From Alphaproteobacteria bacterium LSUCC0396 (GTDB lineage: Bacteria > Pseudomonadota > Alphaproteobacteria > Puniceispirillales > Puniceispirillaceae): a DNA stretch of 64,000 nt. This document shows positions 1 through 64,000 of this stretch, piece by piece. Location: positions 1,729,001 to 1,793,000 of the forward strand of contig CP166131.1 of assembly GCA_041228345.1 (NCBI GenBank), read 5' to 3'. The notes under the pieces were generated by a model that had not been told where the DNA came from, ran no database searches, and saw nothing but the letters and a program-made list of their open reading frames with translations. The number at the start of each line of letters is the position of its first letter. The stretch's first letter is position 1. The position numbers and the translations under genes are program-made.

Positions 1-344
1 CGGCAGGTGCCTTTGCTGGTCTCAGCCTTTATGGCTACACCACAAAGCGCAGCCTCTCGGCAATGGGCTCGTTCATGATCATTGGTCTGTTTGGCCTGAT
101 CATCGCATCCGTGGTGAATATCTTCATGGCATCAAGCCAGATGGAATTCGTAATCTCGGTTGCTGGTGTGTTGATCTTTGCCGGTCTGACCGCATGGGAT
201 ACACAGCGTATCAAATCTATGTATCTAGCTGGTGACAGCCGCGAGGTTGCCGCAAAGAAATCAATCTTTGGCGCGCTGACCTTGTATCTGGATTTCATCA
301 ACATGTTCCTGTTCATTCTGCGCCTGTTCGGAAACCGCGAATAG
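1..344 (+). CDS. Bax inhibitor-1/YccA family membrane protein, C-terminal part
   Basis: The reading frame is open from base 3, so the gene begins before the window; 113 residues are visible. They form at least three hydrophobic segments separated by short loops. The 'AGLTAWDTQRIK' stretch after the penultimate helix and the 'DFINMFLFILRLFG' end are typical of the BI-1/YccA (UPF0005) family of seven-helix inner-membrane proteins. Members are linked to membrane-protein quality control through FtsH or to ion leak, but a precise role in this organism is not evident. The next gene is same-strand but lies behind a strong terminator, so this is the end of a transcription unit. Confidence 0.88.
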   Translation, partial: AGAFAGLSLYGYTTKRSLSAMGSFMIIGLFGLIIASVVNIFMASSQMEFVISVAGVLIFAGLTAWDTQRIKSMYLAGDSREVAAKKSIFGALTLYLDFINMFLFILRLFGNRE

Positions 345-393
345 CAGAACTGCCAGTGACGAAAGAAACATTCGCGAATTAGGAAATGATTGG

Positions 394-430
394 AACGCCC
401 GTGCCGCTATGGTGCGGGCGTTTTCTTTTT
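394..430 (+). terminator. Intrinsic terminator after the BI-1 gene
   Basis: A 12-bp GC-rich stem (394-405 with 411-422, two G-T wobbles) has a 5-nt loop and is followed by a T-rich run (421-430). It lies 50 bp after the stop codon and separates the BI-1 gene from fbp. Confidence 0.85.
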
Positions 431-521
431 GCTAATCTACTAATCTTTTTGGTCGGGCGGCGCTTTTGCTAAATTGCCTGCCGGTCAGTCTCTATCCCGT
501 TGTAAAACCTGGTGCCGTCTC

Positions 522-1478
522 ATGTCGAACCTCTCTTCTATGCTCGAATCACTCGCCAACAAAAACCCGGCCAAGGCTGCGGCCTGTGATGCGGTGGCGG
601 CGCTGGCAGCGGCGGCGGCATCTATTTCGGCGGTGATCCGGCAGCCAGATGCCGATGCCGCGCTTGGCGCGATAAGAGGCAGTGCTAACGCTGATGGCGA
701 TGATCAGAAGGCGCTTGATGTTCTGGCTGATGAAATGATCGAGCGTGCGCTGGCTGTCGTGCCGGCGGTGGCGGCCTATCTTTCCGAAGAACAGGATGCA
801 GCCGTTCCGTTGCATGATGACGGGCAGGTGATTGTGGCAAGCGATCCGCTGGATGGATCGTCAAATATTGATACGAATGTGTCGGTTGGCACTATTTTTT
901 CAATATTACCGGCATCTGGTGGGATCTTACAGCCCGGTCGAAACCAGCTTGCTGCGGGGTTTTTCGTCTATGGGCCGCAAACCACTTTACTGGTGAGTTT
1001 TGGGGGGCCGGTGATGGCGTTCCAATTAGGCGATGATGGTCATTTCCATGATATGGGCTGGTCGGTGTCGATTACGACCGACACGCGCGAATTTTCGATT
1101 AATGCTTCGAATATGCGGCATTGGCGGCCCGATGTAGCGGCTTATATTGCTGATTGTTTGGCAGGTGAAACTGGCCCGCGCAAGATGAATTTCAATATGC
1201 GCTGGGTTGGCTCGCTTGTTGCTGATGGCTGGCGCATTTTCCGGCGTGGCGGTATTTTTCTTTATCCTGCTGACGCGCGGCGCGGTTATGAGGCTGGGCG
1301 ATTGCGGCTGGTCTATGAGGCTAATCCGGTGGCGTTTTTGGTTGAGGCGGCGGGCGGCAAGGCCATCAATGGCGATGGTCCTATTCTTGACCTTGTGCCA
1401 GAAACGCTGCATGCGCGCGTTCCGCTGGTTTTCGGGTCTGCTAATGAAGTTGACGAATTTGCCCGCTATAGGCCATAA
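522..1478 (+). CDS. fbp: Fructose-1,6-bisphosphatase class I
   Basis: Hydrolyses fructose-1,6-bisphosphate to fructose-6-phosphate and phosphate, the committed step of gluconeogenesis. The metal and phosphate-binding motif DPLDGSSN is at residues 108-115, and the 318-aa length fits the class I family. The C-terminal half carries the usual substrate-loop tyrosines and 'GRLRLVYEANPVAFLVEAAGG'. The frame is open from 474, but MSNLSSMLESL at 522 gives a more family-like N terminus; ATG 540 is also possible. A class II aldolase gene follows 38 bp downstream on the same strand, so the two act and are probably transcribed together. The N-terminal 40 residues are unusually alanine-rich. Confidence 0.93.
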   Translation: MSNLSSMLESLANKNPAKAAACDAVAALAAAAASISAVIRQPDADAALGAIRGSANADGDDQKALDVLADEMIERALAVVPAVAAYLSEEQDAAVPLHDDGQVIVASDPLDGSSNIDTNVSVGTIFSILPASGGILQPGRNQLAAGFFVYGPQTTLLVSFGGPVMAFQLGDDGHFHDMGWSVSITTDTREFSINASNMRHWRPDVAAYIADCLAGETGPRKMNFNMRWVGSLVADGWRIFRRGGIFLYPADARRGYEAGRLRLVYEANPVAFLVEAAGGKAINGDGPILDLVPETLHARVPLVFGSANEVDEFARYRP

Positions 1479-1516
1479 CTAATCATCAGAGTTTTGCTTC
1501 GACATAGGATAATCAT

Positions 1517-2578
1517 ATGCTGATTTCACTCCGCCAACTTCTTGATGATGCTGCCGAACATGGGTATGGCGTCCCGGCTTTCAATATTAACAATATGGAA
1601 CAGGGCCTTGCCATTTTAAAAGCAGCTGACCGGGTTGATGCGCCGGTAATTATTCAGGCTAGCCGCGGGGCGCGTAATTATGCAGGCGATGTCATGTTGC
1701 AGGCGATGGTGAAGGCGCTGGCTGAAATGTACCCGCATATTCCGGTTTGTATGCATCAGGATCATGGTAATAACGAAGCCACCTGTATGACGGCGATTCA
1801 ATATGGGTTTACCTCGGTGATGATGGACGGCTCGCTAGAGGCCGATGCTGCGACACCTGCCTCTTATGACTATAATCTTGATATCACCCGCCGGGTTACG
1901 GAAATGGCGCATCATGCCGGTGTATCGGTTGAGGGAGAACTTGGCGTTCTAGGCTCGTTGGAAACAGGCGAGGGCGAGCAAGAAGACGGGCATGGTGCAA
2001 CCGGCAAGCTATCTGAAGACCAGTTGCTGACCGATCCGGATCAGGCGGTAGAGTTTGTCAAGGACACCAAAGTTGACGCGCTGGCCATTGCGATGGGGAC
2101 TAGTCATGGCGCCTATAAATTTACCCGCAAGCCAGATGGCGAAATTCTGGCGATGAATGTGGTTGAGGAAATTAACCGGCGCCTGCCAAATATACATCTT
2201 GTTATGCATGGTTCATCCAGCGTGCCACAAGAGTTGCAGGATGTGTTCAACGCGCATGGTGGTGAGATGCCGCAAACATGGGGCGTTCCGCTTGAAGAGA
2301 TTGAGCGCGGGATCAAAAATGGTGTTCGCAAGGTGAATATCGACACTGATTGCCGCCTTGCTATGCTTGGCGTGATCCGCAAAATTGCCAATGAAAACAA
2401 AGCAGAGTTTGATCCACGCAAATTCCTTAAGCCCGCAATGGATGCAATGGAAACTCTTTGTGCTGACCGGTTTGAGCGTTTTGGAACAGCCGGTAATGCC
2501 GCGCGTATTCGGCCGCTGTCCCTGTCAGCAATGGCCGCGCGTTATGCGAATGGGTCGCTCGACCCGTCTATCGGCTAG
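1517..2578 (+). CDS. fba: Fructose-bisphosphate aldolase class II (Calvin-cycle subtype)
   Basis: Zinc-dependent aldolase joining dihydroxyacetone phosphate and glyceraldehyde-3-phosphate (reverse in glycolysis). HQDHG at residues 80-84 supplies a zinc ligand and the catalytic aspartate. '[14 protein letters not shown]', '[11 protein letters not shown]' and 'VMHGSSSVP' are the other conserved blocks, including two more zinc histidines. Its 353 aa and the extended '[13 protein letters not shown]' loop match the CbbA-like subtype. No Rubisco or phosphoribulokinase is in the window, and this subtype is common in non-autotrophs, so the likely use here is gluconeogenesis with the upstream fbp. Confidence 0.95.
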
Positions 2579-2582
2579 GCGG

Positions 2583-3431
2583 CTAGCCACCTGCCGCCAA
2601 AATCGCCGCAAGGCCGGTTTCATAATCAGGATATAGCAGATCAAGCCCTAATTCGGGCTTGATGACTTTTGAGCCAACGCGCCGCCGCGAAACGTAAAAA
2701 CTCTGTGCCATCGGTGACAGATTGGCATCTTCCAGCTTTTGCGGCAGCGGCGGATCTACCCCAATCAATGCGGCGGCATGGCGGACAACATCACCTTGTG
2801 GTGCTGGTTTATGATCGGCAAGATTAATAATGCGCGCCGGTCGTGGCGTCGTCATCGCAGCGATGATAATCCGGCAAATATCATCAACATGAATGCGGTT
2901 AAACACTTGCCCTTCACGTTCGATAATGCGGGCACTCCCATCGCGCAACGCATCGAACGGGCTGCGTGCAGGGCCATAAATACCTGCGGCGCGGAAAATT
3001 TCCGTGCCAAATGCCCGCTGCCACCGCGCCTCGGCAATCACGCGGGCTTTGCCGCGTTGGGTGGCTGGAGCAACCGGTGTATCTTCGTAACAGACAGCAT
3101 CCGGCATATCGGGATAGACCGAAGTCGCCGAGACATAACCGCTCCAGCCAGTAAAATGAGCCAGATCATCACCATGCGCATCAAGCACTGGATCCGAGCC
3201 GCCGATTGCGGTGATCGTGCTGATAATGGCATCAACATCTGCAAAGGCAGTTTGCGGGTCAGCCAGCGGCTGGCCAGATTCAAACGGCATAATCTGCCAG
3301 CCCAAATCAGCCTTGGCCGCAAGTTTGGACGGGGCACGGGTGGTGCCACGGATTTGCCAGCCCAAATCAGCCAGCGCGTGGGCTAGTGGAACCCCAACAT
3401 AGCCAAGACCAAAAATAAACACGGTTTTCAT
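2583..3431 (-). CDS. SDR-type NAD(P)-dependent epimerase/dehydratase-like protein (YeeZ-like)
   Basis: A 282-aa Rossmann-fold protein. The N-terminal nucleotide-binding glycine motif GLGYVG is at residues 8-13, directly after the first beta strand, and 'SATSVYPD' follows in the region where extended SDRs hold their active site. The ordering and length match the atypical-SDR YeeZ-like group, whose members lack a firm substrate. It converges with fba, leaving only 4 bp between the stop codons, and is followed on the same strand by nothing obviously related. Function beyond an NAD(P)-dependent oxidoreductase or epimerase is not assignable. Confidence 0.8.
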   Translation of the reverse strand: MKTVFIFGLGYVGVPLAHALADLGWQIRGTTRAPSKLAAKADLGWQIMPFESGQPLADPQTAFADVDAIISTITAIGGSDPVLDAHGDDLAHFTGWSGYVSATSVYPDMPDAVCYEDTPVAPATQRGKARVIAEARWQRAFGTEIFRAAGIYGPARSPFDALRDGSARIIEREGQVFNRIHVDDICRIIIAAMTTPRPARIINLADHKPAPQGDVVRHAAALIGVDPPLPQKLEDANLSPMAQSFYVSRRRVGSKVIKPELGLDLLYPDYETGLAAILAAGG

Positions 3432-3486
3432 AAATATCTCTTTCTGGTCACTTTGCTCAGGATGCCAATATCAAAGACGCAAACAT

Positions 3487-4368
3487 TTAAGACGCCGGCG
3501 CGGGCATCGGCCCGACCAGCAGACCGGGATCAATGCGCCGCCCCTGCCAGTCAATCCGCCAGTCAAGATGTGGGCCAGTTGCGCGGCCGGTCGCACCGAT
3601 AGTGCCAATCAGGTCACCGCGTTTGATCATCATGCCAGGTTTGACATCGACCCGATCAAGATGCAGAAAGCTGGAATTCACGCCAAGCCCATGGGCCATA
3701 ACAATCGTCCAGCCAGAAAAATATAAATCTTTGACCAGCGTTACTTTTCCACTCGCCGGTGCGCGAACGGGCGTGCCGCGCGGCGCGGCGATATCAATGC
3801 CGTAATGCGGCTGTCGCGGTTCACCATTTAGGATTCGCTGGCTGCCATAAACGCCGGAAATCCGGCCAAGCGCTGGCCAGTCAAAGCCGCGCCAGAAATC
3901 CCCAAGCGGCGTTTCCTGCTCGCGGGCTGCGCGGACTGCCTTGCCGTCAGCCTTGATCCGCGCCAATAGTTTTGCGGGCGGCGTCACCATGGTCTGTTTC
4001 AGCCCGTCAATCCGCTGGATATTATAGTCCCGCTGGCTGGCTGCCAGAGTGCTGGTCATGCTGGTGCCATCAGGGGCGATGATGCGTAACGTAACCGGTA
4101 CGTCTGATTCGCGATGAAACCCGATAACAAAAACGCCATTATCAGCGATTTCAATGGCATTGCCATCGAGCAGAATCTGATTTTCCGGATTGGTGCGGGC
4201 AACAATCAATCCGCCTTCAATGGCTGTTCCGGACAGGATTTCGGCACCATCAATGGTTTGCGCCCGCAAAGGGCTGGGGCTAGCAGCAGTGATCGCCAAA
4301 ACGAATATGGCAAGTAAATGAATGCGGCTAAACGACAGTAAGATGGCAATTTGACTAGGAAGTTTCAT
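3487..4368 (-). CDS. M23-family peptidoglycan metallopeptidase
   Basis: Exported zinc peptidase predicted to cut peptidoglycan cross-links or to activate amidases. The first about 36 residues are a signal peptide with a hydrophobic core and a likely cleavage after 'PSPLRA'. The C-terminal third is a lysostaphin-like domain with 'HYGIDIAAP' (HxxxD zinc ligands), 'HLDRVDVKPG' and the final 'HLDWRI' (HxH-type block, here H-L-D). The 293-aa length and the beta-rich middle region resemble single-domain M23 enzymes without LysM or coiled coil. It is monocistronic between the SDR gene and the divergent trxB. Confidence 0.88.
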   Translation of the reverse strand: MKLPSQIAILLSFSRIHLLAIFVLAITAASPSPLRAQTIDGAEILSGTAIEGGLIVARTNPENQILLDGNAIEIADNGVFVIGFHRESDVPVTLRIIAPDGTSMTSTLAASQRDYNIQRIDGLKQTMVTPPAKLLARIKADGKAVRAAREQETPLGDFWRGFDWPALGRISGVYGSQRILNGEPRQPHYGIDIAAPRGTPVRAPASGKVTLVKDLYFSGWTIVMAHGLGVNSSFLHLDRVDVKPGMMIKRGDLIGTIGATGRATGPHLDWRIDWQGRRIDPGLLVGPMPAPAS

Positions 4369-4509
4369 GGGCAGAGGCTAACATGATGTTGTGTAAATGA
4401 CACTTGAAAACACAAGCTGTTGAGTGTTATCCCCAACATAGATCATAAAGATTCAGCCATTGATAATTAACATAGAGCCGAACGCCTAATCAGGAAAGAG
4501 CCGTAAATC

Positions 4510-5463
4510 ATGACCGATCACTCAACCGACGCTAACCAGCATGAACATGTTATTATTATTGGTGCCGGTGCTGCCGGGTTGACCGCGGGCATCTATACGG
4601 CGCGGGCGAATCTATCACCGGTTATCATTGCCGGTTTGCAGCCGGGTGGTCAGATGACGATTACCACCGATGTCGAAAATTATCCGGGCTTTGCCGAGGT
4701 GATTCAAGGGCCGTGGCTAATGACCGAAATGCAGTCGCAAGCCGAAAATGTTGGTGCGCGGGTGATCTATGATCTGGTTACCAGCCTTGATACATCGGCG
4801 CGCCCATTTACCGTGACATTCGACTCTGGCAAGGTGATGACAGCAGATACAGTCATTTTGGCAACCGGTGCACAGGCGCGCTGGCTTGGTCTTGAATCCG
4901 AAGCAGCGTTTAATGGCCGCGGTGTTTCAGCCTGTGCAACTTGTGACGGATTTTTCTACAAAGAGCGGGATGTTGCGGTTATCGGCGGCGGCAATACCGC
5001 GGTTGAAGAAGCGTTGTATCTTGCCAATATCTGTCGGTCGGTAACCCTAGTACATCGGCGTGATACGCTTCGTGCCGAACAGATCATGCAAGATCGCTTG
5101 TTGAAAAAAGATAATATCACGGTTGAATGGAACCGTTCAGTTGCCGAGGTGATTGGCGACGAGTCCGGTGTCACCGAGTTGCGGCTGGCCTCAACTATCG
5201 GCGAGGCTGATAAGGATATTCCGGTTCATGGTATGTTTGTTGCCATTGGTCACGATCCGGCGACACAGGCCTTTGCCGGTGCGGTCGCACTTGATGATGA
5301 GGGCTATATCATTGCCGAGGCTGGCGGGACGCGTACCTCGGTTGATGGGGTGTTCGCCGCTGGTGACTGTGTTGATAAAATTTACAGGCAGGCAGTAACT
5401 GCGGCCGGTATGGGATGTATGGCAGCCCTTGATGCAGAACGTTGGCTAGGCGAGCAAGAATAG
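4510..5463 (+). CDS. trxB: Thioredoxin-disulfide reductase
   Basis: NADPH-dependent flavoenzyme that reduces thioredoxin. The FAD-binding GAGAAG motif lies near residue 19, the redox-active CATC pair is at residues 142-145, and a second nucleotide-binding motif 'GGGNTAVEEA' follows directly. The C-terminal 'GVFAAGDCVDKIYRQAVTAA' closes the FAD domain. The 317-aa length is standard for the low-molecular-weight type. It is divergent from the M23 gene. Its last codons and the following bases contain a short imperfect duplication (GCAAGAATAGG at about 5455 and 5469), so the stop lies inside the first copy. Confidence 0.96.
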   Translation: MTDHSTDANQHEHVIIIGAGAAGLTAGIYTARANLSPVIIAGLQPGGQMTITTDVENYPGFAEVIQGPWLMTEMQSQAENVGARVIYDLVTSLDTSARPFTVTFDSGKVMTADTVILATGAQARWLGLESEAAFNGRGVSACATCDGFFYKERDVAVIGGGNTAVEEALYLANICRSVTLVHRRDTLRAEQIMQDRLLKKDNITVEWNRSVAEVIGDESGVTELRLASTIGEADKDIPVHGMFVAIGHDPATQAFAGAVALDDEGYIIAEAGGTRTSVDGVFAAGDCVDKIYRQAVTAAGMGCMAALDAERWLGEQE

Positions 5464-5525
5464 GCGTGCAAGAATAGGCAAACGGGGATAGGTAAACAGC
5501 CCCGCTCCGGCGAGGGGCTAGGCCA

Positions 5526-6731
5526 TCATGCCGGCAGGGGGGCGGGCGTTGGTTCTCTAATTGCCCAATTCACCGCAAAGGCAAATAGGCCAGCACCAGC
5601 GTTCAGCCACCACATCGCCTCGTAATTGCCGAACATATCGTACCAGACACCACCCAACCATGCGCCAACGAACGAGCCGATCTGATGCGACAGAAACACC
5701 AGACCATATAACAGACTGAGGTGGCGGGGCCCGAAGAACGCAACGATCAGGCCGCTGGTCAGCGGGATTGTGCCAAGCCATAAAAGCCCCATTGACGCAC
5801 CGAAAAACAATGCCAAGCCGGGGCTTGGAGGCAGGCTGATAAAGGCCGCAATGATCAGGCCGCGAAGCAGGTAAACAATGGCAAGGGTCTTCTTTTTCGA
5901 CATAAAGCCGCCGAGCCAGCCGCAAATAAAAGCACCAATAATATTGAATAAACCAATCAAGGCTAATGACCAGCTGGCAATATCTGCCGTCAGCCCAGAA
6001 TCCTGCAGATAGGTTGGCAGGTGGGTGGTGATAAACACCAATTGCAAACCGCAGACAAAAAATCCGGTGGTAAGAAGAATATAATCGCGGCTACTGACCG
6101 CTTGGCGAAGCGCACTCCCCGCTGTTTGGACAACCCCCTCAAGTGGGCGCCCGCCGCCCGCTGGCACCCGCATCCCAAGCGTGACCGCGACCATCGACGC
6201 CACAATCACTGACAGAATAACAATAGCAAATTGCCACCCATGCTGGTTCATCATGATTTGTGCGACCGGCACCAGCGCAAACTGACCGAATGACCCAAAG
6301 CTGGTGACAAGTCCCATTGCCAGTGACCGCTTTTCTGGCGGTGCGGCGCGCGCGACGGCGCCAACGGCGATAGAAATACCAGCACTGCCAAGCCCCATGC
6401 CAATCATAATTTGCCCCAGAAACATTCCGGTTTCTGTCACGAAAAAGGCCATGCATAATAGACCGGCCGCATAGATCAGGACGCCAAAGGCCGCCACCCG
6501 CCAGGCACCAAATTTGTCGGCCGCGGCACCAAATAATGGTGATGAAAGGCCCCAAATTAGGTTCTGGACTGCGATTGCGAGTGAAAAGAGCTGTAGCCCA
6601 CCATCAATTTCAGCTGAAATTGGCACAAGAAACAGGCCAAATACCTGCCTGATGCCGAATGTAACAGATACCAAGGCGGCGGCTGATAGCGTGATCATAA
6701 TCCATCGAAATTGGCGCGTTGTAGATGTCAT
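5526..6731 (-). CDS. MFS transporter
   Basis: A 401-aa major facilitator protein with 12 predicted membrane segments. The opening 'FGIRQVFGLFLVPISAE' and the loop 'GAAADKFGAWRVAAFG' (motif A-like, between TM2 and TM3) resemble the monocarboxylate/oxalate-formate-antiporter-like MFS subgroup. The frame extends upstream to 6800, but MTSTTRQFRW at 6731 places the first helix normally. It converges with trxB; a small GC-rich hairpin without a T tract lies between them (about 5499-5520). The substrate cannot be told from sequence and no metabolic genes sit next to it. Confidence 0.85.
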   Translation of the reverse strand: MTSTTRQFRWIMITLSAAALVSVTFGIRQVFGLFLVPISAEIDGGLQLFSLAIAVQNLIWGLSSPLFGAAADKFGAWRVAAFGVLIYAAGLLCMAFFVTETGMFLGQIMIGMGLGSAGISIAVGAVARAAPPEKRSLAMGLVTSFGSFGQFALVPVAQIMMNQHGWQFAIVILSVIVASMVAVTLGMRVPAGGGRPLEGVVQTAGSALRQAVSSRDYILLTTGFFVCGLQLVFITTHLPTYLQDSGLTADIASWSLALIGLFNIIGAFICGWLGGFMSKKKTLAIVYLLRGLIIAAFISLPPSPGLALFFGASMGLLWLGTIPLTSGLIVAFFGPRHLSLLYGLVFLSHQIGSFVGAWLGGVWYDMFGNYEAMWWLNAGAGLFAFAVNWAIREPTPAPLPA

Positions 6732-6868
6732 AATCTGGCTTTCCAATGATTGATGATCGCACCAAAATGGCATCGTTACGATCAAGCCAAGCGCCGGCAA
6801 GAATCGCCGTGCAGCAAAGCTTTATTATAGGCTGGAAAATCTTAACAGTGGCGGATTAATGTCTCAAG

Positions 6869-7339
6869 CTAATCATTAAGAAGCCGAACGGCCTGTACTT
6901 GTGGGCCACGCCCCGAATCGTCAATTCTGATCAGCAGCTTTTGTCCCTGAACAAGCGAATGAAAGCCGCAATAATTCAAGACCCGTAAGTATACGAATAC
7001 ATCTTCGCTCATATCTTCGGCGGTAACAAAGCCATAGCCCCGAATGTCATTGAAGAATTTCACCACGGCGCGCATTTCGTCCTCGTCAGGCTGCGACGCA
7101 CCCGGCGGTGTTGGATTGGCAGGCCGGTTAACGGTCAGCAGATCCTGAATGACTTCACCATCTTCGTTGGTTGAGAGCGAAACCGTTATCTGATCGCCGG
7201 TTAGTAAATGGATAAGCCCAAATCGATCTAAAGTCGACCGGTGCAAGAAAACCTCTGTGTCGTCAATCTTTACAAAGCCATAACCCTTACGTTCATTGCG
7301 CCAGATTACTTCACCGCCTTTGACTTCCTTATCAGTCAC
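6869..7339 (-). CDS. Tandem cold-shock-domain protein
   Basis: 156-aa cytoplasmic protein with two cold-shock domains: residues about 7-70 (GEVIWRNERKGYGFVKID, RNP1-like KGYGFVKI) and about 90-155 (AVVKFFNDIRGYGFVTAED, RGYGFVTA). Such double-CSD proteins are frequent in alphaproteobacteria and bind single-stranded nucleic acid, acting as RNA chaperones or transcription antiterminators. The acidic linker around residues 70-88 separates the domains. The gene stands alone with a 200-bp leader carrying an inverted repeat, as often seen for genes regulated through the mRNA 5' end. Confidence 0.9.
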   Translation of the reverse strand: MTDKEVKGGEVIWRNERKGYGFVKIDDTEVFLHRSTLDRFGLIHLLTGDQITVSLSTNEDGEVIQDLLTVNRPANPTPPGASQPDEDEMRAVVKFFNDIRGYGFVTAEDMSEDVFVYLRVLNYCGFHSLVQGQKLLIRIDDSGRGPQVQAVRLLND

Positions 7340-7367
7340 GTCAATCCTCTTAAATTATGCCCAAACA

Positions 7368-7398
7368 GTTTGTTTCTAATCGGTGTAAGAAAACAAAC
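7368..7398 (-). promoter_or_regulatory. Inverted repeat in the leader of the cold-shock gene
   Basis: GTTTGTTT (7368-7375) and AAACAAAC (7391-7398) form an 8-bp perfect inverted repeat about 30-60 bp upstream of the start codon. It could be an operator or a leader hairpin. No function is proven. Confidence 0.35.
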
Positions 7399-7540
7399 GA
7401 GCATGAGGAGTGTTAACAACTAAAGCCAAGCGTAAATCTAGAAACGCCGTTCAAAATCGCGTGACTTATTTATCAGGCAGTTATGGTCACCTGCCGGTTC
7501 TGCTTGTGCGGCAATTTTGCCCGCTTATGTGACAGGAAAA

Positions 7541-8443
7541 TTAGAAAACGCTGTTCAGGGCGGCTTTGTTTTGCGTAATGGTCTCGGCAATCGCACGGCG
7601 CCATTCATCCATCGTGCCAGCGGCGGCGGCGTTCTGTGGAAAGATTAGGCCACGCGTGCTATTGATCAGGCCGCCTTCCCATCCGTGCTGACCGCGGAGC
7701 AGGCCACTGGTCGCTTTTTCCGGTCCAGCGCCTTGTGCGCCAAAACCGGGGACAAGAAATGGCGCTTGGGGTAGAGCTGCGCGCAGGGCTTGAGCTTCTT
7801 CGGGCCAAGTGGCACCAGCCACGATGCCAAGCGATGAAATGCCGTCTTTTCCGGCACGCGATGCGGCAAGTGGGGCCAGCAAGCCAGCCAGATGTTTATA
7901 AAGTGGCTGGCCGTTAACAAGCTGATCTTGCAAATCTCCGGCACCCGGATTACTGGTGCGGTTCAAAATAAACAGGCCGCTGCCGGTGGCGTCGGCGCGG
8001 TCAAGAAACGGTTCCAGCGTGTCGATGCCTAGCCAGGGGTTGATGGTCAGCGCATCGCTTGGGAACGGCGCATCATGACCAATCCAGCCTGCCGCATAGG
8101 CCGAGGAGGTGCTGCCGATATCGCCGCGTTTCGCATCCATAATAACCAGCAAGCCAGCATCAATGGCGGCGCGGCCAAGATTTTGCAGAATTTGCATTCC
8201 TGCAGGCCCGTGCTGCTCAAAAAAAGCGGCTTGCGGCTTGATCGCGGCAACGGTGCCAATCGCCTGTTCAAGGCAGGCCATCGAGAAATCATCAATTGCC
8301 CGGATTGCAGCGTCGCTTGCGTGGCCGTCCTGCGCCGCACCAAACAGCGCTGGAATCATGCTGACATGGGGATCTATACCCATACAGAGCGTGGTGCCAG
8401 TTTGGCGGTTTGCTTGGGTTAAACGGTCACCAAAATGGCTCAT
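7541..8443 (-). CDS. pyrF: Orotidine 5'-phosphate decarboxylase (type 2)
   Basis: Converts OMP to UMP, the last step of de novo pyrimidine synthesis. The 300-aa length and 'MGIDPHVSMIPALFG' N terminus mark the longer type 2 subfamily. The catalytic lysine block is MDAKRGDIGST (D-x-K-R-x-D). 'LTINPWLGIDTLEPF' and 'FLVPGFGAQGA' are phosphate-binding and substrate loops. It is upstream of nothing obviously pyrimidine-related; gapR and the DUF1244 gene precede it on the same strand with short gaps, so the three may share a transcript. Confidence 0.93.
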   Translation of the reverse strand: MSHFGDRLTQANRQTGTTLCMGIDPHVSMIPALFGAAQDGHASDAAIRAIDDFSMACLEQAIGTVAAIKPQAAFFEQHGPAGMQILQNLGRAAIDAGLLVIMDAKRGDIGSTSSAYAAGWIGHDAPFPSDALTINPWLGIDTLEPFLDRADATGSGLFILNRTSNPGAGDLQDQLVNGQPLYKHLAGLLAPLAASRAGKDGISSLGIVAGATWPEEAQALRAALPQAPFLVPGFGAQGAGPEKATSGLLRGQHGWEGGLINSTRGLIFPQNAAAAGTMDEWRRAIAETITQNKAALNSVF

Positions 8444-8485
8444 CAGATCAGGCTCCGGTTGGATTGGCTGCAGGTGTTTTCCGGT

Positions 8486-8737
8486 TTAGCGAAGGCCCAA
8501 CGCATCACGATAAGTGTCGAGAAGCGCGTCCTGCTCGCTTAGCAGGTCACGATCCATGGCCCGCAAACGCACGACTTGGCGCATGATTTTAGGCTCAAAT
8601 CCGGTAGCCTTTGCCTCGGCATAAACATCCTTGATATCGGCCATTAAGGCGCGCTTTTCTTCTTCGAGACGTTCAATGCGTTCGATATATTGGCTCAGCT
8701 GTTCGGCGCCAGCGCCAGATCCCGGAATAACGGTCAT
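8486..8737 (-). CDS. gapR: GapR family chromosome-structuring protein (DUF2312)
   Basis: An 83-aa almost entirely helical, charged protein. The central 'YIERIERLEEEKRALMADIKDVYAEAKATGF' region and following 'RQVVRLRAMDRD' are the conserved core of GapR, the alphaproteobacterial protein known in Caulobacter to encircle overtwisted DNA ahead of forks and polymerases. Length and heptad pattern match the family. It sits 10 bp downstream of the DUF1244 gene and 42 bp upstream of pyrF on the same strand. The family name is sure; in vivo role is taken from Caulobacter. Confidence 0.92.
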   Translation of the reverse strand: MTVIPGSGAGAEQLSQYIERIERLEEEKRALMADIKDVYAEAKATGFEPKIMRQVVRLRAMDRDLLSEQDALLDTYRDALGLR

Positions 8738-8746
8738 GTGATGATC

Positions 8747-9046
8747 CTAATTGTCGTGGTTATGAATTTTTTCATATTGCTGTTTTTGTTCTGGCGTTGC
8801 TTCGGTTTGGTATTGCGCTTTCCAATCCGCATATTCCATCCCGTAAACAAGCTTGCGTGCCTCGCCATCGGTCATCTCAATGCCTGAGGTCTCGGCGGCC
8901 TGTCGATACCAGCGTGACATGCAGTTCCGGCAAAAACCGGCAAGGTTCATCATATCGATGTTTTGCACGTCGGTGCGTTCCTGAAGATGGGCAACAAGGC
9001 GCCTGAATGCGGCGGCTTCAAGCTCGGTTGTGGTGGCTTTGTCCAT
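8747..9046 (-). CDS. DUF1244 domain protein
   Basis: A 99-aa cytoplasmic protein of the DUF1244 family. It begins MDKATTTELE at 9046; the open frame extends 54 bp further without family similarity. 'LAGFCRNCMSRWYRQAA' carries two cysteines spaced CxxC in a helix, and 'YGMEYADWKAQYQ' is the second conserved block. The C terminus is glutamine- and histidine-rich. The family has no established biochemical function. Its position directly upstream of gapR (10 bp) is suggestive of co-transcription. Confidence 0.88.
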   Translation of the reverse strand: MDKATTTELEAAAFRRLVAHLQERTDVQNIDMMNLAGFCRNCMSRWYRQAAETSGIEMTDGEARKLVYGMEYADWKAQYQTEATPEQKQQYEKIHNHDN

Positions 9047-9311
9047 AATAATTCCGCTTCGTTGTTGTGGCGTATCATAGATTTTAAAATCGGCCGCCAC
9101 TCTATCCCATTGCCCCTATTAGGTGCAACCTTAATGCCGTAGGGCAGTACGCTATTTCTGGGATCTGCGCGCTAGCTAGCTGGCGTTGGCCAGATGAACT
9201 TGCCTGTGTTCGTCAAAAGATAAGAATCCGTTAAAAATTTTGGCATGGCTAAATTTTTTGGTTTTCTTTATATTTTTAGCATCAAAGCCGAACGCAAAAC
9301 AGGATGATGCT

Positions 9312-9743
9312 ATGCCGCCCAAGGCCGTTACTGAAAGCGCCGCGAAATTTGATCGCATCCGCAAAGCCCATCAATCCGAAGTTGCCGAGGATTATGTTGA
9401 AATGATTGCCGAGCTGATTGCCGAAACTGGAGAGGCGCGAACGGTCGATCTTGCCGCCCGTTTTGGGGTGACCAGCCCTACGGTTAATGCAATTATTCAG
9501 CGGTTACACCGTGAGAATCTTGTTGAGACGCGCCCTTACCGGTCGATCTTTTTAACCGAAGACGGCCAGAAACTCGCTGATCAGGCGCGTGACCGACACC
9601 GTATTGTCCGCGATTTTCTGGTCGCCATTGGCGTTCCCGAAACGATTGCCGAAGAGGATGCCGAAGGCGTCGAACATCACGTTAGCCCTGAAACCTTGGT
9701 GGTCTTTGCCAAAATTACCAGCCAGCGTATGACCAACAAGTAA
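9312..9743 (+). CDS. mntR: Manganese-responsive transcriptional regulator (DtxR/MntR family)
   Basis: A 143-aa metalloregulator. The winged-helix domain is at residues about 25-85 (VDLAARFGVTSPTVNAII recognition region). The dimerisation/metal domain follows, with 'HRIVRDFLVAIGV', 'AEEDAEGVEHHVSPET' supplying glutamate and histidine metal ligands. No SH3-like third domain is present, as in MntR rather than DtxR. The start at 9312 has an AGGATG-type ribosome site and removes a hydrophobic, non-family extension that the open frame would otherwise give. No manganese transporter gene is adjacent, so its targets are elsewhere. Confidence 0.88.
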   Translation: MPPKAVTESAAKFDRIRKAHQSEVAEDYVEMIAELIAETGEARTVDLAARFGVTSPTVNAIIQRLHRENLVETRPYRSIFLTEDGQKLADQARDRHRIVRDFLVAIGVPETIAEEDAEGVEHHVSPETLVVFAKITSQRMTNK

Positions 9744-9756
9744 GGGGTTTCAAAAG

Positions 9757-11268
9757 CTATTCAACCCCTTTGTGAATATAGATATCGCGGCTATGATTGT
9801 GGCTGATAATTGTGCGGCTGAGGCTAGGGCTGCCCTGCCATTGAATGAACGGCAAATCGGGCGGTGTGGCCGTGCCCGACAGAACCAGAACCGGTGATCC
9901 GGCTTTGCGTTGCCAACTGTGATTTGCCTCGAAATGATTGCTTGGAACCCCGTCGCGGTCATGCAGCATGATGGTGAGGGGGCGATCATGAAAATGCCAA
10001 TTCAGCAATGCAGCGGTGGCGCGCCGGTCGGCGATAATCCGGCGTGCCTGATGCGCCGCAATCAAAGGTTCAAGACCATTCGCAAGCGCCTCCCATCCGC
10101 GCAACCGCCGCAATGGGTCTGATGCTGGTGTCAGCGGGCCCAGAGTGCCGGCCATACTTACCGCCAACAAACCCAGTGTGATCGCAAAATTGATCCCAAT
10201 TGCGCTGCGCCCAAGCCAAATACGCCATGCCGGTGACGGGAGGATATCGCCCGCCCGCCCGCTGGCAAGCCAGCCTGCAAGCCAAACAGAAAGTGCCGGA
10301 TAAGCCGCCATCGCCCAATTTGCATTCGCCTCGCTTAGATAGGCCTGCAAGCTCATCAAGCCAATGACCGGAAATGCCATCCATGTCAGCCAGCCCGCGT
10401 TGCGCTCGTGTCGTGCTGCCCAGAGACTGCCAAGCATCAAAATAAACACAACCGGCCCGGCAACGCCCGCTTGGCTGATCAGAAATATCAGGCTTTCGCT
10501 AATGTCATTTGTTTGTTTGGCCAGATTGGCGTTATCACCAAGATGCCGCATGGTCGAAAAATCATGGGTTGCATTCCACAGCAGATTTGGACTTGCGGCG
10601 ATCAAACAGGCCAGAATAGCCAGCAAAAGATGCCGCCCTTTAATCACCGCCTTTGCCTGATGCCGACCCGACGCCCAGATGAGCATCAGCCCCAAGACGG
10701 CATAAAGCGCGGCATATTTGGCAAGCATACCGACACCGAGTGCGATGCCTGCGTAAACCATTGCGCGCGCTGGCATTATTTTGCCGCTAACCGAACCGGC
10801 GATAGCCAATAGCGCCAGCGCAACCGATAGTAATAGCGGCGTATCAGTCGAGATAAGGAAACTGCCAAGTCCGACCGCAGGAAGGCTGATCCAGATGAGA
10901 CCGGCCAGCCGGCCAGCGCGCGGCCCATAAAGCCAGTCTGCGGTTTTCCACAGCACCAGCGCGGTGGCAAATTGTAACCAAGAGGCCGGTAGGCGCACCG
11001 CCATCACATCATGGCCGAACAAAGAATGCGACGCACCAATGATCCACGCGATGAGGGGTGGTTTGGTGAAATAGCCGAAATCGGGTGTCTGGCTCCACAG
11101 CCAATATTGTGCCTCATCAACCCCAAGCTCAAGTGGGCTGATCGCCAGCGCAGCGGTACGAAAAAGCGTCAGCGCCAAAATGATCAAAAACACCAAATGA
11201 TTTGAATCGGCGGTGAATGACCATCCGGCCTGGGTTTGGGTCTGGGTCTTGTGGCGATTGGCCTTCAT
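9757..11268 (-). CDS. GT39/ArnT-like membrane glycosyltransferase
   Basis: 503-aa polytopic membrane protein of the GT-C fold. The first loop has the acidic motif 'GVDEAQYWLWSQ' (D-E, catalytic region) followed by 'FGYFTKPPLIAWII', both characteristic of PMT/ArnT-type transferases using polyprenyl-phosphate sugars. About ten to twelve hydrophobic segments follow, then a soluble C-terminal domain of about 110 residues. It probably transfers a sugar to lipid A, another lipid or a protein on the periplasmic side. It converges with mntR (13 bp apart) and is divergent from mutA. Confidence 0.85.
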   Translation of the reverse strand: MKANRHKTQTQTQAGWSFTADSNHLVFLIILALTLFRTAALAISPLELGVDEAQYWLWSQTPDFGYFTKPPLIAWIIGASHSLFGHDVMAVRLPASWLQFATALVLWKTADWLYGPRAGRLAGLIWISLPAVGLGSFLISTDTPLLLSVALALLAIAGSVSGKIMPARAMVYAGIALGVGMLAKYAALYAVLGLMLIWASGRHQAKAVIKGRHLLLAILACLIAASPNLLWNATHDFSTMRHLGDNANLAKQTNDISESLIFLISQAGVAGPVVFILMLGSLWAARHERNAGWLTWMAFPVIGLMSLQAYLSEANANWAMAAYPALSVWLAGWLASGRAGDILPSPAWRIWLGRSAIGINFAITLGLLAVSMAGTLGPLTPASDPLRRLRGWEALANGLEPLIAAHQARRIIADRRATAALLNWHFHDRPLTIMLHDRDGVPSNHFEANHSWQRKAGSPVLVLSGTATPPDLPFIQWQGSPSLSRTIISHNHSRDIYIHKGVE

Positions 11269-11336
11269 GCAGTTTCCTTGATTTGCGGTGGCAGCGCTGC
11301 TAATTTCAGCGCGACTATAGAGAAAAAAGGTCTATC

Positions 11337-13064
11337 ATGTCATCTACCCAAAACAAGTTTCCGTCTGCCAGCCGCGAAGACTGGCGCCAGCTGGTAAGCG
11401 CCGCCTTGAAAGGCGCTGACCCGCAAAGCCTTAACCGGCGGGATGAAGATGGTCTTGAAATTGAGGCTCTGTATGACATTGTTGTGCCCGAAACAGTGCC
11501 AAATGCGGCCTGTGCTCTTGCCCGCTTGCCGGTCAATCCGGCGGTGCATATCGCGCATGGCTGGGATATTTGTCAGCCGGTTTTGGCGACCGGCGCGCCG
11601 CAGTCACTAAACCAGCTGATTCTCGAAGGGCTGCAAGACGGGGTTGGCACGATCTGGCTTCAGGGGCTAGATGCTGGTAATCTGGCGGTTGACTTGCCGG
11701 TGATTATGCAAGATGTGGTTCTGCCTGCTGCGGGGATCGCACTTGATGCGGGTAACGATGCGCTGGTGCAAATAGTGGCGTTTTCGGCTTTTGCCAAAGC
11801 GGGCAATCACAGCCTTTCGGCATTGCGCTTTCAGGCAAATATCGACCCTTTTGCTCCGGCAGCCGACGCTGCATTGCTTGATCAGGGGCTGGATTACCTT
11901 GCTTGTGCTGATGCGGCTGATAGGCCTGCTGGATTGTTTCGGGCGCAGGGGTGGCATTGGCATAATCGTGGCATGACCGCAGTTCAGGAATTGGCTTATA
12001 ATCTGGCATCATTGACCGAGATTTTGCGTCATGCGGCGGCAAGAAATCTTAATCTTGCAGATGTGGCATCGCGCCTGTCAGCATCGCTGGCATTGCCGGC
12101 TGATCTGTTTGACGGGATCGCAAAATGCCGCGCGTTGCGCCACTGCTGGGGCGGCGTGATTGCCGCATTGGGGCTTGATCCTGATCGGCATCGGCTGTTC
12201 ATTCAGGCGGCGGTGTCACTACGGATGTTCTCGCTTGCTGATCGAGAGGTTAATATGCTGCGCACGACGACGGCGCTGCTTGGTGGGGCGATTGGCGGGG
12301 CTGATCAATTATCGGCGCATCCCCATGACTGCCTAACCGGCGGTGATGCGATGGGGCGCCGTCTGGCGCGGATGCAGCAGCATTTACTGATTGAGGAAAG
12401 CGGGTTATCGCGTAGTCTTGATCCGGCTGGTGGCGCTGGCTTTATCGAAGCCCGCACCAACCAGCTTGCGGTGGCGGCATGGGATTTGTTCCGGCAGATT
12501 GAGGCTGATGGCGGCGCATTGGCGGCGCATCATGCTGGCCGGTTTGCGGCATGGGCCAAAACTGCCGCCGGTCAGCGCCATGCAAAATTGGCGGCTGGTG
12601 ACTTAACGCTCGTTGGGGTGAATCTACAGCCCGATGGCAATATCCGGGATGATGTTCTGCCTCACTGGATTTCGGTTCGGCGGCCAGCGGCAGCGATTGA
12701 GGCAGTACGCCGCGCCGCAGCAAAGACCCCGCCGCGTATTCTGCTGCTTCAGCACCAACCAACGCCAGTGCCACAGCTGGCTAAATTGCGGGCGCTTTTC
12801 GCCATTGGCGGGATGCAGCCGGTGGATATGCAGCTGGATGACGCAAGCGGCAAGGCGGTTGATACCGCCCGGCCGGATCTGTTAGTCTTGCTTGATTGCG
12901 AGTTTGACCAGCTTGATGCAGCGCTGCTTTCCGCACTGTCCGGCCTGCGCCATGCAGGCAAGGCAATGACCGCAGCCAGATTGTTGGATGCTGCTGCCCC
13001 TTTAGACCTGCTGGCGGATATTGTCGGCGTATCGCTGGCAGAATTTTACGAAGGAGATGCGTGA
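11337..13064 (+). CDS. mutA: Methylmalonyl-CoA mutase small (beta) subunit
   Basis: The 575-aa non-catalytic partner of the heterodimeric B12-dependent mutase, which interconverts (R)-methylmalonyl-CoA and succinyl-CoA. It shares the TIM-barrel organisation of MutB (for example '[38 protein letters not shown]', quoted here by its blocks LDPDRHRL and SLADREVN) but lacks the DxHxxG cobalamin signature at its C terminus, as expected of the beta chain. Its stop codon overlaps the mutB start. Alanine- and leucine-rich composition and rapid divergence are usual for this subunit. Confidence 0.92.
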
Positions 13065-15220
13065 TGTCGGCGTTTCCCGACTTTACCAAGATTGACTTGC
13101 CATCATCAAAGGCGCTGGCGGCGCGTGTTGGTGATTTGCCCCCAACGCCAGCGAATGCCGAACAGATTGTAATGCCGTCACTCGCGATGTGTGATCCCAG
13201 TCAGCAGGTATTTGCTGCCAATATGCAGCCCGGATTTGCACCATTTTTGCGCGGCCCCTATCCCAGCATGTACGCCACCCGCCCGTGGACAATTCGGCAA
13301 TATGCCGGATTTTCGACGGCTGCGGAATCCAACAGCTTTTATCGTCGAAATCTGGCTGCCGGTCAGATGGGTCTGTCGGTGGCATTCGATTTGCCAACGC
13401 ATCGGGGCTATGATTCAGACAATCCACTGGTTGCTGATGATGTTGGGCTGGCTGGTGTGGCGATTGACTCGATTGCCGATATGGCCATGTTGTTTGATCG
13501 GATTCCACTCGACCGGATGAGCGTTTCGATGACGATGAACGGCGCGGTGTTGCCAGTGCTGGCGTTGTTTATTGTTGCGGCCGAAGAACAGGGCGTGCGA
13601 CCTGACCAATTGGCAGGAACCATTCAGAATGACGTTCTGAAAGAATTTATGGTGCGCAACACCTATATCTATCCGCCGGTACCATCAATGCGGATCGTGT
13701 CGGATATTTTTGCCTATTGCGCTGCGGAGATGCCGAAATTCAATTTTATTTCAGTTTCGGGCTATCACATGCAAGAGGCTGGTGCATCGGCAGATCTTGA
13801 GCTTGCTTATACGCTGGCTGATGGGTTGGCTTATATTCGCGCCGGTGTTGCGGCGGGGCTTGATGTTGACGATTTTGCCCCGCGTCTGTCGTTCTTTTTT
13901 GGCGCCAGCATGAATTTCTTTATGGAAGTCGCAAAGTTGCGGGCGGCGCGGCTGTTATGGTCGGAACTGATGCAACAGCATTTTGCGCCGAAAAATCCGA
14001 AATCATTGATGCTGCGCACCCATTGCCAGACATCCGGCTGGTCATTGGCGGCGCAGGATGTGTTTAACAATGTGCCGCGCACCTGTGTCGAGGCGGCGGC
14101 GGCGGTTGCTGGCCACACCCAGTCATTGCACACTAACTCGCTTGATGAGGCGCTTGGCCTGCCTACCGATTATGCAGCGCGGATTGCGCGTAACACCCAG
14201 CTTCATCTCCAGCATGAAGGCAATATGGCGCATGTCATTGACCCGTTTGGTGGCAGCTATCTTGTCGAAGATTTGACCCAGCAGCTGGCCGCCAAAGCAC
14301 GCCAGCATATCGCCGAGGCGGAATCATTGGGCGGCATGGCAGCAGCAATCGAAGCCGGCGTGCCAAAATTGCGAATTGAAGAAGTGGCGACAGCCACCCA
14401 AGCCCGCATTGACTCTGGTACCCAGACCATCGTCGGGGTCAATAAATATCAGCCACAAGATACCGGTGCCGCCGAACAGGTCGAGGTAAGACGGATTGAT
14501 AATAGCGAGGTGCGAAGCCAGCAGATTGCGCGTCTGAAAAAAATACGCGCAAACCGTGATCAAAAGGCCGTAGATGCGGCCTTGGATGGCTTGCGGCGGG
14601 CGGCGTCAGGGCGTGAAAACCTGATGCCATTCGCCATTGAAGCGGCGCGCCAACGTGCCACGGTTGGCGAAATGTCCGATGCGATGGCAGGTGAATTTGG
14701 CCGTCACCGCGCCGAGATTCAAGGTGTGCGCGGCGTCTGGAAACATCATATGAAAGACAGCGCAGAAATTGATGTGCTTAAAGACCGCGTTGATGAATTT
14801 ACCAAATCGCTTGGCCGTGCGCCGCGTATTCTGGTGGCCAAACTTGGTCAAGATGGTCACGATCGCGGGCAAAAGGTTATTGCGTCTGCATTTGCTGATC
14901 TTGGGTTTGACGTGGTAACCGGCCCGTTGTTCCAGACCCCTGACGAGGTTTACGACCTTGCTATTCGCCATGATGTTGACGCGGTTGGTATCTCAACGCT
15001 TGCCGCCGCGCATCTAAGCCAAGTGCCGGCGCTTCGCAAAAAGCTGGATGCCGGCGCTGGACGGCATATCGAGCTTGTTGTTGGCGGGGTGATCCCCCCT
15101 GGTGATATTCCAATTTTGGAACGTGCTGGCGCTGCGGCGGTGTTTTTGCCCGGGACAAAATCGACTGATGCGGCAATCCGGCTCCTTGACCTTCTGGCGC
15201 GGCGGCGCAATATCAGCTAA
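13064..15220 (+). CDS. mutB: Methylmalonyl-CoA mutase large (alpha) subunit
   Basis: 718-aa catalytic subunit. The N-terminal substrate domain has '[18 protein letters not shown]', '[17 protein letters not shown]' and '[11 protein letters not shown]'. The C-terminal cobalamin domain has GQDGHDRG with the axial histidine near residue 598, then '[11 protein letters not shown]' and '[11 protein letters not shown]' closing the B12 fold. Start at 13064 follows an AAGGAG site and overlaps the mutA stop by one base; GTG 13061 is an alternative. With mmsA (30.4 kb) and pckA it routes propionyl- and valine-derived carbon into the TCA cycle and gluconeogenesis. No meaB chaperone is adjacent. Confidence 0.96.
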
Positions 15221-15296
15221 GCCAGTGCGCCATGCGGGCGTCAATGATGCCGAGGTGCATAATCCGCGGTTTAATTTTTTGAGAGTGAATCTGATA

Positions 15297-15713
15297 ATGT
15301 CGACCAATAATGCCAGTGCCGAAGCTGAAGCTATTACTGATGAATTTGGTTTTTTTGACGATTGGGAAGATCGCTATCAGATGCTGATTGATCAAGGGCG
15401 CAAACTGCCGCCAATTCCCGAACAATATCGCAATGATGAATTTCGGCTTCGGGGCTGCCAATCGGTTGTCTATTTTGCTGCTGAACGGGGAGATGACGAT
15501 AAAATCACCTTTATGGCGCAATCCGATGCGGCAATTGTTCAAGGGCTTGTCGCGTTACTTTTGCGCGTTTATTCAGGCCGAACAGCAGCGGAAATTCGTA
15601 ATACTGAGCCTGATTTCCTGACCAAGATCGGGCTTGATTCGCATCTTTCAGCAACGCGGAAAAACGGCTTGGCAAGTATGCTTAACGCGATCAAATCAGC
15701 TGCCGCCAGCTAG
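15297..15713 (+). CDS. sufE: SufE-family sulfur acceptor
   Basis: 138-aa cytoplasmic protein that accepts persulfide sulfur from the SufS cysteine desulfurase for Fe-S cluster assembly. The acceptor cysteine is C54 in 'RLRGCQSVVYF', preceded by 'EDRYQMLIDQGRKLPP', the usual SufE N-terminal signature. Start at 15297 removes about 65 non-family residues of the open frame that overlap mutB. The gene is 76 bp after mutB and far from any suf operon. A stand-alone sufE is common in alphaproteobacteria. Confidence 0.9.
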   Translation: MSTNNASAEAEAITDEFGFFDDWEDRYQMLIDQGRKLPPIPEQYRNDEFRLRGCQSVVYFAAERGDDDKITFMAQSDAAIVQGLVALLLRVYSGRTAAEIRNTEPDFLTKIGLDSHLSATRKNGLASMLNAIKSAAAS

Positions 15714-15742
15714 CTGTGGCTCTTTTATCTTAACCTGCTGAT

Positions 15743-16732
15743 CTAGTCAGGGCTACGCTCGGCGCGCGGTGTGCGGCCATAACATTCGCGGTAACATTTC
15801 GAAAAATGTGACGCCGAGACAAAGCCGCAAGCCAACGCCACTGAAAGGATTGACATTGATGTCTGGCGCAGCAGATGGCGCGCGCGGGCTAACCGCAAAT
15901 TCAGATAATAGCGCGTTGGTGTCGTATCAAGATATTTGCGGAACAACCGTTCAAGCTGGCGCGTCGAAAGATTGGTCTTGCGGGCGATATCAGTTTGCGC
16001 CAACGGCTCTTCGAGATTGTCTTCCATGGTTTTGACCACGGCCAGTAATTTCGGGTGACTAACCCCTAGGCGGACGCGAAGCTCCATACGCTGACGATCG
16101 GTTGGTTCCCGGATTCGGTCATGAATGAACTGGTCGGAAACTTCGGCGGCTAGGGCTGAGCCATGTGTCTGGGTGATCAAATTCAACATCATATCAAGCG
16201 ATGCTGTGCCGCCTGAACAGGTGACCCGATTGCCGTCGATCTCAAATAAATCATTGGTGATTTCAAGATGGGGAAATTCTTCGGACAATCCGTCGATATT
16301 TTCCCAATGGATTGTGCACCGCCGCCCCTCAAGCAGGCCAGCCGCCGCCATCACATAAGTGCCGGTGCAAATAGCGCCAATAACAGCACCATTTCGGTCG
16401 AGCCGACGGATTAAATTCAAAATGGATTTTGTGGTGTTCTCCCGCACTTTGACGCCTGAGCAGACAAACACCATACGGCAGCTTTGCAACGCCTCGGGGT
16501 CAATATCAGTCTGCACGCAAATGCCGTTACTAGCGGTGCTGGCATTGCCATCAGGGCTTGCCACAACCCAATCAAACAGATGTTTGTTCGCCTGACGGTT
16601 GGCAGCGCGCAATGGCTCGATTGCCGAGGCAAATGCCAGCATCGAAAACTCGTTCAATAGCAAAAAGCCAATTTTTTGTGGCGCTGCATTATCGTGGTTG
16701 CGAAGCAACGCCTTAATCGTGCTTTCACCCAT
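15743..16732 (-). CDS. GlxA-family AraC regulator with DJ-1/PfpI domain (GbdR-like)
   Basis: 329-aa two-domain regulator. Residues about 15-190 form a DJ-1/PfpI (class I amidotransferase-like) domain with the elbow 'VTCSGGTASLDMML'. Residues about 215-325 are the AraC double helix-turn-helix (ARKTNLSTRQLERLFRKY and ILSVALACGFVSASHFSK). The CSGGTA form is typical of regulators of quaternary-amine use such as GbdR and CdhR, where the amidase domain senses glycine betaine, dimethylglycine or carnitine. The betB and betaine-type importer genes at 20.8-26.4 kb make that reading plausible, but it is inference. Confidence 0.85.
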   Translation of the reverse strand: MGESTIKALLRNHDNAAPQKIGFLLLNEFSMLAFASAIEPLRAANRQANKHLFDWVVASPDGNASTASNGICVQTDIDPEALQSCRMVFVCSGVKVRENTTKSILNLIRRLDRNGAVIGAICTGTYVMAAAGLLEGRRCTIHWENIDGLSEEFPHLEITNDLFEIDGNRVTCSGGTASLDMMLNLITQTHGSALAAEVSDQFIHDRIREPTDRQRMELRVRLGVSHPKLLAVVKTMEDNLEEPLAQTDIARKTNLSTRQLERLFRKYLDTTPTRYYLNLRLARARHLLRQTSMSILSVALACGFVSASHFSKCYRECYGRTPRAERSPD

Positions 16733-17064
16733 TGCTGACCATCATTGCAATGCGCATCATCTTTGCTCATTACCCTAAATTATTGTAACCAGACCGAACC
16801 TGACCAGAACTTTTGGCGCTAGCCTGCCAGTGGCGGTGATGCCAGCATAATCCTCACATTCTCATTACGCTGCAAATTGTCGGAAATGAAACAAAATAAT
16901 TCCATTTTGAAGTTTTTTTATCAGCTAGGCGTATCAGCCCAGCTATAAAATCGACGAATTTTGATGCGTTGGGCGTATCTGCAGGGCAATCAAACCTGTT
17001 CCTGTGATCAAAACTTTGCTATGCAGCGTCCATTATGAGCCAATATCCAGTCCCCATTCCAGAT
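16733..17064. other. Divergent intergenic region, glxA-type regulator / rRNA methyltransferase
   Basis: About 300 bp of relatively AT-rich DNA between two divergent genes. It must hold both promoters; TATAAA near 16943 is a possible -10 for the rightward gene. I see no RNA gene, strong hairpin or repeat. Confidence 0.4.
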
Positions 17065-17853
17065 ATGATTACCAGCACCGCGAATGACGAGGTTAAACGT
17101 CTGCGGGCGTTGCATGAGCGTAAATTTCGCAAGCAGACTGGCTGGTTTTTAGCGGAAGGCGCGCGGATTTGCCGTGAGGCAGTTTCGCTTGGATGGGCGA
17201 TGCACCGGCTGGCCTTTGTCGCTGGCCGTGAGGATGACCGGCAGGTCAGGACATTACTATCCGGACTTGTTGCGGCGAATGGCCGGGCGCTGCCGATGAC
17301 CGAAACATTGTTGCAGCGGATCAGCCGTAAAGATAACCCGCAGATGGTGCTTGGTGCCTTTGGTCAGCGTTGGGACAGCCTTGATCAAATTGGCGAGACG
17401 CCGGATGAATGCTGGGTCGCGCTTGACCGGGTTCGTGATCCGGGAAATCTTGGCACGGTAATGCGCACGGCCGATGCGGTTGGCGCCAAGGGGATTATTT
17501 TGGTTGGTGATTGTACCGACCCCTATTCGGTCGAGGCGGTACGGGCGTCGATGGGCGCTGTGTTTAATGTGCGGATCATTGCCTGTAGTGAGGCGGAATT
17601 CCTGCAGTTTGCCGCAGGCTGGGAGGGCCATATTATCGGCACTGCGCTGCCAGCCGCCGTTGATTATCGCAGCGCTGATTATCGGGGATCATTGATCATG
17701 TTGATGGGCAATGAGCAGGCTGGGCTGACACCCGAATTGATGACAGCTTGCACGCAGCTGATAAAAATACCAATGCTGGGCCGTTCCGATTCGCTTAATC
17801 TTGCGGTCGCGACCGGGGTTGCGCTTTATGAGGCGCTTGCCAAACGCGGCTAG
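17065..17853 (+). CDS. SpoU/TrmH-family RNA 2'-O-methyltransferase
   Basis: SAM-dependent ribose methyltransferase with the SPOUT trefoil-knot fold. Conserved motif 1 is 'RVRDPGNLGTVMRTADA', motif 2 'IMLMGNEQAGLTPE' and motif 3 'IPMLGRSDSLNLAVATGVALYE'. The N-terminal 'KFRKQTGWFLAEGARICREA' is the SpoU substrate-binding (L7Ae-like) region. The frame opens at 17035, but MITSTANDEVKRLRAL at 17065 has the family-typical N terminus. Target (23S rRNA or tRNA) cannot be fixed. Its stop overlaps the 3' end of the convergent rlmI-like gene by 4 bp. Confidence 0.9.
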   Translation: MITSTANDEVKRLRALHERKFRKQTGWFLAEGARICREAVSLGWAMHRLAFVAGREDDRQVRTLLSGLVAANGRALPMTETLLQRISRKDNPQMVLGAFGQRWDSLDQIGETPDECWVALDRVRDPGNLGTVMRTADAVGAKGIILVGDCTDPYSVEAVRASMGAVFNVRIIACSEAEFLQFAAGWEGHIIGTALPAAVDYRSADYRGSLIMLMGNEQAGLTPELMTACTQLIKIPMLGRSDSLNLAVATGVALYEALAKRG

Positions 17854-18809
17854 CCCTCTTTGGCTACCGAGCACCAGCGTGCAAAATTTGCCTGCGCCAC
17901 ATATCGTGCCTGCATTTCAGCATTTAAAGCACCAGTGACGCCGGTTTCCAGCGGCGATTCCTGCACGGCCAATTCACCCGAGGTGAGGCTGCCGCCTATG
18001 TCAGCCACCAGATCAGCAAGCGCATAATGCGCCGCCAAAGATGACGCCCGAATGGCATAAATCGTCAGCACCATGAACAGCGCATCACCCGATAATAGCT
18101 GCCGACATTTCTGCAATAATGGCGTCAGATCATCTTCGATCCGCCAGAATTCGCCCTTTGGGCCGCGCCCATATTTCGGCGGGTCAAGAATGATGCCGTC
18201 ATAGGTTTTATCACGGCGCAATTCACGCTCGACAAAGCGGGTGGCATCATCGGTGATAAAGCGTATCGGCGCGTCCTGCATACCGCACAGATCACGATTT
18301 TCAAAAGCCTGCGCGATGGCTTTTTTGCTGGCATCAAGGTGCGTAACCTCAGCCCCAGCTGCGGCGGCGTGCAGGCTGGCAAGTCCAGAATAGGCAAACA
18401 GATTTAAAATCCTTGGTGGGCGCTTATACGTTTGGATAAAGGTGCGAATCGCGTCGGCGCACCAGTCCCAATGCGCCGCTTGCTCGGGGAAAAATCCCAA
18501 ATGACGAAATGGGGTTGGCCGCGCCAGAAACCGCAAGGACTGATAGCCCAACTGCCATGATGGCGGCAAGGTTTCCGATAGCTGCCAGCCACCACCTTCG
18601 CCATCTTCTTGGTCGTTTTTACCGGGCACAAAAACCCCATCAGCAACCCATGCTGCCTCGTCAAGACGCGGTTGCCACATTGCCTGTGGTTCGGGGCGGA
18701 TAAAACGATAGGGGCCAAAGCGTTCAAACTTCCGCAGATTGCCGCTATCCAGCAACGCGTAATCCAGCCAATTTGGGCTTGTAACTAATGATAGTTTTTG
18801 TTGTTCCAT
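17850..18809 (-). CDS. Class I SAM-dependent rRNA methyltransferase (RlmI/RlmL-like domain)
   Basis: 319-aa cytoplasmic methyltransferase. Motif I is 'ILNLFAYSGLASLHAAAAGA', followed by 'VTHLDASKKAIAQA' and the catalytic motif 'GIILDPPKYGRG' (DPPK). This order is that of the Methyltrans_SAM (PF10672) group that methylates 23S rRNA cytosines or guanines. The start MEQQKLSLVTSP at 18809 is preferred over the upstream ATG at 18845. It pairs tail-to-tail with the SpoU gene, so two RNA-modification genes converge here. Confidence 0.87.
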   Translation of the reverse strand: MEQQKLSLVTSPNWLDYALLDSGNLRKFERFGPYRFIRPEPQAMWQPRLDEAAWVADGVFVPGKNDQEDGEGGGWQLSETLPPSWQLGYQSLRFLARPTPFRHLGFFPEQAAHWDWCADAIRTFIQTYKRPPRILNLFAYSGLASLHAAAAGAEVTHLDASKKAIAQAFENRDLCGMQDAPIRFITDDATRFVERELRRDKTYDGIILDPPKYGRGPKGEFWRIEDDLTPLLQKCRQLLSGDALFMVLTIYAIRASSLAAHYALADLVADIGGSLTSGELAVQESPLETGVTGALNAEMQARYVAQANFARWCSVAKEG

Positions 18810-19086
18810 GCCGGGGATACTGCCGATAGATGCGGCAGATTGCAACCGATCAATCAGCCCCTAGAAGATGATTTAGCGGCGATCTGTATCATGATGACTG
18901 CGGGCCGATCGATGGCGGAGTAAAATTTTAATAAACTTCATATTGATAATAATATTTACTATTATTGCGATCGAACTGGTCTTTTGACGCAAATTATTTC
19001 GGAAATACTTTCAATTTTCCGGAAAACATCTATGGTAGGGCAAAAATCCCCCAAGCGTGGTGACCATTGTCATGGTCGTCATGAAA

Positions 19087-19566
19087 ATGAAAGCAGACGA
19101 CCCCATGGATCAGATAGATAGACAGATACTGTCCCAGTTGCAGGTCAATGCCGCACAGCCGGTCGCCGACATTGCGCGCAAAGTTGGGCTGTCAGTGACA
19201 CCATGCTGGCGCCGTATTCAACGGATGGAAGAAACTGGCCTAATCCGTAAAAGAGTTGCGTTGCTTGACCCGCAAAAGATTGGTGTTGGCATGTCGGTAT
19301 TTGTGGCGGTTCGCACTGACCAGCATAACGCCGAATGGCTGCAGGAATTCGCCACAATGGTTAGCGATATGCCGGAGGTTGTCGAGTTTTACCGGATGAG
19401 TGGTGAGGTTGATTATCTTCTTCGTGTTGTTGTGCCGGATATGGCGGCCTATGATAAATTTTATCGTAAGCTGATTGCCAATGTGCATTTGACCGATGTC
19501 AGTTCGTCTTTTGCGATGGAAGAGATCAAATATACAACTGCGTTGCCATTGCCTGAACTTGATTAG
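19087..19566 (+). CDS. Lrp/AsnC-family transcriptional regulator
   Basis: About 159-aa regulator. The N-terminal helix-turn-helix is 'PVADIARKVGLSVTPCWRRIQ' with 'DRQILSQLQVNA' before it. The C-terminal RAM (ligand-binding) domain runs from 'VGMSVFVAVRTDQ' to 'AMEEIKYTTALP', with the 'GEVDYLLRVVVPD' core. Three start codons lie close together (19057, 19087, 19105); 19087 gives a normal N terminus. It precedes a GT4 glycosyltransferase by 143 bp but nothing links the two; effectors are usually amino acids. Confidence 0.9.
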   Translation: MKADDPMDQIDRQILSQLQVNAAQPVADIARKVGLSVTPCWRRIQRMEETGLIRKRVALLDPQKIGVGMSVFVAVRTDQHNAEWLQEFATMVSDMPEVVEFYRMSGEVDYLLRVVVPDMAAYDKFYRKLIANVHLTDVSSSFAMEEIKYTTALPLPELD

Positions 19567-19709
19567 CCGGGCCAATGTCGTGATCTGCCCGTGGCGTGAC
19601 GTTTGATCGGTTTTGCGCCCATTGATTTTCCATTTAAGTTTTGGGTCGCATCAAAAAGTCTGCTAAGTCAAGCAATGCGCAGCGTGCTGACTTTTGATGG
19701 ATTTCTATT

Positions 19710-20768
19710 ATGACCTCTCCGAATTTTAAGATTTGCCATATTATCGCTGGTGCCCCAACCGGCGGTGCCGAGACCTTTTGTCTGGACGCGGTGAAGGCAC
19801 TTCATGAGCGCGGTGTTGAGCAAGTCATGATATCGCGCCCTCATGACGCGTATGTTAACGCGATGGCCGAGCGCGGCATTCAGCATTATCCGGCCAGCTT
19901 TAACCGTTTCACCAAATGGTTTCAGCAGGCAAAAATCTCGCGCATCATCGCCGCGCATAACCCAGATATTGTGCATTGCTGGATGAACCGCGCATCATCG
20001 TTTGCCCCACAAGGGATTAAGCAGCCGGTTCTTGGCTGGTTTGGCGGCTATTACAATTTAAAGAATTTCCAGCGTTGTGACTTCTACATGGGTGTCACAC
20101 GCGATATTGTGCGCCATATCGGAGAGGCAAGCGGTCATCCGGAAAATGCGTATCTTGGTCATACATTTGGCACGCTTGCTCAAGATCCACCGGTTTCGCG
20201 GGCAGAATTTGGGTTGCCCGAGGACAAGCCATTAGCATTGCTATTGTCGCGTATGCATTGGAAAAAGGGCGTCGATCTTATGCTTGAGGCGGCACAGCGC
20301 TTGCCGGATATGGTGTTTTTATTGGCTGGTGACGGGCCAGATTTAGAAAAATACAAAGCGATGGCAAAATCATTGGGCGTCGAAGATCGTGTCTGTTTTC
20401 CCGGCTGGCGAACAGATCGTGCATCGCTTCTCAGTATCGCCGATATTTGCGTTCTACCATCGCGCTATGAGCCTTTTGGTACAGTCATTGCCGAAGCGTG
20501 GTTCGCTGGTGTGCCGCTCGTCGCAACAAGAGCCGATGGTGCCCGCCAATATGTCACGCATGAACAAGATGGTCTGTTGCTGGATATTGACGATCTGGAC
20601 GGGTTGGTTCAATGCCTTGACCGCGCCGCCAACGATCAGGCATTGCGCAAGGCGCTGGTCAGCAATGGCCAGAAAACCTATGATGAACTGTTTTCAAAAC
20701 AGGTGGTGATCGATAATCTGATCGCCTCATACAGCGATATGATCGCCCGCCATAAAAACGGCCGGTAA
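19710..20768 (+). CDS. Family 4 glycosyltransferase (GT-B)
   Basis: 352-aa cytoplasmic glycosyltransferase. The N-terminal 'IIAGAPTGGAETFCLDAVKAL' is the acceptor-side glycine loop. The C-terminal donor domain has 'LLSRMHWKKGVDLMLEAA' and the EX7E motif 'SRYEPFGTVIAEAW', characteristic of retaining GT4 enzymes. Probably builds lipopolysaccharide or exopolysaccharide. No other polysaccharide genes surround it; the neighbours are an Lrp regulator and the convergent betB. Confidence 0.88.
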   Translation: MTSPNFKICHIIAGAPTGGAETFCLDAVKALHERGVEQVMISRPHDAYVNAMAERGIQHYPASFNRFTKWFQQAKISRIIAAHNPDIVHCWMNRASSFAPQGIKQPVLGWFGGYYNLKNFQRCDFYMGVTRDIVRHIGEASGHPENAYLGHTFGTLAQDPPVSRAEFGLPEDKPLALLLSRMHWKKGVDLMLEAAQRLPDMVFLLAGDGPDLEKYKAMAKSLGVEDRVCFPGWRTDRASLLSIADICVLPSRYEPFGTVIAEAWFAGVPLVATRADGARQYVTHEQDGLLLDIDDLDGLVQCLDRAANDQALRKALVSNGQKTYDELFSKQVVIDNLIASYSDMIARHKNGR

Positions 20769-20815
20769 AAAAGCGCTGCCTCAATATCTCGATCTAAACG
20801 ACAGCCTGCTATGGG

Positions 20816-22246
20816 CTATAGCTGGATATAGACTGATTTAATTTCGCTATAGGCATCCAGTGTGTAGGCGCCGTTTTCGCGCCCAAAGCCGGATTGTTTC
20901 GCGCCGCCAAACGGCAGGCCAGGTGGCAATAGATTATAGCTGTTTACCCAGACATTGCCGGACTCTAGCGCATCAGCCACCCGGTGCGCCCGCCCAAGGT
21001 CGCGGGTCATTACGCCCGCCCCAAGGCCGAAATCAGTATCATTAGCGCGCCGGACAGCTTCGTCTTCATCGTCAAAGATCAGAACTGACATTACCGGCCC
21101 GAAAATTTCTTCGCGAACCAACCGCATATTGTCGGTGCAATTGGTCAGAATGGTCGGCTGCATAAAATAGCCATTCTCAAACCCCTCGGGCCGCAATTGC
21201 TGGCCGCCGGTTGCGATGGTTGCCCCTTCGCTGGCGCCAATCTTGACATAGTCTAACACTTTGGCAAGATGGCGCGCCGAGATCAGCGCCCCCATCTGGA
21301 TGTCACTGGCCATTGGGTCGCCAACGCGCATGGCCTCGGCCTTGGCGGTAAGCGCAGCAATGAAATCATTGGCAATAGACCGTTGGACGAACACCCGCGT
21401 TGCGTTCGAGCATACCTCGCCAGCGGTGTAAAAATTTGCGTCAAGCGCGGTTTGAACCGCAAGGTCAAAATCGCAATCATCAAACACCAGCAAAGGCGAT
21501 TTACCGCCAAGTTCAAGCGTGATCTTTTTTAGTGACTGCGCTGATTGGGTCATGATCATTCGCCCAGTTTCAACGCCGCCGGTTAGCGATATTTTGGCAA
21601 TGCCCGGATGCGCGCAGATGGCGCTGCCGATTTCCCGGTCGCCATGAATAATCTGAAACAGCCCGTCAGGCAGACCGGCGGCCTGCAGCAATTCGGCAAC
21701 CTTATGCGCAACGAAAGGCGTTTCTTCGGATGGTTTTAAAATAAAGGCATTGCCGGCAGCCAGCGCTGGTGCCGATTTCCAACAGGCAATCTGCATCGGA
21801 TAATTCCACGCACCAATGCCGGCGCATACGCCAAGTGGCACCCGAACACTATAGCCGATGGCCTTGTCCCATTTGTTGAAATCACCATTTTGCGCGGTGA
21901 TACAGGCGGCAAAATAATCAAACGCATCAGTTCCAGACGGCACATCGCCGCTAACCGCCTCGCTGAATAATTTGCCAACATCGCGCACTTCCAGATGGGC
22001 CAGTTCGTCATTTGCCTCACGCATCAGATTGGCGGCGCGATGCAGAATTTTTGCGCGCTCAAACGCATCGGTTTTTGCCCATGAAATCTGTGCCTCTTGC
22101 GCCACCGCTACCGCGTGATCAAGCATCTCACTGGAGGCGGGTTCAATCTGGGCGATTACCTCTCCTGTGGCGGGATAACGCTTTTCGATAACCGGCAGAT
22201 TGCTTTTTACCGGTTTGCCGCCAATGAGTGACTGACAGATTTGCAT
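20816..22246 (-). CDS. betB: Betaine-aldehyde dehydrogenase
   Basis: NAD(P)-dependent oxidation of betaine aldehyde to glycine betaine. 476 aa of the ALDH superfamily, with 'FILKPSEETP' (cofactor lysine), 'ITLELGGKSPL' (general-base glutamate) and 'AGEVCSNATRVFV' (catalytic cysteine). The 'FNKWDKAIGYSVRVPLGVCAGIGAWNYP' block and the motif 'FYTAGEVCSN' place it with BetB rather than with succinate-semialdehyde enzymes. No choline dehydrogenase or betI is in the window. It is divergent from the class II aldolase gene and lies 1.1 kb from a betaine-type importer, so a wider role with other amino-aldehydes is possible. Confidence 0.85.
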   Translation of the reverse strand: MQICQSLIGGKPVKSNLPVIEKRYPATGEVIAQIEPASSEMLDHAVAVAQEAQISWAKTDAFERAKILHRAANLMREANDELAHLEVRDVGKLFSEAVSGDVPSGTDAFDYFAACITAQNGDFNKWDKAIGYSVRVPLGVCAGIGAWNYPMQIACWKSAPALAAGNAFILKPSEETPFVAHKVAELLQAAGLPDGLFQIIHGDREIGSAICAHPGIAKISLTGGVETGRMIMTQSAQSLKKITLELGGKSPLLVFDDCDFDLAVQTALDANFYTAGEVCSNATRVFVQRSIANDFIAALTAKAEAMRVGDPMASDIQMGALISARHLAKVLDYVKIGASEGATIATGGQQLRPEGFENGYFMQPTILTNCTDNMRLVREEIFGPVMSVLIFDDEDEAVRRANDTDFGLGAGVMTRDLGRAHRVADALESGNVWVNSYNLLPPGLPFGGAKQSGFGRENGAYTLDAYSEIKSVYIQL

Positions 22247-22296
22247 GATTTAGTCTCCCGCCTTCGTCGCCGGCTTGTTTTGCCTCGGTTGCCACA

Positions 22297-22332
22297 GATG
22301 CTGACATAGATGCTGGTATAAATGCTGGCACA
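22297..22332. repeat. Three tandem 12-bp repeats upstream of betB
   Basis: GATGCTGACATA, GATGCTGGTATA and AATGCTGGCACA follow one another without gaps between betB and the divergent aldolase gene. They may be operator half-sites for a regulator of the betaine region, or a simple slippage repeat. Confidence 0.6.
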
Positions 22333-22486
22333 AATAATGGTTCGATCACCGTTGATGCCTATCATAATCGTGAATTAGAATCGTGGAAATTATAAAAATA
22401 ATTTGATCTGTTCGGCTGGAATGGGGCAGTTTTGGTTAGGTGGACCGGTAAATTCGAAAGAACCGTTTAACGACTTGGGGGTAAGA

Positions 22487-23221
22487 ATGTCTCAAATAAT
22501 CGTTGATATTGATGAGGCCCGCCGCGATCTTGCGGCGATTTTTCGCTGGTCGGCACGCGAATCAATGCATGAAGGCATCGCCAATCACTTTTCTTATGCG
22601 GTTTCGGATGATGGCCAGATTTTTCTGATGAACCCTTATGGTGTGCATTTTTCAAAAATGCGGGCCAGTGACCTGCTGCTGCTTGATGCGCGAAAAACAC
22701 CGTCGGATTATGCCGAAACAGTTGACCCGACAGCATGGTGGATCCATGGGGCGATGCATCGTAACAATCCGCAGGCACGGTGCATCGTTCATTTGCATTC
22801 GCATTACGCAACGGCGCTCAGCGCGTTAAAAGATCCGAGCCTTTTGCCGGTCGATCAAACCAGCTGCCGGTTCTTTAACCGTGTTGCGGTTGACATCGGT
22901 TTTGACGGTATGGGACTGGATGACGAGGCTGAGCGGCTGTCGACCATTCTTGGCAACAAGCGTATGGTGATGATGGGCAATCATGGCTTCATGACGGTTG
23001 CCGAGTCCCCCGCCTTGGCATTTGATCTTGCATATTATTATGAGCGAGCTTGTAGGACTTATTTAACGGCGAGAGCATCGGGTTTGGAGTTATCTGTGCT
23101 ACCTGACTCAATTGCTGAGAAAACTGCAAAACAATGGGAAATTCAGGATAGAACCGTTGACCAGCATTTGAGGGCAATCCGCACAATTCTGGACGACGAG
23201 GAGCCGGAATATCGCAGTTAA
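22487..23221 (+). CDS. Class II aldolase/adducin-family protein
   Basis: 244-aa cytoplasmic protein of the AraD/FucA fold. 'HLHSHYATALSAL' supplies the zinc histidines and 'MMGNHGFMTVAES' the third; the N-terminal 'NHFSYAVSDDG' is the phosphate/substrate loop. Many members are carbohydrate aldolases or epimerases, but this one belongs to the adducin-like branch of undefined substrate. Start at 22487 has a GGGGGTAAG ribosome site; upstream codons do not look family-like. It opens a rightward run that continues with the ABC importer, so it may act on what that importer brings in. Confidence 0.82.
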   Translation: MSQIIVDIDEARRDLAAIFRWSARESMHEGIANHFSYAVSDDGQIFLMNPYGVHFSKMRASDLLLLDARKTPSDYAETVDPTAWWIHGAMHRNNPQARCIVHLHSHYATALSALKDPSLLPVDQTSCRFFNRVAVDIGFDGMGLDDEAERLSTILGNKRMVMMGNHGFMTVAESPALAFDLAYYYERACRTYLTARASGLELSVLPDSIAEKTAKQWEIQDRTVDQHLRAIRTILDDEEPEYRS

Positions 23222-23385
23222 TTAAATCAAAAAACCTCACAAACTGCAGAGTATCCAAACGGTCTAGGAGTTAGTGAATGATCGAGGCGCTATCTGTTGC
23301 AAAGATGTCGTCTACTGGACATTCTGATTGGAGTGATGTTAGCATCATCAAAATATACAAAAAAATACCCTTGGGAGGGATAACT

Positions 23386-24393
23386 ATGAAGAATATTTTA
23401 ATTGCCTCAGCGGTTGCTGTTGGAACAATTCTAGGGATCAGTGGGCAGGCATCTGCATCATGTGGGGCTGTGTCAATTGCAGAGATGAATTGGGCCTCCG
23501 CACAGCTACTGGCCAATGTCGATAAAATTATTTTAAGCAAAGGATACGGGTGTGAAGTTAGCATTGTTCCGGGTGATACGATGCCGACTTTCACTTCGAT
23601 GAACGAAAAAGGAGTGCCTGACGTTGCGGGTGAAATGTGGATCAATGCTGTAGCCATTCCTCTTGAAAAAGCAAAATCTGAAGGACGGCTCCACACTGTT
23701 TCCGACCCAATTACAGGACTTGGTGAGGGGTGGTGGTTGCTTCCTCATACATTAGAAAAGCATCCTGAGTTAAAAACAGTTCAAGATATTTTGAAACGCC
23801 CTGATCTGTTTCCTCACCCCGAAGATCCTACCAAGGGTGGTTTCCATACTTGCCCGTCAGGTTGGGGTTGTCAGCTAGCAAATGCAAATCTGTTTCGCGC
23901 GTTCGAAATGGAAAAAAAGGGTTGGCGCCTGGTTGACCCGGGTTCAGCCGCTGGCCTCGACGCGTCAATTGCAAAGGCCTCAGACCGCAAGCAAAATTGG
24001 TTTGGATATTATTGGTCGCCAACCTCAATCGTTGGAAAATACAGTTTGAACATGATGGATTTCGGGATTCAATTTGCTGGTAAAGATAATTGGGATAACT
24101 GCATAGTGAAGCCTGAGCAGGAATGTGCTGATCCTAAGCCATCATCCTGGACAAAGTCAGAAGTAAACACAGTTATTTCTGATGATTTCAAAAAACGCGC
24201 TGGTTCAGCTGTCAGTGATTATTTTGGAAAAAGAATTTTTCCAGGCCCAATTATGAACGCGACACTTTCGTATATGGCAGACCAACAAGCTACTGGTGAA
24301 GATGCTGCTATTGAATTTCTGCTAAAGCACGAAAACGTATGGAAAAATTGGGTGAGTGCTGATGCCGCTAAAAAAATCAAAGCTGGCCTCTAA
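23386..24393 (+). CDS. Glycine-betaine-type ABC transporter, substrate-binding protein
   Basis: 335-aa periplasmic binding protein (OpuAC/ProX superfamily). A signal peptide of about 25 residues (MKNILIASAVAVGTILG, cut after 'ASA') precedes the mature chain. Several conserved tryptophans, 'VAGEMWINA', 'GEGWWLLPH' and 'FGYYWSPTS', can form the aromatic cage that holds quaternary ammonium groups. The pair of cysteines in 'CPSGWGCQ' also occurs in choline/betaine binders. Start at 23386 follows GGGAGG. Base composition is more AT-rich than its neighbours. Ligand may be glycine betaine, choline or a related osmolyte; sequence alone does not decide. Confidence 0.87.
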   Translation: MKNILIASAVAVGTILGISGQASASCGAVSIAEMNWASAQLLANVDKIILSKGYGCEVSIVPGDTMPTFTSMNEKGVPDVAGEMWINAVAIPLEKAKSEGRLHTVSDPITGLGEGWWLLPHTLEKHPELKTVQDILKRPDLFPHPEDPTKGGFHTCPSGWGCQLANANLFRAFEMEKKGWRLVDPGSAAGLDASIAKASDRKQNWFGYYWSPTSIVGKYSLNMMDFGIQFAGKDNWDNCIVKPEQECADPKPSSWTKSEVNTVISDDFKKRAGSAVSDYFGKRIFPGPIMNATLSYMADQQATGEDAAIEFLLKHENVWKNWVSADAAKKIKAGL

Positions 24394-24471
24394 GGTTATC
24401 ATCTAAAGTAAATGAACGTCTGCTGGTTTTTACTGGCAGACGTTTTATCATTTTTCCTGAAAGGCGCTGAT

Positions 24472-25362
24472 ATGGAATTTTTCAATGAATTTCCAGAGAT
24501 GGGGCGTGGCGATCTTCGCGATTTCAAGAAAGCCATAGATTTTGGGTTCCGAAGCTTTTCACGCGCGTACGGTGATGCGCTTGAGAGTTTTTTTGACCCG
24601 TTGTTGCAGTTTATGATTTGGTTTGAGAAGCTTCTGATCAATTCTCCTTGGCCAATTATTCTGGCTGTAATTGCTTTGCTGTCTTGGCTTGGCTCGCGGA
24701 GTTGGAAGCTAGTCTTTGGATCAGTCACCTGTTTCATTGTTATTGGCTATTTTGGCATGTGGGAAAACACTATGGCCACATTAGCTATCATTTCAGTTGC
24801 GACTTTAGTGTGCATCGGCCTCGGTATTCCTCTAGGCATCTGGATGGCAAAGTCAAACCGTGTTCAGGCGACCATTACTCCCGTGCTTGATGTAATGCAG
24901 ACGATCCCAAGTTTCGTTTACCTGATCCCTGTGGTGATGTTACTGGGCATTGGTAAAGTGCCCGGATTGATTGCTGTCTGCATCTATGCAGCGCCGCCGA
25001 TTGTCCGCCTGACCAATCTTGGCATCCGGCTTGTTGATGAAGAGGTGCTTGAGGCGTCTGATGCGTTTGGCGCGAACTACAAGCAACGGCTATGGGGGGT
25101 TCAGATCCCACTGGCGCTGCCGAATATTTTTGCTGGGGTAAACCAGACAATTATGATGGCGCTGGCGATGGTCGTGATTGCATCGATGATTGGTGTTCGC
25201 GGGCTTGGTGTCCCGGTTTTGCAGGCAGTCTCTAACCAATATCTTGCGCTTGGATTGATGAACGGCTTGGCCATTGTTGCCATCGCGATCATTTTTGACC
25301 GCGTTTCACAAAAATATGGCGAGCGCTTGCAGGCCTATCGCAAAGGAAACGGTAATGGCTGA
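24472..25362 (+). CDS. Glycine-betaine-type ABC transporter permease
   Basis: 296-aa inner-membrane subunit with about six membrane helices. The permease signature 'EASDAFGANYKQRLWGVQIPLALPNIFAG' (EAA-loop, contacts the ATPase) lies between the fourth and fifth helix. An amphipathic N-terminal tail of about 60 residues precedes the first helix, as in ProW/OpuAB. The gene begins 78 bp after the binding protein and overlaps the following ATPase gene by 8 bp, indicating a single operon. Confidence 0.92.
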   Translation: MEFFNEFPEMGRGDLRDFKKAIDFGFRSFSRAYGDALESFFDPLLQFMIWFEKLLINSPWPIILAVIALLSWLGSRSWKLVFGSVTCFIVIGYFGMWENTMATLAIISVATLVCIGLGIPLGIWMAKSNRVQATITPVLDVMQTIPSFVYLIPVVMLLGIGKVPGLIAVCIYAAPPIVRLTNLGIRLVDEEVLEASDAFGANYKQRLWGVQIPLALPNIFAGVNQTIMMALAMVVIASMIGVRGLGVPVLQAVSNQYLALGLMNGLAIVAIAIIFDRVSQKYGERLQAYRKGNGNG

Positions 25363-26401
25363 TACCAAAATTGAAATCAGAAACCTTTATAAGGTTTTTG
25401 GCAGTGACCCTGAAGCCGCGATGAAACATGTTCATGCTGGCCTGAGCAAGCAGGAATTGCTTGACCAGCACGGTCATGTTCTTGGTCTTCGTGACATTAA
25501 TATCAAGATAAAGCCAAAGCGCATTCAGGTGATTATGGGCTTGTCCGGATCGGGAAAATCTACCCTGATCCGGCATATCAACCGGTTGATCGAGCCAACT
25601 GAAGGCGAAGTGATCGTCGATGGTGAAGATGTGTTGGCGATGTCGGCGGATGAATTACGCGAATTTCGTCGGCACAAGGCATCTATGGTGTTTCAGCGTT
25701 TCGGGCTTTTGCCGCATCGAACGGTATCGCAAAATGTCGCCTATGGCCTGAGCATTCAGGGTATTGCCGAGGCTGAAGCTGCTGAACGCAGCCAGCGTTG
25801 GATTGAACGGGTGGGATTGGCTGGGTTCGAACAGCATTTTCCGGCGCAGCTATCAGGCGGGATGCAACAGCGCGTTGGTCTAGCCCGTGCGCTTGCAACT
25901 GACGCTGAGATTCTGCTCATGGATGAGGCTTTCTCGGCACTTGATCCCCTGATCAGAACCGATATGCAGAACATTCTCCTCGATCTTCAGGAAGAGCTGC
26001 ATAAAACCATTGTCTTTATCACCCATGATCTGGACGAGGCACTGCGGATCGGCGATGAGATTTCGATCCTGCGTGATGGTGAGGTGATCCAGCACGGTGA
26101 CCCGCAATCGATCATCATGCGCCCGGCCGATGATTATATTTCTGACTTTATCAAGGATATTAATCGCGGCCGTGTGCTTGAGGTGCGGTCGATCATGGAA
26201 AAGGCAAACCGTGCGACGGGGCCTAAAATGGGCATTAAAACGCCGCTTGAGGATGCGTTGCAACAGCTGGTCAGTGCTGGCAAGGATAGTGGCGCGGTCA
26301 TTGGTGATGATGGCAAGACAATTGGCAAGATCACAATGGCAAATGCCATAGCAGCGATGGCACGTCCTGATCGCGAAATAGAAGGGCAACGTTACAAGTG
26401 A
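25355..26401 (+). CDS. Glycine-betaine-type ABC transporter ATP-binding protein
   Basis: 348-aa ATPase. Walker A is 'GLSGSGKST', Q-loop 'ASMVFQRFGLLPH', signature 'LSGGMQQRVG' and Walker B 'LLMDEAFSALDP'. The C-terminal 80 residues form a CBS-like regulatory region as in ProV/OpuAA, which senses ionic strength in characterised members. The N-terminal 'YKVFGSDPEAAMKHVHAG' is the ProV-specific extension. Start at 25355, overlapping the permease gene by 8 bp; its stop overlaps the next gene by 4 bp. Confidence 0.94.
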   Translation: MADTKIEIRNLYKVFGSDPEAAMKHVHAGLSKQELLDQHGHVLGLRDINIKIKPKRIQVIMGLSGSGKSTLIRHINRLIEPTEGEVIVDGEDVLAMSADELREFRRHKASMVFQRFGLLPHRTVSQNVAYGLSIQGIAEAEAAERSQRWIERVGLAGFEQHFPAQLSGGMQQRVGLARALATDAEILLMDEAFSALDPLIRTDMQNILLDLQEELHKTIVFITHDLDEALRIGDEISILRDGEVIQHGDPQSIIMRPADDYISDFIKDINRGRVLEVRSIMEKANRATGPKMGIKTPLEDALQQLVSAGKDSGAVIGDDGKTIGKITMANAIAAMARPDREIEGQRYK

Positions 26402-27393
26402 GCACTCAAGAGATTAGCCTTGATAACATCTATGACCTTGCAAAAAAGGTCATGCTGGCAAACGGATGTGATACTGCAAATGCAGAAGCGCTGGCGGATA
26501 TTGTCTGCCGCGCCGAACGGGATGGGTCGCATTCGCACGGGCTATTTCGAATTCCGGGATATGTAAAGGCACTGCGCAGCGGCAAGGTTGATGGTAAAGC
26601 TAAACCGACGATAAAACATCTGACGCCGGCGGTCATTCAAGTTGACGGTCATGGCTGTTTTGCGCCGCTGGCACAGGCGGTTGGCCTACCCATACTGGCT
26701 GAGGCGACAACCCAAATTGGTATCGCGGCCTTGTCGCTCGTCGGGGTTCATCACTTCGCCGCATTATGGCCGGAAACCGAATATCTGGCGGATCGCGGGT
26801 TGGTAGGCATCGCCTGTACCGCCTATATGCCAGCAGTGGCACCAGCCGGGTCAAAAGAGGCGCTTTTTGGCACAAACCCGCTGTCATTTGCATGGCCGCG
26901 TCCGGGTCATAATCCGGTTGTGTACGATATGGCGACAGCTTCGATGGCGATGGGTGATGTGCAGATTGCGGCGCGTGATGGCCGTGAGGTGCCGCTTGGA
27001 ACAGGACTTGACGAGCATGGCGAGCTGACCACTGATCCGGCGGCGATTGCCAAGGGTGTGTTATTGCCATTTGGTGGCTATAAAGGCTCTGCGATTGCTC
27101 TGATGGTTGAGCTTTTGGCGGCAGGCATGACTGGTGAGCAGTTCAGTTTTGAGGCGCGCGAAACAGATAATAAGGATGGTGGGCCGCCGCGCGGCGGTGA
27201 ATTGGTGATCGGGCTATCGCCAATGGTGATTGCTGGCGAAGGCTGGCAGGATCATGTTGAGGGGTTTGTGCAGAAAATGTCGGCCATTGAGGGCGTCCGT
27301 ATGCCAGGGGCAAGACGCCATAAAAACCGGCTTGATACGGGGCCGCGGCAGATCAATAGCGCCCTTCTTGAGACCATCAACAGCCTGCTCTAA
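26398..27393 (+). CDS. Ldh-family (malate/lactate/sulfolactate-type) NAD(P)-dependent oxidoreductase
   Basis: 331-aa protein of the Ldh_2 family, which covers malate/L-lactate, ureidoglycolate, (R)-sulfolactate (ComC) and delta1-piperideine/pyrroline-2-carboxylate reductases. Markers include 'AERDGSHSHGLFRIPGY', 'GIAALSLVGVHHFAALWPE' (catalytic histidine) and 'FGTNPLSFAWPR'. GTG start at 26398 overlaps the ATPase gene's TGA, so it is the fourth gene of the importer operon. The coupling suggests that it reduces or oxidises a metabolite of the imported compound. Substrate not assignable. Confidence 0.82.
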   Translation: MSTQEISLDNIYDLAKKVMLANGCDTANAEALADIVCRAERDGSHSHGLFRIPGYVKALRSGKVDGKAKPTIKHLTPAVIQVDGHGCFAPLAQAVGLPILAEATTQIGIAALSLVGVHHFAALWPETEYLADRGLVGIACTAYMPAVAPAGSKEALFGTNPLSFAWPRPGHNPVVYDMATASMAMGDVQIAARDGREVPLGTGLDEHGELTTDPAAIAKGVLLPFGGYKGSAIALMVELLAAGMTGEQFSFEARETDNKDGGPPRGGELVIGLSPMVIAGEGWQDHVEGFVQKMSAIEGVRMPGARRHKNRLDTGPRQINSALLETINSLL

Positions 27394-27413
27394 CCGCAGG
27401 ATAATCCGGGCAT

Positions 27414-27446
27414 AAAAAAAGACGCTGACAGGACAGCGTCTTTTTT
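27414..27446. terminator. Bidirectional intrinsic terminator
   Basis: Perfect stem GACGCTG/CAGCGTC (27421-27427 with 27434-27440) flanked by seven A and six T, so it works from both sides. It lies between the convergent Ldh-family gene and pckA. Confidence 0.93.
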
Positions 27447-27485
27447 GCTTGGATCTTGTTGAAAAGAAGGTCTTTTAAATGCGCG

Positions 27486-29114
27486 TTAGCCTAGCTGTGG
27501 GCCAGCTGCAACCAGCGCCTTGCCAGCGTCAGTGTCAGTAAATTTCTCAAAATTTTCGACAAACAGACCACCAAGATGCCGCGCACGTTTTTCCCATTCG
27601 GCCGGATCATCATAGCTTGAGCGTGGATCCAAAACCGTTGCATCAAGCCCGGCCAGTGTTTTTGGCATTCTTAAATTAAAGATTGGCAGAGTTTCGGTTT
27701 CGGCATTGTCGAGTTCGCCGTCAAAAATAGCGTTGATTAATGCGCGTGTGTTTGCCAATGAGATACGCTTGCCTTGGCCGTTCCAGCCAGTATTGATCAA
27801 AAAGGCCTTAGCGCCCGCATTGCGCATGCGGTTGTTCAAAACCTCGGCATAAACCGTTGGGTGTAGGGTTAGGAAAGCGGCACCAAAACAGGCTGAAAAG
27901 GTCGGCTGATGTTCGGTCATACCGCGTTCCATACCTGCCATCTTTGCGGTAAAGCCAGAAAGGAAGTGGTATTGCGTTTCCGCATCATCAAGGATGGAAA
28001 CAGGCGGTAAAACACCGAACGCGTCGGCGGTCAGGAATAGCACATGCTTGGCGTGCCCTGCTTTTGATACCGGCTGAACAATGTTGTCGATATGATAGAT
28101 TGGATAGGATACGCGGGTGTTCAGGGTTAGGCTGGTATCACTGAAATCAACCTTGCCATCGGCGTCGACCATCACGTTTTCCAGCAACGCATCGCGGCGG
28201 ATCGCGCGGTAAATTTCTGGCTCACTGGCCTCGCTTAGATCGCTGGTCTTTGCATAGCAACCGCCCTCAAAATTAAAGATGCCATCATCATCCCAACCAT
28301 GTTCATCATCGCCGATTAGGCTGCGGTTTGACGAGGCTGACAAGGTGGTTTTGCCGGTGCCTGAAAGGCCAAAGAACAGCGCAACATCGCCGTCGGCCCC
28401 GCAATTTGCCGAACAATGCATCGACGCAATGCCCTTTTGCGGCAACAGGTAATTCATCACCGAGAAAAGGCCTTTCTTCATTTCGCCGCCATACCAGCTG
28501 CCCCCGATAAGCTGCATCCGCTCGGTCAGGTTAAAGGCTACAAAGGTCGGCGAATTCATGCCATGACGCTCCCAATCAGGATTGGTTGTCATTGAGGCAT
28601 TAACTACAGTGAAATCCGGCGTGAAATCGGCTAGCTCTTCATCGCTTGGCCGGATAAACATATTTTTGACGAAATGCGCCTGCCAGGCAACTTCCATAAC
28701 AAAGCGCACCTTCATACAAGTGTCTTTGTTGGCACCACAAAATCCGTCTACAATATAAAGTTTTTTGCCGCTTAGCTGTTTGGCGGCAAGGGCTTTTAGA
28801 TCATTCCAGACGGCGGTATCAATTGGCTTATTGTCATTTTTTGTGCCATTGCCGTTCCACCAGTAGCTGTCGCGGGTGGTCTCATCCTTAACGATGAATT
28901 TGTCCTTCGGTGAGCGGCCGGTATATTCGCCGGTTAGAACATTAACTGCACCAAGTTCGGTGAGATAGCCTCGCGCAAACCCTTCGAGACCAGGCTGAAG
29001 TTCGTCCTCATAGAGCTGATCATATGATGGGTTGTAAACAATTTCTTTAACGTCAGAAATACCGATAGATGACAGGAATTTTTCCACGAGTACAGCGCTC
29101 TCAAATTGTTGCAT
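27486..29114 (-). CDS. pckA: Phosphoenolpyruvate carboxykinase (ATP)
   Basis: Converts oxaloacetate and ATP to PEP and CO2, the entry to gluconeogenesis. 542 aa with the kinase-1a P-loop '[14 protein letters not shown]', kinase-2/metal block '[19 protein letters not shown]' and the substrate motif '[12 protein letters not shown]'. All usual catalytic elements are present and the length is standard. With fba and fbp at the left edge it allows growth on TCA-cycle substrates supplied by mutAB and mmsA. Monocistronic with its own terminator. Confidence 0.96.
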
Positions 29115-29284
29115 GGGGCTCTGGCGACTATGGCCATAGGAGTTGTAGCCCCCTAATCCGGGGCCGAAAACAGCGACAATTATTAAGGTTCTGTGAACAG
29201 GTTGTCAATCCGCAAGGCGGTACAGAATGGCCTCGCTAGCCGGTGATTTTTAACGATGGATTGATCCGTTGAATCGCGGCTGGA

Positions 29285-30187
29285 TTAATCCAGCAATACC
29301 ATGATGATCGACAGCGCCAAAAGGCCCATCGCGGCCAATTCGAGACGGCTGACACGCTCTTTAAAATAGAGAATTGAAAAGCCGATGCTAAACAGCAATT
29401 CGACCTGACCAACTGCGCGAACAGGTGCAACCTCGTGGTTCAAAAAGGCGGCAAACCAGCAAATGCTGCAAATCGCCGCCCAGACGCCAGCCATTGCACC
29501 GCCGCGCCATTCAACAAAGCTAGCAATGAATTCCCCCCGCTTTACAACGTAAAGATAGCCACCAAAGCAAACTGCCTGAATTGTTACACCAATTGCCGCT
29601 GCATAGATCGCGTTGCTTAAAAGGCTGCCCCCGGTCATGGCCTGCATTGCCGCCCCATAGGACACGGTACAAAAGCCCAGAAAGGCACCGGCAGCAAGGC
29701 CGATTGCCATTTGCCGGCTCATAATGCTTTGCCGGACATTGGAAAGTGACAGGTTGGTTTTCACCAGTGCCAGCATCACAGTTGCAAACACACCAAGCGC
29801 AATGGCAAAACCGGTTTGTACTGTCACCACGACGCCGAGAATCAATGCCTCAAAAATAGCCGTTTGCAAAACTTCGGTTTTAGAAAAAGCCACCGCAGCG
29901 GCAAAGGAACGATGGCTAAAGAGTTGGACCAAAAGAACGGTGAAAATCACCTGCGTCAGGGCGGCGATATTTATCCATGCCCAAAAGGTAAATGGCAAAC
30001 CCGCCAGCGAAGCGCCGGTGAGTCCAGTATAGAAAATGAGGCATAGCCACGCAATCGGACAGGCATAGGAAAAACGGATATATGCGGCGCCATAGCTGCC
30101 TAGCGGTGCCACCATACGCCGCTGAACAGCGGTGCGAAGCGCCTGTGTTGCGGCCGCCAAAACGGCAAATAATACCCAAATTTCCAT
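29285..30187 (-). CDS. EamA/DMT-family transporter
   Basis: 300-aa protein with ten predicted membrane helices in two EamA halves (about residues 1-140 and 150-300). 'FLNHEVAPVRAVGQVELLFSIGF' followed by 'KERVSRLELAAMGLLALSIIMVL' is the typical second-half end of drug/metabolite exporters. It lies between the divergent mmsA gene and pckA. Substrate unknown; family members export amino acids or other small metabolites. Confidence 0.85.
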   Translation of the reverse strand: MEIWVLFAVLAAATQALRTAVQRRMVAPLGSYGAAYIRFSYACPIAWLCLIFYTGLTGASLAGLPFTFWAWINIAALTQVIFTVLLVQLFSHRSFAAAVAFSKTEVLQTAIFEALILGVVVTVQTGFAIALGVFATVMLALVKTNLSLSNVRQSIMSRQMAIGLAAGAFLGFCTVSYGAAMQAMTGGSLLSNAIYAAAIGVTIQAVCFGGYLYVVKRGEFIASFVEWRGGAMAGVWAAICSICWFAAFLNHEVAPVRAVGQVELLFSIGFSILYFKERVSRLELAAMGLLALSIIMVLLD

Positions 30188-30390
30188 AGTTTCTTATACA
30201 GCCAATCTGGCTGCCGCCAAGCGTTGTTTTCTAAAAACCGGAAAAATGCATCCGAGGTACACGCCATCGCCATTCGACAGCGCCGCGCTTGTCAATCTTG
30301 CCTTTGCGAAAAAAAAGCGTAATCTGAACAAGATTTTTCAGACAAACTGTTACAGATAACCCGCTGCTGATGCAGAGGTTAAAAGAGGCA

Positions 30391-31896
30391 ATGATGATGG
30401 ATATGCATTTTATCAAGGGCGCAACTTTAGCTGGCACTAGTGGCCGGTCGCAGGATGTGTATAACCCAGCGACTGGCGTGGTCATTTCGTCAGTGCCGCT
30501 TGCCAGTGCCGCCGAGGTCGATGCGGCTGTTGCTGTGGCCAGGGCCGCCTTGCCGGACTGGGCGAATACCCCGCCGGCCAAGCGTGCGCAGGTAATGTTC
30601 AAATTCCGTGAATTGATTGTCCAGAATCTTGGCACGATTGCCGAAATGATCTCATCCCAGCATGGCAAGACGCTTGATGATGCCAAGGGCGAGGTGTCGC
30701 GCGGGCTTGAAGTTGTCGAATTTGCCTGCGGTATCCCGCATTTGCTGAAAGGTGATTATTCAGCGCAGGTCGCAGGCGCGGTCGATAGCTATTCGCTGCG
30801 CCAGCCGGTTGGTGTTGTTGCGGGTATTACCCCGTTCAACTTTCCGGCGATGGTGCCGATGTGGATGTTCCCGATGGCGCTTGCTTGCGGCAATACATTT
30901 ATCTTAAAGCCGTCCGAGCGTGATCCGGCGGCGCCTCTTTATCTGGCGCAATTGCTGACTGAGGCTGGTCTGCCTGATGGCTGTATGAATGTGGTGAATG
31001 GCGATAAAGAGGCGGTTGATGCGCTGTTGGATCATCCGGATGTTGCTGCGATCAGCTTTGTCGGTTCAACCGCAATTGGCAAATATATCTATGGCCGTGG
31101 ATGCGCGAATGGCAAGCGTGTGCAGGCTTTGTGTGGTGCCAAGAATCACATGATCATCATGCCTGATGCCGATATGGATCAGGCCGTTGATGCGGCGATG
31201 GGCGCGGCTTATGGGTCGGCTGGTGAACGTTGTATGGCGATTTCTGCAGTGCTTGCGGTTGGTGATGACACGGCTGACCGGTTTGTGTCGGCACTAGCCC
31301 CAAAAGTACGCGCTTTGAAAATTGGCCAATATGATGAGGCAGGGGTCGAAATGGGGCCAGTGATCACGCGCGAGTCGAAAGACCGGATCACTGATTACAT
31401 CAATCAGGGTGAGGCCGATGGCGCTGAAGTTGTTGTCGATGGTCGCGGTCTGTCATTGCAGGGCTATGAAAACGGGTTTTTTGTCGGTGGTACGCTGCTG
31501 GATCATGTAACGGCGGATATGTCGGTTTACCGTGATGAAATTTTCGGTCCTGTTCTGTCAGTTTTGCGCCCAAAGACCTATGAAGAGGCGGTTGGCCTGG
31601 TCATGAGCCATGAATATGGAAACGGCACCGCGATTTTTACCCGTGACGGTGATGCCGCTCGTGAATTTGCCAATAATGTGAATGTCGGCATGGTCGGGGT
31701 GAATGTGCCGATCCCTGTGCCGGTTGCCTATCATAGTTTTGGCGGCTGGAAAGCCTCGATGTTTGGCGATCATTCGATCCATGGCATGGAAGGTGTGCGC
31801 TTTTACACCAAATTGAAAACCGTTACGGCGCGCTGGCCTAGTGGGATTAAGGAAGGCGCCGTATTCAATTTCCATTCGGGCAGCGAAACCAAATAA
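30391..31896 (+). CDS. mmsA: CoA-acylating methylmalonate-semialdehyde dehydrogenase
   Basis: Oxidises methylmalonate semialdehyde (or malonate semialdehyde) to propionyl-CoA (or acetyl-CoA), using NAD and CoA. About 501 aa of the ALDH superfamily, with '[20 protein letters not shown]' and '[13 protein letters not shown]' (replacing the usual ELGGK motif), and catalytic cysteine in '[11 protein letters not shown]'. These are MmsA hallmarks. Several ATG codons (30391-30403) could start it; a GAGG site favours 30391. Its product enters the propionate route of mutAB. It belongs to valine, inositol and beta-alanine degradation. Confidence 0.94.
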
Positions 31897-31985
31897 ATCC
31901 CGATAAATCCCCACAAATATTATGACATATGCTGGGGCTGGGGCCGGCCGGTAAGGCAGGTAGCGGTCAAAATCACGAACAATTC

Positions 31986-32020
31986 AAGCCCGCGGTCACA
32001 TGGCTGCGGGCTTATTCTTT
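31986..32020 (+). terminator. Probable terminator after mmsA
   Basis: AAGCCCGC (31986-31993) pairs with GCGGGCTT (32006-32013), followed by ATTCTTT. It overlaps the last codon of the convergent uraD. Confidence 0.6.
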
Positions 32021-32530
32021 GGCAAGCTGTTCGAGGCGTAGCCGCGCAATCTTATGCACCTGGCCAAGTGCGGTGGCGAATTCCGCATCGGCATTTTGCG
32101 TAATGCGTTGCTGAAAAGCCGATAATATGGTTGCCCGATCAAGCCCGCGAACGGCGATAATAAAAGGGTGGCCAAATTTTTCGCCATAGCGCGTGTTTAA
32201 ATCCTGAAAAGCGGCAAATTCGTCGGCGCTACATTGATCAAGCGCCGCGCTGGCCTGCTCGGCGCTTGACGAAGCGGTTAGTGATCCGGCGATGGCCAAT
32301 TTGCCAGCGAGTTCGGGATGCGCGCATAGCAGTTCCATCTGTTTGTCATAGCCGGCGGCATCAACGATATCTGCCATCCGTTTTGCCAGCACCGCTGGAT
32401 CGGCGTCCAGCCGGTCAACGCCCATGTCAAACAGCGTGCCAGCAACCCACGGCGAATGTTCGTAAATGCCGCCAAATGCCGCGATAAAATCGGCGCGAGA
32501 TAACTCATGCGGTGCGGGTTTGATCATCAT
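32012..32530 (-). CDS. uraD: OHCU decarboxylase
   Basis: Decarboxylates 2-oxo-4-hydroxy-4-carboxy-5-ureidoimidazoline to (S)-allantoin, the third step of urate breakdown. 172 aa, helical. Conserved blocks are 'SRADFIAAFGGIYEHSPWVA', 'LLCAHPELAGKLA' (catalytic histidine) and 'YGEKFGHPFIIAVRGL'. It is divergent from uraH (157 bp), which makes its substrate; a promoter pair between them would serve both arms of the purine cluster. Confidence 0.93.
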   Translation of the reverse strand: MMIKPAPHELSRADFIAAFGGIYEHSPWVAGTLFDMGVDRLDADPAVLAKRMADIVDAAGYDKQMELLCAHPELAGKLAIAGSLTASSSAEQASAALDQCSADEFAAFQDLNTRYGEKFGHPFIIAVRGLDRATILSAFQQRITQNADAEFATALGQVHKIARLRLEQLAKE

Positions 32531-32687
32531 TTGGATCTCGCTCCAAGGGTGGAAAGGCTGGCCGAAACCGGACGCGCCTTAACGGTGACATATCATGCAT
32601 GATGGCCAATTTGATTTGCAATAACAATGCATAACTGCCATCGTTAGATTGTGAAGTGCAAGGGTAAAGGCTGGTAGGTGAGGTGTA

Positions 32688-33047
32688 ATGGGACGATTAA
32701 CAACACATGTTCTTGATACGGCGCGTGGGTGTCCAGCCGTGGGCCTGGTAATTGATCTGTTTCGTCTTGACGGCGCGGATGACAAAGCCGTTCTGATAAA
32801 AACCACCGAAACCAACAATGATGGCCGATCTGATGCGCCGTTGCTGGATGGCGAGGCGTTGCAAAAAGGACGATATCAGTTGCTGTTTCGGGTGGCGGCC
32901 TATCTTCGGCGTGCCGGAGATGATCTTCCCGAAATTCCGTTTCTTGATGATGTTGTCATCAACTTTGGTATTGATAATCCGACACAGCATTATCACGTCC
33001 CGTTATTACTATCAGCCTACGGTTATTCAACATATCGCGGCAGCTAG
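32688..33047 (+). CDS. uraH: 5-hydroxyisourate hydrolase (transthyretin-like)
   Basis: Hydrolyses 5-hydroxyisourate to OHCU. 119 aa with the family's N-terminal 'LTTHVLDTARGCPA' (active-site histidine), the middle 'TNNDGRSDAPLL' (arginine) and the C-terminal 'PLLLSAYGYSTYRGS', the YRGS end diagnostic of HIU hydrolases as opposed to transthyretin. No signal peptide, so cytoplasmic. First gene of a seven-gene rightward purine operon; xdhA starts 12 bp downstream. Confidence 0.96.
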   Translation: MGRLTTHVLDTARGCPAVGLVIDLFRLDGADDKAVLIKTTETNNDGRSDAPLLDGEALQKGRYQLLFRVAAYLRRAGDDLPEIPFLDDVVINFGIDNPTQHYHVPLLLSAYGYSTYRGS

Positions 33048-33059
33048 ACCGGAGGACCA

Positions 33060-34562
33060 ATGCGAGATGAAATCCGCTTTGTTTTAAACGGCAAAATTCA
33101 GCGTGTTGCTGGCTGTGCTGGCGATCTTACCTTGTTGCAATGGTTGCGCGAACAGGCGCATTTGCGGGGCACTAAAGAGGGGTGCGCCGAGGGGGATTGC
33201 GGTGCCTGTACGGTTGCAATGGCGCGCAAATACGGCATTGGCAAGCTTGAATATCGGCCGGTTAATGCGTGTATTTTATTTCTTGGCATGATTGATGGGG
33301 CGGCAATCCGCACGGTCGAAGGTCTGGCAGACCAAGACGGTAATCGACACCCTGTGCAAACTGCAATGATCAATGCTGATGCATCGCAATGTGGCTTTTG
33401 CACGCCGGGGTTTGTTATGTCGCTTTATGCTGCATGGCAAAATGGCAATGGCCTTGCACCGGATGATATTGACAATACGCTGGCTGGTAACCTTTGCCGT
33501 TGTACTGGTTATCGATCGATTGTGGCGGCAGCGACGACGCTGGACCGTGCCAGAAATCCGGATATGAGAAATTCCGATATGGGAAATCCGGATATGGAAC
33601 ATGATGGGGCAATGCTGGTGGCACTTAAAAATATGCCGGATGGCGCAGCCGATCTGTGCCTTGGCGATCAGTCTTGCCAGTTCCTTGCACCAGCGACCCG
33701 TGCCAGTTTTGCCGAGGCCTATGCCAAAAATAGCGCGGCGACGATTGTTAGTGGGGCAACCGATATTGGGCTGTGGGTAACAAAACAGCATCGCAAGCTG
33801 GGCTGTATGATCTGGACGGGCGGTGTTGCCGGATTTGGGCAGATTGACGATGATGGTGATATGCTGCGGATCAACCCCGCGGTTACGCATCAGCAATTGC
33901 TGCAGCGGATTGCTGATGATGCGCCTGAAATTGCCGAATTGCTGCGCCGTTTTGGGGCGCTTCAGGTACGGAGCAGTGGCACGGTCTGCGGCAATGTTGC
34001 GAATGCATCGCCGATTGGTGATTTGCCGCCGGTGCTGATCGCGATTGGCAGTCAAATCGAGCTGAGTACCGCCCATAAGAGTCGTAGTTTTGATCTGGAA
34101 AATTTCTTTCTTGAATATGGCAAGCAGGATCGCCGCGTCGGTGAGTTCGTCTCGGCGGTGATAATACCGCGCGGGCCACACCCCCATCTTCGCTGTTATA
34201 AAATATCGAAACGGTTTGATCAGGATATTTCAGCGGTGATGCTGGCGGCAAATATGCGCGTTCGTGATGGGGTGATTGATCATGTCCGCCTTGCCTTTGG
34301 TGGCATGGCCGGAATTCCAAAACGGGCACAAGCTGCCGAGGCCAAACTTGTCGGAAAGCCGCTTGATGTCGCATATTTCAGGGAAGCGGCAACGGCGCTG
34401 CCAGATGATTTTACCCCGCTTTCGGATATGCGCGGTTCGGCAGAATACCGGATGCTAACGGCGCAGAATCTGCTGATGAAATATGGGCTTGAATTAGTTT
34501 CGGGCAAATCAATGCGGCTTGCCGGAGATGGGCTGACCGCCGGATTGGAGGGCTGGCGATGA
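33060..34562 (+). CDS. xdhA: Xanthine dehydrogenase, Fe-S/FAD subunit
   Basis: 500-aa subunit that passes electrons from the molybdenum centre to NAD. The first [2Fe-2S] cluster ligands are C42, C47, C50 (GCAEGDCGAC) and C71; the second uses C111, C114, C146 and C148. A linker at about residues 166-180 is a repeat, NPDMR-NSDMG-NPDME. The FAD domain starts near residue 190 ('ATIVSGATDIGLWV') and 'NVANASPIGDLPPVL' is its flavin loop. GGAGGACC ribosome site; overlaps xdhB by 4 bp (ATGA). Confidence 0.96.
   Translation: MRDEIRFVLNGKIQRVAGCAGDLTLLQWLREQAHLRGTKEGCAEGDCGACTVAMARKYGIGKLEYRPVNACILFLGMIDGAAIRTVEGLADQDGNRHPVQTAMINADASQCGFCTPGFVMSLYAAWQNGNGLAPDDIDNTLAGNLCRCTGYRSIVAAATTLDRARNPDMRNSDMGNPDMEHDGAMLVALKNMPDGAADLCLGDQSCQFLAPATRASFAEAYAKNSAATIVSGATDIGLWVTKQHRKLGCMIWTGGVAGFGQIDDDGDMLRINPAVTHQQLLQRIADDAPEIAELLRRFGALQVRSSGTVCGNVANASPIGDLPPVLIAIGSQIELSTAHKSRSFDLENFFLEYGKQDRRVGEFVSAVIIPRGPHPHLRCYKISKRFDQDISAVMLAANMRVRDGVIDHVRLAFGGMAGIPKRAQAAEAKLVGKPLDVAYFREAATALPDDFTPLSDMRGSAEYRMLTAQNLLMKYGLELVSGKSMRLAGDGLTAGLEGWR
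33553..33597 (+). repeat. Three tandem 15-bp repeats inside xdhA
   Basis: GAAATCCGGATATGA, GAAATTCCGATATGG and GAAATCCGGATATGG encode the linker NPDMR-NSDMG-NPDME between the Fe-S and FAD domains. Copy number probably varies by slippage without loss of frame. Confidence 0.85.
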
Positions 34563-36874
34563 CCCGGCGCATCACCGGTGATATTCAGACATCACAGCAT
34601 CATGACAGTGCAGCAAAGCACGTGTCCGGCGAGGCGGTTTATGTTGATGACATCGCAGTTCCAGCAAATTGCCTGACGGTGCTGATCGCTCAAAGCCCCC
34701 ATGCCCATGCGCGCATCACCCATATGGATTTATCTGCGGTGGCCGCAGCACCGGGAATTGTGGCGGTGATGAGTGCGACCGATATTCCCGGGGTCAATGA
34801 TTGTGGTCCGATAATCCATGATGATCCGGTCTTTGCCAGTGATGAGGTTTGCTATGTCGGGCAGTCGGTATTTGCCGTTGCCGCAGTTAATATGGCGGCT
34901 GCACGGGCGGCGATCAGTCTTGCACAAATTGCGTATGAGCCATTGCCGGCAATTTTGACGATTGATGCAGCGATGGCTTCGGGCTCGTTGCTTGGCCCGC
35001 CAAGTGAAATGATCAAGGGCGATAGCGCGGCCGCGCTTGTGGCGGCAACGCACCAGCTAAAGGGACGGCTTTGTGCTGGCGGGCAAGAGCATTTTTATCT
35101 TGAGGGTCAGGCGGCATTGGCAATCCCCGGTGAAGATGGTGATATACATCTATTCTGTTCAAGCCAGCACCCAAGTGAGATCCAGCATAAAACTGCCGAA
35201 ATGCTGGGCCTTGCCAATCATGCGGTGACAGTGGAAACGCGGCGTATGGGCGGGGCCTTTGGCGGCAAGGAAAGTCAGGGAAATCTACCGGCGATGACTG
35301 CGGCATTGGCCGCGCATTTAACCGGCCAACCAGCCAAAACCATCTATGACCGTGATGATGATTTCATGCTAACGGGCAAACGCCATGATTGCCGTATTGA
35401 TTATCATGTTGGCTTTGATGATGAAGGCCGCGTTCTGGCGGTTGAGTTCGAGCAGGCACTTCGCTGTGGCATGTCGTGGGATTTATCGGCCGGTATTGCA
35501 GCGCGCGCAATGTGTCATGCTGATAATGCCTATGATATTCCGCATATGAAGATTACCAATTATTGCTGTTTGACACATACGCAATCAAATACGGCCTTTC
35601 GCGGATTTGGCGGGCCGCAGGGGATGCTTGGTATCGAACGGGTGATGGATGAGGTGGCGCATTATCTTGGCCTTGATCCTTTGCAGGTGCGCCAGCGCAA
35701 TTTCTATCCCGAAAAAACCGCAAGCCATCATGGCGTTACCCCTTATGGCCAAACGGTCGAGGATTGCGTGATTCAGCCGATTGTGGATGAGCTGGTAAAA
35801 ACGTCGGATTATGTTGCGCGCCGTGCTGACATTGCGGCGTTTAATGCTGCCAATCAATATGTCAAACGCGGCATTGCCCTGACGCCAGTGAAATTTGGCA
35901 TTTCCTTTAACACGACATTCCTGAATCAGGCGGGATCATTGATCCATGTCTATAATGATGGCTCGGTGCAACTTAACCATGGTGGCACCGAAATGGGACA
36001 GGGGCTTTATATTAAGGTCGCGCAGATTGTCGCGCATGAATTTCAGATTGATGTTGAAAATGTCAAAATCACGCCGACCACAACTGGCAAGGTGCCGAAT
36101 ACGTCGGCAACCGCGGCGTCGTCGGGAACCGACCTAAACGGAATGGCGGCGATGCGCGCGGCGCGCGTGATAAAGCAACGCATTAGCAGTTTTCTGGCCG
36201 ATCAGTATCAGACTGATCAGGCTGAGGTGGTTTTTGCTGATGGTGAGGTCCGTGTTGGGGGTGACCGGATGAGGTTTGCCGATGCTGTCAAGCGGGCCTA
36301 TCTCGGACGGGTATCACTATCTGCAACCGGATTTTATGCGACACCAAAATTAAACTGGGATAAAGACCGAATGCATGGTCGGCCCTTTTATTATTTTGCC
36401 TATGGTGCCGCGGTATCGGAAGTGATTGTTGATCTGCTGACCGGTGAAAACCGGCTTGTGCGCGCTGACCTGCTGCATGATGTTGGAAAATCACTGAATC
36501 CGGCAATTGATTTAGGACAGATTGAAGGTGGGTTTTTGCAAGGGGTTGGCTGGCTGACCACCGAAGAATTAACCTGGGATTCTGATGGGCGCTTGAAAAC
36601 GCACGCGCCGTCTACCTATAAAATTCCGGCCTGTTCGGACCGGCCGGCCGCGTGGCGGGTCGCGTTCTATGCAGATGGTGAGAATAGTGAAGACACGATC
36701 CATAAATCCAAGGCAGTTGGCGAGCCACCGCTGATGCTGGCAATCAGCAGTTGGCTGGCGCTATCTGATGCGCTGGCCGGTATCAAAGGAGCGGCTTATC
36801 CGGCGCTTGATGCACCGGCAACGCCCGAACGGATTCTGATGACGGCAAACCGGCTTGGAGCGCGGTTTGTCTAA
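34559..36874 (+). CDS. xdhB: Xanthine dehydrogenase, molybdopterin subunit
   Basis: 771-aa catalytic subunit oxidising hypoxanthine and xanthine to urate. N-terminal domain 'SGEAVYVDDI'. Substrate and cofactor regions include 'QEHFYLEGQAALAIPGEDGD', 'RRMGGAFGGKESQG', 'FRGFGGPQGMLGIE' (substrate arginine) and the C-terminal 'SKAVGEPPLMLAISSW' with the catalytic glutamate. Full length for a bacterial XdhB. Overlaps xdhA by 4 bp and is followed directly by xdhC, so subunits and maturation factor are co-expressed. Confidence 0.97.
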   Translation: MTRRITGDIQTSQHHDSAAKHVSGEAVYVDDIAVPANCLTVLIAQSPHAHARITHMDLSAVAAAPGIVAVMSATDIPGVNDCGPIIHDDPVFASDEVCYVGQSVFAVAAVNMAAARAAISLAQIAYEPLPAILTIDAAMASGSLLGPPSEMIKGDSAAALVAATHQLKGRLCAGGQEHFYLEGQAALAIPGEDGDIHLFCSSQHPSEIQHKTAEMLGLANHAVTVETRRMGGAFGGKESQGNLPAMTAALAAHLTGQPAKTIYDRDDDFMLTGKRHDCRIDYHVGFDDEGRVLAVEFEQALRCGMSWDLSAGIAARAMCHADNAYDIPHMKITNYCCLTHTQSNTAFRGFGGPQGMLGIERVMDEVAHYLGLDPLQVRQRNFYPEKTASHHGVTPYGQTVEDCVIQPIVDELVKTSDYVARRADIAAFNAANQYVKRGIALTPVKFGISFNTTFLNQAGSLIHVYNDGSVQLNHGGTEMGQGLYIKVAQIVAHEFQIDVENVKITPTTTGKVPNTSATAASSGTDLNGMAAMRAARVIKQRISSFLADQYQTDQAEVVFADGEVRVGGDRMRFADAVKRAYLGRVSLSATGFYATPKLNWDKDRMHGRPFYYFAYGAAVSEVIVDLLTGENRLVRADLLHDVGKSLNPAIDLGQIEGGFLQGVGWLTTEELTWDSDGRLKTHAPSTYKIPACSDRPAAWRVAFYADGENSEDTIHKSKAVGEPPLMLAISSWLALSDALAGIKGAAYPALDAPATPERILMTANRLGARFV

Positions 36875-36878
36875 GAAT

Positions 36879-37832
36879 ATGCCAATTGAGGGTGCGTCTG
36901 CTGGCTGGATTGGCGTCGCCCTTGGCCTGATCGAGGCGGGCGAGGATGTCGTGCTGGTCACGGTAACAGCTACGAAAGGTTCATCACCGCGCGATCACGG
37001 CACGCAAATGCTGATAACCGCCACTGATATCTGGCAGACTATTGGTGGCGGCGCGGTAGAGTTTGACGTTATGGCGCGTGCCCGAAAAATGCTTGGCGAC
37101 CCAGCGCCTGACATGTGGCAGCGCCAGCATTTCACCGTTATTCTTGGGCCTGATATGGGGCAATGTTGCGGCGGACAGATGTCGTTATTGCTGGAAAAAT
37201 TTACCGCAAAAGAGGCGGTTGATCTGGCTGTTTTAAAGACCGCAACTGATGCGGGCGCTGGCTTGTCGCACCCGCTCTGTGCCGGCATGGCCCTGCAAGT
37301 CTATACGCCGGCATTGCGGTCAGAGGCGGCGCTGTTTCACCTTCCAGCGCTGCCGCGACAGACACCTTTATTCATCTATGGCGCCGGTCATGTTGCCCGT
37401 GCATTGGTGCCGCGTCTTGGCGGTCTTGGGTTTGAGATTTTTCTTGTCGATATTGATCAGAGCCGGTTTCCCGACCGCCTAGATGGCGCTGCACAAATGC
37501 TGCTGGCAAAGTCGCCTGAGACAATCGCGCTGCACGCTCCTGAAGCGGCAGTTCATCTGGTGATGACCCATTCCCACGCCCTTGATGAGGCGATTTGTCT
37601 TCAGCTTTTAACGCGAGGTGATTTTGCGTTTCTGGGATTGATCGGGTCGAAAACGAAACGGGCGCGCTTTGTCTCACGGCTTGGCGCTGCCGGAATAGGC
37701 CCAGCGATGCTGGATTTGCTGACCTGCCCGATTGGTATTGATGAGATTAACGGAAAAAGCCCTGCCCATGTTGCTTTATCCATCGCGGCGCAGCTTGCGA
37801 TCTGGCAAGAATTGAGGGATGCTGAGGCATAA
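36879..37832 (+). CDS. xdhC: Xanthine dehydrogenase accessory protein (Moco insertion)
   Basis: 317-aa cytoplasmic chaperone that binds, and helps sulfurate, molybdenum cofactor before insertion into XdhB. N-terminal XdhC/CoxI domain has 'TKGSSPRDHGTQMLI', 'TIGGGAVEFDVMARAR' and 'GPDMGQCCGG'. The C-terminal Rossmann part begins 'LFIYGAGHVARALVPRL' and ends with 'IGLIGSKTKRARF'-like block. ATG 36879, four bases after the xdhB stop; a TTG at 36855 would overlap xdhB. Confidence 0.94.
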   Translation: MPIEGASAGWIGVALGLIEAGEDVVLVTVTATKGSSPRDHGTQMLITATDIWQTIGGGAVEFDVMARARKMLGDPAPDMWQRQHFTVILGPDMGQCCGGQMSLLLEKFTAKEAVDLAVLKTATDAGAGLSHPLCAGMALQVYTPALRSEAALFHLPALPRQTPLFIYGAGHVARALVPRLGGLGFEIFLVDIDQSRFPDRLDGAAQMLLAKSPETIALHAPEAAVHLVMTHSHALDEAICLQLLTRGDFAFLGLIGSKTKRARFVSRLGAAGIGPAMLDLLTCPIGIDEINGKSPAHVALSIAAQLAIWQELRDAEA

Positions 37833-37952
37833 TATTAAAGGCTGATGCCGTTAAACGGCTGCTTTGGAAGGCTGCTTCTGCTGGGCTAAAAATCTGGGGC
37901 GAGGATCGAGATCGGCGGCAACTGGCCATGCTGAGACTGAGGGGGATGTCTA

Positions 37953-39179
37953 ATGATGATCGACTATCTTTGGATGTGGTCAGAACTGGTTGTGCGGTGG
38001 GTGCATGTGATTGCCGGTATCGCCTGGATCGGGTCATCCTTCTATTTCATCGCGCTTGACCTTAGTTTGAAACCCGGGAGGGAATTACCCGATGAGGCGC
38101 ATGGTCAGGCATGGCAGGTTCATGGCGGCGGGTTTTACAACATGGTGAAATATCTGGTCGCCCCTGCCAAAATGCCGGATGAGCTTACGTGGTTCAAATG
38201 GGAGGCTTACGGTACATGGATTTCTGGCATCGCGCTGATGAGCCTTGTTTATTACGGCGCAGCTAGCCTTTACATGATTGATCTGGAAATTCTGGATATC
38301 ACTGAAGTGCAGGCGGTGATGATTAGCCTTGGCGGTATTGTAATTGGCTGGGCGATTTATGATGGGCTGTGCCGAAGCCCGCTGGGCCGCAGTGACGTGT
38401 GGCTGGCATTGGCGGGGTTTGGGTTTCTGGTTGCGTTGGCCTATGGCTATAGCCAGATTTTTTCGGCGCGTGGTGCCTTTATGCAGATGGGCGTTACCAT
38501 CGGCACGATTATGGTTGCCAATGTCTTGATGATTATCATTCCCGGGCAAAGCAAAGTTGTGGTTGCGCTAAAGGCTGGTGAAACGCCCGATCCGCGTTAT
38601 GGCGCACGCGGCAAACAACGCTCGCTGCATAATAATTATCTAACGCTACCGGTGATCTTTGTGATGATCGGCGGTCATTATCCGATGGTGTTTGCGACAG
38701 ATTATGCGTGGGTTATTCTTGGCCTTGTGCTCGTGATTGGCGCGGTTATCAGGCATTTCTTTAACACCAAGCATAAGGGGCTGGCACCGCCTTGGTGGAC
38801 GTGGATTGTGGCGGCAGTTCTGACTGGTTGTGCCATCATGCTCTCATCGTTTGGCGCACCGCAGGTAAAATATGATCAAACGGCGCATGCAACGCCTGAG
38901 GCACTGCATCACGCATCGGTTGAGCTGGTGATTGAACGCTGTGCCAGCTGTCATGCGCGCCGGCCGCAATGGGATGGTTTGGCCTTTGCACCAAAAGGTA
39001 TCTATCTTGAAACCGAAAGTGATGTAGCGCGCCACGCCAATGATATCTTCTGGCAAGTATCAGCATCGCACGCGATGCCGCCCGGTCACGTAATCTGGGT
39101 TGAAGATGAAGAACGGGCAATGCTGTCGGCATGGCGGGATTTGGTCAATAGGGGGCAGGTATTTGCCGATCGTTCATAA
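37953..39179 (+). CDS. puuD: PuuD-type urate oxidase (membrane, cytochrome c)
   Basis: 408-aa membrane-bound urate hydroxylase that oxidises urate to 5-hydroxyisourate and passes electrons to the respiratory chain rather than making H2O2. N-terminal about eight membrane helices (DUF989/PuuD domain, 'VIAGIAWIGSSFYFIALD', 'NNYLTLPVIFVMIGGHYP'). C-terminal periplasmic cytochrome c domain has a CASCH haem site at residues 330-334 and 'HAMPPGHVIW' with the distal methionine. Starts 120 bp after xdhC in the same direction. Confidence 0.95.
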   Translation: MMIDYLWMWSELVVRWVHVIAGIAWIGSSFYFIALDLSLKPGRELPDEAHGQAWQVHGGGFYNMVKYLVAPAKMPDELTWFKWEAYGTWISGIALMSLVYYGAASLYMIDLEILDITEVQAVMISLGGIVIGWAIYDGLCRSPLGRSDVWLALAGFGFLVALAYGYSQIFSARGAFMQMGVTIGTIMVANVLMIIIPGQSKVVVALKAGETPDPRYGARGKQRSLHNNYLTLPVIFVMIGGHYPMVFATDYAWVILGLVLVIGAVIRHFFNTKHKGLAPPWWTWIVAAVLTGCAIMLSSFGAPQVKYDQTAHATPEALHHASVELVIERCASCHARRPQWDGLAFAPKGIYLETESDVARHANDIFWQVSASHAMPPGHVIWVEDEERAMLSAWRDLVNRGQVFADRS

Positions 39180-39220
39180 ATAAAACGGCGAATGAATAAC
39201 GACGCTACGAGGATTTACAG

Positions 39221-40135
39221 ATGCAGGATTACCCGCGTGATTTAATCGGATATGGTGCCACCCCGCCACAGGCTGCATGGCCGAACGGCGCGCGTGTTGC
39301 GGTTCAGTTTGTGCTGAATTACGAAGAAGGCGGGGAAAATACTGTGCTTCATGGCGATCCGGCATCCGAGGTGTTTCTATCTGAAATTATTGGTGCGGCG
39401 GCGTTTGAGGGCGCGCGGCATATGTCGATGGAATCAATTTATGAATATGGCTCGCGCGCAGGTGTCTGGCGAATTCTTGAGCTGTTTCGTCGACGCGGTT
39501 TGCCGCTGACTGTTTTTGCCGTAGCGATGGCGGCAGAGCGGCATCCAGATGTGATTGAGGCGGCGCTTGCTGATGGGCATGAAATTGCCGCGCATGGCTA
39601 TCGCTGGATTAATTATCATGGCATGCCGGTTGCCGAAGAGCGCGCGCATATGCAAAAGGCAATTTCGATTCTTACCGATATTTGCGGAACGCGGCCGCTT
39701 GGATGGTATACGGGGCGAACATCAGAAAACACCCGCAATCTTGTCGCCGAAGACGGCGGGTTTGTTTATGATGCAGATGATTATTCGGATGATTTACCGT
39801 TCTGGTCTCGTCAGGTGAATGGCGCTCATTTGGTGGTGCCTTACACGCTGGATACAAATGATATGCGGTTTGCCACGGCACAAGGGTTTCATACTGGCGA
39901 TCAATTTGCCCAATATCTGATTGACGCCTTTGATGTGCTGTATGCCGAAGGCGCCACCGCCCCTAAAATGCTGTCAATTGGGCTGCATTGCCGCCTGATC
40001 GGGCGGCCAGCCCGGTTTGCCGGATTGGTCAAATTTCTGGATCATATTATGGCGCATGACAAGGTCTGGGTGGCGCGGCGGATTGATATTGCCAATCACT
40101 GGATCGCAGCCCACCCCTATCAAGGAGCTCGCTGA
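39221..40135 (+). CDS. puuE: Cofactor-type allantoinase PuuE (polysaccharide-deacetylase fold)
   Basis: 304-aa enzyme converting allantoin to allantoate, unrelated to the amidohydrolase AllB. 'YPRDLIGYGATPPQAAWPNG' and 'FVLNYEEGGENTVLHGD' open the NodB-type domain; 'EIAAHGYRWINYHGMP' holds the active-site histidines and 'TGRTSENTRNLVAEDG' follows. Length and order match PuuE. Its stop codon overlaps the allA start (TGATG). Confidence 0.94.
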   Translation: MQDYPRDLIGYGATPPQAAWPNGARVAVQFVLNYEEGGENTVLHGDPASEVFLSEIIGAAAFEGARHMSMESIYEYGSRAGVWRILELFRRRGLPLTVFAVAMAAERHPDVIEAALADGHEIAAHGYRWINYHGMPVAEERAHMQKAISILTDICGTRPLGWYTGRTSENTRNLVAEDGGFVYDADDYSDDLPFWSRQVNGAHLVVPYTLDTNDMRFATAQGFHTGDQFAQYLIDAFDVLYAEGATAPKMLSIGLHCRLIGRPARFAGLVKFLDHIMAHDKVWVARRIDIANHWIAAHPYQGAR

Positions 40136-40683
40136 TGGGTGAGTTTGAAACGGGATCTGGTGCACCGGACATAACCGATATTAAAGAGTTGGAAATCCAG
40201 CCCCTTACCAAGGCCGGATTTGCCGCGTTTGGAACGGTAATTGAAACCGACGGGGCTAAAGAGATTGTCATTAATCAAGGCACTACAACACGGTTTGACG
40301 CGATGTCGGCGGTTGATGTGGCGGCTGAGGATGGCAAGCCCATCATTTCGCTGTTTCGGGGCCGGCGGCGGCCAGATCCGATTGAAATTCACCTAATGGA
40401 ACGCCACCCCCTCGGCTCGCAGGCCTTCATGCCGCTTAGCCAGCAGGAGTGGTTAGTGGTCGTGGCGCATGGTAATACCGCAGATGACGGCCCTGATTTT
40501 TCTACTCTGGCCTGTTTTCGGGCGCGTGGTGATCAGGGGGTTAGCTATGATCGCGGCACATGGCATCACCCGCTATTGGTGTTGCAACCCGAACAGGATT
40601 TTCTGGTTATTGACCGCCAAGGCGGCGGGCATAATCTTGATGAGGTTTGGCATGATGGGCTGGCCGCGATTATCCGGATTTAG
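40135..40683 (+). CDS. allA: Ureidoglycolate lyase
   Basis: 182-aa cupin-fold enzyme splitting ureidoglycolate to glyoxylate and urea. N terminus 'IQPLTKAGFAAFGTVIETDG', then 'IEIHLMERHPLGSQAFMPLS', 'WLVVVAHG' and 'YDRGTWHHPLLVL' carry the conserved metal and substrate residues. Last gene of the operon; it converges with the 8-oxoguanine deaminase gene with a 4-bp overlap. The allantoicase needed to make its substrate from allantoate is not present in this window. Confidence 0.93.
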   Translation: MGEFETGSGAPDITDIKELEIQPLTKAGFAAFGTVIETDGAKEIVINQGTTTRFDAMSAVDVAAEDGKPIISLFRGRRRPDPIEIHLMERHPLGSQAFMPLSQQEWLVVVAHGNTADDGPDFSTLACFRARGDQGVSYDRGTWHHPLLVLQPEQDFLVIDRQGGGHNLDEVWHDGLAAIIRI

Positions 40684-42095
40684 ACGTTTTTAATCAAATC
40701 AGCAGTCATGGCGCGATGTTTGGCAAGCAGGTTGGGCATATCCATGCTGACAAGCTGTCCCTGATCAACAATGACCCGGCCATTGATAATGGTGTAGTTG
40801 GATTTGATCGGGCCACAAAATAACAGCCCCGCCAGCAAATCCCACTGGGCACCAGCAAAATCAATGCCGCTACAATCAAAGGCGGCAATGTCGGCAGCAT
40901 AGCCCGGTGCCAACACACCAATATCATCACGGTTCAGCACCGCCGCCCCGCCCCTTGTCGCCAGTGCCAGCGCTTCGCGCGCGGTCATTGCATCACCGGT
41001 TTTCATCACCCGTTGCAACAGCATGGCTTGGCGGGCCTCATTCAGCATATGCGCGCTGTCATTCGATGCAGATCCATCGACACCAAGCCCAATTTTGACG
41101 CCAGCATCCAGCATTTCACGAACCGGCGCAATGCCACTCGACAAGCGCATATTAGAACAGGGGCAGTGGGCAACACAGGTTCCGGTGCGGGCAAATAAAT
41201 CAATCTCGCCCGGGCTTAATTGAACACAATGCGCGTGCCAGACATCGTTGCCGGTCCATTCAACAGCCTCGATATATTCGCCCGGACGCATCCCAAAGCT
41301 GGCAACGCTATAGTCGATATCTTCCCTATTTTCGGCAAGATGTGTATGCAGGCCCACCTGATAGGCCCTTGCCATATGGGCAGTTTCGCGCATCAGATCC
41401 ATGCTGACCGAAAAAGGCGAGCAAGGCGCCAGAGCCACCCTTTGCATGGCGTAACGATCGGCATTGTGGTGGCTTTCGATCAATCGTTGGCAATCGGCCA
41501 GAATAGACGGTTCAGCCTCGGTCAATTGGTCGGGCGGCAAGCCGCCATTCGACTCGCCAATACTCATCGAGCCGCGGGTGCCATGAAACCGCATTCCAAT
41601 ATCAGCGGCGGCGGCGAACGAATCATCAAGCCGTGCCCCATTTGGATAGAGATAAAGATGATCAGATGATGTTGTACACCCGCTCAAGACCAATTCGGCC
41701 ATGCCTAATGCGTTTGACCAGTAAATATGTTCAGGCCCAAGATTAGACCAGATCGGATAGAGTGTTTGAAGCCAGCCAAATAGCGGCGCATTTTGCGCTG
41801 CTGGCACGGCGCGTGTTAGATTTTGGAACATATGATGATGCGTATTCACCATGCCCGGTATCACCACATGACCGGTCATGTCGATCACCATATCGGCGCT
41901 ATCTGGCAGGCTGCCGCTATCACCAACAGCCTCGATCACCCCGTTGCGCGCAAACAAGCCCCCATTTCTAATCTCACTGCCACAATGATCGCCCGGACGG
42001 CCAACATGGCTTGCTGGCGGCTGCGACTGTGCGTCGAATGCCCCCATAGTGCATAATAAATCTGCATTTTTTAACAGAAGCGTTCTATCGGTCAT
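40680..42095 (-). CDS. 8-oxoguanine deaminase (amidohydrolase)
   Basis: 471-aa metal-dependent hydrolase that deaminates 8-oxoguanine to urate, feeding oxidised guanine into the urate route. TTHH-type metal motif THHHM at residues 85-89, further ligands in 'LHTHLAENRED', 'HAHCVQL' and the aspartate of 'GLGVDGSASND'. The 'MFQNLTRAVPAAQNAPLFGWL' and 'HCPCSNMRLSSG' blocks are typical of this group versus guanine or atrazine deaminases, and the surroundings agree. Upstream on the same strand lies a purine permease. Confidence 0.9.
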   Translation of the reverse strand: MTDRTLLLKNADLLCTMGAFDAQSQPPASHVGRPGDHCGSEIRNGGLFARNGVIEAVGDSGSLPDSADMVIDMTGHVVIPGMVNTHHHMFQNLTRAVPAAQNAPLFGWLQTLYPIWSNLGPEHIYWSNALGMAELVLSGCTTSSDHLYLYPNGARLDDSFAAAADIGMRFHGTRGSMSIGESNGGLPPDQLTEAEPSILADCQRLIESHHNADRYAMQRVALAPCSPFSVSMDLMRETAHMARAYQVGLHTHLAENREDIDYSVASFGMRPGEYIEAVEWTGNDVWHAHCVQLSPGEIDLFARTGTCVAHCPCSNMRLSSGIAPVREMLDAGVKIGLGVDGSASNDSAHMLNEARQAMLLQRVMKTGDAMTAREALALATRGGAAVLNRDDIGVLAPGYAADIAAFDCSGIDFAGAQWDLLAGLLFCGPIKSNYTIINGRVIVDQGQLVSMDMPNLLAKHRAMTADLIKNV

Positions 42096-42186
42096 ATTCT
42101 ATCCTGCTTTGCCACTGGTTCGGGGGGCGCCACTGATTCGGGGTGTGCTATCCATTTTGACGCGCTATTCATTTTTGCTTGGCGCA

Positions 42187-42276
42187 ATCATGCCGCCAAA
42201 CCTTGCGATCTGGCGGCATGATGATCTTTGCTTATAATGGCCTTGCAGGTTTGGTCCCGCAAGGCTCTTTTTTTTT
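42187..42276 (+). ncRNA. Paired hairpins and rightward terminator between two leftward genes (possible small RNA)
   Basis: A 12-bp perfect inverted repeat (42187-42198 with 42211-42222) is followed by a second hairpin (GCCTTGC 42240-42246 with GCAAGGC 42259-42265) and nine T (42268-42276). This is an intrinsic terminator reading rightward, although both flanking genes read leftward. CCAAACC in the first hairpin (42196-42202) is perfectly complementary to GGTTTGG in the loop of the second (42248-42254), so the two could kiss or exchange. A TATAAT is at 42233. No known riboswitch family is recognised. Confidence 0.45.
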
Positions 42277-42314
42277 CTAGCCGATATCCGCTTTATCAGT
42301 CGCTATCCGATTTA

Positions 42315-43646
42315 TCAGTCAACATCTTCTGGGATCAACAGGTTCAAAATTACCGAAATCGCAGCAGCGGGTAGTAAGCCTGACACCATCAGCATTTCCA
42401 GCGAATCTGGCAGGTGCTGCATTGATTTTGGCACGGCCTGAAGGCCAAGACCGATTGAGAGTGACATCGCCAGAATAATCATGTTGCGACGGTTCCAGTT
42501 CACATCTGACAACATATTGATGCCAGCGCTGACCACCATCCCGAACATCACTATGACACCGCCGCCAAGCACCGAGATTGGCATCGCCGCGATGATGGCA
42601 CCAACCTTTGGAATAAGGCCGCAAGCCACAAGGAACAGGGCACCAAGCGTAACAACGGAACGGCTCATCACACCGGTCATCGAGATCAGCCCAACATTCT
42701 GGCTAAAGGATGTGTTCGGCAAGCCGCCAAAAAGACCCGCAACAAAGCTGCCAAGACCGTCAGCATAAGTGCCGCCAGCCAGCTCTTTATCCGTGGCTTC
42801 GCGGTTTGCACCACCTTTGGCAATTCCGGAAATATCACCAACCGTCTCAATCGCACTGACAACCGACATCAGACACATGCCAATAATCGCATAGGCACTG
42901 AATTCAACGCCATATTTGAACGGTTGCGGGATGGCAAACCATGCCGCCTTTGCAACGCCGCCAAAATTGACCTGACCGGTTAGATAGCCAACGATGTAAC
43001 CGGCGATCAGGCCGATCAGAATTGCCGCTGATGACATTGTGCCACGGGTGAAAAACTTGACGCCAAGCGCGACAAATATCACCACCAGAGCAAGGCCCCA
43101 ACGGCTGAGATCACCCCATTCAGGCGCATTCATCTGAAGCGCTGCAGCACCGCCAGCCGCATATTTGATGCCAACAGGCAGCAATGCAAGGCCGATTGCA
43201 GTGATCACAATACCGGTTACCAGCGGCGGGAACCAATGGCGAATACGGCCAATAACACTGCCAAGGAAGGTGTGAAACAGGCCGGCAACAATCACCGCGC
43301 CAAACAGCGTGGCAATGCCACTGGTTTTGACAATGCCGATCATAATCGGAACGAAGGCAAAGCTAGTTCCCTGCATCACAGGTAATCTTGCGCCAACCGG
43401 ACCAAAGCCGATTGTCTGGAATACGGTTGCGATGCCGGCAAATAGCATCGCCATTTGCACCAGAAACACCATATCTTCACCGCCAAACGCAAAGCCAGCA
43501 GCACCAGCGATGATAATCGATGGTGTTACATTGCTGGCAAACATTGCCAGAACATGCTGAATGCCAAGGGCCGTTCGCGGCCCAAGCGGTATTTCATAAT
43601 TTGGATCTTTTAGTTGGTCGGACGTGCCAATATCTGTATTGGACAT
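42315..43646 (-). CDS. NCS2-family purine/xanthine permease
   Basis: 443-aa inner-membrane nucleobase:cation symporter with about 14 segments. 'GLQHVLAMFASNVTPSIIIAG'-type opening (quoted as QHVLAMFASNVTP), 'FGPVGARLPVMQGTSFAFVP', the signature 'SVVSAIETVGDISGIAKGG' with the substrate-binding glutamate, and 'GGLPNTSFSQNVGLISMTG' are hallmarks of the UacT/XanQ uric acid-xanthine branch. Given the neighbouring cluster, it probably imports urate or xanthine. It precedes the 8-oxoguanine deaminase gene on the same strand, 219 bp apart. Confidence 0.93.
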   Translation of the reverse strand: MSNTDIGTSDQLKDPNYEIPLGPRTALGIQHVLAMFASNVTPSIIIAGAAGFAFGGEDMVFLVQMAMLFAGIATVFQTIGFGPVGARLPVMQGTSFAFVPIMIGIVKTSGIATLFGAVIVAGLFHTFLGSVIGRIRHWFPPLVTGIVITAIGLALLPVGIKYAAGGAAALQMNAPEWGDLSRWGLALVVIFVALGVKFFTRGTMSSAAILIGLIAGYIVGYLTGQVNFGGVAKAAWFAIPQPFKYGVEFSAYAIIGMCLMSVVSAIETVGDISGIAKGGANREATDKELAGGTYADGLGSFVAGLFGGLPNTSFSQNVGLISMTGVMSRSVVTLGALFLVACGLIPKVGAIIAAMPISVLGGGVIVMFGMVVSAGINMLSDVNWNRRNMIILAMSLSIGLGLQAVPKSMQHLPDSLEMLMVSGLLPAAAISVILNLLIPEDVD

Positions 43647-44088
43647 GCTAAATTTCCCCTTTAGTTGGCCAATAATCCAAAGCGTAGGGCGAAAAAGGCA
43701 TACTGCAAGATAAATCGTACGGTTATCGCCAGAAAATTAGAAATTAAAATCATATTTTATCAGGATTTTAATAAATTTTTTCATGGATCATTTTGATGGT
43801 TTGACCCGGTCTAATCATCTGGCTAGCAATTTTGGTGAATAGGCAGTATGAGACGAACAGGATTGCACTTTAACGGTGGCGATCACCTAGACACCAAAAC
43901 AGAAAAATATTGGAATACCAAAACAACCGAACACCAACGCATTCGAACGTCGGCACATTGGCATAGTAGGGCCGCGGCGTTCATCCAAGCAAACACGTCA
44001 GGTGGCGCGCTAATCGAGGGTCAATTTGAATCCGATCAAGGCCCGATCAAAACCAATGAAATAAATATAGTGATCAAGGAGACAGGAA
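43647..44088. other. 442-bp intergenic region
   Basis: Divergent region between the purine permease and the quinone oxidoreductase. The left 180 bp are AT-rich (promoter-like). The right part contains a 93-codon open frame (43848-44129) with no domain-like composition that overlaps the oxidoreductase start, so I do not call it a gene. An AAGGAGA ribosome site lies at about 44076. No RNA gene or repeat seen. Confidence 0.5.
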
Positions 44089-45063
44089 ATGGGTTATGCA
44101 ATGGCAGCCGCCAAACCGGGCGGATCTGAGGTTCTTCATAAAATTGATCTGGGCGATTTGACGCCAGGCGCCAATGAAGTGCTGATCAAACATGATGCAA
44201 TTGGTATCAATTTCCTCGATATCTATATCCGCCGGGGCGCTTATCCATGGCCGGTTGAAAATGACCTAATTCTTGGGTCTGAAGGTGCAGGGGTCATCGA
44301 GGCAGTGGGCAATGAGGTGACTGGTCTGGCGGTTGGTGATCGGGTTGGTTACACGCTGGCGAATGGCGCCTATGCAACGCACCGGCTTATTGACTCTGCC
44401 TATGTTGTCAAATTGCCGGATAATGTGCCAAGCGATCTAGCGGCATCAATCATGCTAAAGGGGCTTACCGTTGCCTATCTGATCCATGACAGCTTTGCCG
44501 TCAAACCGGGTGATACTGTGCTGTTTCATGCGGCGGCTGGCGGCGTTGGCCTGATTGCAGGTCAGTGGCTAAAGGCGATTGGGGCGACCACGATTGGTAC
44601 CGCTGGCGGTGCAGAAAAATGCGCGCTGGCAAAGGAAAACGGCTTTGATCACGTGATTGATTACACAACCACCGATTTTGAGGCGGAAGTGATGCGTCTG
44701 ACCAACGGGGTGGGTGTGGATGTGGCCTATGACTCTGTTGGGAATGACACGATGGCGCGTAGCATCACCTCAACCAAGCGGCGTGGCACGATCATCGCTT
44801 TTGGCCAATCATCTGGTGCCTACGCCGATTTCAAGATCGGTGATCTTGCCAAGGGATCATATTATCTCAGCCGCCCAACCCTGTTTCATTTTGTTGGTGA
44901 TCGTGCATGGCTTGATGCCGCGTCAGCAAAACTATTCAAGGTGGTGACCGACGGTACGATTGATGTCTCGATCAACCAGCGTTTTGCGTTGGAAGACGTG
45001 GCTAAGGCGCATGATGCGTTAACTGGCCGTGCGACAACTGGCTGCACGGTCCTAACCGTTTAA
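44089..45063 (+). CDS. qor: Quinone oxidoreductase (zinc-independent MDR family)
   Basis: 324-aa NADPH:quinone reductase of the medium-chain dehydrogenase family. 'FLDIYIRRGAYPWP' is the Qor/zeta-crystallin N-terminal block; 'AAAGGVGLIAGQWLKAIGATTIGTAGG' contains the nucleotide motif AAAGGVG and lacks the zinc-binding cysteines of alcohol dehydrogenases. 'VAYDSVGNDT' follows. Substrate is probably a quinone or an alpha,beta-unsaturated carbonyl. AAGGAGACAGGA upstream supports the start at 44089. It is followed by a strong terminator. Confidence 0.92.
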   Translation: MGYAMAAAKPGGSEVLHKIDLGDLTPGANEVLIKHDAIGINFLDIYIRRGAYPWPVENDLILGSEGAGVIEAVGNEVTGLAVGDRVGYTLANGAYATHRLIDSAYVVKLPDNVPSDLAASIMLKGLTVAYLIHDSFAVKPGDTVLFHAAAGGVGLIAGQWLKAIGATTIGTAGGAEKCALAKENGFDHVIDYTTTDFEAEVMRLTNGVGVDVAYDSVGNDTMARSITSTKRRGTIIAFGQSSGAYADFKIGDLAKGSYYLSRPTLFHFVGDRAWLDAASAKLFKVVTDGTIDVSINQRFALEDVAKAHDALTGRATTGCTVLTV

Positions 45064-45102
45064 ACCGGATCTGAATTTCACAATCGGAAAAAAACTAGAT
45101 GT

Positions 45103-45135
45103 AAAAAAGGGGCTGCCGGCGGCAGCCCCTTTTTT
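45103..45135. terminator. Strong bidirectional terminator
   Basis: Perfect 15-bp stem (45103-45117 with 45121-45135) whose ends are A6 and T6, with a 3-nt loop. It serves both qor and the convergent xsc. Confidence 0.95.
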
Positions 45136-45191
45136 ATTGTTAGCTATTTTGCAGCACATTTATTTGGTGGGCACGAAACCGCCCCAAAATA

Positions 45192-46970
45192 TTATGCGCC
45201 TTGCTGTGGCCGCATATCGCTTGGGCTAATGCCGGCAACTGCGACTGGCTTTTTCATTGCATCGCGGCGGAACGGCTCGCCAAGCTCTTGGTTCAGCATC
45301 ACTTCGATAAATGTGGTCACGCCATCATTCATCTGGGCGTCAACCGCCTTTGCCAGTGCGTCACGCAGCTCGTCCATCGTTGATACGGCAACACCTTCGA
45401 CGCCGCACGCTTTGGCGATGCCAGCATATGAGACCTGCTGGTCAAGCTCGGTGCCAACAAAATTATCTTCAAACCAGAGGGTTGTGTTGCGCTTTTCGGC
45501 GCCCCACTGGTAATTGCGGAAAATAACCATGGTGATCGCTGGCCATTCTTCGCGGCCGATCGCTGACATTTCATTCATCGAAATACCGAAGGCACCATCG
45601 CCAGCAAATCCAACGACCGGCACATCGCGGCGACCAATTTTCGCGCCCATGATTGATGGCAGACCATAGCCGCACGGTCCAAACAGACCAGGCGCAAGAT
45701 ATTTACGGCCTTCTTCAAAAGTCGGATAGGCATTACCGATTGCGCAGTTATTGCCGATGTCAGAAGAAATGATCGCGTCCTTTGGCAGCGCTGACTGAAT
45801 AGCGCGCCATGCCATGCGTGGAGACATTTTCTGTGGCTCACGACCGCGTGCACGCTCGTTCCAAGTTGTTCCCGGATCATCATCCTCATGATCGAGGGAT
45901 GTGAGCTCTTGCGCCCATGCTGATTTCGTTGTGGCGATCAGTTCCTTGCGACTGCTGCGGTCGGTGTCACCAGCGGTGCTTGACAGCTTGCTTAATATGC
46001 TCGTCGCAACTTTCTTGGCATCGCCAACAATGCCGACAGTGACCTTCTTGGTCAGGCCAATACGATCGGGGTTGATATCAACCTGAATGATCTTGGCGTC
46101 TTTCGGCCAGTAATCAATGCCGTAACCAGGCAAGGTTGAGAACGGGTTCAGCCGCGTTCCCAATGCCAAAACAACATCTGCCTTGGCAATCAATTCCATG
46201 CCAGCCTTTGACCCGTTATAGCCAAGCGGGCCAGCAAAAAGCGGGTGCGAGCCGGGAAATGCATCATTATGCTGGTAACCACAGCAAACCGGCGCATCAA
46301 GACGCTCAGCCAGTTTCATTGACGCTTCGATGGCGCCACCGATTACCACGCCGGCACCGTTCAGCAATACAGGGAATTTGGCGTTTGACAGCATCTCAGC
46401 CGCTTGATTGATTGCATCTTCACCGCCTGATGGCCGCTCAAACTCAACGATGGCCGGCAGTTCAATGTCAATAACCTGTGTCCAGAAATCACGCGGGATG
46501 TTTATCTGGGCCGGTGCTGAGGCGCGCTTTGCCTGCAGGATGACACGGTTAAGCGTCTCGGCAATGCGCGATGGGTCGCGCACTTCTTCTTGATAAGCAA
46601 CCATGTCTTTAAATAGGGCCATCTGCTCGACTTCTTGAAAGCCGCCTTGACCAAGCGTCTTGTTCGCCGCTTGTGGGGTGACCAACAATAATGGTGTGTG
46701 GTTCCAATAGGCGGTTTTAACAGGGGTTACAAAATTGGTGATGCCCGGGCCGTTCTGCGCAACCATCATCGACATTTTGCCGGTGGCGCGGGTAAAACCG
46801 TCAGCCATCATGCCTGCATTACATTCATGCGCGGCGTCCCAGAAGGTAATACCGGCCTGCGGAAAGAGATCAGAAATCGGCATCATGGCAGAGCCGATAA
46901 TGCCAAAAGCATTTTCAATGCCATGCATTTGCAGAACTTTTACAAACGCTTCTTCGGTTGTCATCTTCAT
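45192..46970 (-). CDS. xsc: Sulfoacetaldehyde acetyltransferase
   Basis: ThDP-dependent enzyme that splits sulfoacetaldehyde with phosphate to acetyl phosphate and sulfite, the key desulfonation step for taurine, isethionate and related C2 sulfonates. 592 aa. N-terminal 'HGIENAFGIIGSAMMPISDLF' and 'QNGPGITNFVTPVKTAYWNH' distinguish Xsc from acetolactate synthase. The ThDP motif is 'GDGAFGISMNEMSAIGREE' with the terminal asparagine in 'FRNYQWGAEK'. No pta, tauXY or toa gene is adjacent; a TauD-family gene is divergent from it. Confidence 0.94.
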   Translation of the reverse strand: MKMTTEEAFVKVLQMHGIENAFGIIGSAMMPISDLFPQAGITFWDAAHECNAGMMADGFTRATGKMSMMVAQNGPGITNFVTPVKTAYWNHTPLLLVTPQAANKTLGQGGFQEVEQMALFKDMVAYQEEVRDPSRIAETLNRVILQAKRASAPAQINIPRDFWTQVIDIELPAIVEFERPSGGEDAINQAAEMLSNAKFPVLLNGAGVVIGGAIEASMKLAERLDAPVCCGYQHNDAFPGSHPLFAGPLGYNGSKAGMELIAKADVVLALGTRLNPFSTLPGYGIDYWPKDAKIIQVDINPDRIGLTKKVTVGIVGDAKKVATSILSKLSSTAGDTDRSSRKELIATTKSAWAQELTSLDHEDDDPGTTWNERARGREPQKMSPRMAWRAIQSALPKDAIISSDIGNNCAIGNAYPTFEEGRKYLAPGLFGPCGYGLPSIMGAKIGRRDVPVVGFAGDGAFGISMNEMSAIGREEWPAITMVIFRNYQWGAEKRNTTLWFEDNFVGTELDQQVSYAGIAKACGVEGVAVSTMDELRDALAKAVDAQMNDGVTTFIEVMLNQELGEPFRRDAMKKPVAVAGISPSDMRPQQGA

Positions 46971-47361
46971 GAGTTGTCACCCTGTCGTTACATCAAGTTA
47001 CAGTTAAAACATATGGTCGTCAGTTATTTAGGCTCGATCAAGACAATCACGGCTTTGACAAAGCGTGCCTGATACGAACCGGAAACCCGAATTTCATGGT
47101 TGTACTATCATTTTTCGGCGAAGCCAAGCCGACTTTGGTACCAGTTATAGCTAAATTTAGATCCAGTCAAACGGGCTTGCTTTTTTCCAAATCTAGGCGA
47201 AGATATTTTTTTGGGCAGGTCAAAAAATGCTGGAGTGTTCGGCCAATCAAGTCGCCAATCAAGTCACCAATCTAATCATTGTCACTATAATCGCAAGATC
47301 TTGACAGATGGCGAGGACAGCGCCTTGGCATTGTTTGTCCATAAGGGGGTAGGGTTTTTTC
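46971..47361. promoter_or_regulatory. xsc/tauD divergent control region
   Basis: 391 bp between the divergent xsc and TauD-family genes, moderately AT-rich, holding both promoters. The most striking structure is a run of three 12-bp repeats at 47243-47278. No RNA gene is apparent; short open frames here have no coding character. Confidence 0.55.
47243..47278. repeat. Three tandem 12-bp repeats upstream of the TauD gene
   Basis: CCAATCAAGTCG, CCAATCAAGTCA and CCAATCTAATCA, directly adjacent, about 85-120 bp upstream of the start codon. Possible regulator-binding array. Confidence 0.75.
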
Positions 47362-48186
47362 ATGAAGGTAGTAGCGTTAGCACCGGCCATGGGCGCCGAA
47401 GTCACCGGCGTTGATCTCAGTGCATCAATTGACAAAGTTTTCATTGACGAGCTTCGTGCGGTTTGGCTCGAGCATCAGATGATTGTAATTCGCGGTCAGG
47501 ACATAACGCCGGCCCAACAGCTTGCTTTTGCTGCTGCCATTGGCGAGCCGGATATCTATCCGTTTTTAACCGGACTTGATGGCTTTCCGATGATCACCGA
47601 GGTGTTAAAAAAGGAAGATGAAAAAGTCAATTTCGGTGGCATCTGGCATTCCGATACGACCTATCAGAAATGCCCGCCAATGGCGACTTTGCTCTATGCC
47701 AAGGAATTGCCGCCACTGGGCGGTGATACCCTGTTTGCCAGCCAATATGATGCATATAATCAATTATCAGACTCGCTTCGCGCGGTGCTGGACGGTTTAT
47801 GGGCGGTCAATGCAGCCGGCAAGAAACGGGTAAGTTCTACCCGCAGTGAGCGGATCAAGGATTCGGGAAGCGGTGTTAATCCCGACGATCTGGTTGGTAT
47901 TCATCCGGTTGTGCGCACCCATCCGGAAACTGGCCGCAAGGCGCTGTTCGTCAACCCGGCGCATACGGTCGCCTTTGATGGCTGGAGCGAGGAAGAAAGT
48001 CGTGGGCTTTTGGATTACATTTTCACCCATCAAATTTCGCCAGAATTTCAGTGCAGGTTGAAATGGCAGGTTGGCGATGTGGCCTTTTGGGATAATCGCT
48101 GCGTCCAGCATTATCCGCTGAATGACTATCATGGTTATCGCCGACTGCTGCACAGAATCACCTTAAAGGGGGATGAGCCGCGCTAG
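47362..48186 (+). CDS. TauD/TfdA-family 2-oxoglutarate dioxygenase
   Basis: 274-aa Fe(II)/2-oxoglutarate-dependent dioxygenase. The facial triad is H96 and D98 (IWHSDTTY) and H250, with the 2-oxoglutarate arginine near 261 (YHGYRRLLHRITL). The N-terminal 'GAEVTGVDLSASID' is typical of TauD. Members hydroxylate sulfonates, releasing sulfite, but the family also acts on many other acids. Its position opposite xsc makes a sulfonate substrate likely. True taurine dioxygenases are of this length; the substrate remains inferred. Confidence 0.87.
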   Translation: MKVVALAPAMGAEVTGVDLSASIDKVFIDELRAVWLEHQMIVIRGQDITPAQQLAFAAAIGEPDIYPFLTGLDGFPMITEVLKKEDEKVNFGGIWHSDTTYQKCPPMATLLYAKELPPLGGDTLFASQYDAYNQLSDSLRAVLDGLWAVNAAGKKRVSSTRSERIKDSGSGVNPDDLVGIHPVVRTHPETGRKALFVNPAHTVAFDGWSEEESRGLLDYIFTHQISPEFQCRLKWQVGDVAFWDNRCVQHYPLNDYHGYRRLLHRITLKGDEPR

Positions 48187-48347
48187 TTTTAGCCTCTATC
48201 AAGAGCCAATTTTTAGACGGTGATCATTTTTGTCGTGATTGGCTTTGGTTTTTTTTTCAATTCATACCATATCGTCCTTGGCAAGCCGGTGGAAATGTCG
48301 CATGGTTGTACACAACAACAACGTTCGATTCTGGGAGGAATTATAGA

Positions 48348-49580
48348 ATGTATAAGAAGTACAGCGTAGCTATGGGCGCCGCTCTTGCGGTAGGGCTCGC
48401 AGGAATAGCTGGTAGCGCGATGGCAAAAGTCGAGGGGGATACTATTATCCTTGGTTCAGCAATCTCTCTTTCAGGGAAATACTCCACAAACGGCTTGCAC
48501 ACGCAAAAGGGGTATGATTTTGCTGCAAAGAAAATCAACGACGCTGGCGGAGTAAAGGTCGGCGGTAAATCATATAAGCTTGCGATCAAGTACTATGACG
48601 ACGAATCTGCAGCATCGCGTGCGACGCAGCTTGCCGAGCGCTTGATCCAGCAGGATGGTATTCAGTTTATGCTCGGACCATACTCAACGGGCATGACCAA
48701 AGCCGTTGCGCCCGTAACTGAAAAATTTAAAGTGCCGATGGTTGAGGCTGAGGGTGCATCTCGTGCGCTGTTTACGCAGGGCTACAAATATATGTTTGCA
48801 GTGCTGTCTACCTCTGAATATTACTTGGCGCCAGTCCTTGACTTGGTGGCCCAAAAAGCCAAGTCGGGTTGGAAGGCTCCGAGTGATCTGCGAATTGGGA
48901 TGGCCTTCGAGAATGATGGTTTCTCGCTCGATGTGCGTGCGGGTGTTCTTGATGTTGCAAAAAAATACAATATGAAGATCGTTATCGATGACAAGTTGCC
49001 GGCTGATTTGTCGGATATGTCGGCAACCTTGACCAAGTTCAAAGCGTTGAAGCCTGACATTCTGCTTGTTTCTGGTCACTCCAAGGGTGCAGCCACTGCA
49101 GCTCGCCAGATTGAAGAAATGAAGGTGCAGGCTCCGGTCATTGCGATCACGCACTGTGAGGCTGCAAAAGTTCCCCAAAAGTTTCCAAAGGCCGCTAATG
49201 GGATTCTTTGTCCAACGCAGTGGTTGAGTAACCTGCCAAACAAAGAGGAAATCTTCGGCGATGCAGGTACTTACGACAAGGAGTTCAAAGCTGCCTATCC
49301 AGAGTATGCGGCCGAAATTCCTTATCAGACCACTCAGGCTTCTGCTGCTGTGTTGGTGTTCAAGGATGCTTTTGAAAGAGCCAACAGCTTTGACCGTGAT
49401 GCGGTTCGCGATGCACTAGCTGCAACAGATATGGACACCTTCTACGGCCCAATCAAATTTGCGCCGGAAGGTAACAATATCGCCAAGCCAATGTATTATC
49501 GTCAGATCAACGCTCAAGGTGGCTATGATAACGTAGTTACCTTTAAGGATATGGTTCACCCCCGGAAAGTGGACTACTAA
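48348..49580 (+). CDS. LIV-type ABC transporter, substrate-binding protein
   Basis: 410-aa periplasmic binding protein (type 1 fold, Peripla_BP_6). A signal peptide of about 26 residues ends 'GSAMA'. The mature chain begins 'GDTIILGSAISLSGKYSTNG', the usual ligand-loop start; 'YYDDESAASRATQLAERLI' and 'LGPYSTGMTKAVAP' follow. GGGAGGA ribosome site. First gene of a five-gene operon with a terminator after it, allowing higher expression than the membrane components. The ligand may be a branched-chain amino acid, an amide or, given the neighbours, another small organic acid. Confidence 0.9.
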   Translation: MYKKYSVAMGAALAVGLAGIAGSAMAKVEGDTIILGSAISLSGKYSTNGLHTQKGYDFAAKKINDAGGVKVGGKSYKLAIKYYDDESAASRATQLAERLIQQDGIQFMLGPYSTGMTKAVAPVTEKFKVPMVEAEGASRALFTQGYKYMFAVLSTSEYYLAPVLDLVAQKAKSGWKAPSDLRIGMAFENDGFSLDVRAGVLDVAKKYNMKIVIDDKLPADLSDMSATLTKFKALKPDILLVSGHSKGAATAARQIEEMKVQAPVIAITHCEAAKVPQKFPKAANGILCPTQWLSNLPNKEEIFGDAGTYDKEFKAAYPEYAAEIPYQTTQASAAVLVFKDAFERANSFDRDAVRDALAATDMDTFYGPIKFAPEGNNIAKPMYYRQINAQGGYDNVVTFKDMVHPRKVDY

Positions 49581-49625
49581 TACGTTATCCGACTAAAAGT
49601 TATCTGCTCGATGCAGGAAAAAATA

Positions 49626-49657
49626 GAAAGTCCGGCCGTTAGTCGGGCTTTCTTTTT
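49626..49657 (+). terminator. Terminator/attenuator after the binding-protein gene
   Basis: GAAAGTCCGGC (49626-49636) pairs with GTCGGGCTTTC (49642-49652), followed by T5. It lies between the binding protein and the permeases, so probably attenuates the downstream genes. Confidence 0.8.
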
Positions 49658-49797
49658 ATAATCCGTTATGCTAATCACCGCACAAAGTTTGCTATCCAGC
49701 TAGGGTAACTGGATTAACTGCGTTTTTTAAAATCATGAGTGGCCGCAACATGAGCTTGCGGGTAACATGTCTCTGAAATAATAGAGGACCTCGTTGA

Positions 49798-50703
49798 ATG
49801 TTAGATAATTTACAATTGCTGTTCGTTCTTGCCCCCGTGATGAACGTGCAAATGATTTTTGATGGTATCTTTATTGGTGCTGTTTTCGCGCTCGCGGCGT
49901 ATGGTCTGGCGCTTGTTTGGGGTGTCATGAACGTTAAAAATCTTGCTCAGGGAGACTTTGTTATCCTTGGAGGATTTTTGGCTTTTACATCGAATAATAT
50001 GGGTATTCATCCCGTGTTATCGTTACCATTTGTTGCTGTAATTATGTTCATTTTTGGCCTGGTCGTTTACCAATTGGTAATCAAGCGGGTGATAGACAAC
50101 GACATGTTCGTATCTTTGCTAGCGACGTTTGGCTTATCGTTGTTCTTGCAACAGGTAATGAACCTGATTTATGGGCCTGAAGTGCAAACTGTTGACTCGC
50201 ACATGTACATCGCGACTATGTTCGACGGCTTTGTGACTGTGCCAACAGTAAAGATCGTGTCTCTGGGCTTGGCAGCTGTTTTTGCGACAGCAATTATCAT
50301 ATTTATGAAGCGATCTCGGATGGGTCAGGCCATCCGTGCCACAGCCCAGGATGCAAGAGCAGCGAGGGTGCTGGGCATTAATACAGATAGGGTTTATGCA
50401 TTCACTTATGCATTAAATGCAGCTATTTGTGGTGTTGCTGGTGTCTTGGTCTCGATGATTTGGGTTATCCAGCCTTTCTACGGGATTGTGTACTCGTTAC
50501 GTACATTTGCTATCGTAACGGCAGCTGGCCTGGGTAATCTTCCTGGTGTAATCGGGATGAGCTTTGTTCTTGGCTGGGTTGAACAATATGCCGGCATCAT
50601 TGCTGGCGCTGAGTGGCAAATAGCGGCAGCGGTGTTTGTGCTGATTGGTGTTCTCTTATGGCGTCAGATTCAAATGCGCCGTCAAAGACAGGTGGTTCGG
50701 TAA
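49798..50703 (+). CDS. livH: LIV-type ABC transporter permease (LivH-like)
   Basis: 301-aa inner-membrane subunit with about eight helices. 'DGIFIGAVFALAAYGLALVWGVMNVKNLAQGDFVILGG' (quoted by blocks AAYGLALVWGVMN and AQGDFVILGG) is the LivH start, and 'MGQAIRATAQDARAARVLGI' the ATPase-contact EAA loop. The leftmost codons and the rest show a lower GC than the purine cluster. Gap to livM is four bases. Confidence 0.93.
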   Translation: MLDNLQLLFVLAPVMNVQMIFDGIFIGAVFALAAYGLALVWGVMNVKNLAQGDFVILGGFLAFTSNNMGIHPVLSLPFVAVIMFIFGLVVYQLVIKRVIDNDMFVSLLATFGLSLFLQQVMNLIYGPEVQTVDSHMYIATMFDGFVTVPTVKIVSLGLAAVFATAIIIFMKRSRMGQAIRATAQDARAARVLGINTDRVYAFTYALNAAICGVAGVLVSMIWVIQPFYGIVYSLRTFAIVTAAGLGNLPGVIGMSFVLGWVEQYAGIIAGAEWQIAAAVFVLIGVLLWRQIQMRRQRQVVR

Positions 50704-50707
50704 GATC

Positions 50708-51745
50708 ATGAATGAAAAAATCGCTTATATAGGGCTCGGCGTCTTTGGTGTTCTCGGCCCGTTCTTGTTTCCCGATTACACGTTGCAGATAGCGATGTTG
50801 TGGATCATGGTCCTCATGGCATCCACTTGGGACATTACCGGTGGCCAGATGGGTTATAACTCTCTTGGTAATATCACTTTCTTTGGCGTTGGCATGTATA
50901 TTTCCGCTGCTGTGCAGGTGTCGATGTTCTATGACCTGGCTGACTACACCGCTTCTTATGGAGCGATTAAACCGGTTTTTACTGAGGCACAATACTACAC
51001 CGGACTAAGTATTGGGATCATTGCAGCTGGGCTGGGATGTGTTGCGTTGTCTTTGTTATTAGGTCTTGCGGTGTTTGGCTTGCGTGGTCCTTATTTCGCA
51101 ATCGGGACTTTGGGGGTTGCGGTAGCGGCACGTGAAGTTGCTGGCACTATCGATACGATTGGCGGAGGCGCGGGTATATCCATGCCATTCCTTCCGCTGC
51201 CCATTGAATACCGCTCAGCTTTTTTCTACGTGCTTTGCTTTGTTTTGGCTGTGTTGGCACATTTTGTTATTAGATGGTTGTTTAGCACTCAGTTTGGTTT
51301 GGCGGCGAACGCTATCCGAGATGACGAGGATAAAGCTGAAGCGATGGGTATTCCGACCTTGCGTTACAAACAGGTGGGGTGGGCGATTGCCGCATTCTTC
51401 ATGGGGTGCATGGGGGCGGTCTTTGGTAACATGGTCGGCTACATCGAGCCGCTTGAGGTAGCTTTCCCAGTTGCTACATTCGGGATTTTTATGGTGGCGA
51501 TGTCCCTACTTGGCGGTAAGGGTACATTGTGGGGCCCTGTGCTCGGTGCCATTTTGTTCCACATTGTCAAGGAAACCACTTGGACATATTTGCTCGGTTT
51601 GCAATGGGTTGTCCTGGGTCTGATACTCATTGTCAATATCGTGTATTTCCAGCAGGGCATTATGGGGTGGCTGCAGGCGAAATACCCAGAAAAATTTGGC
51701 ATTGTTGTCGATCGTTCAAACACACAAACGAAAGAGGAGGCATAG
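50708..51745 (+). CDS. livM: LIV-type ABC transporter permease (LivM-like)
   Basis: 345-aa membrane subunit with about nine helices. 'TWDITGGQMGYNSLGNITFFGVG' (blocks TGGQMGYNSLGN) is the LivM signature, and 'FGLAANAIRDDEDKAEAMGI' the cytoplasmic EAA loop. 'LGGKGTLWGPVLGAILF' closes the domain. ATG 50708; an upstream in-frame extension overlaps livH and is not used. The stop directly abuts the livG start with a GAGGAGG site inside the last codons. Confidence 0.93.
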   Translation: MNEKIAYIGLGVFGVLGPFLFPDYTLQIAMLWIMVLMASTWDITGGQMGYNSLGNITFFGVGMYISAAVQVSMFYDLADYTASYGAIKPVFTEAQYYTGLSIGIIAAGLGCVALSLLLGLAVFGLRGPYFAIGTLGVAVAAREVAGTIDTIGGGAGISMPFLPLPIEYRSAFFYVLCFVLAVLAHFVIRWLFSTQFGLAANAIRDDEDKAEAMGIPTLRYKQVGWAIAAFFMGCMGAVFGNMVGYIEPLEVAFPVATFGIFMVAMSLLGGKGTLWGPVLGAILFHIVKETTWTYLLGLQWVVLGLILIVNIVYFQQGIMGWLQAKYPEKFGIVVDRSNTQTKEEA

Positions 51746-52492
51746 ATGGCTGATCCGATTATCGCAGTTGAAAACGTCTCTAAATCTTATGGTGGTGTTA
51801 AAGCTAACGTGGATATATCGATGGCTGTTGAGCGTGGCTCAATAACAGGCATTATAGGTCCGAACGGCTGTGGCAAGACAACATTGTTCAATTCGATTGT
51901 GGGATATCATCCAATTGATAGTGGTTCGATCAAATTTGACAATACCGAAATATCAGATCTACGTGTTGGCGATATTGCACGTCTTGGAATGTTGCGGACT
52001 TTTCAGCAGACCCGCATTTATAGCAAGATGGATTGTGTTGATAACATGCAGATTTCGGTATCGCACCGAGACGGTTCGAAAAACTCTATGTTTGCCAGTC
52101 GTCGTGGTGAAATACGCGACCGTGCTGAGCATTTGCTTGAATTTGTCGGTCTTTATTCCAAGCGGAATCTGATCTCTGGCGATTTGTCCTTTGGTCAGCA
52201 AAAGCTGTTGGAATTTGCGATGGCATTGATGAACGAGCCAAAAGTGCTGCTTCTTGATGAACCTACTGCCGGTATCAACCCGACATTGATCAATGGATTG
52301 ATTGACCGGTTAAGACGGGCGAATGAAGAGCTTGGCATCACCTTATGTGTGATCGAACATAATATGCGGGTGATCATGAACCTGGCATCGCACATCTATT
52401 GCCTGTCAAACGGCAAGATGCTGGCGAGTGGCAAACCAGAAGATTTGCAGAATGATCCACGCGTTATTGACGCGTATCTTGGAGGGCACTAA
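51746..52492 (+). CDS. livG: LIV-type ABC transporter ATP-binding protein (LivG-like)
   Basis: 248-aa ATPase. Walker A 'GPNGCGKTTL', Q-loop 'LGMLRTFQQTRIY', signature 'LSFGQQKLLEFAMAL' (LSFGQ) and Walker B 'LLLDEPTAGINP'. 'GIINPTLINGLIDRL'-like helix and H-loop 'VIEHNMRVIM' follow. The last base of its TAA is the first base of the livF start (TAATG). Confidence 0.95.
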   Translation: MADPIIAVENVSKSYGGVKANVDISMAVERGSITGIIGPNGCGKTTLFNSIVGYHPIDSGSIKFDNTEISDLRVGDIARLGMLRTFQQTRIYSKMDCVDNMQISVSHRDGSKNSMFASRRGEIRDRAEHLLEFVGLYSKRNLISGDLSFGQQKLLEFAMALMNEPKVLLLDEPTAGINPTLINGLIDRLRRANEELGITLCVIEHNMRVIMNLASHIYCLSNGKMLASGKPEDLQNDPRVIDAYLGGH

Positions 52493-53613
52493 TGGCCAAA
52501 GAACCTGTGAAAAAGACTGCTGCAAAAGCTGCGGCTACAAAAAAGGCACCAGTAAAAAAGCCAGCCGCCAAAGCAGCTTCGCCAAAGAAAGCTGTTAGCA
52601 AGCCAGCCGTGAAAAAGGCTCCAGCCAAAAAAGCTGTAGTTAAGAAAGCTTTGGCTAAAAAAGCTCCAGCCAAAAAAGCTGTGGCAAAAGCAGCAGCGGT
52701 GAAAAAAGCGCCGGTAAAAAAAGCCGCCGTTAAAAAAGCGTCGGCAAAAGCGGTAAAAAAGACCAAAAAGAACGTTAGCGGCTATGGCGGCGGTTCGGTT
52801 GATGTGGTGATGTCGGTTGATCAGGTTGCCCGCGAAGCAGCTTCGATTGCGGCCAACGCACCCACCAGCAAGGAACTGGAAAAGCTGGCTAATAATGAGA
52901 ATTATCTGACCATCAACAACCTTCGGGCTGGCTATGGCAAAATGGAAATTTTGCATGAATTCAGCCTGCGCATTGGACGCGGTCAGTCATTGTGCCTGAT
53001 CGGGCCGAATGGTGCCGGTAAATCAACCGTGCTGCATTCGATCTTTGGCTTTACCAATATCTTTTCCGGCTCGATCATCGTTGACGGGAAAGACGTAACA
53101 GCGTTGACTCCATCGCAAAAACTGTCAGAAGCAGGCATTGCATACATCCTTCAGGATAAGTCAGTGTTCCCGCAAATGACTGTTGAGGAAAACTTGCTGA
53201 TGGGTGGCTTTTTGAAAGACCGTCCAGCCGAGGCAAAAGCTGCTGCTGAAATGGTGTTTGATAAATATAGCCGTCTCGCTGATCGCCGTGACAAACCTGC
53301 AGGGGTTCTCTCGGGTGGTGAGCGCCGTCTGTTGGAAATTTCTCGGGCGTTGGTCATGCAGCCGCAGGTTCTTCTTGTTGACGAGCCGTCAATTGGTCTT
53401 GAGCCGCGCTTCATCGACATGGTGTTTGAAATTCTTGATGACCTTCAAAAGAAGGACGGCAAGACAATCATCATGGTTGAACAGAATGCCAAAAAAGGCC
53501 TGGCCTTTGCCGATATTGGCTATGTTCTTGTGTCGGGTGAAACGGCGATTGCCGATACTGGCAATGCATTGCTGGAAAATCCGGACGTTGGCCGGTTGTT
53601 CCTTGGCGGCTAA
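52492..53613 (+). CDS. livF: LIV-type ABC ATPase (LivF-like) with N-terminal histone-H1-like tail
   Basis: 373 aa. Residues about 138-373 are a normal LivF ATPase (Walker A GPNGAGKST, signature LSGGERRLLEI, Walker B LLVDEPSIGLEP). Residues 1-93 are something else: a lysine/alanine/proline/valine tail built of AKKAP- and VKKA-type units with 34 lysines and one acidic residue, like the C termini of histone H1 and AlgP. Residues 94-137 are a linker. Translation is coupled to livG (TAATG). Normal LivF proteins are about 235 aa and start directly with the ATPase. Role of the tail is unknown; nucleic-acid or acidic-membrane binding is possible. Confidence 0.9.
   Translation: MAKEPVKKTAAKAAATKKAPVKKPAAKAASPKKAVSKPAVKKAPAKKAVVKKALAKKAPAKKAVAKAAAVKKAPVKKAAVKKASAKAVKKTKKNVSGYGGGSVDVVMSVDQVAREAASIAANAPTSKELEKLANNENYLTINNLRAGYGKMEILHEFSLRIGRGQSLCLIGPNGAGKSTVLHSIFGFTNIFSGSIIVDGKDVTALTPSQKLSEAGIAYILQDKSVFPQMTVEENLLMGGFLKDRPAEAKAAAEMVFDKYSRLADRRDKPAGVLSGGERRLLEISRALVMQPQVLLVDEPSIGLEPRFIDMVFEILDDLQKKDGKTIIMVEQNAKKGLAFADIGYVLVSGETAIADTGNALLENPDVGRLFLGG
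52498..52770 (+). repeat. Degenerate Lys/Ala-coding repeat at the start of livF
   Basis: Imperfect short repeats of the type GCCAAAAAAGCT, in frame, encode the KKA-rich tail of LivF. The purine-rich strand is the coding strand. Confidence 0.85.
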
Positions 53614-53638
53614 GCCCGACCAAAAAGCAAAGATTAAG

Positions 53639-53673
53639 AGCATCGCAAGGGCTTTCCTGCGGTGCTTTTTTTT
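53639..53673 (+). terminator. Terminator of the LIV operon
   Basis: AGCATCGCAAGG (53639-53650) pairs imperfectly with CCTGCGGTGCT (53656-53666), followed by T8. It ends the five-gene importer operon. Confidence 0.82.
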
Positions 53674-53755
53674 GGCGCCGCCCACAAACCCACAAATCCA
53701 CAAACTCAAAAACGCTTGGCAAGCCAGCAATTACATGACGACAGGCTTGTGATAA

Positions 53756-54976
53756 ATGGTACCTACTGATCACCCGAAAAGACTTTTGGCTCTTGTCAGT
53801 TTTGCTGGAATACTGGCGTTGCTCAGCTTTGCCTTATGGCCGGTTTTTCTTATCAGCCTTGGGCAGGAATGGGGCCTTAGCAATACCGATATTGGTTTCG
53901 TCAGCGGTGCCTATTTTATAGGATATCTGGTGGCAACGCCAATTCTGGTAGGGTTGACTGACCGGATTGATGCACGGCTGGTCTTTTTGGGCGGCTGTGC
54001 TTTTGGCGGGGTTGGCTGTCTCGGCTTTGGACTAGTGGCCGATGGTTTCTGGTCTGCGTCATTAACATGGGCTTTGGTGGGGGCTGGTCTTGCCGGCACC
54101 TATATGCCCGGTTTGCAAATTCTAAACGCCCGGCTGGATGATGCGGCACGGGTACGATCGGTGCCGTGGTATACGGCCTGCTTTGGCATTGGAACCGGTG
54201 CATCATTTGGCGTGATGGGGACAGTTCTGGCCTTTGCTGACTGGCAGGTTGCGGCCTATCTTGGGGCGGGCGGATCGGTGCTGGCGGCATTGCTTGTGCT
54301 GTTTCAGGTTCAAGCCTGCCCACCGGCGCCATTGCCCGCCAGCCAGAAAAAACGCCATCCACTGGATTTGCGGCCGGCCTTCCGCAAACCGGTTGCGCTT
54401 GGCTATATTTTTGCCTATGCCACCCATACTTATGAGCTGTTTGCCTTTCGGACATGGAGCTTTGCGCTGCTGGTTTTTCTGGCAGGTCGCGCCGATGGTG
54501 GTTTTGGGATTGGTGCTGTGACCACGATTGTGAGCCTGATCACGGTTACCGGGATGTTGGCATCATTGCTAGGCGCCCAAATATGCCTTGCCTACGGACG
54601 GCATCGGGTAATTGCGCTGATCGGTGCCACAACCGCTCTGGTCAGCCTGCTTGTGGCTTTTAGCCTTACCGGGCCGGTCTGGTTAGTGGTGCTGGGATTG
54701 TGGGTTTACAATGGCTTTATCATGCTGGATTCGGGCGCGTTGACAACGGGAACAGTCGAGGCAGGTGATCGGCATGATCGCGGCGCGCTGCTGGCGGTAC
54801 ATTCGATGATTGGCTTTGGCGGCGGCGCACTTGGCGGGCCTGTCGTTGGTTATGTGCTGGATCAGGCTGGCGGTGCTGACATGATTGGCGCCTGGTTTTA
54901 CGCGCTGCTCGCAATGGGGGCGGGGTCGGCGATTGTGTTTATTATCCAGCGACATTTCTGGCGCCGGATGGCCTAA
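53756..54976 (+). CDS. MFS transporter
   Basis: 406-aa major facilitator with 12 segments. Loop 2-3 'GLTDRIDARLVFLGG' is the motif-A equivalent; 'GAGLAGTYMPGLQILNARLDDAARVRS' resembles the nitrate/cyanate-porter-like branch. A small gap without promoter-like features separates it from the LIV operon terminator. The region just before it (53690-53755) is AT-rich. Substrate unknown. Confidence 0.84.
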   Translation: MVPTDHPKRLLALVSFAGILALLSFALWPVFLISLGQEWGLSNTDIGFVSGAYFIGYLVATPILVGLTDRIDARLVFLGGCAFGGVGCLGFGLVADGFWSASLTWALVGAGLAGTYMPGLQILNARLDDAARVRSVPWYTACFGIGTGASFGVMGTVLAFADWQVAAYLGAGGSVLAALLVLFQVQACPPAPLPASQKKRHPLDLRPAFRKPVALGYIFAYATHTYELFAFRTWSFALLVFLAGRADGGFGIGAVTTIVSLITVTGMLASLLGAQICLAYGRHRVIALIGATTALVSLLVAFSLTGPVWLVVLGLWVYNGFIMLDSGALTTGTVEAGDRHDRGALLAVHSMIGFGGGALGGPVVGYVLDQAGGADMIGAWFYALLAMGAGSAIVFIIQRHFWRRMA

Positions 54977-55023
54977 ACCGTCCAGCGCCATATTTGCAAT
55001 CTTCAGATGGCTAGCAACGGTGA

Positions 55024-56970
55024 TTACCGGCGCCGCTTTAGTGTGCCCTGACCACCTTGAGGGTTGGCGCTTTTGCCGCGGCGTGGTGGGCCGACTTTAC
55101 GAGATTTTGGTGCTGGTGACGTGGCGCGGTCTGCAGGTTTGCCGCGATCAGATGCGGGTTTCTGTGCTGCTGACTTGTCACCGAAATTAGGCCGTTTGTT
55201 GAAAGCGGGCTTGCTGCCAAAAGGCTTTTTACCGCGTGCTGGTTTCTCACCAAAGGACGGCTTTGTATTCCGTCCCGGCTTTTGGTCACCGCTTGCAGGC
55301 CTGTCGCGGCCAGATGCATCATCACGCCCTTTAAACCGGCTAACACGTTTTTCAAACCCATCGCGTTTTTGAAAGCCATCGCGCTTCGACCAATCATCAC
55401 GCCGATCATCGCGTCTATCGGACGCATCACGCCGTGGCCGATTATCTCGTCTTTCAGATGTGTCACGCTGTGGACGATTATCGGCGTCTGCCCGCTTGGC
55501 AAATGGCCGTGATTGACGACGCTCGCCATCAAACGGCTTGCTGGTGCGGGCTGAATTGGCTGATGGACGGCCCGCTGATGGACGGCCCGCTGATGGACGG
55601 CCATCTTGGCGCCGATCAGACGCATCACCCCGTGGCGGATCATCACGCCGATCATCACGACGTGGTCTATCATCGCGCCGATCATCACGTCGGGCACCTT
55701 GGCTACGATCACCTTGGCTGCGAGAGCGTGCCCCTTGCGGAGGCCGCCGCCGGCCGCGTGCGGCACCGCCGCTTGCTTTGAAATCGGTAACAGCTGTTCC
55801 GTCTAGCTCATAAAGCTCTACCCGTGCGCCAACCGCTGCAATAATAGCTGCCAGCTTATTGCGCTCGTCTGGCGCACAAAATGATAGGGCAAGCCCGCCA
55901 AGACCAGCCCGGCCAGTCCGCCCAATGCGGTGAACATAGGCCTCGGGCGTATCGGTAAGGTCGAAATTGATAACATGGCTTAGGCCAGCAACATCAATAC
56001 CGCGCGCCGCAACGTCGGTTGCAATCAAAGCGCGCAACTGGCCGCTGCGAAAATTGCGAAGCACTTTCTGACGCAAGGTCTGGCGCATATCGCCGTGCAG
56101 TGCATCAACAGCGAAACCGCGGACTTCCATAAATTTCGCCAAGGCATCGGCGCGGCGTTTGGTACGCACGAAAATCAGGCTTTGGCCGGTATCATGTTCA
56201 TTCAGGATGTCGCATAGCCGGTCACGCTTGTCACCCTCGCTCATCAAGGTCACGCGCTGCGTCACCTTATCGGCGGTGATGCCGGTTTGTGGCGCTTTGA
56301 CATGTGCCGGGTCGGTCAGGAACTGTTTGGCTAGCGTTTCAATTTCGGGCGGCATGGTCGCTGAAAACAGCATGGTTTGCCGGGTGCGTGGCAGGCTAGC
56401 GGCGATACGCTTGATCGGTGGGTAGAAACCCAGATCGAGCATATGGTCAGCCTCATCCAGTACAAAATGGGTGATGCCGCTGGGATCAAAGGCACCGCGA
56501 TCCATCAAATCTTCAAGCCGGCCCGGCGTCGCCACAACAATGTCAACACCGCGGCGTAACCCGCGAATTTGCGCATCATAACGGGCACCACCAAATACGG
56601 CAAGATGCCGGATATTCAGATCCGCCGACAATTTACTGACATTCTGTTCAATTTGATTGGCAAGCTCGCGTGTTGGCGCAAGGATCAATGCCTTTGGCGG
56701 CTGTCCGGCGCGAACCGCGGCGCTATAGCCAAGATGCGTCATCAATGGCAGCAGAAATGCAGCGGTTTTGCCAGTGCCGGTTTGGGCAAGCCCGATGAGG
56801 TCTCGGCCTTCCAGCAAAAGCGGTATTGACATGGCTTGAATGGGGGTTGGTGCAACCAGGCCTTCGCGGGCTAGCGTTGCCAGCATCAATTCGGGAAGGT
56901 CGAAACTGTCAAAGCTGACAGGCGGTGTTGGGGCCGAAATTTCGGCAGGGTCTTGATTCATATCTGACAT
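55024..56970 (-). CDS. DEAD-box RNA helicase with long basic C-terminal tail
   Basis: 648-aa helicase. Core motifs in order: Q motif (FDSFDLPELMLATLAREGLV region), I 'AQTGTGKTAAF', Ia 'PTRELANQ', II 'LDEADHML', III 'SATMP', IV 'LIFVRTKR', V 'ATDVAARGIDVAG', VI 'HRIGRTGRAG'. The last about 230 residues are low-complexity and basic: RDD- and RPSAG-type repeats, as in RhlE. Start MSDMNQDPAE at 56970; the open frame continues 56 codons upstream without family-like sequence. Probably acts in ribosome assembly or mRNA turnover, possibly at low temperature. Three 15-bp DNA repeats lie in the tail. Confidence 0.94.
   Translation of the reverse strand: MSDMNQDPAEISAPTPPVSFDSFDLPELMLATLAREGLVAPTPIQAMSIPLLLEGRDLIGLAQTGTGKTAAFLLPLMTHLGYSAAVRAGQPPKALILAPTRELANQIEQNVSKLSADLNIRHLAVFGGARYDAQIRGLRRGVDIVVATPGRLEDLMDRGAFDPSGITHFVLDEADHMLDLGFYPPIKRIAASLPRTRQTMLFSATMPPEIETLAKQFLTDPAHVKAPQTGITADKVTQRVTLMSEGDKRDRLCDILNEHDTGQSLIFVRTKRRADALAKFMEVRGFAVDALHGDMRQTLRQKVLRNFRSGQLRALIATDVAARGIDVAGLSHVINFDLTDTPEAYVHRIGRTGRAGLGGLALSFCAPDERNKLAAIIAAVGARVELYELDGTAVTDFKASGGAARGRRRPPQGARSRSQGDRSQGARRDDRRDDRPRRDDRRDDPPRGDASDRRQDGRPSAGRPSAGRPSANSARTSKPFDGERRQSRPFAKRADADNRPQRDTSERRDNRPRRDASDRRDDRRDDWSKRDGFQKRDGFEKRVSRFKGRDDASGRDRPASGDQKPGRNTKPSFGEKPARGKKPFGSKPAFNKRPNFGDKSAAQKPASDRGKPADRATSPAPKSRKVGPPRRGKSANPQGGQGTLKRRR
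55561..55605 (-). repeat. Three tandem 15-bp repeats in the helicase tail
   Basis: TGATGGACGGCCCGC twice and TGATGGACGGCCATC once (top strand) encode GRPSA-type units. In-frame slippage would change the tail length. Confidence 0.9.
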
Positions 56971-57217
56971 AAGTTTGTTTTCTAGCGCATGGCTTTTCGC
57001 GAAGGTAGCATCGCCCCTAGCGCGCCACATCTTTGGCGGTCTTATGCGCCTTGAGACCGCATTTGTCAATGAAAGGAACTTTGCGTATATAAACGGGCGT
57101 GAAGATTGCCAGGTAAAACAACCACCTTTGCTGCTCAATGGTCGCTTATCGCTGATGGCTCATTGCTTATTTCTGGCCACTGGCATTCCAAGATAAATTC
57201 GGGCATAAGAGGTTTGT
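56971..57217. other. Intergenic stretch upstream of the helicase
   Basis: About 250 bp between the helicase start and the tRNA remnant; holds the helicase promoter and leader. Open frames here overlap in both strands and show no coding character. The right edge (57200-57217) precedes the tRNA promoterless half. Confidence 0.4.
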
Positions 57218-57256
57218 GATCCCGTAGCTCATCAGGATAGAGCGACAGATTCCTAA
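57218..57256 (+). pseudogene. 5' half of a tRNA-Arg(CCT), cut in the anticodon loop (attachment site)
   Basis: The sequence folds as the 5' part of a tRNA: acceptor strand GATCCCG, TA, D-stem GCTC/GAGC with a standard D loop, then anticodon-stem strand ACAGA and loop TTCCTAA (57250-57256, anticodon CCT). After the loop the sequence changes to AT-rich DNA that cannot complete the stem (TCTGT is expected). This is what an attL junction made by recombination within the anticodon loop would look like. The 3' half should be at the other end of the element, beyond the window. Confidence 0.85.
57250..57256. other. Candidate attL core TTCCTAA
   Basis: The 7 bases of the anticodon loop are the last host-like bases before the composition change, and the same seven occupy the loop of the intact tRNA-Arg at 57408-57414. 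A seven-base core equal to an anticodon loop is a common crossover site of tyrosine recombinases. Confidence 0.65.
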
Positions 57257-57377
57257 TATTTGTATAGATTATAGTGTATTGTTTTAATTACGAAATAATG
57301 TGTTGATATTTTTTGTTAATAAATTGTTAAAATTTGCTTTTGTTAAAATCATTTGATATTAGTTAGTTGTGTGGTTT

Positions 57378-57454
57378 GGTCCGTTAGCTCAGATGGATAG
57401 AGCATCAGTTTCCTAAACTGAGGGTCAGAGGTTCGAATCCTCTACGGATCACCA
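57378..57454 (+). tRNA. tRNA-Arg (anticodon CCT), element-encoded
   Basis: Complete cloverleaf: acceptor GGTCCGT/ACGGATC (one G-T pair), D arm GCTC/GAGC, anticodon arm TCAGT/ACTGA around TTCCTAA, variable GGGTC, T arm AGAGG/CCTCT with TTCGAAT, discriminator A and encoded CCA. It differs in many positions from the host remnant at 57218 and lies in AT-rich element DNA, so it is the element's own copy. It would replace the host tRNA destroyed by integration and serve the element's AGG codons. Confidence 0.95.
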
Positions 57455-57492
57455 CACTGATCATAAAAAATTGATCTGTATCCATCTATGTG

Positions 57493-57533
57493 ATCTCATT
57501 TGATCAGAAACCATTTCTGTTCCGAAATGAGAT
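57493..57533 (+). promoter_or_regulatory. Nested hairpin directly before the first glycosyltransferase start
   Basis: ATCTCATTT (57493-57501) pairs with AAATGAGAT (57525-57533) around an inner CAGAAA-CCA-TTTCTG hairpin (57505-57519). The structure ends three bases before the ATG at 57537, and no Shine-Dalgarno is evident, so it may control translation or be a processing site. Confidence 0.55.
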
Positions 57534-57536
57534 TTA

Positions 57537-59198
57537 ATGGATCGTATTTTTATTCCTACGGTCAATAGAGTTGACCGACAGATCACATATAATGGGTTAC
57601 CAAAATCACTTCAAAAGAAAGTGACTATGGTTGTCCAACATTGGGAACGACCTCAATACAAATACGATTGTGATTATTTGGTTTTACCTAAGAAGTTGGA
57701 TTTGTCTGATCCGATGTGTTTACCAAAAAGTAGGGAAATCATTTATAGGGAAGGTAGGAACATCAAATATTCGGTTATTGATGATGATCTTATTTTCAAA
57801 AGAAGGAACCAAAAGAGATTTGGATTACCTTCCGATATGGAAAAGAGTAGTAGGTTATGTACCAATAAAGATGTAACCGAAATGTTTAAAACATTTTCCA
57901 AATGGTTGGATGATCCAACTGTTACTTTTTGTGGTCCATCACAAATCCAAAATATTCCCTCAACAGACTTTTATAAGAACAACCAATCCATCAGTAGTTT
58001 TGTCTGTTTCAATGGATCAGATTTTAAAGATGTGTTGGATGATTTACCCACCACTGAAGTGAGGTATGGGGAAGATACGATATTCTTTTTAAGTCTTTTA
58101 AGTAGAGGTTTTGGAAATAGAGTTTCCCATTTATTTTGTTTTGGTAATGAAAGTTTAAAAGGAAAAATACCATCGGATGTTTGGGATAAAACCAAATACA
58201 ACGATGTTTGGAGGGATCATAAGAAGATAGAAAAAATGTTCCCTCAGTTTTTCAAAATCCCATTGGATGAAAATGGAAAACGAATAGAAGGTGGGTTTAG
58301 AAATTTCGGTAAGGTCCGAACCTATTGGTCAAAATGTTACCAATCATCTCAGTTCAAATCACAAAAGAGTGGTAAAAAAATGAGTTATAGATTTAGAGGT
58401 CACAACCGTATCAACCTCAATGATGATTTAGAAAATGAAATCAAACAACGGTTCGATGATGACAGAGAAAATCGATTTCAACTGTTTTTATTGAGTAGTT
58501 CTATTCGGAAGAAGTATTTGGATAAGACTACCAACCAATACACTAAAGAATTTCAAAAATGGTATTCTGACAAAAAACTAACTGACTATTACGGATCATT
58601 GTCAAATTTCACCAAATACTGTGGTTGTGGTGAAGTGGTTAATTATGTTGGTACCAAAACATCAGATCCCCAAAAATACCTAAAACAATTACCCTTATCA
58701 GTTGGATCACTTTACGAACTTTCGATGGTTCTTAAATCTGATAAAGATCTGTTCAATATCCTTCTTCATTACACACCAAAACGAAAATCAGTTGATGAAC
58801 CAAAGTTTGATTGGATCACCAAAAGACCACCACTCATTAGATCTAATCAAACTGAAAAGGGTGTGAGAGATTGGAGACAAAAGTGGGAGAATCCACCACC
58901 ACCGAAACCAAAAAGAACCGATAAACGAACTTTGAAATTTCTTACGATTACTGTGAATGGTGAGTTGTTCGATTTCGATAAAAAGAATGGTGATAAAATC
59001 GGATGTGTTGATTTGAATGATGTTGAGAATTTTCTAACTAAGGTTAGGAAACTGATTACCAAAGAAAACGAACATCAATTTCTGATCACAGATGAAATGG
59101 AGTATCTCACTGATGGGTACTTCAAACGAAAAGATCAAACGGATGTAACGAAAAATCTGAAGGGTGGTAAAAAAGATACCACTAAGAAATACAAATAA
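57537..59198 (+). CDS. Probable TAGT-like DNA-base glycosyltransferase with fused DNA-binding-like domain
   Basis: 553 aa, no signal peptide. N-terminal half looks like a GT-A fold: first strand 'RIFIPTVNRVDRQITY', 'DYLVLP', then a DDD at residues 82-84 ('YSVIDDDLIF') where GT-A enzymes hold the metal/nucleotide motif, and 'YGEDTIFFLSLLSRG' (ED at 179-180), the acidic acceptor-side motif. This architecture and the neighbouring gene suggest the TET-associated glycosyltransferase (TAGT) group of phage DNA-modifying enzymes. Residues about 330-430 are helical with 'LKQLPLSVGSLYELSMV', like the LPxSxxxLYEL helix-turn-helix modules of phage DNA-binding proteins. The C terminus is lysine-rich. The TAGT assignment is weaker than for the next gene. 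Confidence 0.6.
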   Translation: MDRIFIPTVNRVDRQITYNGLPKSLQKKVTMVVQHWERPQYKYDCDYLVLPKKLDLSDPMCLPKSREIIYREGRNIKYSVIDDDLIFKRRNQKRFGLPSDMEKSSRLCTNKDVTEMFKTFSKWLDDPTVTFCGPSQIQNIPSTDFYKNNQSISSFVCFNGSDFKDVLDDLPTTEVRYGEDTIFFLSLLSRGFGNRVSHLFCFGNESLKGKIPSDVWDKTKYNDVWRDHKKIEKMFPQFFKIPLDENGKRIEGGFRNFGKVRTYWSKCYQSSQFKSQKSGKKMSYRFRGHNRINLNDDLENEIKQRFDDDRENRFQLFLLSSSIRKKYLDKTTNQYTKEFQKWYSDKKLTDYYGSLSNFTKYCGCGEVVNYVGTKTSDPQKYLKQLPLSVGSLYELSMVLKSDKDLFNILLHYTPKRKSVDEPKFDWITKRPPLIRSNQTEKGVRDWRQKWENPPPPKPKRTDKRTLKFLTITVNGELFDFDKKNGDKIGCVDLNDVENFLTKVRKLITKENEHQFLITDEMEYLTDGYFKRKDQTDVTKNLKGGKKDTTKKYK

Positions 59199-60646
59199 TG
59201 GGGAAGATAAAGAACAACATCGAAGTAGTAGAAACCACATCATACGATGATTTGGTTGATGAGGTTAATAAGGTTGAGAAATACGAATTAGGTTATCAAC
59301 CACCAAAACCAAAAGGTAAGAAATCTGATTACCCATTTGTGTTGAAAGTTCATTGTTGGAACATCACCGATACACAAAAATTCTGTGAAACAATCGGTAA
59401 ATCACTAAGTAGTGATAAAACAAAATTCACCTACACATCACATCAATCAAAAGATCCGAAGTTTGTTGAGAAAAGGAAAAATCCGTTTCCTAAGAAAACC
59501 TCACACAAAGATCGAATTGAATCACAACTTTGGAAAAATACGGTTGAGTTTTGGAACGATGGTTGGAGACCCTACATTACCTTTCACATCACCTTCAAAA
59601 ATCAAAAATCTCATATGGAGTTTACGAAGAAGGTGAAACAAAGGTTATCGTTAAACCTTCCATATATGAACTTTCCTTTTAGAGAACCAAAGAAGTGGAA
59701 GTATTGGTGGGTTTGTCGAAGTGAAACGGTGAAACCTCAATATCCAATTTACATAGTTTCAAAGAATAGAGGTGATAGTCGTTTAACCTCAAAGTGTTTG
59801 GAACGGTTAGGTATCCCTTATTACATCGTAATAGAACCACAGAATTACGATGAATACAGTTGTATGATCGATAAAGAAAAGATCTTAGTTCTTCCGTATT
59901 CAAATAGTGGTGATGGTGTTGGTAGAAGCCGTAATTGGGTTTGGGATCACTCAACCCAAATGGGATTCAAACGACATTGGGTGATGGATGACAACATCAC
60001 TGATTTCTTCAGATTGTACGGAAATAGAAAACTTCCTATCGGTGATGGTGGGATGTTTAGGGTTTGTGAGGAGTTTGTTGATAGGTTTAAGAATGTACCT
60101 ATTAGTGGTCTCCAATATGATTTCTTTTGTGTAGATAAAGTACCTCATCCACCGTTTGTTAGAAATTGTAGGATCTATTCGGTTCTACTGATTGAAAATA
60201 GTTGTCCTTTCAGATGGAGAGGTAGGTACAACGAAGATACAATTTTGAGTTTAGATGTACTTAAACATAAGAAATCCGATCCATCGTTGTATGAACCACA
60301 GTTCGATATCAAAAATTACAAAAAGGATGGTTGGAAAGGAGATCTATGTACAATCCAATTCAATTGTCTACTTCAACATAAATCACCTACTCAAAACTTA
60401 GGTGGTGGTAATAGTGATGAGTTCTATTTCAAAGAGGGTACTTACAACAAATCAAAGATGTTGGAGGTCATTCACAATGATGTGAGTAAGGTGGATTGGA
60501 GATTTAGTAGGTATCACCATACGGTTAACTACAATCCATTTAAGGGTAATGAACTTCAGTATGTGGACGGTTATGATCCATCAAAGAATAAGAGTGAAAC
60601 TGAACTTTTTGAGTTCGATAGGGTGAAGGATTACTTCAAAAAATGA
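59198..60646 (+). CDS. TET-associated glycosyltransferase (TAGT) family protein
   Basis: 482 aa. The catalytic domain begins at residue 183: 'PIYIVSKNRGDSRLTSKCLE', 'IPYYIVIEPQNYDEY', 'ILVLPYSNSGDGVGRSRNWV', 'RHWVMDDNITDFFRLY' (DDN 264-266) and 'RYNEDTILSLDVL' (ED 346-347) are in the order known for TAGT enzymes of phages, which attach sugars to hydroxymethylated pyrimidines in DNA. Residues about 45-180 hold two tandem copies of a small alpha/beta module ('FVLKVHCWNITDTQKFCETIG' and 'YITFHITFKNQKSHMEFTKKV', shown by their starts). The start overlaps the previous stop by one base (TAATG). No TET/JBP dioxygenase or hydroxymethylase is visible. Confidence 0.8.
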   Translation: MGKIKNNIEVVETTSYDDLVDEVNKVEKYELGYQPPKPKGKKSDYPFVLKVHCWNITDTQKFCETIGKSLSSDKTKFTYTSHQSKDPKFVEKRKNPFPKKTSHKDRIESQLWKNTVEFWNDGWRPYITFHITFKNQKSHMEFTKKVKQRLSLNLPYMNFPFREPKKWKYWWVCRSETVKPQYPIYIVSKNRGDSRLTSKCLERLGIPYYIVIEPQNYDEYSCMIDKEKILVLPYSNSGDGVGRSRNWVWDHSTQMGFKRHWVMDDNITDFFRLYGNRKLPIGDGGMFRVCEEFVDRFKNVPISGLQYDFFCVDKVPHPPFVRNCRIYSVLLIENSCPFRWRGRYNEDTILSLDVLKHKKSDPSLYEPQFDIKNYKKDGWKGDLCTIQFNCLLQHKSPTQNLGGGNSDEFYFKEGTYNKSKMLEVIHNDVSKVDWRFSRYHHTVNYNPFKGNELQYVDGYDPSKNKSETELFEFDRVKDYFKK

Positions 60647-60690
60647 TTTCGGATCCGAAATGGGAAATTGAGGTTTAGGGAACTAATTTG

Positions 60691-61047
60691 ATGAGATGGG
60701 TTTTTCTAATATTGATAGGTGTGTTGTGTTGGGGAGGATTTGTTCAACACACTCACAATGAGGAAGGTGTAAAGGAGGGTGTTGAGGAACTGTTTACAAA
60801 GAATGGTTACTCAAACATTGTAGTTAGTGGTGTAAATCTTCCGATATCCTATACTTTCCTATCACAAAAGGTTGTGAGTGAAGTGTTCATAAAAAGGGAT
60901 GGTAAAGACCAAAAGATTGATGTGACTATCACACCAATAGAGGGTTTCCCTATCATTTCAATATTTCTTCCACCATCATTTTACATAGAGGTAAACAACT
61001 TTGAGAATTTAGGTTTGGATTTTCTGAAGTGGTTGTTTGAAAAATAA
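60691..61047 (+). CDS. Small exported or membrane-anchored protein of unknown function
   Basis: 118 aa. An N-terminal hydrophobic stretch (residues about 4-18, RWVFLILIGVLCWGGF) is a signal anchor or signal peptide. The rest has alternating beta-strand-like segments and a hydrophobic 'FPIISIFLPPSFYIEV' near the end. I do not recognise a family. It lies 44 bp after the TAGT gene and 30 bp before the NERD gene in the same direction, so it is part of that transcript. A TTG three bases earlier could also start it. Confidence 0.65.
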   Translation: MRWVFLILIGVLCWGGFVQHTHNEEGVKEGVEELFTKNGYSNIVVSGVNLPISYTFLSQKVVSEVFIKRDGKDQKIDVTITPIEGFPIISIFLPPSFYIEVNNFENLGLDFLKWLFEK

Positions 61048-61077
61048 CAACAGAGATAGAAAAACGGAATATGAACA

Positions 61078-61764
61078 ATGAGTTGGTATTACTACATAAT
61101 CATCTGTGTTCTGTTGATGGTAGTGATCGGATCTCTGAGATCAAACAGATACAAAAAATCCTCCTACTACCAAAGTACTAAAAAATCCCTTTCCCAATTG
61201 GATAAAGGTGAATTGGGAGAATATCAAATTTGGGAGGAATTGGAGTGGTACGAAAAAGATGGAGGAAAGTTTCTTTTTAACCTCTATATTCCTAAACCAA
61301 ATGAAGAGACTACAGAAATCGATGTAGTTCTTATTCACCCTAAAGGGTTCTTTGTCATTGAAAGTAAAAACTACAGTGGTTGGATCTTTGGTAATGATAA
61401 AAACCGATATTGGACACAAACTTTACCGATGGGTAGAGGTCGTCAAAGTCACAAAGAAAGATTTTACAGTCCTCTAAGACAAAATGGATCACATATCAGA
61501 TATCTCAAAAGAGTTCTGAATGAGACTGTACCAATGTGGTCACTGATAGTTTTTTCAAATGAATGTACATTTAAGGGTGTATCAGTTTCATCTGAAAAAC
61601 GGTTTAGGGTAATTCACCTCAATGAATTGAGATCTACGGTCAAACAACTCATAGATGAAACAGAAGAAGTTCTTTTTTCCGAAGAGGACATCCAATGGAT
61701 GTATGAAGAACTTTATCCGTTCACCACAGAAGATGAGGAAGTCAAAATCAAACATAAGAGTTAG
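61078..61764 (+). CDS. Membrane-anchored NERD-domain (nuclease-related) protein
   Basis: 228 aa. One N-terminal membrane helix (residues 4-20), then a NERD domain: 'LDKGELGEYQIWEELEW' (glutamates near 44-48), 'TEIDVVLIHPKGFFVIESKNYSGWIFG' split as D82 and the E95-S-K97 motif, the PD-(D/E)xK-like core. Such proteins are predicted nucleases of DNA processing or defence, though few have been tested. The C-terminal 100 residues have 'LRQNGSHIRYLKRVL' and 'IVFSNECTFKG', usual for the family. Its 3' end overlaps the convergent recombinase by 4 bp. Confidence 0.85.
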   Translation: MSWYYYIIICVLLMVVIGSLRSNRYKKSSYYQSTKKSLSQLDKGELGEYQIWEELEWYEKDGGKFLFNLYIPKPNEETTEIDVVLIHPKGFFVIESKNYSGWIFGNDKNRYWTQTLPMGRGRQSHKERFYSPLRQNGSHIRYLKRVLNETVPMWSLIVFSNECTFKGVSVSSEKRFRVIHLNELRSTVKQLIDETEEVLFSEEDIQWMYEELYPFTTEDEEVKIKHKS

Positions 61765-62363
61765 ATCAGATCAACTACTTTCCTTTGAGATTCACTATCA
61801 CCCTCAATGTATCTTTGAGTAGTTTGTAGTGATCTATGACCTACCATCATCTGAATATCCCTCAATGATCCACCAACTAATGATATCCGTTTAGATGTTT
61901 CGGTGATAAATGTTCTTCTCCCACTATGAGATGAACACCCCAATAAACCTAATCTCCGATACCAACTCTGAAACATATTCACTACACATTGAGAAGTTGT
62001 GAAAGGTGATCTCTCAGTTCGAACTACAAAAGAGGTATCGATGTTAAAAGATCGGTACATCCGTTGTTGTTGATCCAACAATTCAATGAGATTTTTACGA
62101 AGGTCTTTGTTGATAGGTATAATTCGTCCACTGAGACCTTTAGAACTTCTATTAGTAAGATTAATATGATCAGACACTTTACCATCACTATCACAAACCT
62201 CTTTCCAACTGAGTTGTGAGATTTCTTTAGATCGAAGACCACCTTTTACGGACAAAAGGAATATGGTTTCATTTCTTAAACCATTCCTTTTTGACCGAAG
62301 GTAAGACCTCATCATTTCGATTTGTGATTTATTGAGTGTCTTTGATTGTTTACCTATTCCCAT
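61761..62363 (-). CDS. Tyrosine recombinase/integrase, catalytic-domain-only (FimB-sized)
   Basis: 200 aa. Catalytic residues: R44 ('KGGLRSKEISQL'), H146 and R149 ('SSHSGRRTFIT'), H176 ('MVGHRSLQTTQ') and nucleophile Y185 ('TTQRYIEGD'). The usual N-terminal SAM-like and arm-binding domains of phage integrases are missing; only about 30 residues precede the catalytic domain, as in FimB/FimE. It is the best candidate for recombination at the tRNA-Arg anticodon loop 4.5 kb to the left. Divergent from the HEPN-like gene across a repeat-rich 176-bp region. Confidence 0.92.
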   Translation of the reverse strand: MGIGKQSKTLNKSQIEMMRSYLRSKRNGLRNETIFLLSVKGGLRSKEISQLSWKEVCDSDGKVSDHINLTNRSSKGLSGRIIPINKDLRKNLIELLDQQQRMYRSFNIDTSFVVRTERSPFTTSQCVVNMFQSWYRRLGLLGCSSHSGRRTFITETSKRISLVGGSLRDIQMMVGHRSLQTTQRYIEGDSESQRKVVDLI

Positions 62364-62539
62364 AATTTGTCTCCAAACTGATTATCAAATTATGGTTCCT
62401 AATTATATCATCATCAGTTATTTTTAACACCCCTTTTTAGGTATTAAATTACTGAATAAACTCAATATTTTATGAAATCTGATTATACTTTGTAAATTCT
62501 ATAATCAGTGGTCTATAGTTGGATTAGATACCATTTTTT
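62364..62539. promoter_or_regulatory. Recombinase/HEPN divergent control region with CTGATTATA repeats
   Basis: Very AT-rich. A perfect inverted repeat CTGATTATA (62479-62487) / TATAATCAG (62500-62508) is joined by another direct CTGATTAT at 62378. TATAAT (62500-62505) can act as a -10. These repeats are plausible binding sites for a regulator such as the element's ribbon-helix-helix protein, or recombinase accessory sites. Confidence 0.6.
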
Positions 62540-63133
62540 TTGAGTTGTTTGATGTCTGAAGATCTGAAGTTTACCAACAAACAAAAGAACATTCGTATGG
62601 AAGGTGAGGAAGGTAGTACTCAAAACCGATTACGGTATGAACTGTACACCGAAGGTTTCAAACGAATTAAAGAAGGTTTGGAAGAAGAACGATACTTTGA
62701 GGTGTGTTGTATTGTTGATTCAATTATCAATGATCGTCTCACAGCATTAATCCAAACAATTAAAAACGATGACGGTATCGATTACACCTACCAATCAGTA
62801 GGTATGGTGATACGAACTCTGTTTAAGATTGTTAAAGAAGATAAGATTTTACTATCAACAGATTTTAGGAAGTTGATGAGTAATATTGAACAGATTTGGT
62901 TACCTAAACGAAACTTTGTAAGTCATTCGTTTGTTGGTGTTACACCATCCAACATAGATTTGAATTTAGAGGATCGATTACAGATCGTAAAAGAATGTGG
63001 TGAATTGGGTTCTAAGTATTGTAGGGATCTGACAACTGAATGTGATAAAATGATTCACATCATCAAAAATTACGGAATTCCATACAAAACCCCATTCAGT
63101 AATAGAAAATCAAATACTGAATGGGATACGTAA
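62540..63133 (+). CDS. Probable HEPN-domain protein
   Basis: 197 aa, almost wholly helical, cytoplasmic. Residues 41-75 ('RIKEGLEEERYFEVCCIVDSIINDRL', by its blocks LEEERYFEV and IVDSIINDRL) resemble the second HEPN helix, and 'LPKRNFVSHSFVG' holds R124-N-F-V-S-H129, an R-x4-H motif, the catalytic signature of HEPN RNases in abortive-infection and toxin-antitoxin systems. No partner nucleotidyltransferase (MNT) is adjacent. The downstream genes are convergent. Function as a defence RNase is inference from one motif and position. Confidence 0.6.
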   Translation: MSCLMSEDLKFTNKQKNIRMEGEEGSTQNRLRYELYTEGFKRIKEGLEEERYFEVCCIVDSIINDRLTALIQTIKNDDGIDYTYQSVGMVIRTLFKIVKEDKILLSTDFRKLMSNIEQIWLPKRNFVSHSFVGVTPSNIDLNLEDRLQIVKECGELGSKYCRDLTTECDKMIHIIKNYGIPYKTPFSNRKSNTEWDT

Positions 63134-63397
63134 TTATTTCTTTGAACCTACCAAACCTTTTTTCATCCGATTAAGTAGTTGAGAGTCGTTTGAAGAAACA
63201 CCAATCCCTAATCCACCAATATATGAAAGTAAGTTGTTCTGTTGAGAGATCAGATCGTTCTGTTTCTTTGGGTCAGTTTCAGTTTGAATCCGTTGTGATA
63301 AACCCCTCATTTTGAGTACCAAACCACCTACAACGAATTTTACCCATAGTGGATATTTACCTTCATTGATGGTGATAAATTGTTTGAAACTGTACAT
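63134..63397 (-). CDS. 87-aa phage-like protein with T4-type capsid-targeting N terminus (putative)
   Basis: The N terminus MYSFKQFITINEG resembles the capsid-targeting sequence of T4 internal proteins (MKTYQEFIAE type), and I-N-E-G at residues 10-13 fits the T4 prohead-protease consensus (L/I)-x-E before A/G. The remaining 75 residues contain a hydrophobic stretch ('WVKFVVGGLVLKM'), a glutamine-rich helix and a glycine-rich loop. No family recognised. Its ATG immediately follows the stop codon of the upstream gene, with a GGAGG site inside that gene's end. Third gene of a leftward operon. Confidence 0.7.
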   Translation of the reverse strand: MYSFKQFITINEGKYPLWVKFVVGGLVLKMRGLSQRIQTETDPKKQNDLISQQNNLLSYIGGLGIGVSSNDSQLLNRMKKGLVGSKK

Positions 63398-63589
63398 CTA
63401 CACCTCCAATACAATGATGGTGTAGTTTTTTTGATTGGTAGTTCGTTTAAGTTCTTTATCGATCTCATCAATTTGTGAGTTATCAACGTAATCGAATTTT
63501 CTAATCTTTTTGACCTTCACCTTTTGTACGTAAGAATTGAGTTCTGATTTGGATAACTCAAAATTTTTGTTGGTGATTGGATAGATCAT
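63398..63589 (-). CDS. 63-aa protein of unknown function
   Basis: Small, basic, with 'YVQKVKVKKIRKFDYVDN' and a beta-strand-like end 'KNYTIIVLEV'. No recognisable domain. ATG overlaps the stop of the ribbon-helix-helix gene (ATGA), and its own stop abuts the 87-aa gene, so it is translationally coupled to both. Could be a small DNA- or RNA-binding protein; that is speculation. Confidence 0.65.
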   Translation of the reverse strand: MIYPITNKNFELSKSELNSYVQKVKVKKIRKFDYVDNSQIDEIDKELKRTTNQKNYTIIVLEV

Positions 63590-63954
63590 TTCAATTCACC
63601 TAACCTACCTAAACCACTGACGTCTGACCAATCATCGTTATGGTAGTCAGATTTTAATGGGATCATTGGTTTGTCATCATCATCAAAGTAACTATCCGTT
63701 GATGTAGTCGGTCGTTCTGATGACGGTTGGGTTCTGAATGATTTGTTTTTGTGAGATCTAAGTTTCACATCATTGAGGAGTGATTGAAGTTTATCATCCT
63801 CTTTGAGTTGTTGATGTTCAGATCTTAACCATTGTTCCATCAGTGTATTGATGATGGAGGTTCTACTAATTCGTTTGAATTTAACTAAATCATCGAATGA
63901 GGTTTTAAGGTGATTTGGACAATAAAAGGTAATGGAAGAACTATTGGTATTCAT
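63586..63954 (-). CDS. Ribbon-helix-helix-like DNA-binding protein
   Basis: 122 aa. Residues 5-45 have the pattern of a ribbon-helix-helix: a strand 'SSITFYCPNHLKTSF', helix 'DDLVKFKRIS' and helix 'SRTSIINTLMEQWLRS'. The rest is charged and probably disordered, ending 'SDVSGLGRLGELK'. Such proteins act as repressors of element genes or as plasmid-mobilisation/partition accessory factors. AAGGAG lies eight bases before the ATG. It is a candidate binder of the CTGATTATA repeats. Confidence 0.75.
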   Translation of the reverse strand: MNTNSSSITFYCPNHLKTSFDDLVKFKRISRTSIINTLMEQWLRSEHQQLKEDDKLQSLLNDVKLRSHKNKSFRTQPSSERPTTSTDSYFDDDDKPMIPLKSDYHNDDWSDVSGLGRLGELK

Positions 63955-63963
63955 TTTGACTCC

Positions 63964-64000
63964 TTAGTAGATCATAAACTCATCCAATGTCATTGGAGGT
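63964..64000 (-). CDS. 3' end of a further leftward gene (very short part)
   Basis: On the minus strand, codons ending 'PMTLDEFMIY' run to a TAA at 63966-63964 that is merged with the AAGGAG site of the next gene, as in tightly packed phage operons. Only 11 residues are inside the window, so this is tentative. Confidence 0.35.
   Translation of the reverse strand, partial: PPMTLDEFMIY

Follow-up and report, generated by a model that had tools for sequence, protein, structure and literature searches.

An integrative element in a tRNA-Arg(CCT) gene of an alphaproteobacterium is free of the word CNNG and nearly free of GC dinucleotides

As described in the sections of PMC10803314 considered here, the satellites of virulent phages PICMI and PLE are elements of about 10 kb that integrate site-specifically, possess their own replication gene, lack capsid genes and carry cargo possibly acting against competitors; replication of PICMI is of the rolling-circle type. 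Tycheposons and VEIMEs, according to the corresponding sections of PMC10872708 and PMC10803314, are marine, bordered by tRNA genes and equipped with a tyrosine recombinase and cargo, and some are thought to move in virions; tycheposons span 4-200 kb, with a XerD-type recombinase and metabolic cargo. The element analysed here shares the listed traits of PICMI and PLE, and differs from them in its HUH Rep, with no AlpA or primase seen, in the replacement of a whole tRNA and in a purge of DNA words. With tycheposons and VEIMEs it has in common the marine setting, the tRNA border, the tyrosine recombinase and the cargo, a likeness at the level of description, and the sections cited make no mention of a word purge. 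Phages wholly eliminate recognition words of restriction enzymes (Rusinov 2018, PMC6286503), as is also seen in this element and its distant relatives. The published cases concern orthodox Type II sites and are strongest in non-temperate phages (PMC6286503); here the avoiding DNA is an integrative element, and just two bases of the word are fixed.

The analysed window is a stretch of 64,000 bp (positions 1729001-1793000) of the single 2,592,803-bp contig of Alphaproteobacteria bacterium LSUCC0396, a host whose order-level relatives include SAR116 single cells. The first-pass annotation, which saw only the left 6.8 kb of the element, had described a tRNA gene cut in its anticodon loop and an abrupt change in composition, and both observations were confirmed. 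The 5' half of the host tRNA-Arg(CCT) gene, split in the anticodon loop, lies at 57219-57257 (+), through the attL core ATTCCTAAT (57249-57257), and the G + C content falls at the junction from 0.56 to 0.34-0.37. The integrated element is complete and has a length of 9,391 bp. Its left 6.7 kb occupy window positions 57258-64000 (no strand assigned; delimited by the att cores and the CNNG-free run), and its right end is at L002 10646 (genome position 1795646; window-equivalent 66646), 2.65 kb past the window. The rightward extension proposed earlier as a check recovered the 3' half of the tRNA and the matching attR core ATTCCTAAT (L002 10647-10655), as well as a 408-aa integrase and an HUH Rep. 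When rejoined, the tRNA halves fold as an intact tRNA-Arg(CCT). Another genome of the species, G082, has the site without an insertion (98% over 122 bp), as have further members of the genus. The worry that the junction is an assembly chimera is thus excluded, because the contig is single, the attL and attR cores match and the site is empty in G082. With its integrase, matching att cores and empty site in relatives, the element is an integrative mobile element.

A complete tRNA-Arg(CCT) is located inside the element at 57378-57454 (+), as found by ARAGORN, Rfam and the host tRNA survey; like the right end and the near-absence of CNNG and GC, it had been missed in the first reading. In the host tRNA survey no other tRNA recovered from the genome has a CCT anticodon, and therefore the element now supplies tRNA-Arg(CCT).

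From the left, this tRNA is followed by genes for two TAGT-like glycosyltransferases, a 119-aa protein, a NERD protein, a 200-aa recombinase, proteins of 197, 87 and 63 aa and an RHH-like protein and, beyond the window, for a 134-aa protein, a 165-aa Rep (HUH initiator of rolling-circle type; Pfam REP_ORF2-G2P, above cut-off) and the 408-aa integrase, the second tyrosine recombinase of the element. The glycosyltransferase pair, one of them assigned to TAGT, the NERD protein and the tyrosine recombinase had all been correctly recognised. The second glycosyltransferase (482 aa; 59198-60646, +) is a clear TAGT (Pfam 2.9e-29) with up to 48% identity to homologues from phage records, and keeps the DD motif HWVMDDN, whose DDN is near-invariant among phage relatives. 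The first (553 aa; 57537-59198, +) matches PHROG 842 (1.3e-16) and, below the cut-off, Pfam TAGT (8.8e-4). Neither contains alanine. The 119-aa protein (60688-61047, +) has no family match in Pfam or PHROG. The NERD-domain protein (228 aa; 61078-61764, +; Pfam 7.9e-29) has a 64% identical homologue in the decayed relative L158. The recombinase (61761-62363, -; Pfam 1.2e-17) consists of the catalytic domain only and is the marker of a wider family, with 83% identity to its G119 counterpart and relatives in SAR116 and other taxa. An AT-rich inverted repeat, TGATTATACTTTGTAAATTCTATAATCA, lies at 62480-62507 (no strand) and has a similar sequence at L152 about 22-50; it is possibly a dif-like site.

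The 197-aa protein (62540-63133, +) is HEPN-like in a weak sense only, through a PADLOC match to Csx1/Csm6 (CARF+HEPN; E 0.0045), and its structure model (pLDDT 38) was too weak for use. Two backbone proteins are encoded by 63398-63589 (-; 63 aa, no family match, in place and size like its 63-aa counterparts in G119 and G101) and by 63586-63954 (-; 122 aa); the latter, noted earlier as an RHH protein, has a weak Arc-like match (PHROG 582, E 0.043) and is conserved in four elements. Between them and the 197-aa gene lies the gene of the 87-aa protein (63134-63397, -), whose T4-like capsid-targeting start, MYSFKQFITINE followed by GKY, is as described in the first-pass annotation and is conserved in G119, G101, G064 and G068. 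The T4 internal proteins IPI, IPII and IPIII share the start M-x-x-F/Y-K/Q-x-F followed by E before a small residue (MKTFKEF in IPI, MKTYQEFIAE in IPII and IPIII), and positions 4 and 7 target them into the head (PMC9026906). These two positions in the 87-aa protein, within one short N-terminal motif, suggest a T4-like phage as helper. The mature part of the protein, as far as compared, is not comparable with that of the T4 proteins; the low-confidence model of the 87-aa protein (pLDDT 60, too weak for use) is all-helical, and IPI is mixed alpha/beta.

Scans of the main ORFs from attL to attR with Pfam and PHROGs gave no capsid, portal, terminase or tail genes, and no TET/JBP, hydroxymethylase or cytosine methyltransferase; terminase, portal, TET and hydroxymethylase genes had been suggested as targets of the rightward search. 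Of the earlier alternative of a prophage or a satellite, the ordinary prophage is rejected, since no structural or packaging genes were found in these scans; the content of integration and replication genes, without particle genes, fits a satellite-like element. As for a DNA-hypermodification system of TET/JBP and TAGT, the TAGT domain and DD motif are present and the TET/JBP partner is absent. Glycosylation of DNA by the predicted TAGT enzymes is possible, and peripheral to the understanding of the element. The NERD and HEPN-like genes may act against competitors, as the earlier reading had it. Hairpins of the form TCATTTC...GAAATGA are repeated between genes (window 57508-57532 and 60641-60665; L002 9113-9165); a T run comes after one or more of them, so that they may be terminators that do without GC and CNNG.

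The word CNNG does not occur in any of the 9,391 bp, against 276 expected, and the GC dinucleotide occurs six times, also against 276. The CNNG-free run measures 9,439 bp and ends within both host tRNA halves; elsewhere in the 80-kb stretch no such run exceeds 113 bp. Element tRNAs have no CNNG, while 36 host tRNAs have 2-10 each. The element is AT-rich, which could point to an effect of chance, composition or codon usage; such an artefact is refuted by the word counts, the codon shuffles and the occurrence of the purge in several genomes, and we give it practically no credence. The expected counts are already based on the element's own composition, CG, the other C/G dinucleotide, stands at 0.73 of expectation, and no other base pair at distances of 1-12 falls below 0.4. 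Shuffling of synonymous codons gave 127±8, 164±9, 75±7, 33±4 and 25±4 CNNG for five element segments, the first value being that for the genes of the present element, and 0 were observed in each; for the host control it gave 1180±16, with 1200 observed. CNNG is absent from genes and non-coding DNA alike, to a degree that neither codon usage nor composition predicts, and this is restriction-site avoidance in this sense. Within window positions 57258-64000, GNC is at 0.43 of expectation, and not low in G119, and GATC at 2.7 times expectation.

The proteins of the element contain one alanine in 2,690 residues; alanine is nearly gone because GCN is its codon family. In the alignment of the second glycosyltransferase, 19 columns are at least 40% alanine among the homologues from phages; there the element protein has S, C, V, F, P, R, T, D or G. 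The purge itself is solid; its cause we infer. A mutational process, such as deamination of cytosine in CNNG and GC contexts, would be in keeping with the C in both words and with their being self-reverse-complementary. It is nevertheless very improbable. The lost words were replaced evenly (C3C 1.40, C3A 1.24, C3T 1.16; GA 1.26, GG 1.18, GT 1.09) and not C-to-T specifically, and selection is therefore favoured over C-to-T mutation. The replacement spectrum and the former alanine columns, now S, C, V, F, P and others, both disfavour deamination, as do the zero leftover sites and the loss of different palindromes in different relatives.

Close relatives were found in SAR116 genomes. A first genome scan with the integrase alignment gave none, and among IMG/VR viral contigs the integrase, small recombinase and Rep queries found no backbone relative, only a match of 24% identity. 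In G119 the corresponding tRNA site is occupied by a second copy, which brings a tRNA of its own and no TAGT or NERD. Its integrase, recombinase, 87-aa protein and Rep are 79%, 83%, 80% and 41% identical to those of the element, and it has 2 CNNG against 331 expected. The cargo of this copy (L106 8400-11500) has no CNNG and yet keeps many GC; the two pressures are therefore separable, and that on CNNG is the stronger. In G101 the same backbone is combined with a different integration module, again without TAGT. For this element, which we joined from halves on two contig ends, 261 CNNG and 261 GC were expected, and 2 and 5 were counted; none of its 3,249 codons encodes alanine. We read its backbone as adjoining the 3' end of glmS. 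Fragments in G068 and G064 have 0 CNNG against 54 expected and 2 against 74. The purge is maintained while the proteins diverge to 41-83% identity. In decayed copies, several with stop codons (G098, G100, G102, G103, G104 and G064), CNNG has been regained to a varying degree. This regain, together with the upkeep across diverged copies, argues for selection while the element is mobile. In G064 a decayed copy (L151 7000-17400) lies beside a nearly CNNG-free fragment (17423-20013), and the pair could possibly serve as a clock for the return of sites.

As backbone and purge occur in relatives without TAGT, the hypermodification cargo does not define the element. TAGT is likewise ruled out as the cause of the purge, since G119 and G101 are purged without it and TAGT-bearing viral contigs have normal CNNG. 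The sole CNNG of the G119 and G101 elements belongs to one conserved intergenic sequence, TGTCCCTGGATWC, which is part of a repeat dispersed between cargo genes, AACTTAGGACA-n-AGAC-n-TGTCC. At a guess, this repeat may be a recombination site. Dispersed inverted-repeat sites of about 45 bp, AACTTAGGACAnnAGAC...TGTCC, were observed between cargo ORFs (L106 5957, 6517 and 7594; L153 9217, 10874, 12269 and 12682; L152 2517; L160+L130 9380, 21503 and 22141), and may be cassette recombination sites for the small tyrosine recombinase.

The explanation we prefer, with a probability of roughly 0.6, is that this satellite-like SAR116 element meets sequence-specific nucleases at each transfer and that selection removes every site. 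On each transfer its DNA would encounter a nuclease of CNNG specificity and a second one of GC specificity exerting a weaker pressure; it would probably travel in the particles of a T4-like helper, which would take up the 87-aa protein as well. Each leftover site would lower survival, so that selection would recode genes, tRNA and intergenic DNA until none was left, at the price of nearly all alanine; once the element was stuck in a chromosome, selection would end and sites would return. Purging about 276 sites in this way needs a small independent cost per site, and the same pressure is assumed across recipients of several genera. No CNNG nuclease and no helper phage were identified in the genomes and viral contigs searched.

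Within the nuclease-escape explanation we tentatively suggest, with somewhat less than even confidence, that cytosines are methyl- or hydroxymethyl-modified during travel, that the enzymes avoided are SgeI-like and modification-dependent, and that TAGT glycosylation would be a second shield. The MspJI-family enzyme SgeI has a listed specificity, CNNG (PMC6822723), identical to the avoided word, is the only enzyme we found so listed and cuts at methylated cytosine; PMC3874153 gives it as m5CNNR, not CNNG. The MspJI family cuts m5C and hm5C and spares glucosylated hm5C (PMC3874153). In contrast to that system, no such enzyme was found in the host, and modification of the element's DNA is hypothetical. 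A search with the PF18062 profile gave no match in the genomes, its controls being equally silent; Mrr_cat occurs in 13 of 136 genomes (absent from G000) and McrBC in 4 of 136. The titles and abstracts of the phage literature considered do not describe CNNG avoidance. A phage TET study reportedly concerns a GpC context.

The main rival is a special case of nuclease purging in which the agent is a phage and the target unmodified DNA: a nuclease of a helper or competitor phage would cut unmodified CNNG (and GC), the phage's own DNA would be protected by modification, and the site-free element would survive. A phage whose DNA is fully modified could tolerate a two-base specificity, which would be hard for a cell, and the T4-like targeting start of the 87-aa protein speaks for phage involvement. 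Both elements of G027 lack RGCY, which is the listed specificity of CviJI, an enzyme from a Chlorella virus. We consider this rival less likely; against it, no such phage or nuclease was found in our searches and the TAGT-bearing viral contigs have normal CNNG. Conventional host restriction-modification of CNNG (and GC) specificity is less probable still: we know of no conventional enzyme with two fixed bases, and in the host roughly 1 in 16 positions would need methylation. Beside CNNG-purged elements, chromosomal CNNG is undepleted (0.95-1.0), and lasting 5mC might have depleted it. In its favour, relatives avoid the ordinary Type II words GATC, GGCC, CGCG and CATG, and phages are known to use the avoidance of sites as a strategy (PMC6286503).

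If nuclease escape during transfer is the true cause, this would be the most extreme DNA-word avoidance known to us, a two-base word having gone from a whole replicon, tRNA included. It would yield natural proteins of up to 553 residues without alanine, and the alanine-free recombinases, glycosyltransferases and Rep would be natural test cases for reduced amino-acid alphabets. It would also predict a specific, findable nuclease, with restriction pressure being readable from the sequence of an element alone.

Other words are missing from further elements, which were reached via the integrase or via the small recombinase. The 28-kb element of G078 (G078b) has 0 RGCY against 219 expected and 0 GTAC against 45. 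Both G027 elements are without RGCY, one of them having the same backbone as the CNNG elements (0 against 59 expected), and those of G042 and G046 are without GATC. With the recombinase alignment, relatives were found in Methylococcaceae, Chlorobiaceae, Sphingomonadaceae, Beijerinckiaceae, Ferrigenium and others, and several lack GGCC, CGCG, CCGG, GATC, CATG or RGCY across 5-13 kb, where more than 20 were expected. The purged words are present in most flanks, and none of 21 control windows was purged. Some of the relatives, L249, L252 and L255 among them, are without a clear purge, which is therefore not universal, and G194 (L237), a distant match of the 87-aa protein, shows no word purge. Restriction-type word removal is common in this wider group, with CNNG and GC as its extreme. 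It seems to us an even chance that SAR116 cells or phages possess an undescribed nuclease with two fixed bases (CNNG, modified or not) and another for GC, that a satellite rewrote its proteome by dropping alanine, and that the word missing from each family member would read out the restriction landscape.

The 28-kb element of G078 extends from L109 7224 to L116 17476, in tRNA-Arg(CCG), and carries a Type III-like Mod protein; a second one in the same genome (17.4 kb, L108 8306 to L115 5725) has 0 ACGT and 0 GTAC. In uncultured Alphaproteobacteria (L250 11950-15504, L258 and L266), a Cas9-like gene (RuvC_III, HNH, Cas9_a) lies two genes away from that of a small-recombinase relative. Relatives in Methylococcaceae UBA1147 (L242 and L260) are accompanied by many MORN-like repeat genes, and in L260 GpC is at 0.10 of expectation.

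Follow-up and report, generated by a model that had tools for sequence, protein, structure and literature searches.

Organization of the locus

The window analysed here is a 64,000-nucleotide stretch (G000:C1:1729001-1793000) of the genome of Alphaproteobacteria bacterium LSUCC0396 (G000), which is available as one contig of 2,592,803 bases. A 9.4-kb, AT-rich element interrupts the host tRNA-Arg(CCT) gene at its anticodon loop, running from window position 57250 to ~66654 and thereby extending 2.7 kb past the window end. The features of the locus are as follows, in window coordinates unless genome coordinates are stated.

57218..57256, + strand: 5' half of the host tRNA-Arg(CCT), GATCCCGTAGCTCATCAGGATAGAGCGACAGATTCCTAA, ending with the anticodon loop TTCCTAA; attL junction, followed by AT-rich DNA
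57249..57257, + strand: common core ATTCCTAAT, 9 bp, also present at the right junction (genome 1795647-1795655, beyond the window)
57250..64000, unstranded: portion of the element within the window, continuing to genome 1795654 (window-equivalent 66654)
57257..57377, + strand: AT-rich spacer of 121 bp between the junction and the element tRNA (from the sequence)
57378..57454, + strand: complete element tRNA-Arg(CCT), CCA encoded (ARAGORN and Rfam, 67 bits)
57537..59198, + strand: weak relative of TET-associated and beta-glucosyl-HMC-alpha-glucosyltransferases, cargo (Pfam TAGT E=0.00088, below cut-off; phrog_842 E=1.3e-16)
59198..60646, + strand: TET-associated glycosyltransferase, cargo (Pfam E=2.9e-29; 42-48% identical to T4-like phage proteins)
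61078..61764, + strand: NERD (nuclease-related) domain protein, cargo (Pfam E=7.9e-29)
61761..62363, - strand: second, short tyrosine recombinase, 200 aa (83% conserved in the G015 element)
63134..63397, - strand: 87-aa protein with N-terminus MYSFKQFITINEG (78-80% conserved in the G015 element)
63586..63954, - strand: 122-aa protein, weakly similar to Arc-like repressors (phrog_582 E=0.043; homologue in G015)
genome 1793486-1793983, - strand, beyond the window: HUH-type Rep
genome 1794278-1795504, - strand, beyond the window: integrase P0008 (Pfam Phage_integrase E=5.6e-8; phrog_1 E=5.6e-31), adjoining the orphan 3' half of the host tRNA gene

Comparison with a related element from a different genus (G015, described below) gave a conserved gene set comprising the integrase, the 200-aa recombinase (which consists of the catalytic domain alone), the HUH-type Rep, the 87-aa protein and two small proteins; the glycosyltransferases and the NERD protein were found in the G000 element only. 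The first two cargo genes (57537-60646) form an adjacent pair of relatives of phage DNA-hypermodification enzymes (TAGT), the phage proteins resembling the second being those of Aeromonas phages Aeh1 and 65. When ten element proteins were scanned against Pfam and PHROGs, no virion, terminase or lysis families were seen among them. The N-termini of the 87-aa proteins (MYSFKQFITINEG in G000, MIRFKNFIELNEG in G015) presumably resemble a T4-type capsid-targeting sequence with a prohead-protease site and, together with the glycosyltransferases, hint at a satellite of T4-like phages. In viral_contigs, no useful matches were obtained for the integrase, the short recombinase or the 87-aa protein; the integrase alignment search returned distant matches only, and the 87-aa protein had no phage match.

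Interruption of the host tRNA-Arg(CCT) gene

An initial annotation, made from the window alone, had claimed that the host tRNA-Arg(CCT) was cut at its anticodon loop and that the only common core was TTCCTAA with a few flanking bases. DNA beyond the window was read for the orphan 3' half, which was located at genome 1795648 (TTCCTAATCTGTAGGTAGGGGGTTCGAGTCCCTCCGGGATCACCA). The two tRNA halves are separated by 9,405 bases with 34.5% G+C, compared with ~50% in the surroundings. The left junction (ACAGATTCCTAATATTTG) and the right junction (AATATATTCCTAATCTGT) are identical over the 9 bp of ATTCCTAAT, with the 7-nt anticodon loop at the centre, in good agreement with the core first described.

Rejoining of the 5' and 3' host halves gave a tRNA with 21 of 21 stem pairs and a folding energy of -28.6 kcal/mol (-24.5 kcal/mol for the element tRNA). 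When the 5' half was instead followed by the bases of the element, the tRNA fold was lost and the energy, at -8.6 kcal/mol, was worse than that of its own shuffles. As the att identity extends over only 9 bp, neither junction restores the tRNA, and the target is rebuilt at neither end of the element.

The corresponding empty site was found in a genome of the same species (G068), in which an uninterrupted tRNA-Arg(CCT), differing by 1 base from the rejoined halves, stands between the same flanks; a chance arrangement is thereby excluded. The native gene is intact in 29 family genomes (G068 and 28 others), which rules out the remnant as a pseudogene of long standing in relatives that lack the element, an objection that the initial annotation had raised against itself. 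Together with the second case in G015, the orphan half and the empty site bear out the proposed cut at the anticodon loop.

The element-borne tRNA

The tRNA-Arg(CCT) at 57378-57454 is the sole tRNA called in the window by ARAGORN and Rfam. It differs from the host tRNA at 21 of 77 positions and lies 121 bp inside the element, as expected from the initial description of a full, clearly different tRNA at that distance. Its similarity to phage tRNAs reaches 81-83% over most of the length, no more than is seen among tRNA genes generally, and so gives no information on its origin. By simple scans, neither a terminator-like nor a sigma-70-like site was seen in the spacer (57257..57377), nor was a promoter seen for either the host or the element tRNA.

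A search of the G000 genome gave 38 tRNA matches, of which 1 has the anticodon CCT, and of the places matching a loose pattern (CCT anticodon plus T arms), only the orphan half and the element tRNA were tRNA-like. A second intact host tRNA-Arg(CCT), sought as a possible objection to the proposal, was therefore not found by tRNA search or loose pattern in the sequence searched, which probably excludes the rRNA operons. The inventory is nearly complete; tRNA-Ile(GAT), used as a control, was found in 0 of 3 genomes, from which stretches carrying rRNA operons are probably missing. Both tRNA-Arg(TCT) and MnmE are present in G000. Partial tRNA-like matches (Rfam model positions 8-63) that received no ARAGORN tRNA call were also noted at G000:C1:1267029-1267086 and G015:C14:1886-1943.

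Related elements at tRNA-Arg(CCT)

In G015, a genome of a different genus, an integrase 79% identical to that of G000 belongs to a 9.1-kb element. As in G000, TTCCTAA is where the host tRNA-Arg(CCT) gene is interrupted, with the orphan 3' half 9.1 kb off, and a full foreign tRNA-Arg(CCT) is carried in the same direction as the host gene, at a 172-base offset from the left junction. The two elements are 78% identical over their initial ~100 bases, and the tRNA and its neighbourhood can also be aligned. Of the 77 bases of the element tRNAs, 13 differ between G000 and G015, yet each tRNA retains 21 of 21 stem pairs, with both-sided changes in the acceptor, anticodon and T stems. Such paired changes are expected where tRNA function is kept, and the foreign tRNA is under pairing constraint. 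Replacement of the host gene by an element-borne tRNA-Arg(CCT), the central claim of the initial annotation, is thus upheld by the orphan half, the empty site and this recurrence.

A decayed case was also seen. In G005, which belongs to the same genus as G000, the host 5' half carries 5 mutations and is adjoined by an intact element-type tRNA-Arg(CCT). Two element-type copies lie 2.3 kb apart on the 3' side of this decayed half (L096:4336-6780), the second being degenerate and continuing into the host flank; these are probably the remnants of two tandem elements, of which the tRNA was retained. In G002 (L289), an orphan tRNA-Arg(CCT) 3' half has a junction like that of G019 (below), on a contig that ends 70 bases into the insert. 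The tRNA-Arg(CCT) of G009 (L296:14648-14860, - strand) has a group I intron in its anticodon loop (RF00028, 52.6 bits), and its exons match the element-type tRNA of G005 at 67 of 77 positions, compared with 62 of 77 for the native tRNA.

A different outcome was observed in G019, a complete genome of the same family, where a 16.4-kb element with a 40% identical integrase interrupts tRNA-Arg(CCT) at the seven bases named above. No tRNA was called in this element by ARAGORN, and a further tRNA-Arg(CCT) was seen neither among the 34 tRNA matches of the genome nor with the loose pattern, the rRNA operons probably lying outside the search. AGG occurs 28 times in the 34 host genes sampled (2.0 per thousand), a frequency like that of relatives. 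As in G000, tRNA-Arg(TCT) and MnmE are present; modification of U34 of the MnmE type lets such tRNAs read G-ending codons, and AGG is probably also read by tRNA-Arg(TCT). Loss of tRNA-Arg(CCT) thus seems to be tolerated in G019, subject to the rRNA-operon blind spot, and selection for a replacement tRNA may therefore be weak.

Sister elements at tRNA-Arg(TCT) and integrase phylogeny

Related elements were found to split tRNA-Arg(TCT) at CTTCTAA in two SAR116 genomes, SCGC AAA536-K22 (L181) and AG-892-O16 (L182). In each of them a complete tRNA-Arg(TCT) lies ~215 bases in from the left junction and faces the other way. With a split host gene and a whole, oppositely directed tRNA, L181 and L182 were ruled out as elements that rebuild their target. 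L182 corresponds to G048 (same contig number and position), in which the carried tRNA-Arg(TCT) is the only intact one found, the genome being 90% complete; the host tRNA half already has a mutation in the D arm. Since no other tRNA reads AGA and tRNA-Arg(TCT) should be essential, the hosts of these elements probably depend on the carried tRNA. A further element, from AG-892-O07 (L186), has near-identical right-hand DNA. Its left end holds an intact tRNA-Arg(TCT) and its opposite end an orphan 3' half; among L181, L182 and L186, it alone looks like a case of a rebuilt target, as in classical islands.

The integrase family of these elements targets the anticodon arm of tRNA genes. In a tree of 35 related integrases, those of G000, G015, G019 and the TCT elements clustered together (support 80/90), apart from the integrases found beside intact tRNAs (Arg(CCG), Gly, Val, Thr and others). 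Within this clade the integrase adjoins the orphan 3' half.

Proposed mechanism and alternative explanations

Taken together, these observations make it very likely that the element practises target replacement: it integrates in the anticodon loop, does not rebuild its target, and compensates with a complete foreign tRNA-Arg(CCT) that is useful but non-essential. Strand exchange by the tyrosine recombinase would take place within the 7-nt anticodon loop TTCCTAA, an attP-attB match of only ~9 bp leaving the tRNA unrestored at either junction. Compensation would come from the complete, non-homologous tRNA-Arg(CCT) just inside the left junction. In G000, G015 and G005 this tRNA has the same orientation as the host gene and lies 115 to 172 bases past the loop, and no terminator-like site was seen between the two in G000; read-through from the host promoter, across the dead 5' half, would therefore be a plausible and likely source of its transcription. 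Only the near-invariant loop would have to match, with no need for the host's 3' half, and the element could presumably use the site in different genera. The replacement would aid AGG decoding and the fitness of the carrier; with tRNA-Arg(TCT) probably reading AGG, it looks useful rather than vital. Expression and charging of the element tRNA, its effect on fitness and the role of the integrase are parts of this scheme that we infer.

Codon usage bears on a further explanation, that the tRNA is carried mainly for the element's own AGG-rich genes, with the same-isoacceptor site being secondary. The element genes are AGG-rich, as had been claimed at the outset: AGG makes up 34 of 163 Arg codons in the G000 element (20.9%; 12.4 per thousand codons) and 28 of 877 in the 39 host genes of the window (3.2%; 1.8 per thousand). 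The share is 22.5% in the G015 element and 3.2-5.2% in host genes, and it is possible that the element tRNA serves the element's own AGG codons. As the main reason for its carriage this is nevertheless unlikely, because AGA is commoner than AGG in the G000 element (40%), yet no tRNA-Arg(TCT) is carried, and the G019 element reaches 14% AGG without any such tRNA. Moreover, the sister elements in tRNA-Arg(TCT) genes carry the TCT isoacceptor. The carried isoacceptor thus follows the target, and target replacement is therefore favoured over a simple role in codon usage.

The initial annotation had further suggested that the host would come to depend on the element tRNA, which would act as an addiction device: the tRNA would be essential, cells losing it would die, and the element would be locked in. 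In keeping with this, the element tRNA is the only tRNA-Arg(CCT) found in the genome, and dependence is likely for the tRNA-Arg(TCT) sister elements. This part of the annotation was not supported for tRNA-Arg(CCT), and we regard it as improbable. The suggestion is weakened because G019 lives on with a split gene, an element without a tRNA, no replacement found and AGG in use, and because tRNA-Arg(TCT) and MnmE are present in both G000 and G019. Precise excision, furthermore, would restore the host tRNA as the element tRNA goes, so that loss by excision would be unpunished and the penalty would fall only on deletion of the element tRNA alone.

That the element is a target-restoring tDNA island of the classical type, misread through nested insertions or rearrangement, would fit with the integrases of most relatives adjoining an intact tRNA and with the L186 sister element, but is very improbable here, since the junctions are single-copy and simple, rejoining them gives the same-species empty site save for one base, and G015 has the same layout. 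That the two halves belong to a split or intron-bearing tRNA and are spliced is barely credible: the insertion point is the anticodon loop, where tRNA introns lie, and the tRNA-Arg(CCT) of G009 does contain a group I intron, but no such intron (RF00028) scored at gathering level in the window, which covers the element from 57250 to 64000, the 9.4 kb between the halves hold at least 12 genes, some on either strand, and we know of no split tRNAs in bacteria.

Significance of target replacement in this clade

The principle of target-tRNA replacement is already known. What differs here is the carrier (small, with an HUH-type Rep but without recognised virion genes), the hosts and the arginine isoacceptors, together with a natural series of rebuilt (L186), replaced (G000, G015, L181 and L182) and lost (G019) targets within one supported integrase clade. 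No report of such tRNA replacement in SAR116 was found in the open-access literature. Target replacement, which was first shown in temperate actinobacteriophages, is extended here to small elements without recognised virion genes in an abundant marine bacterial order. Combining an apparently expendable tRNA (CCT) with one whose loss should not be tolerated (TCT), the clade makes the relation between rebuilding and replacing testable. It also serves as a natural experiment on whether cells can do without tRNA-Arg(CCT), and provides a route for the exchange of bacterial tRNA genes.

More broadly, it may be that a clade of small, non-phage elements in SAR116-type bacteria uses whole-tRNA replacement as an integration strategy for two arginine isoacceptors and so drives horizontal turnover of host tRNAs, a proposal that we put forward tentatively. 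If it is true, host halves would decay and element tRNAs would become those of the host, as in G005 and perhaps in G009, with its divergent, intron-bearing tRNA-Arg(CCT).

Comparison with known systems

The closest parallel is tRNA-dependent lysogeny, reported in 2024 from actinobacteriophages whose cores measure 8-11 bp, among them Fionnbharth, Cluster L, Gaia and Mollymur (PMC10865867). As in that system, the present element has a tyrosine integrase gene (P0008), its attB lies in a host tRNA gene with a short core (9 bp here, ~10 bp there), and the target is unrestored at both junctions while the element carries its own tRNA-Arg(CCT) (57378-57454). The carriers of tRNA-dependent lysogeny, however, are temperate phages, whereas the elements described here are 9.1-9.4 kb long, with an HUH-type Rep and no recognised virion genes. 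There, the tRNA affected is essential; here, the hosts are SAR116-type alphaproteobacteria, and loss of the CCT isoacceptor seems to be tolerated in G019. Relatives of the actinobacteriophages also differ in whether the tRNA is rebuilt, replaced or absent, and the evolutionary relation between rebuilding and replacing was called unclear by the authors (PMC10865867).

In prophage-related sequences of S. meliloti, a prophage tRNA substitutes for an inactivated tRNA (PMC11476347), and the Lactobacillus prophage Lj965 is a further replacement case as cited in PMC10865867. The likeness to the present element is that a tRNA of matching isoacceptor type, alien to the host's lineage, takes the place of the inactivated one; those cases are phage sequences with other targets.

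The anticodon loop is a classical crossover site according to Campbell's model, as summarised in PMC8371274. Like classical tDNA islands (Islander, PMC4383910), the element has a tyrosine integrase, belongs to the anticodon-loop crossover class and is flanked by a tRNA and a fragment. Those islands restore the target from the attP fragment (Islander, PMC4383910), whereas the present element does not.
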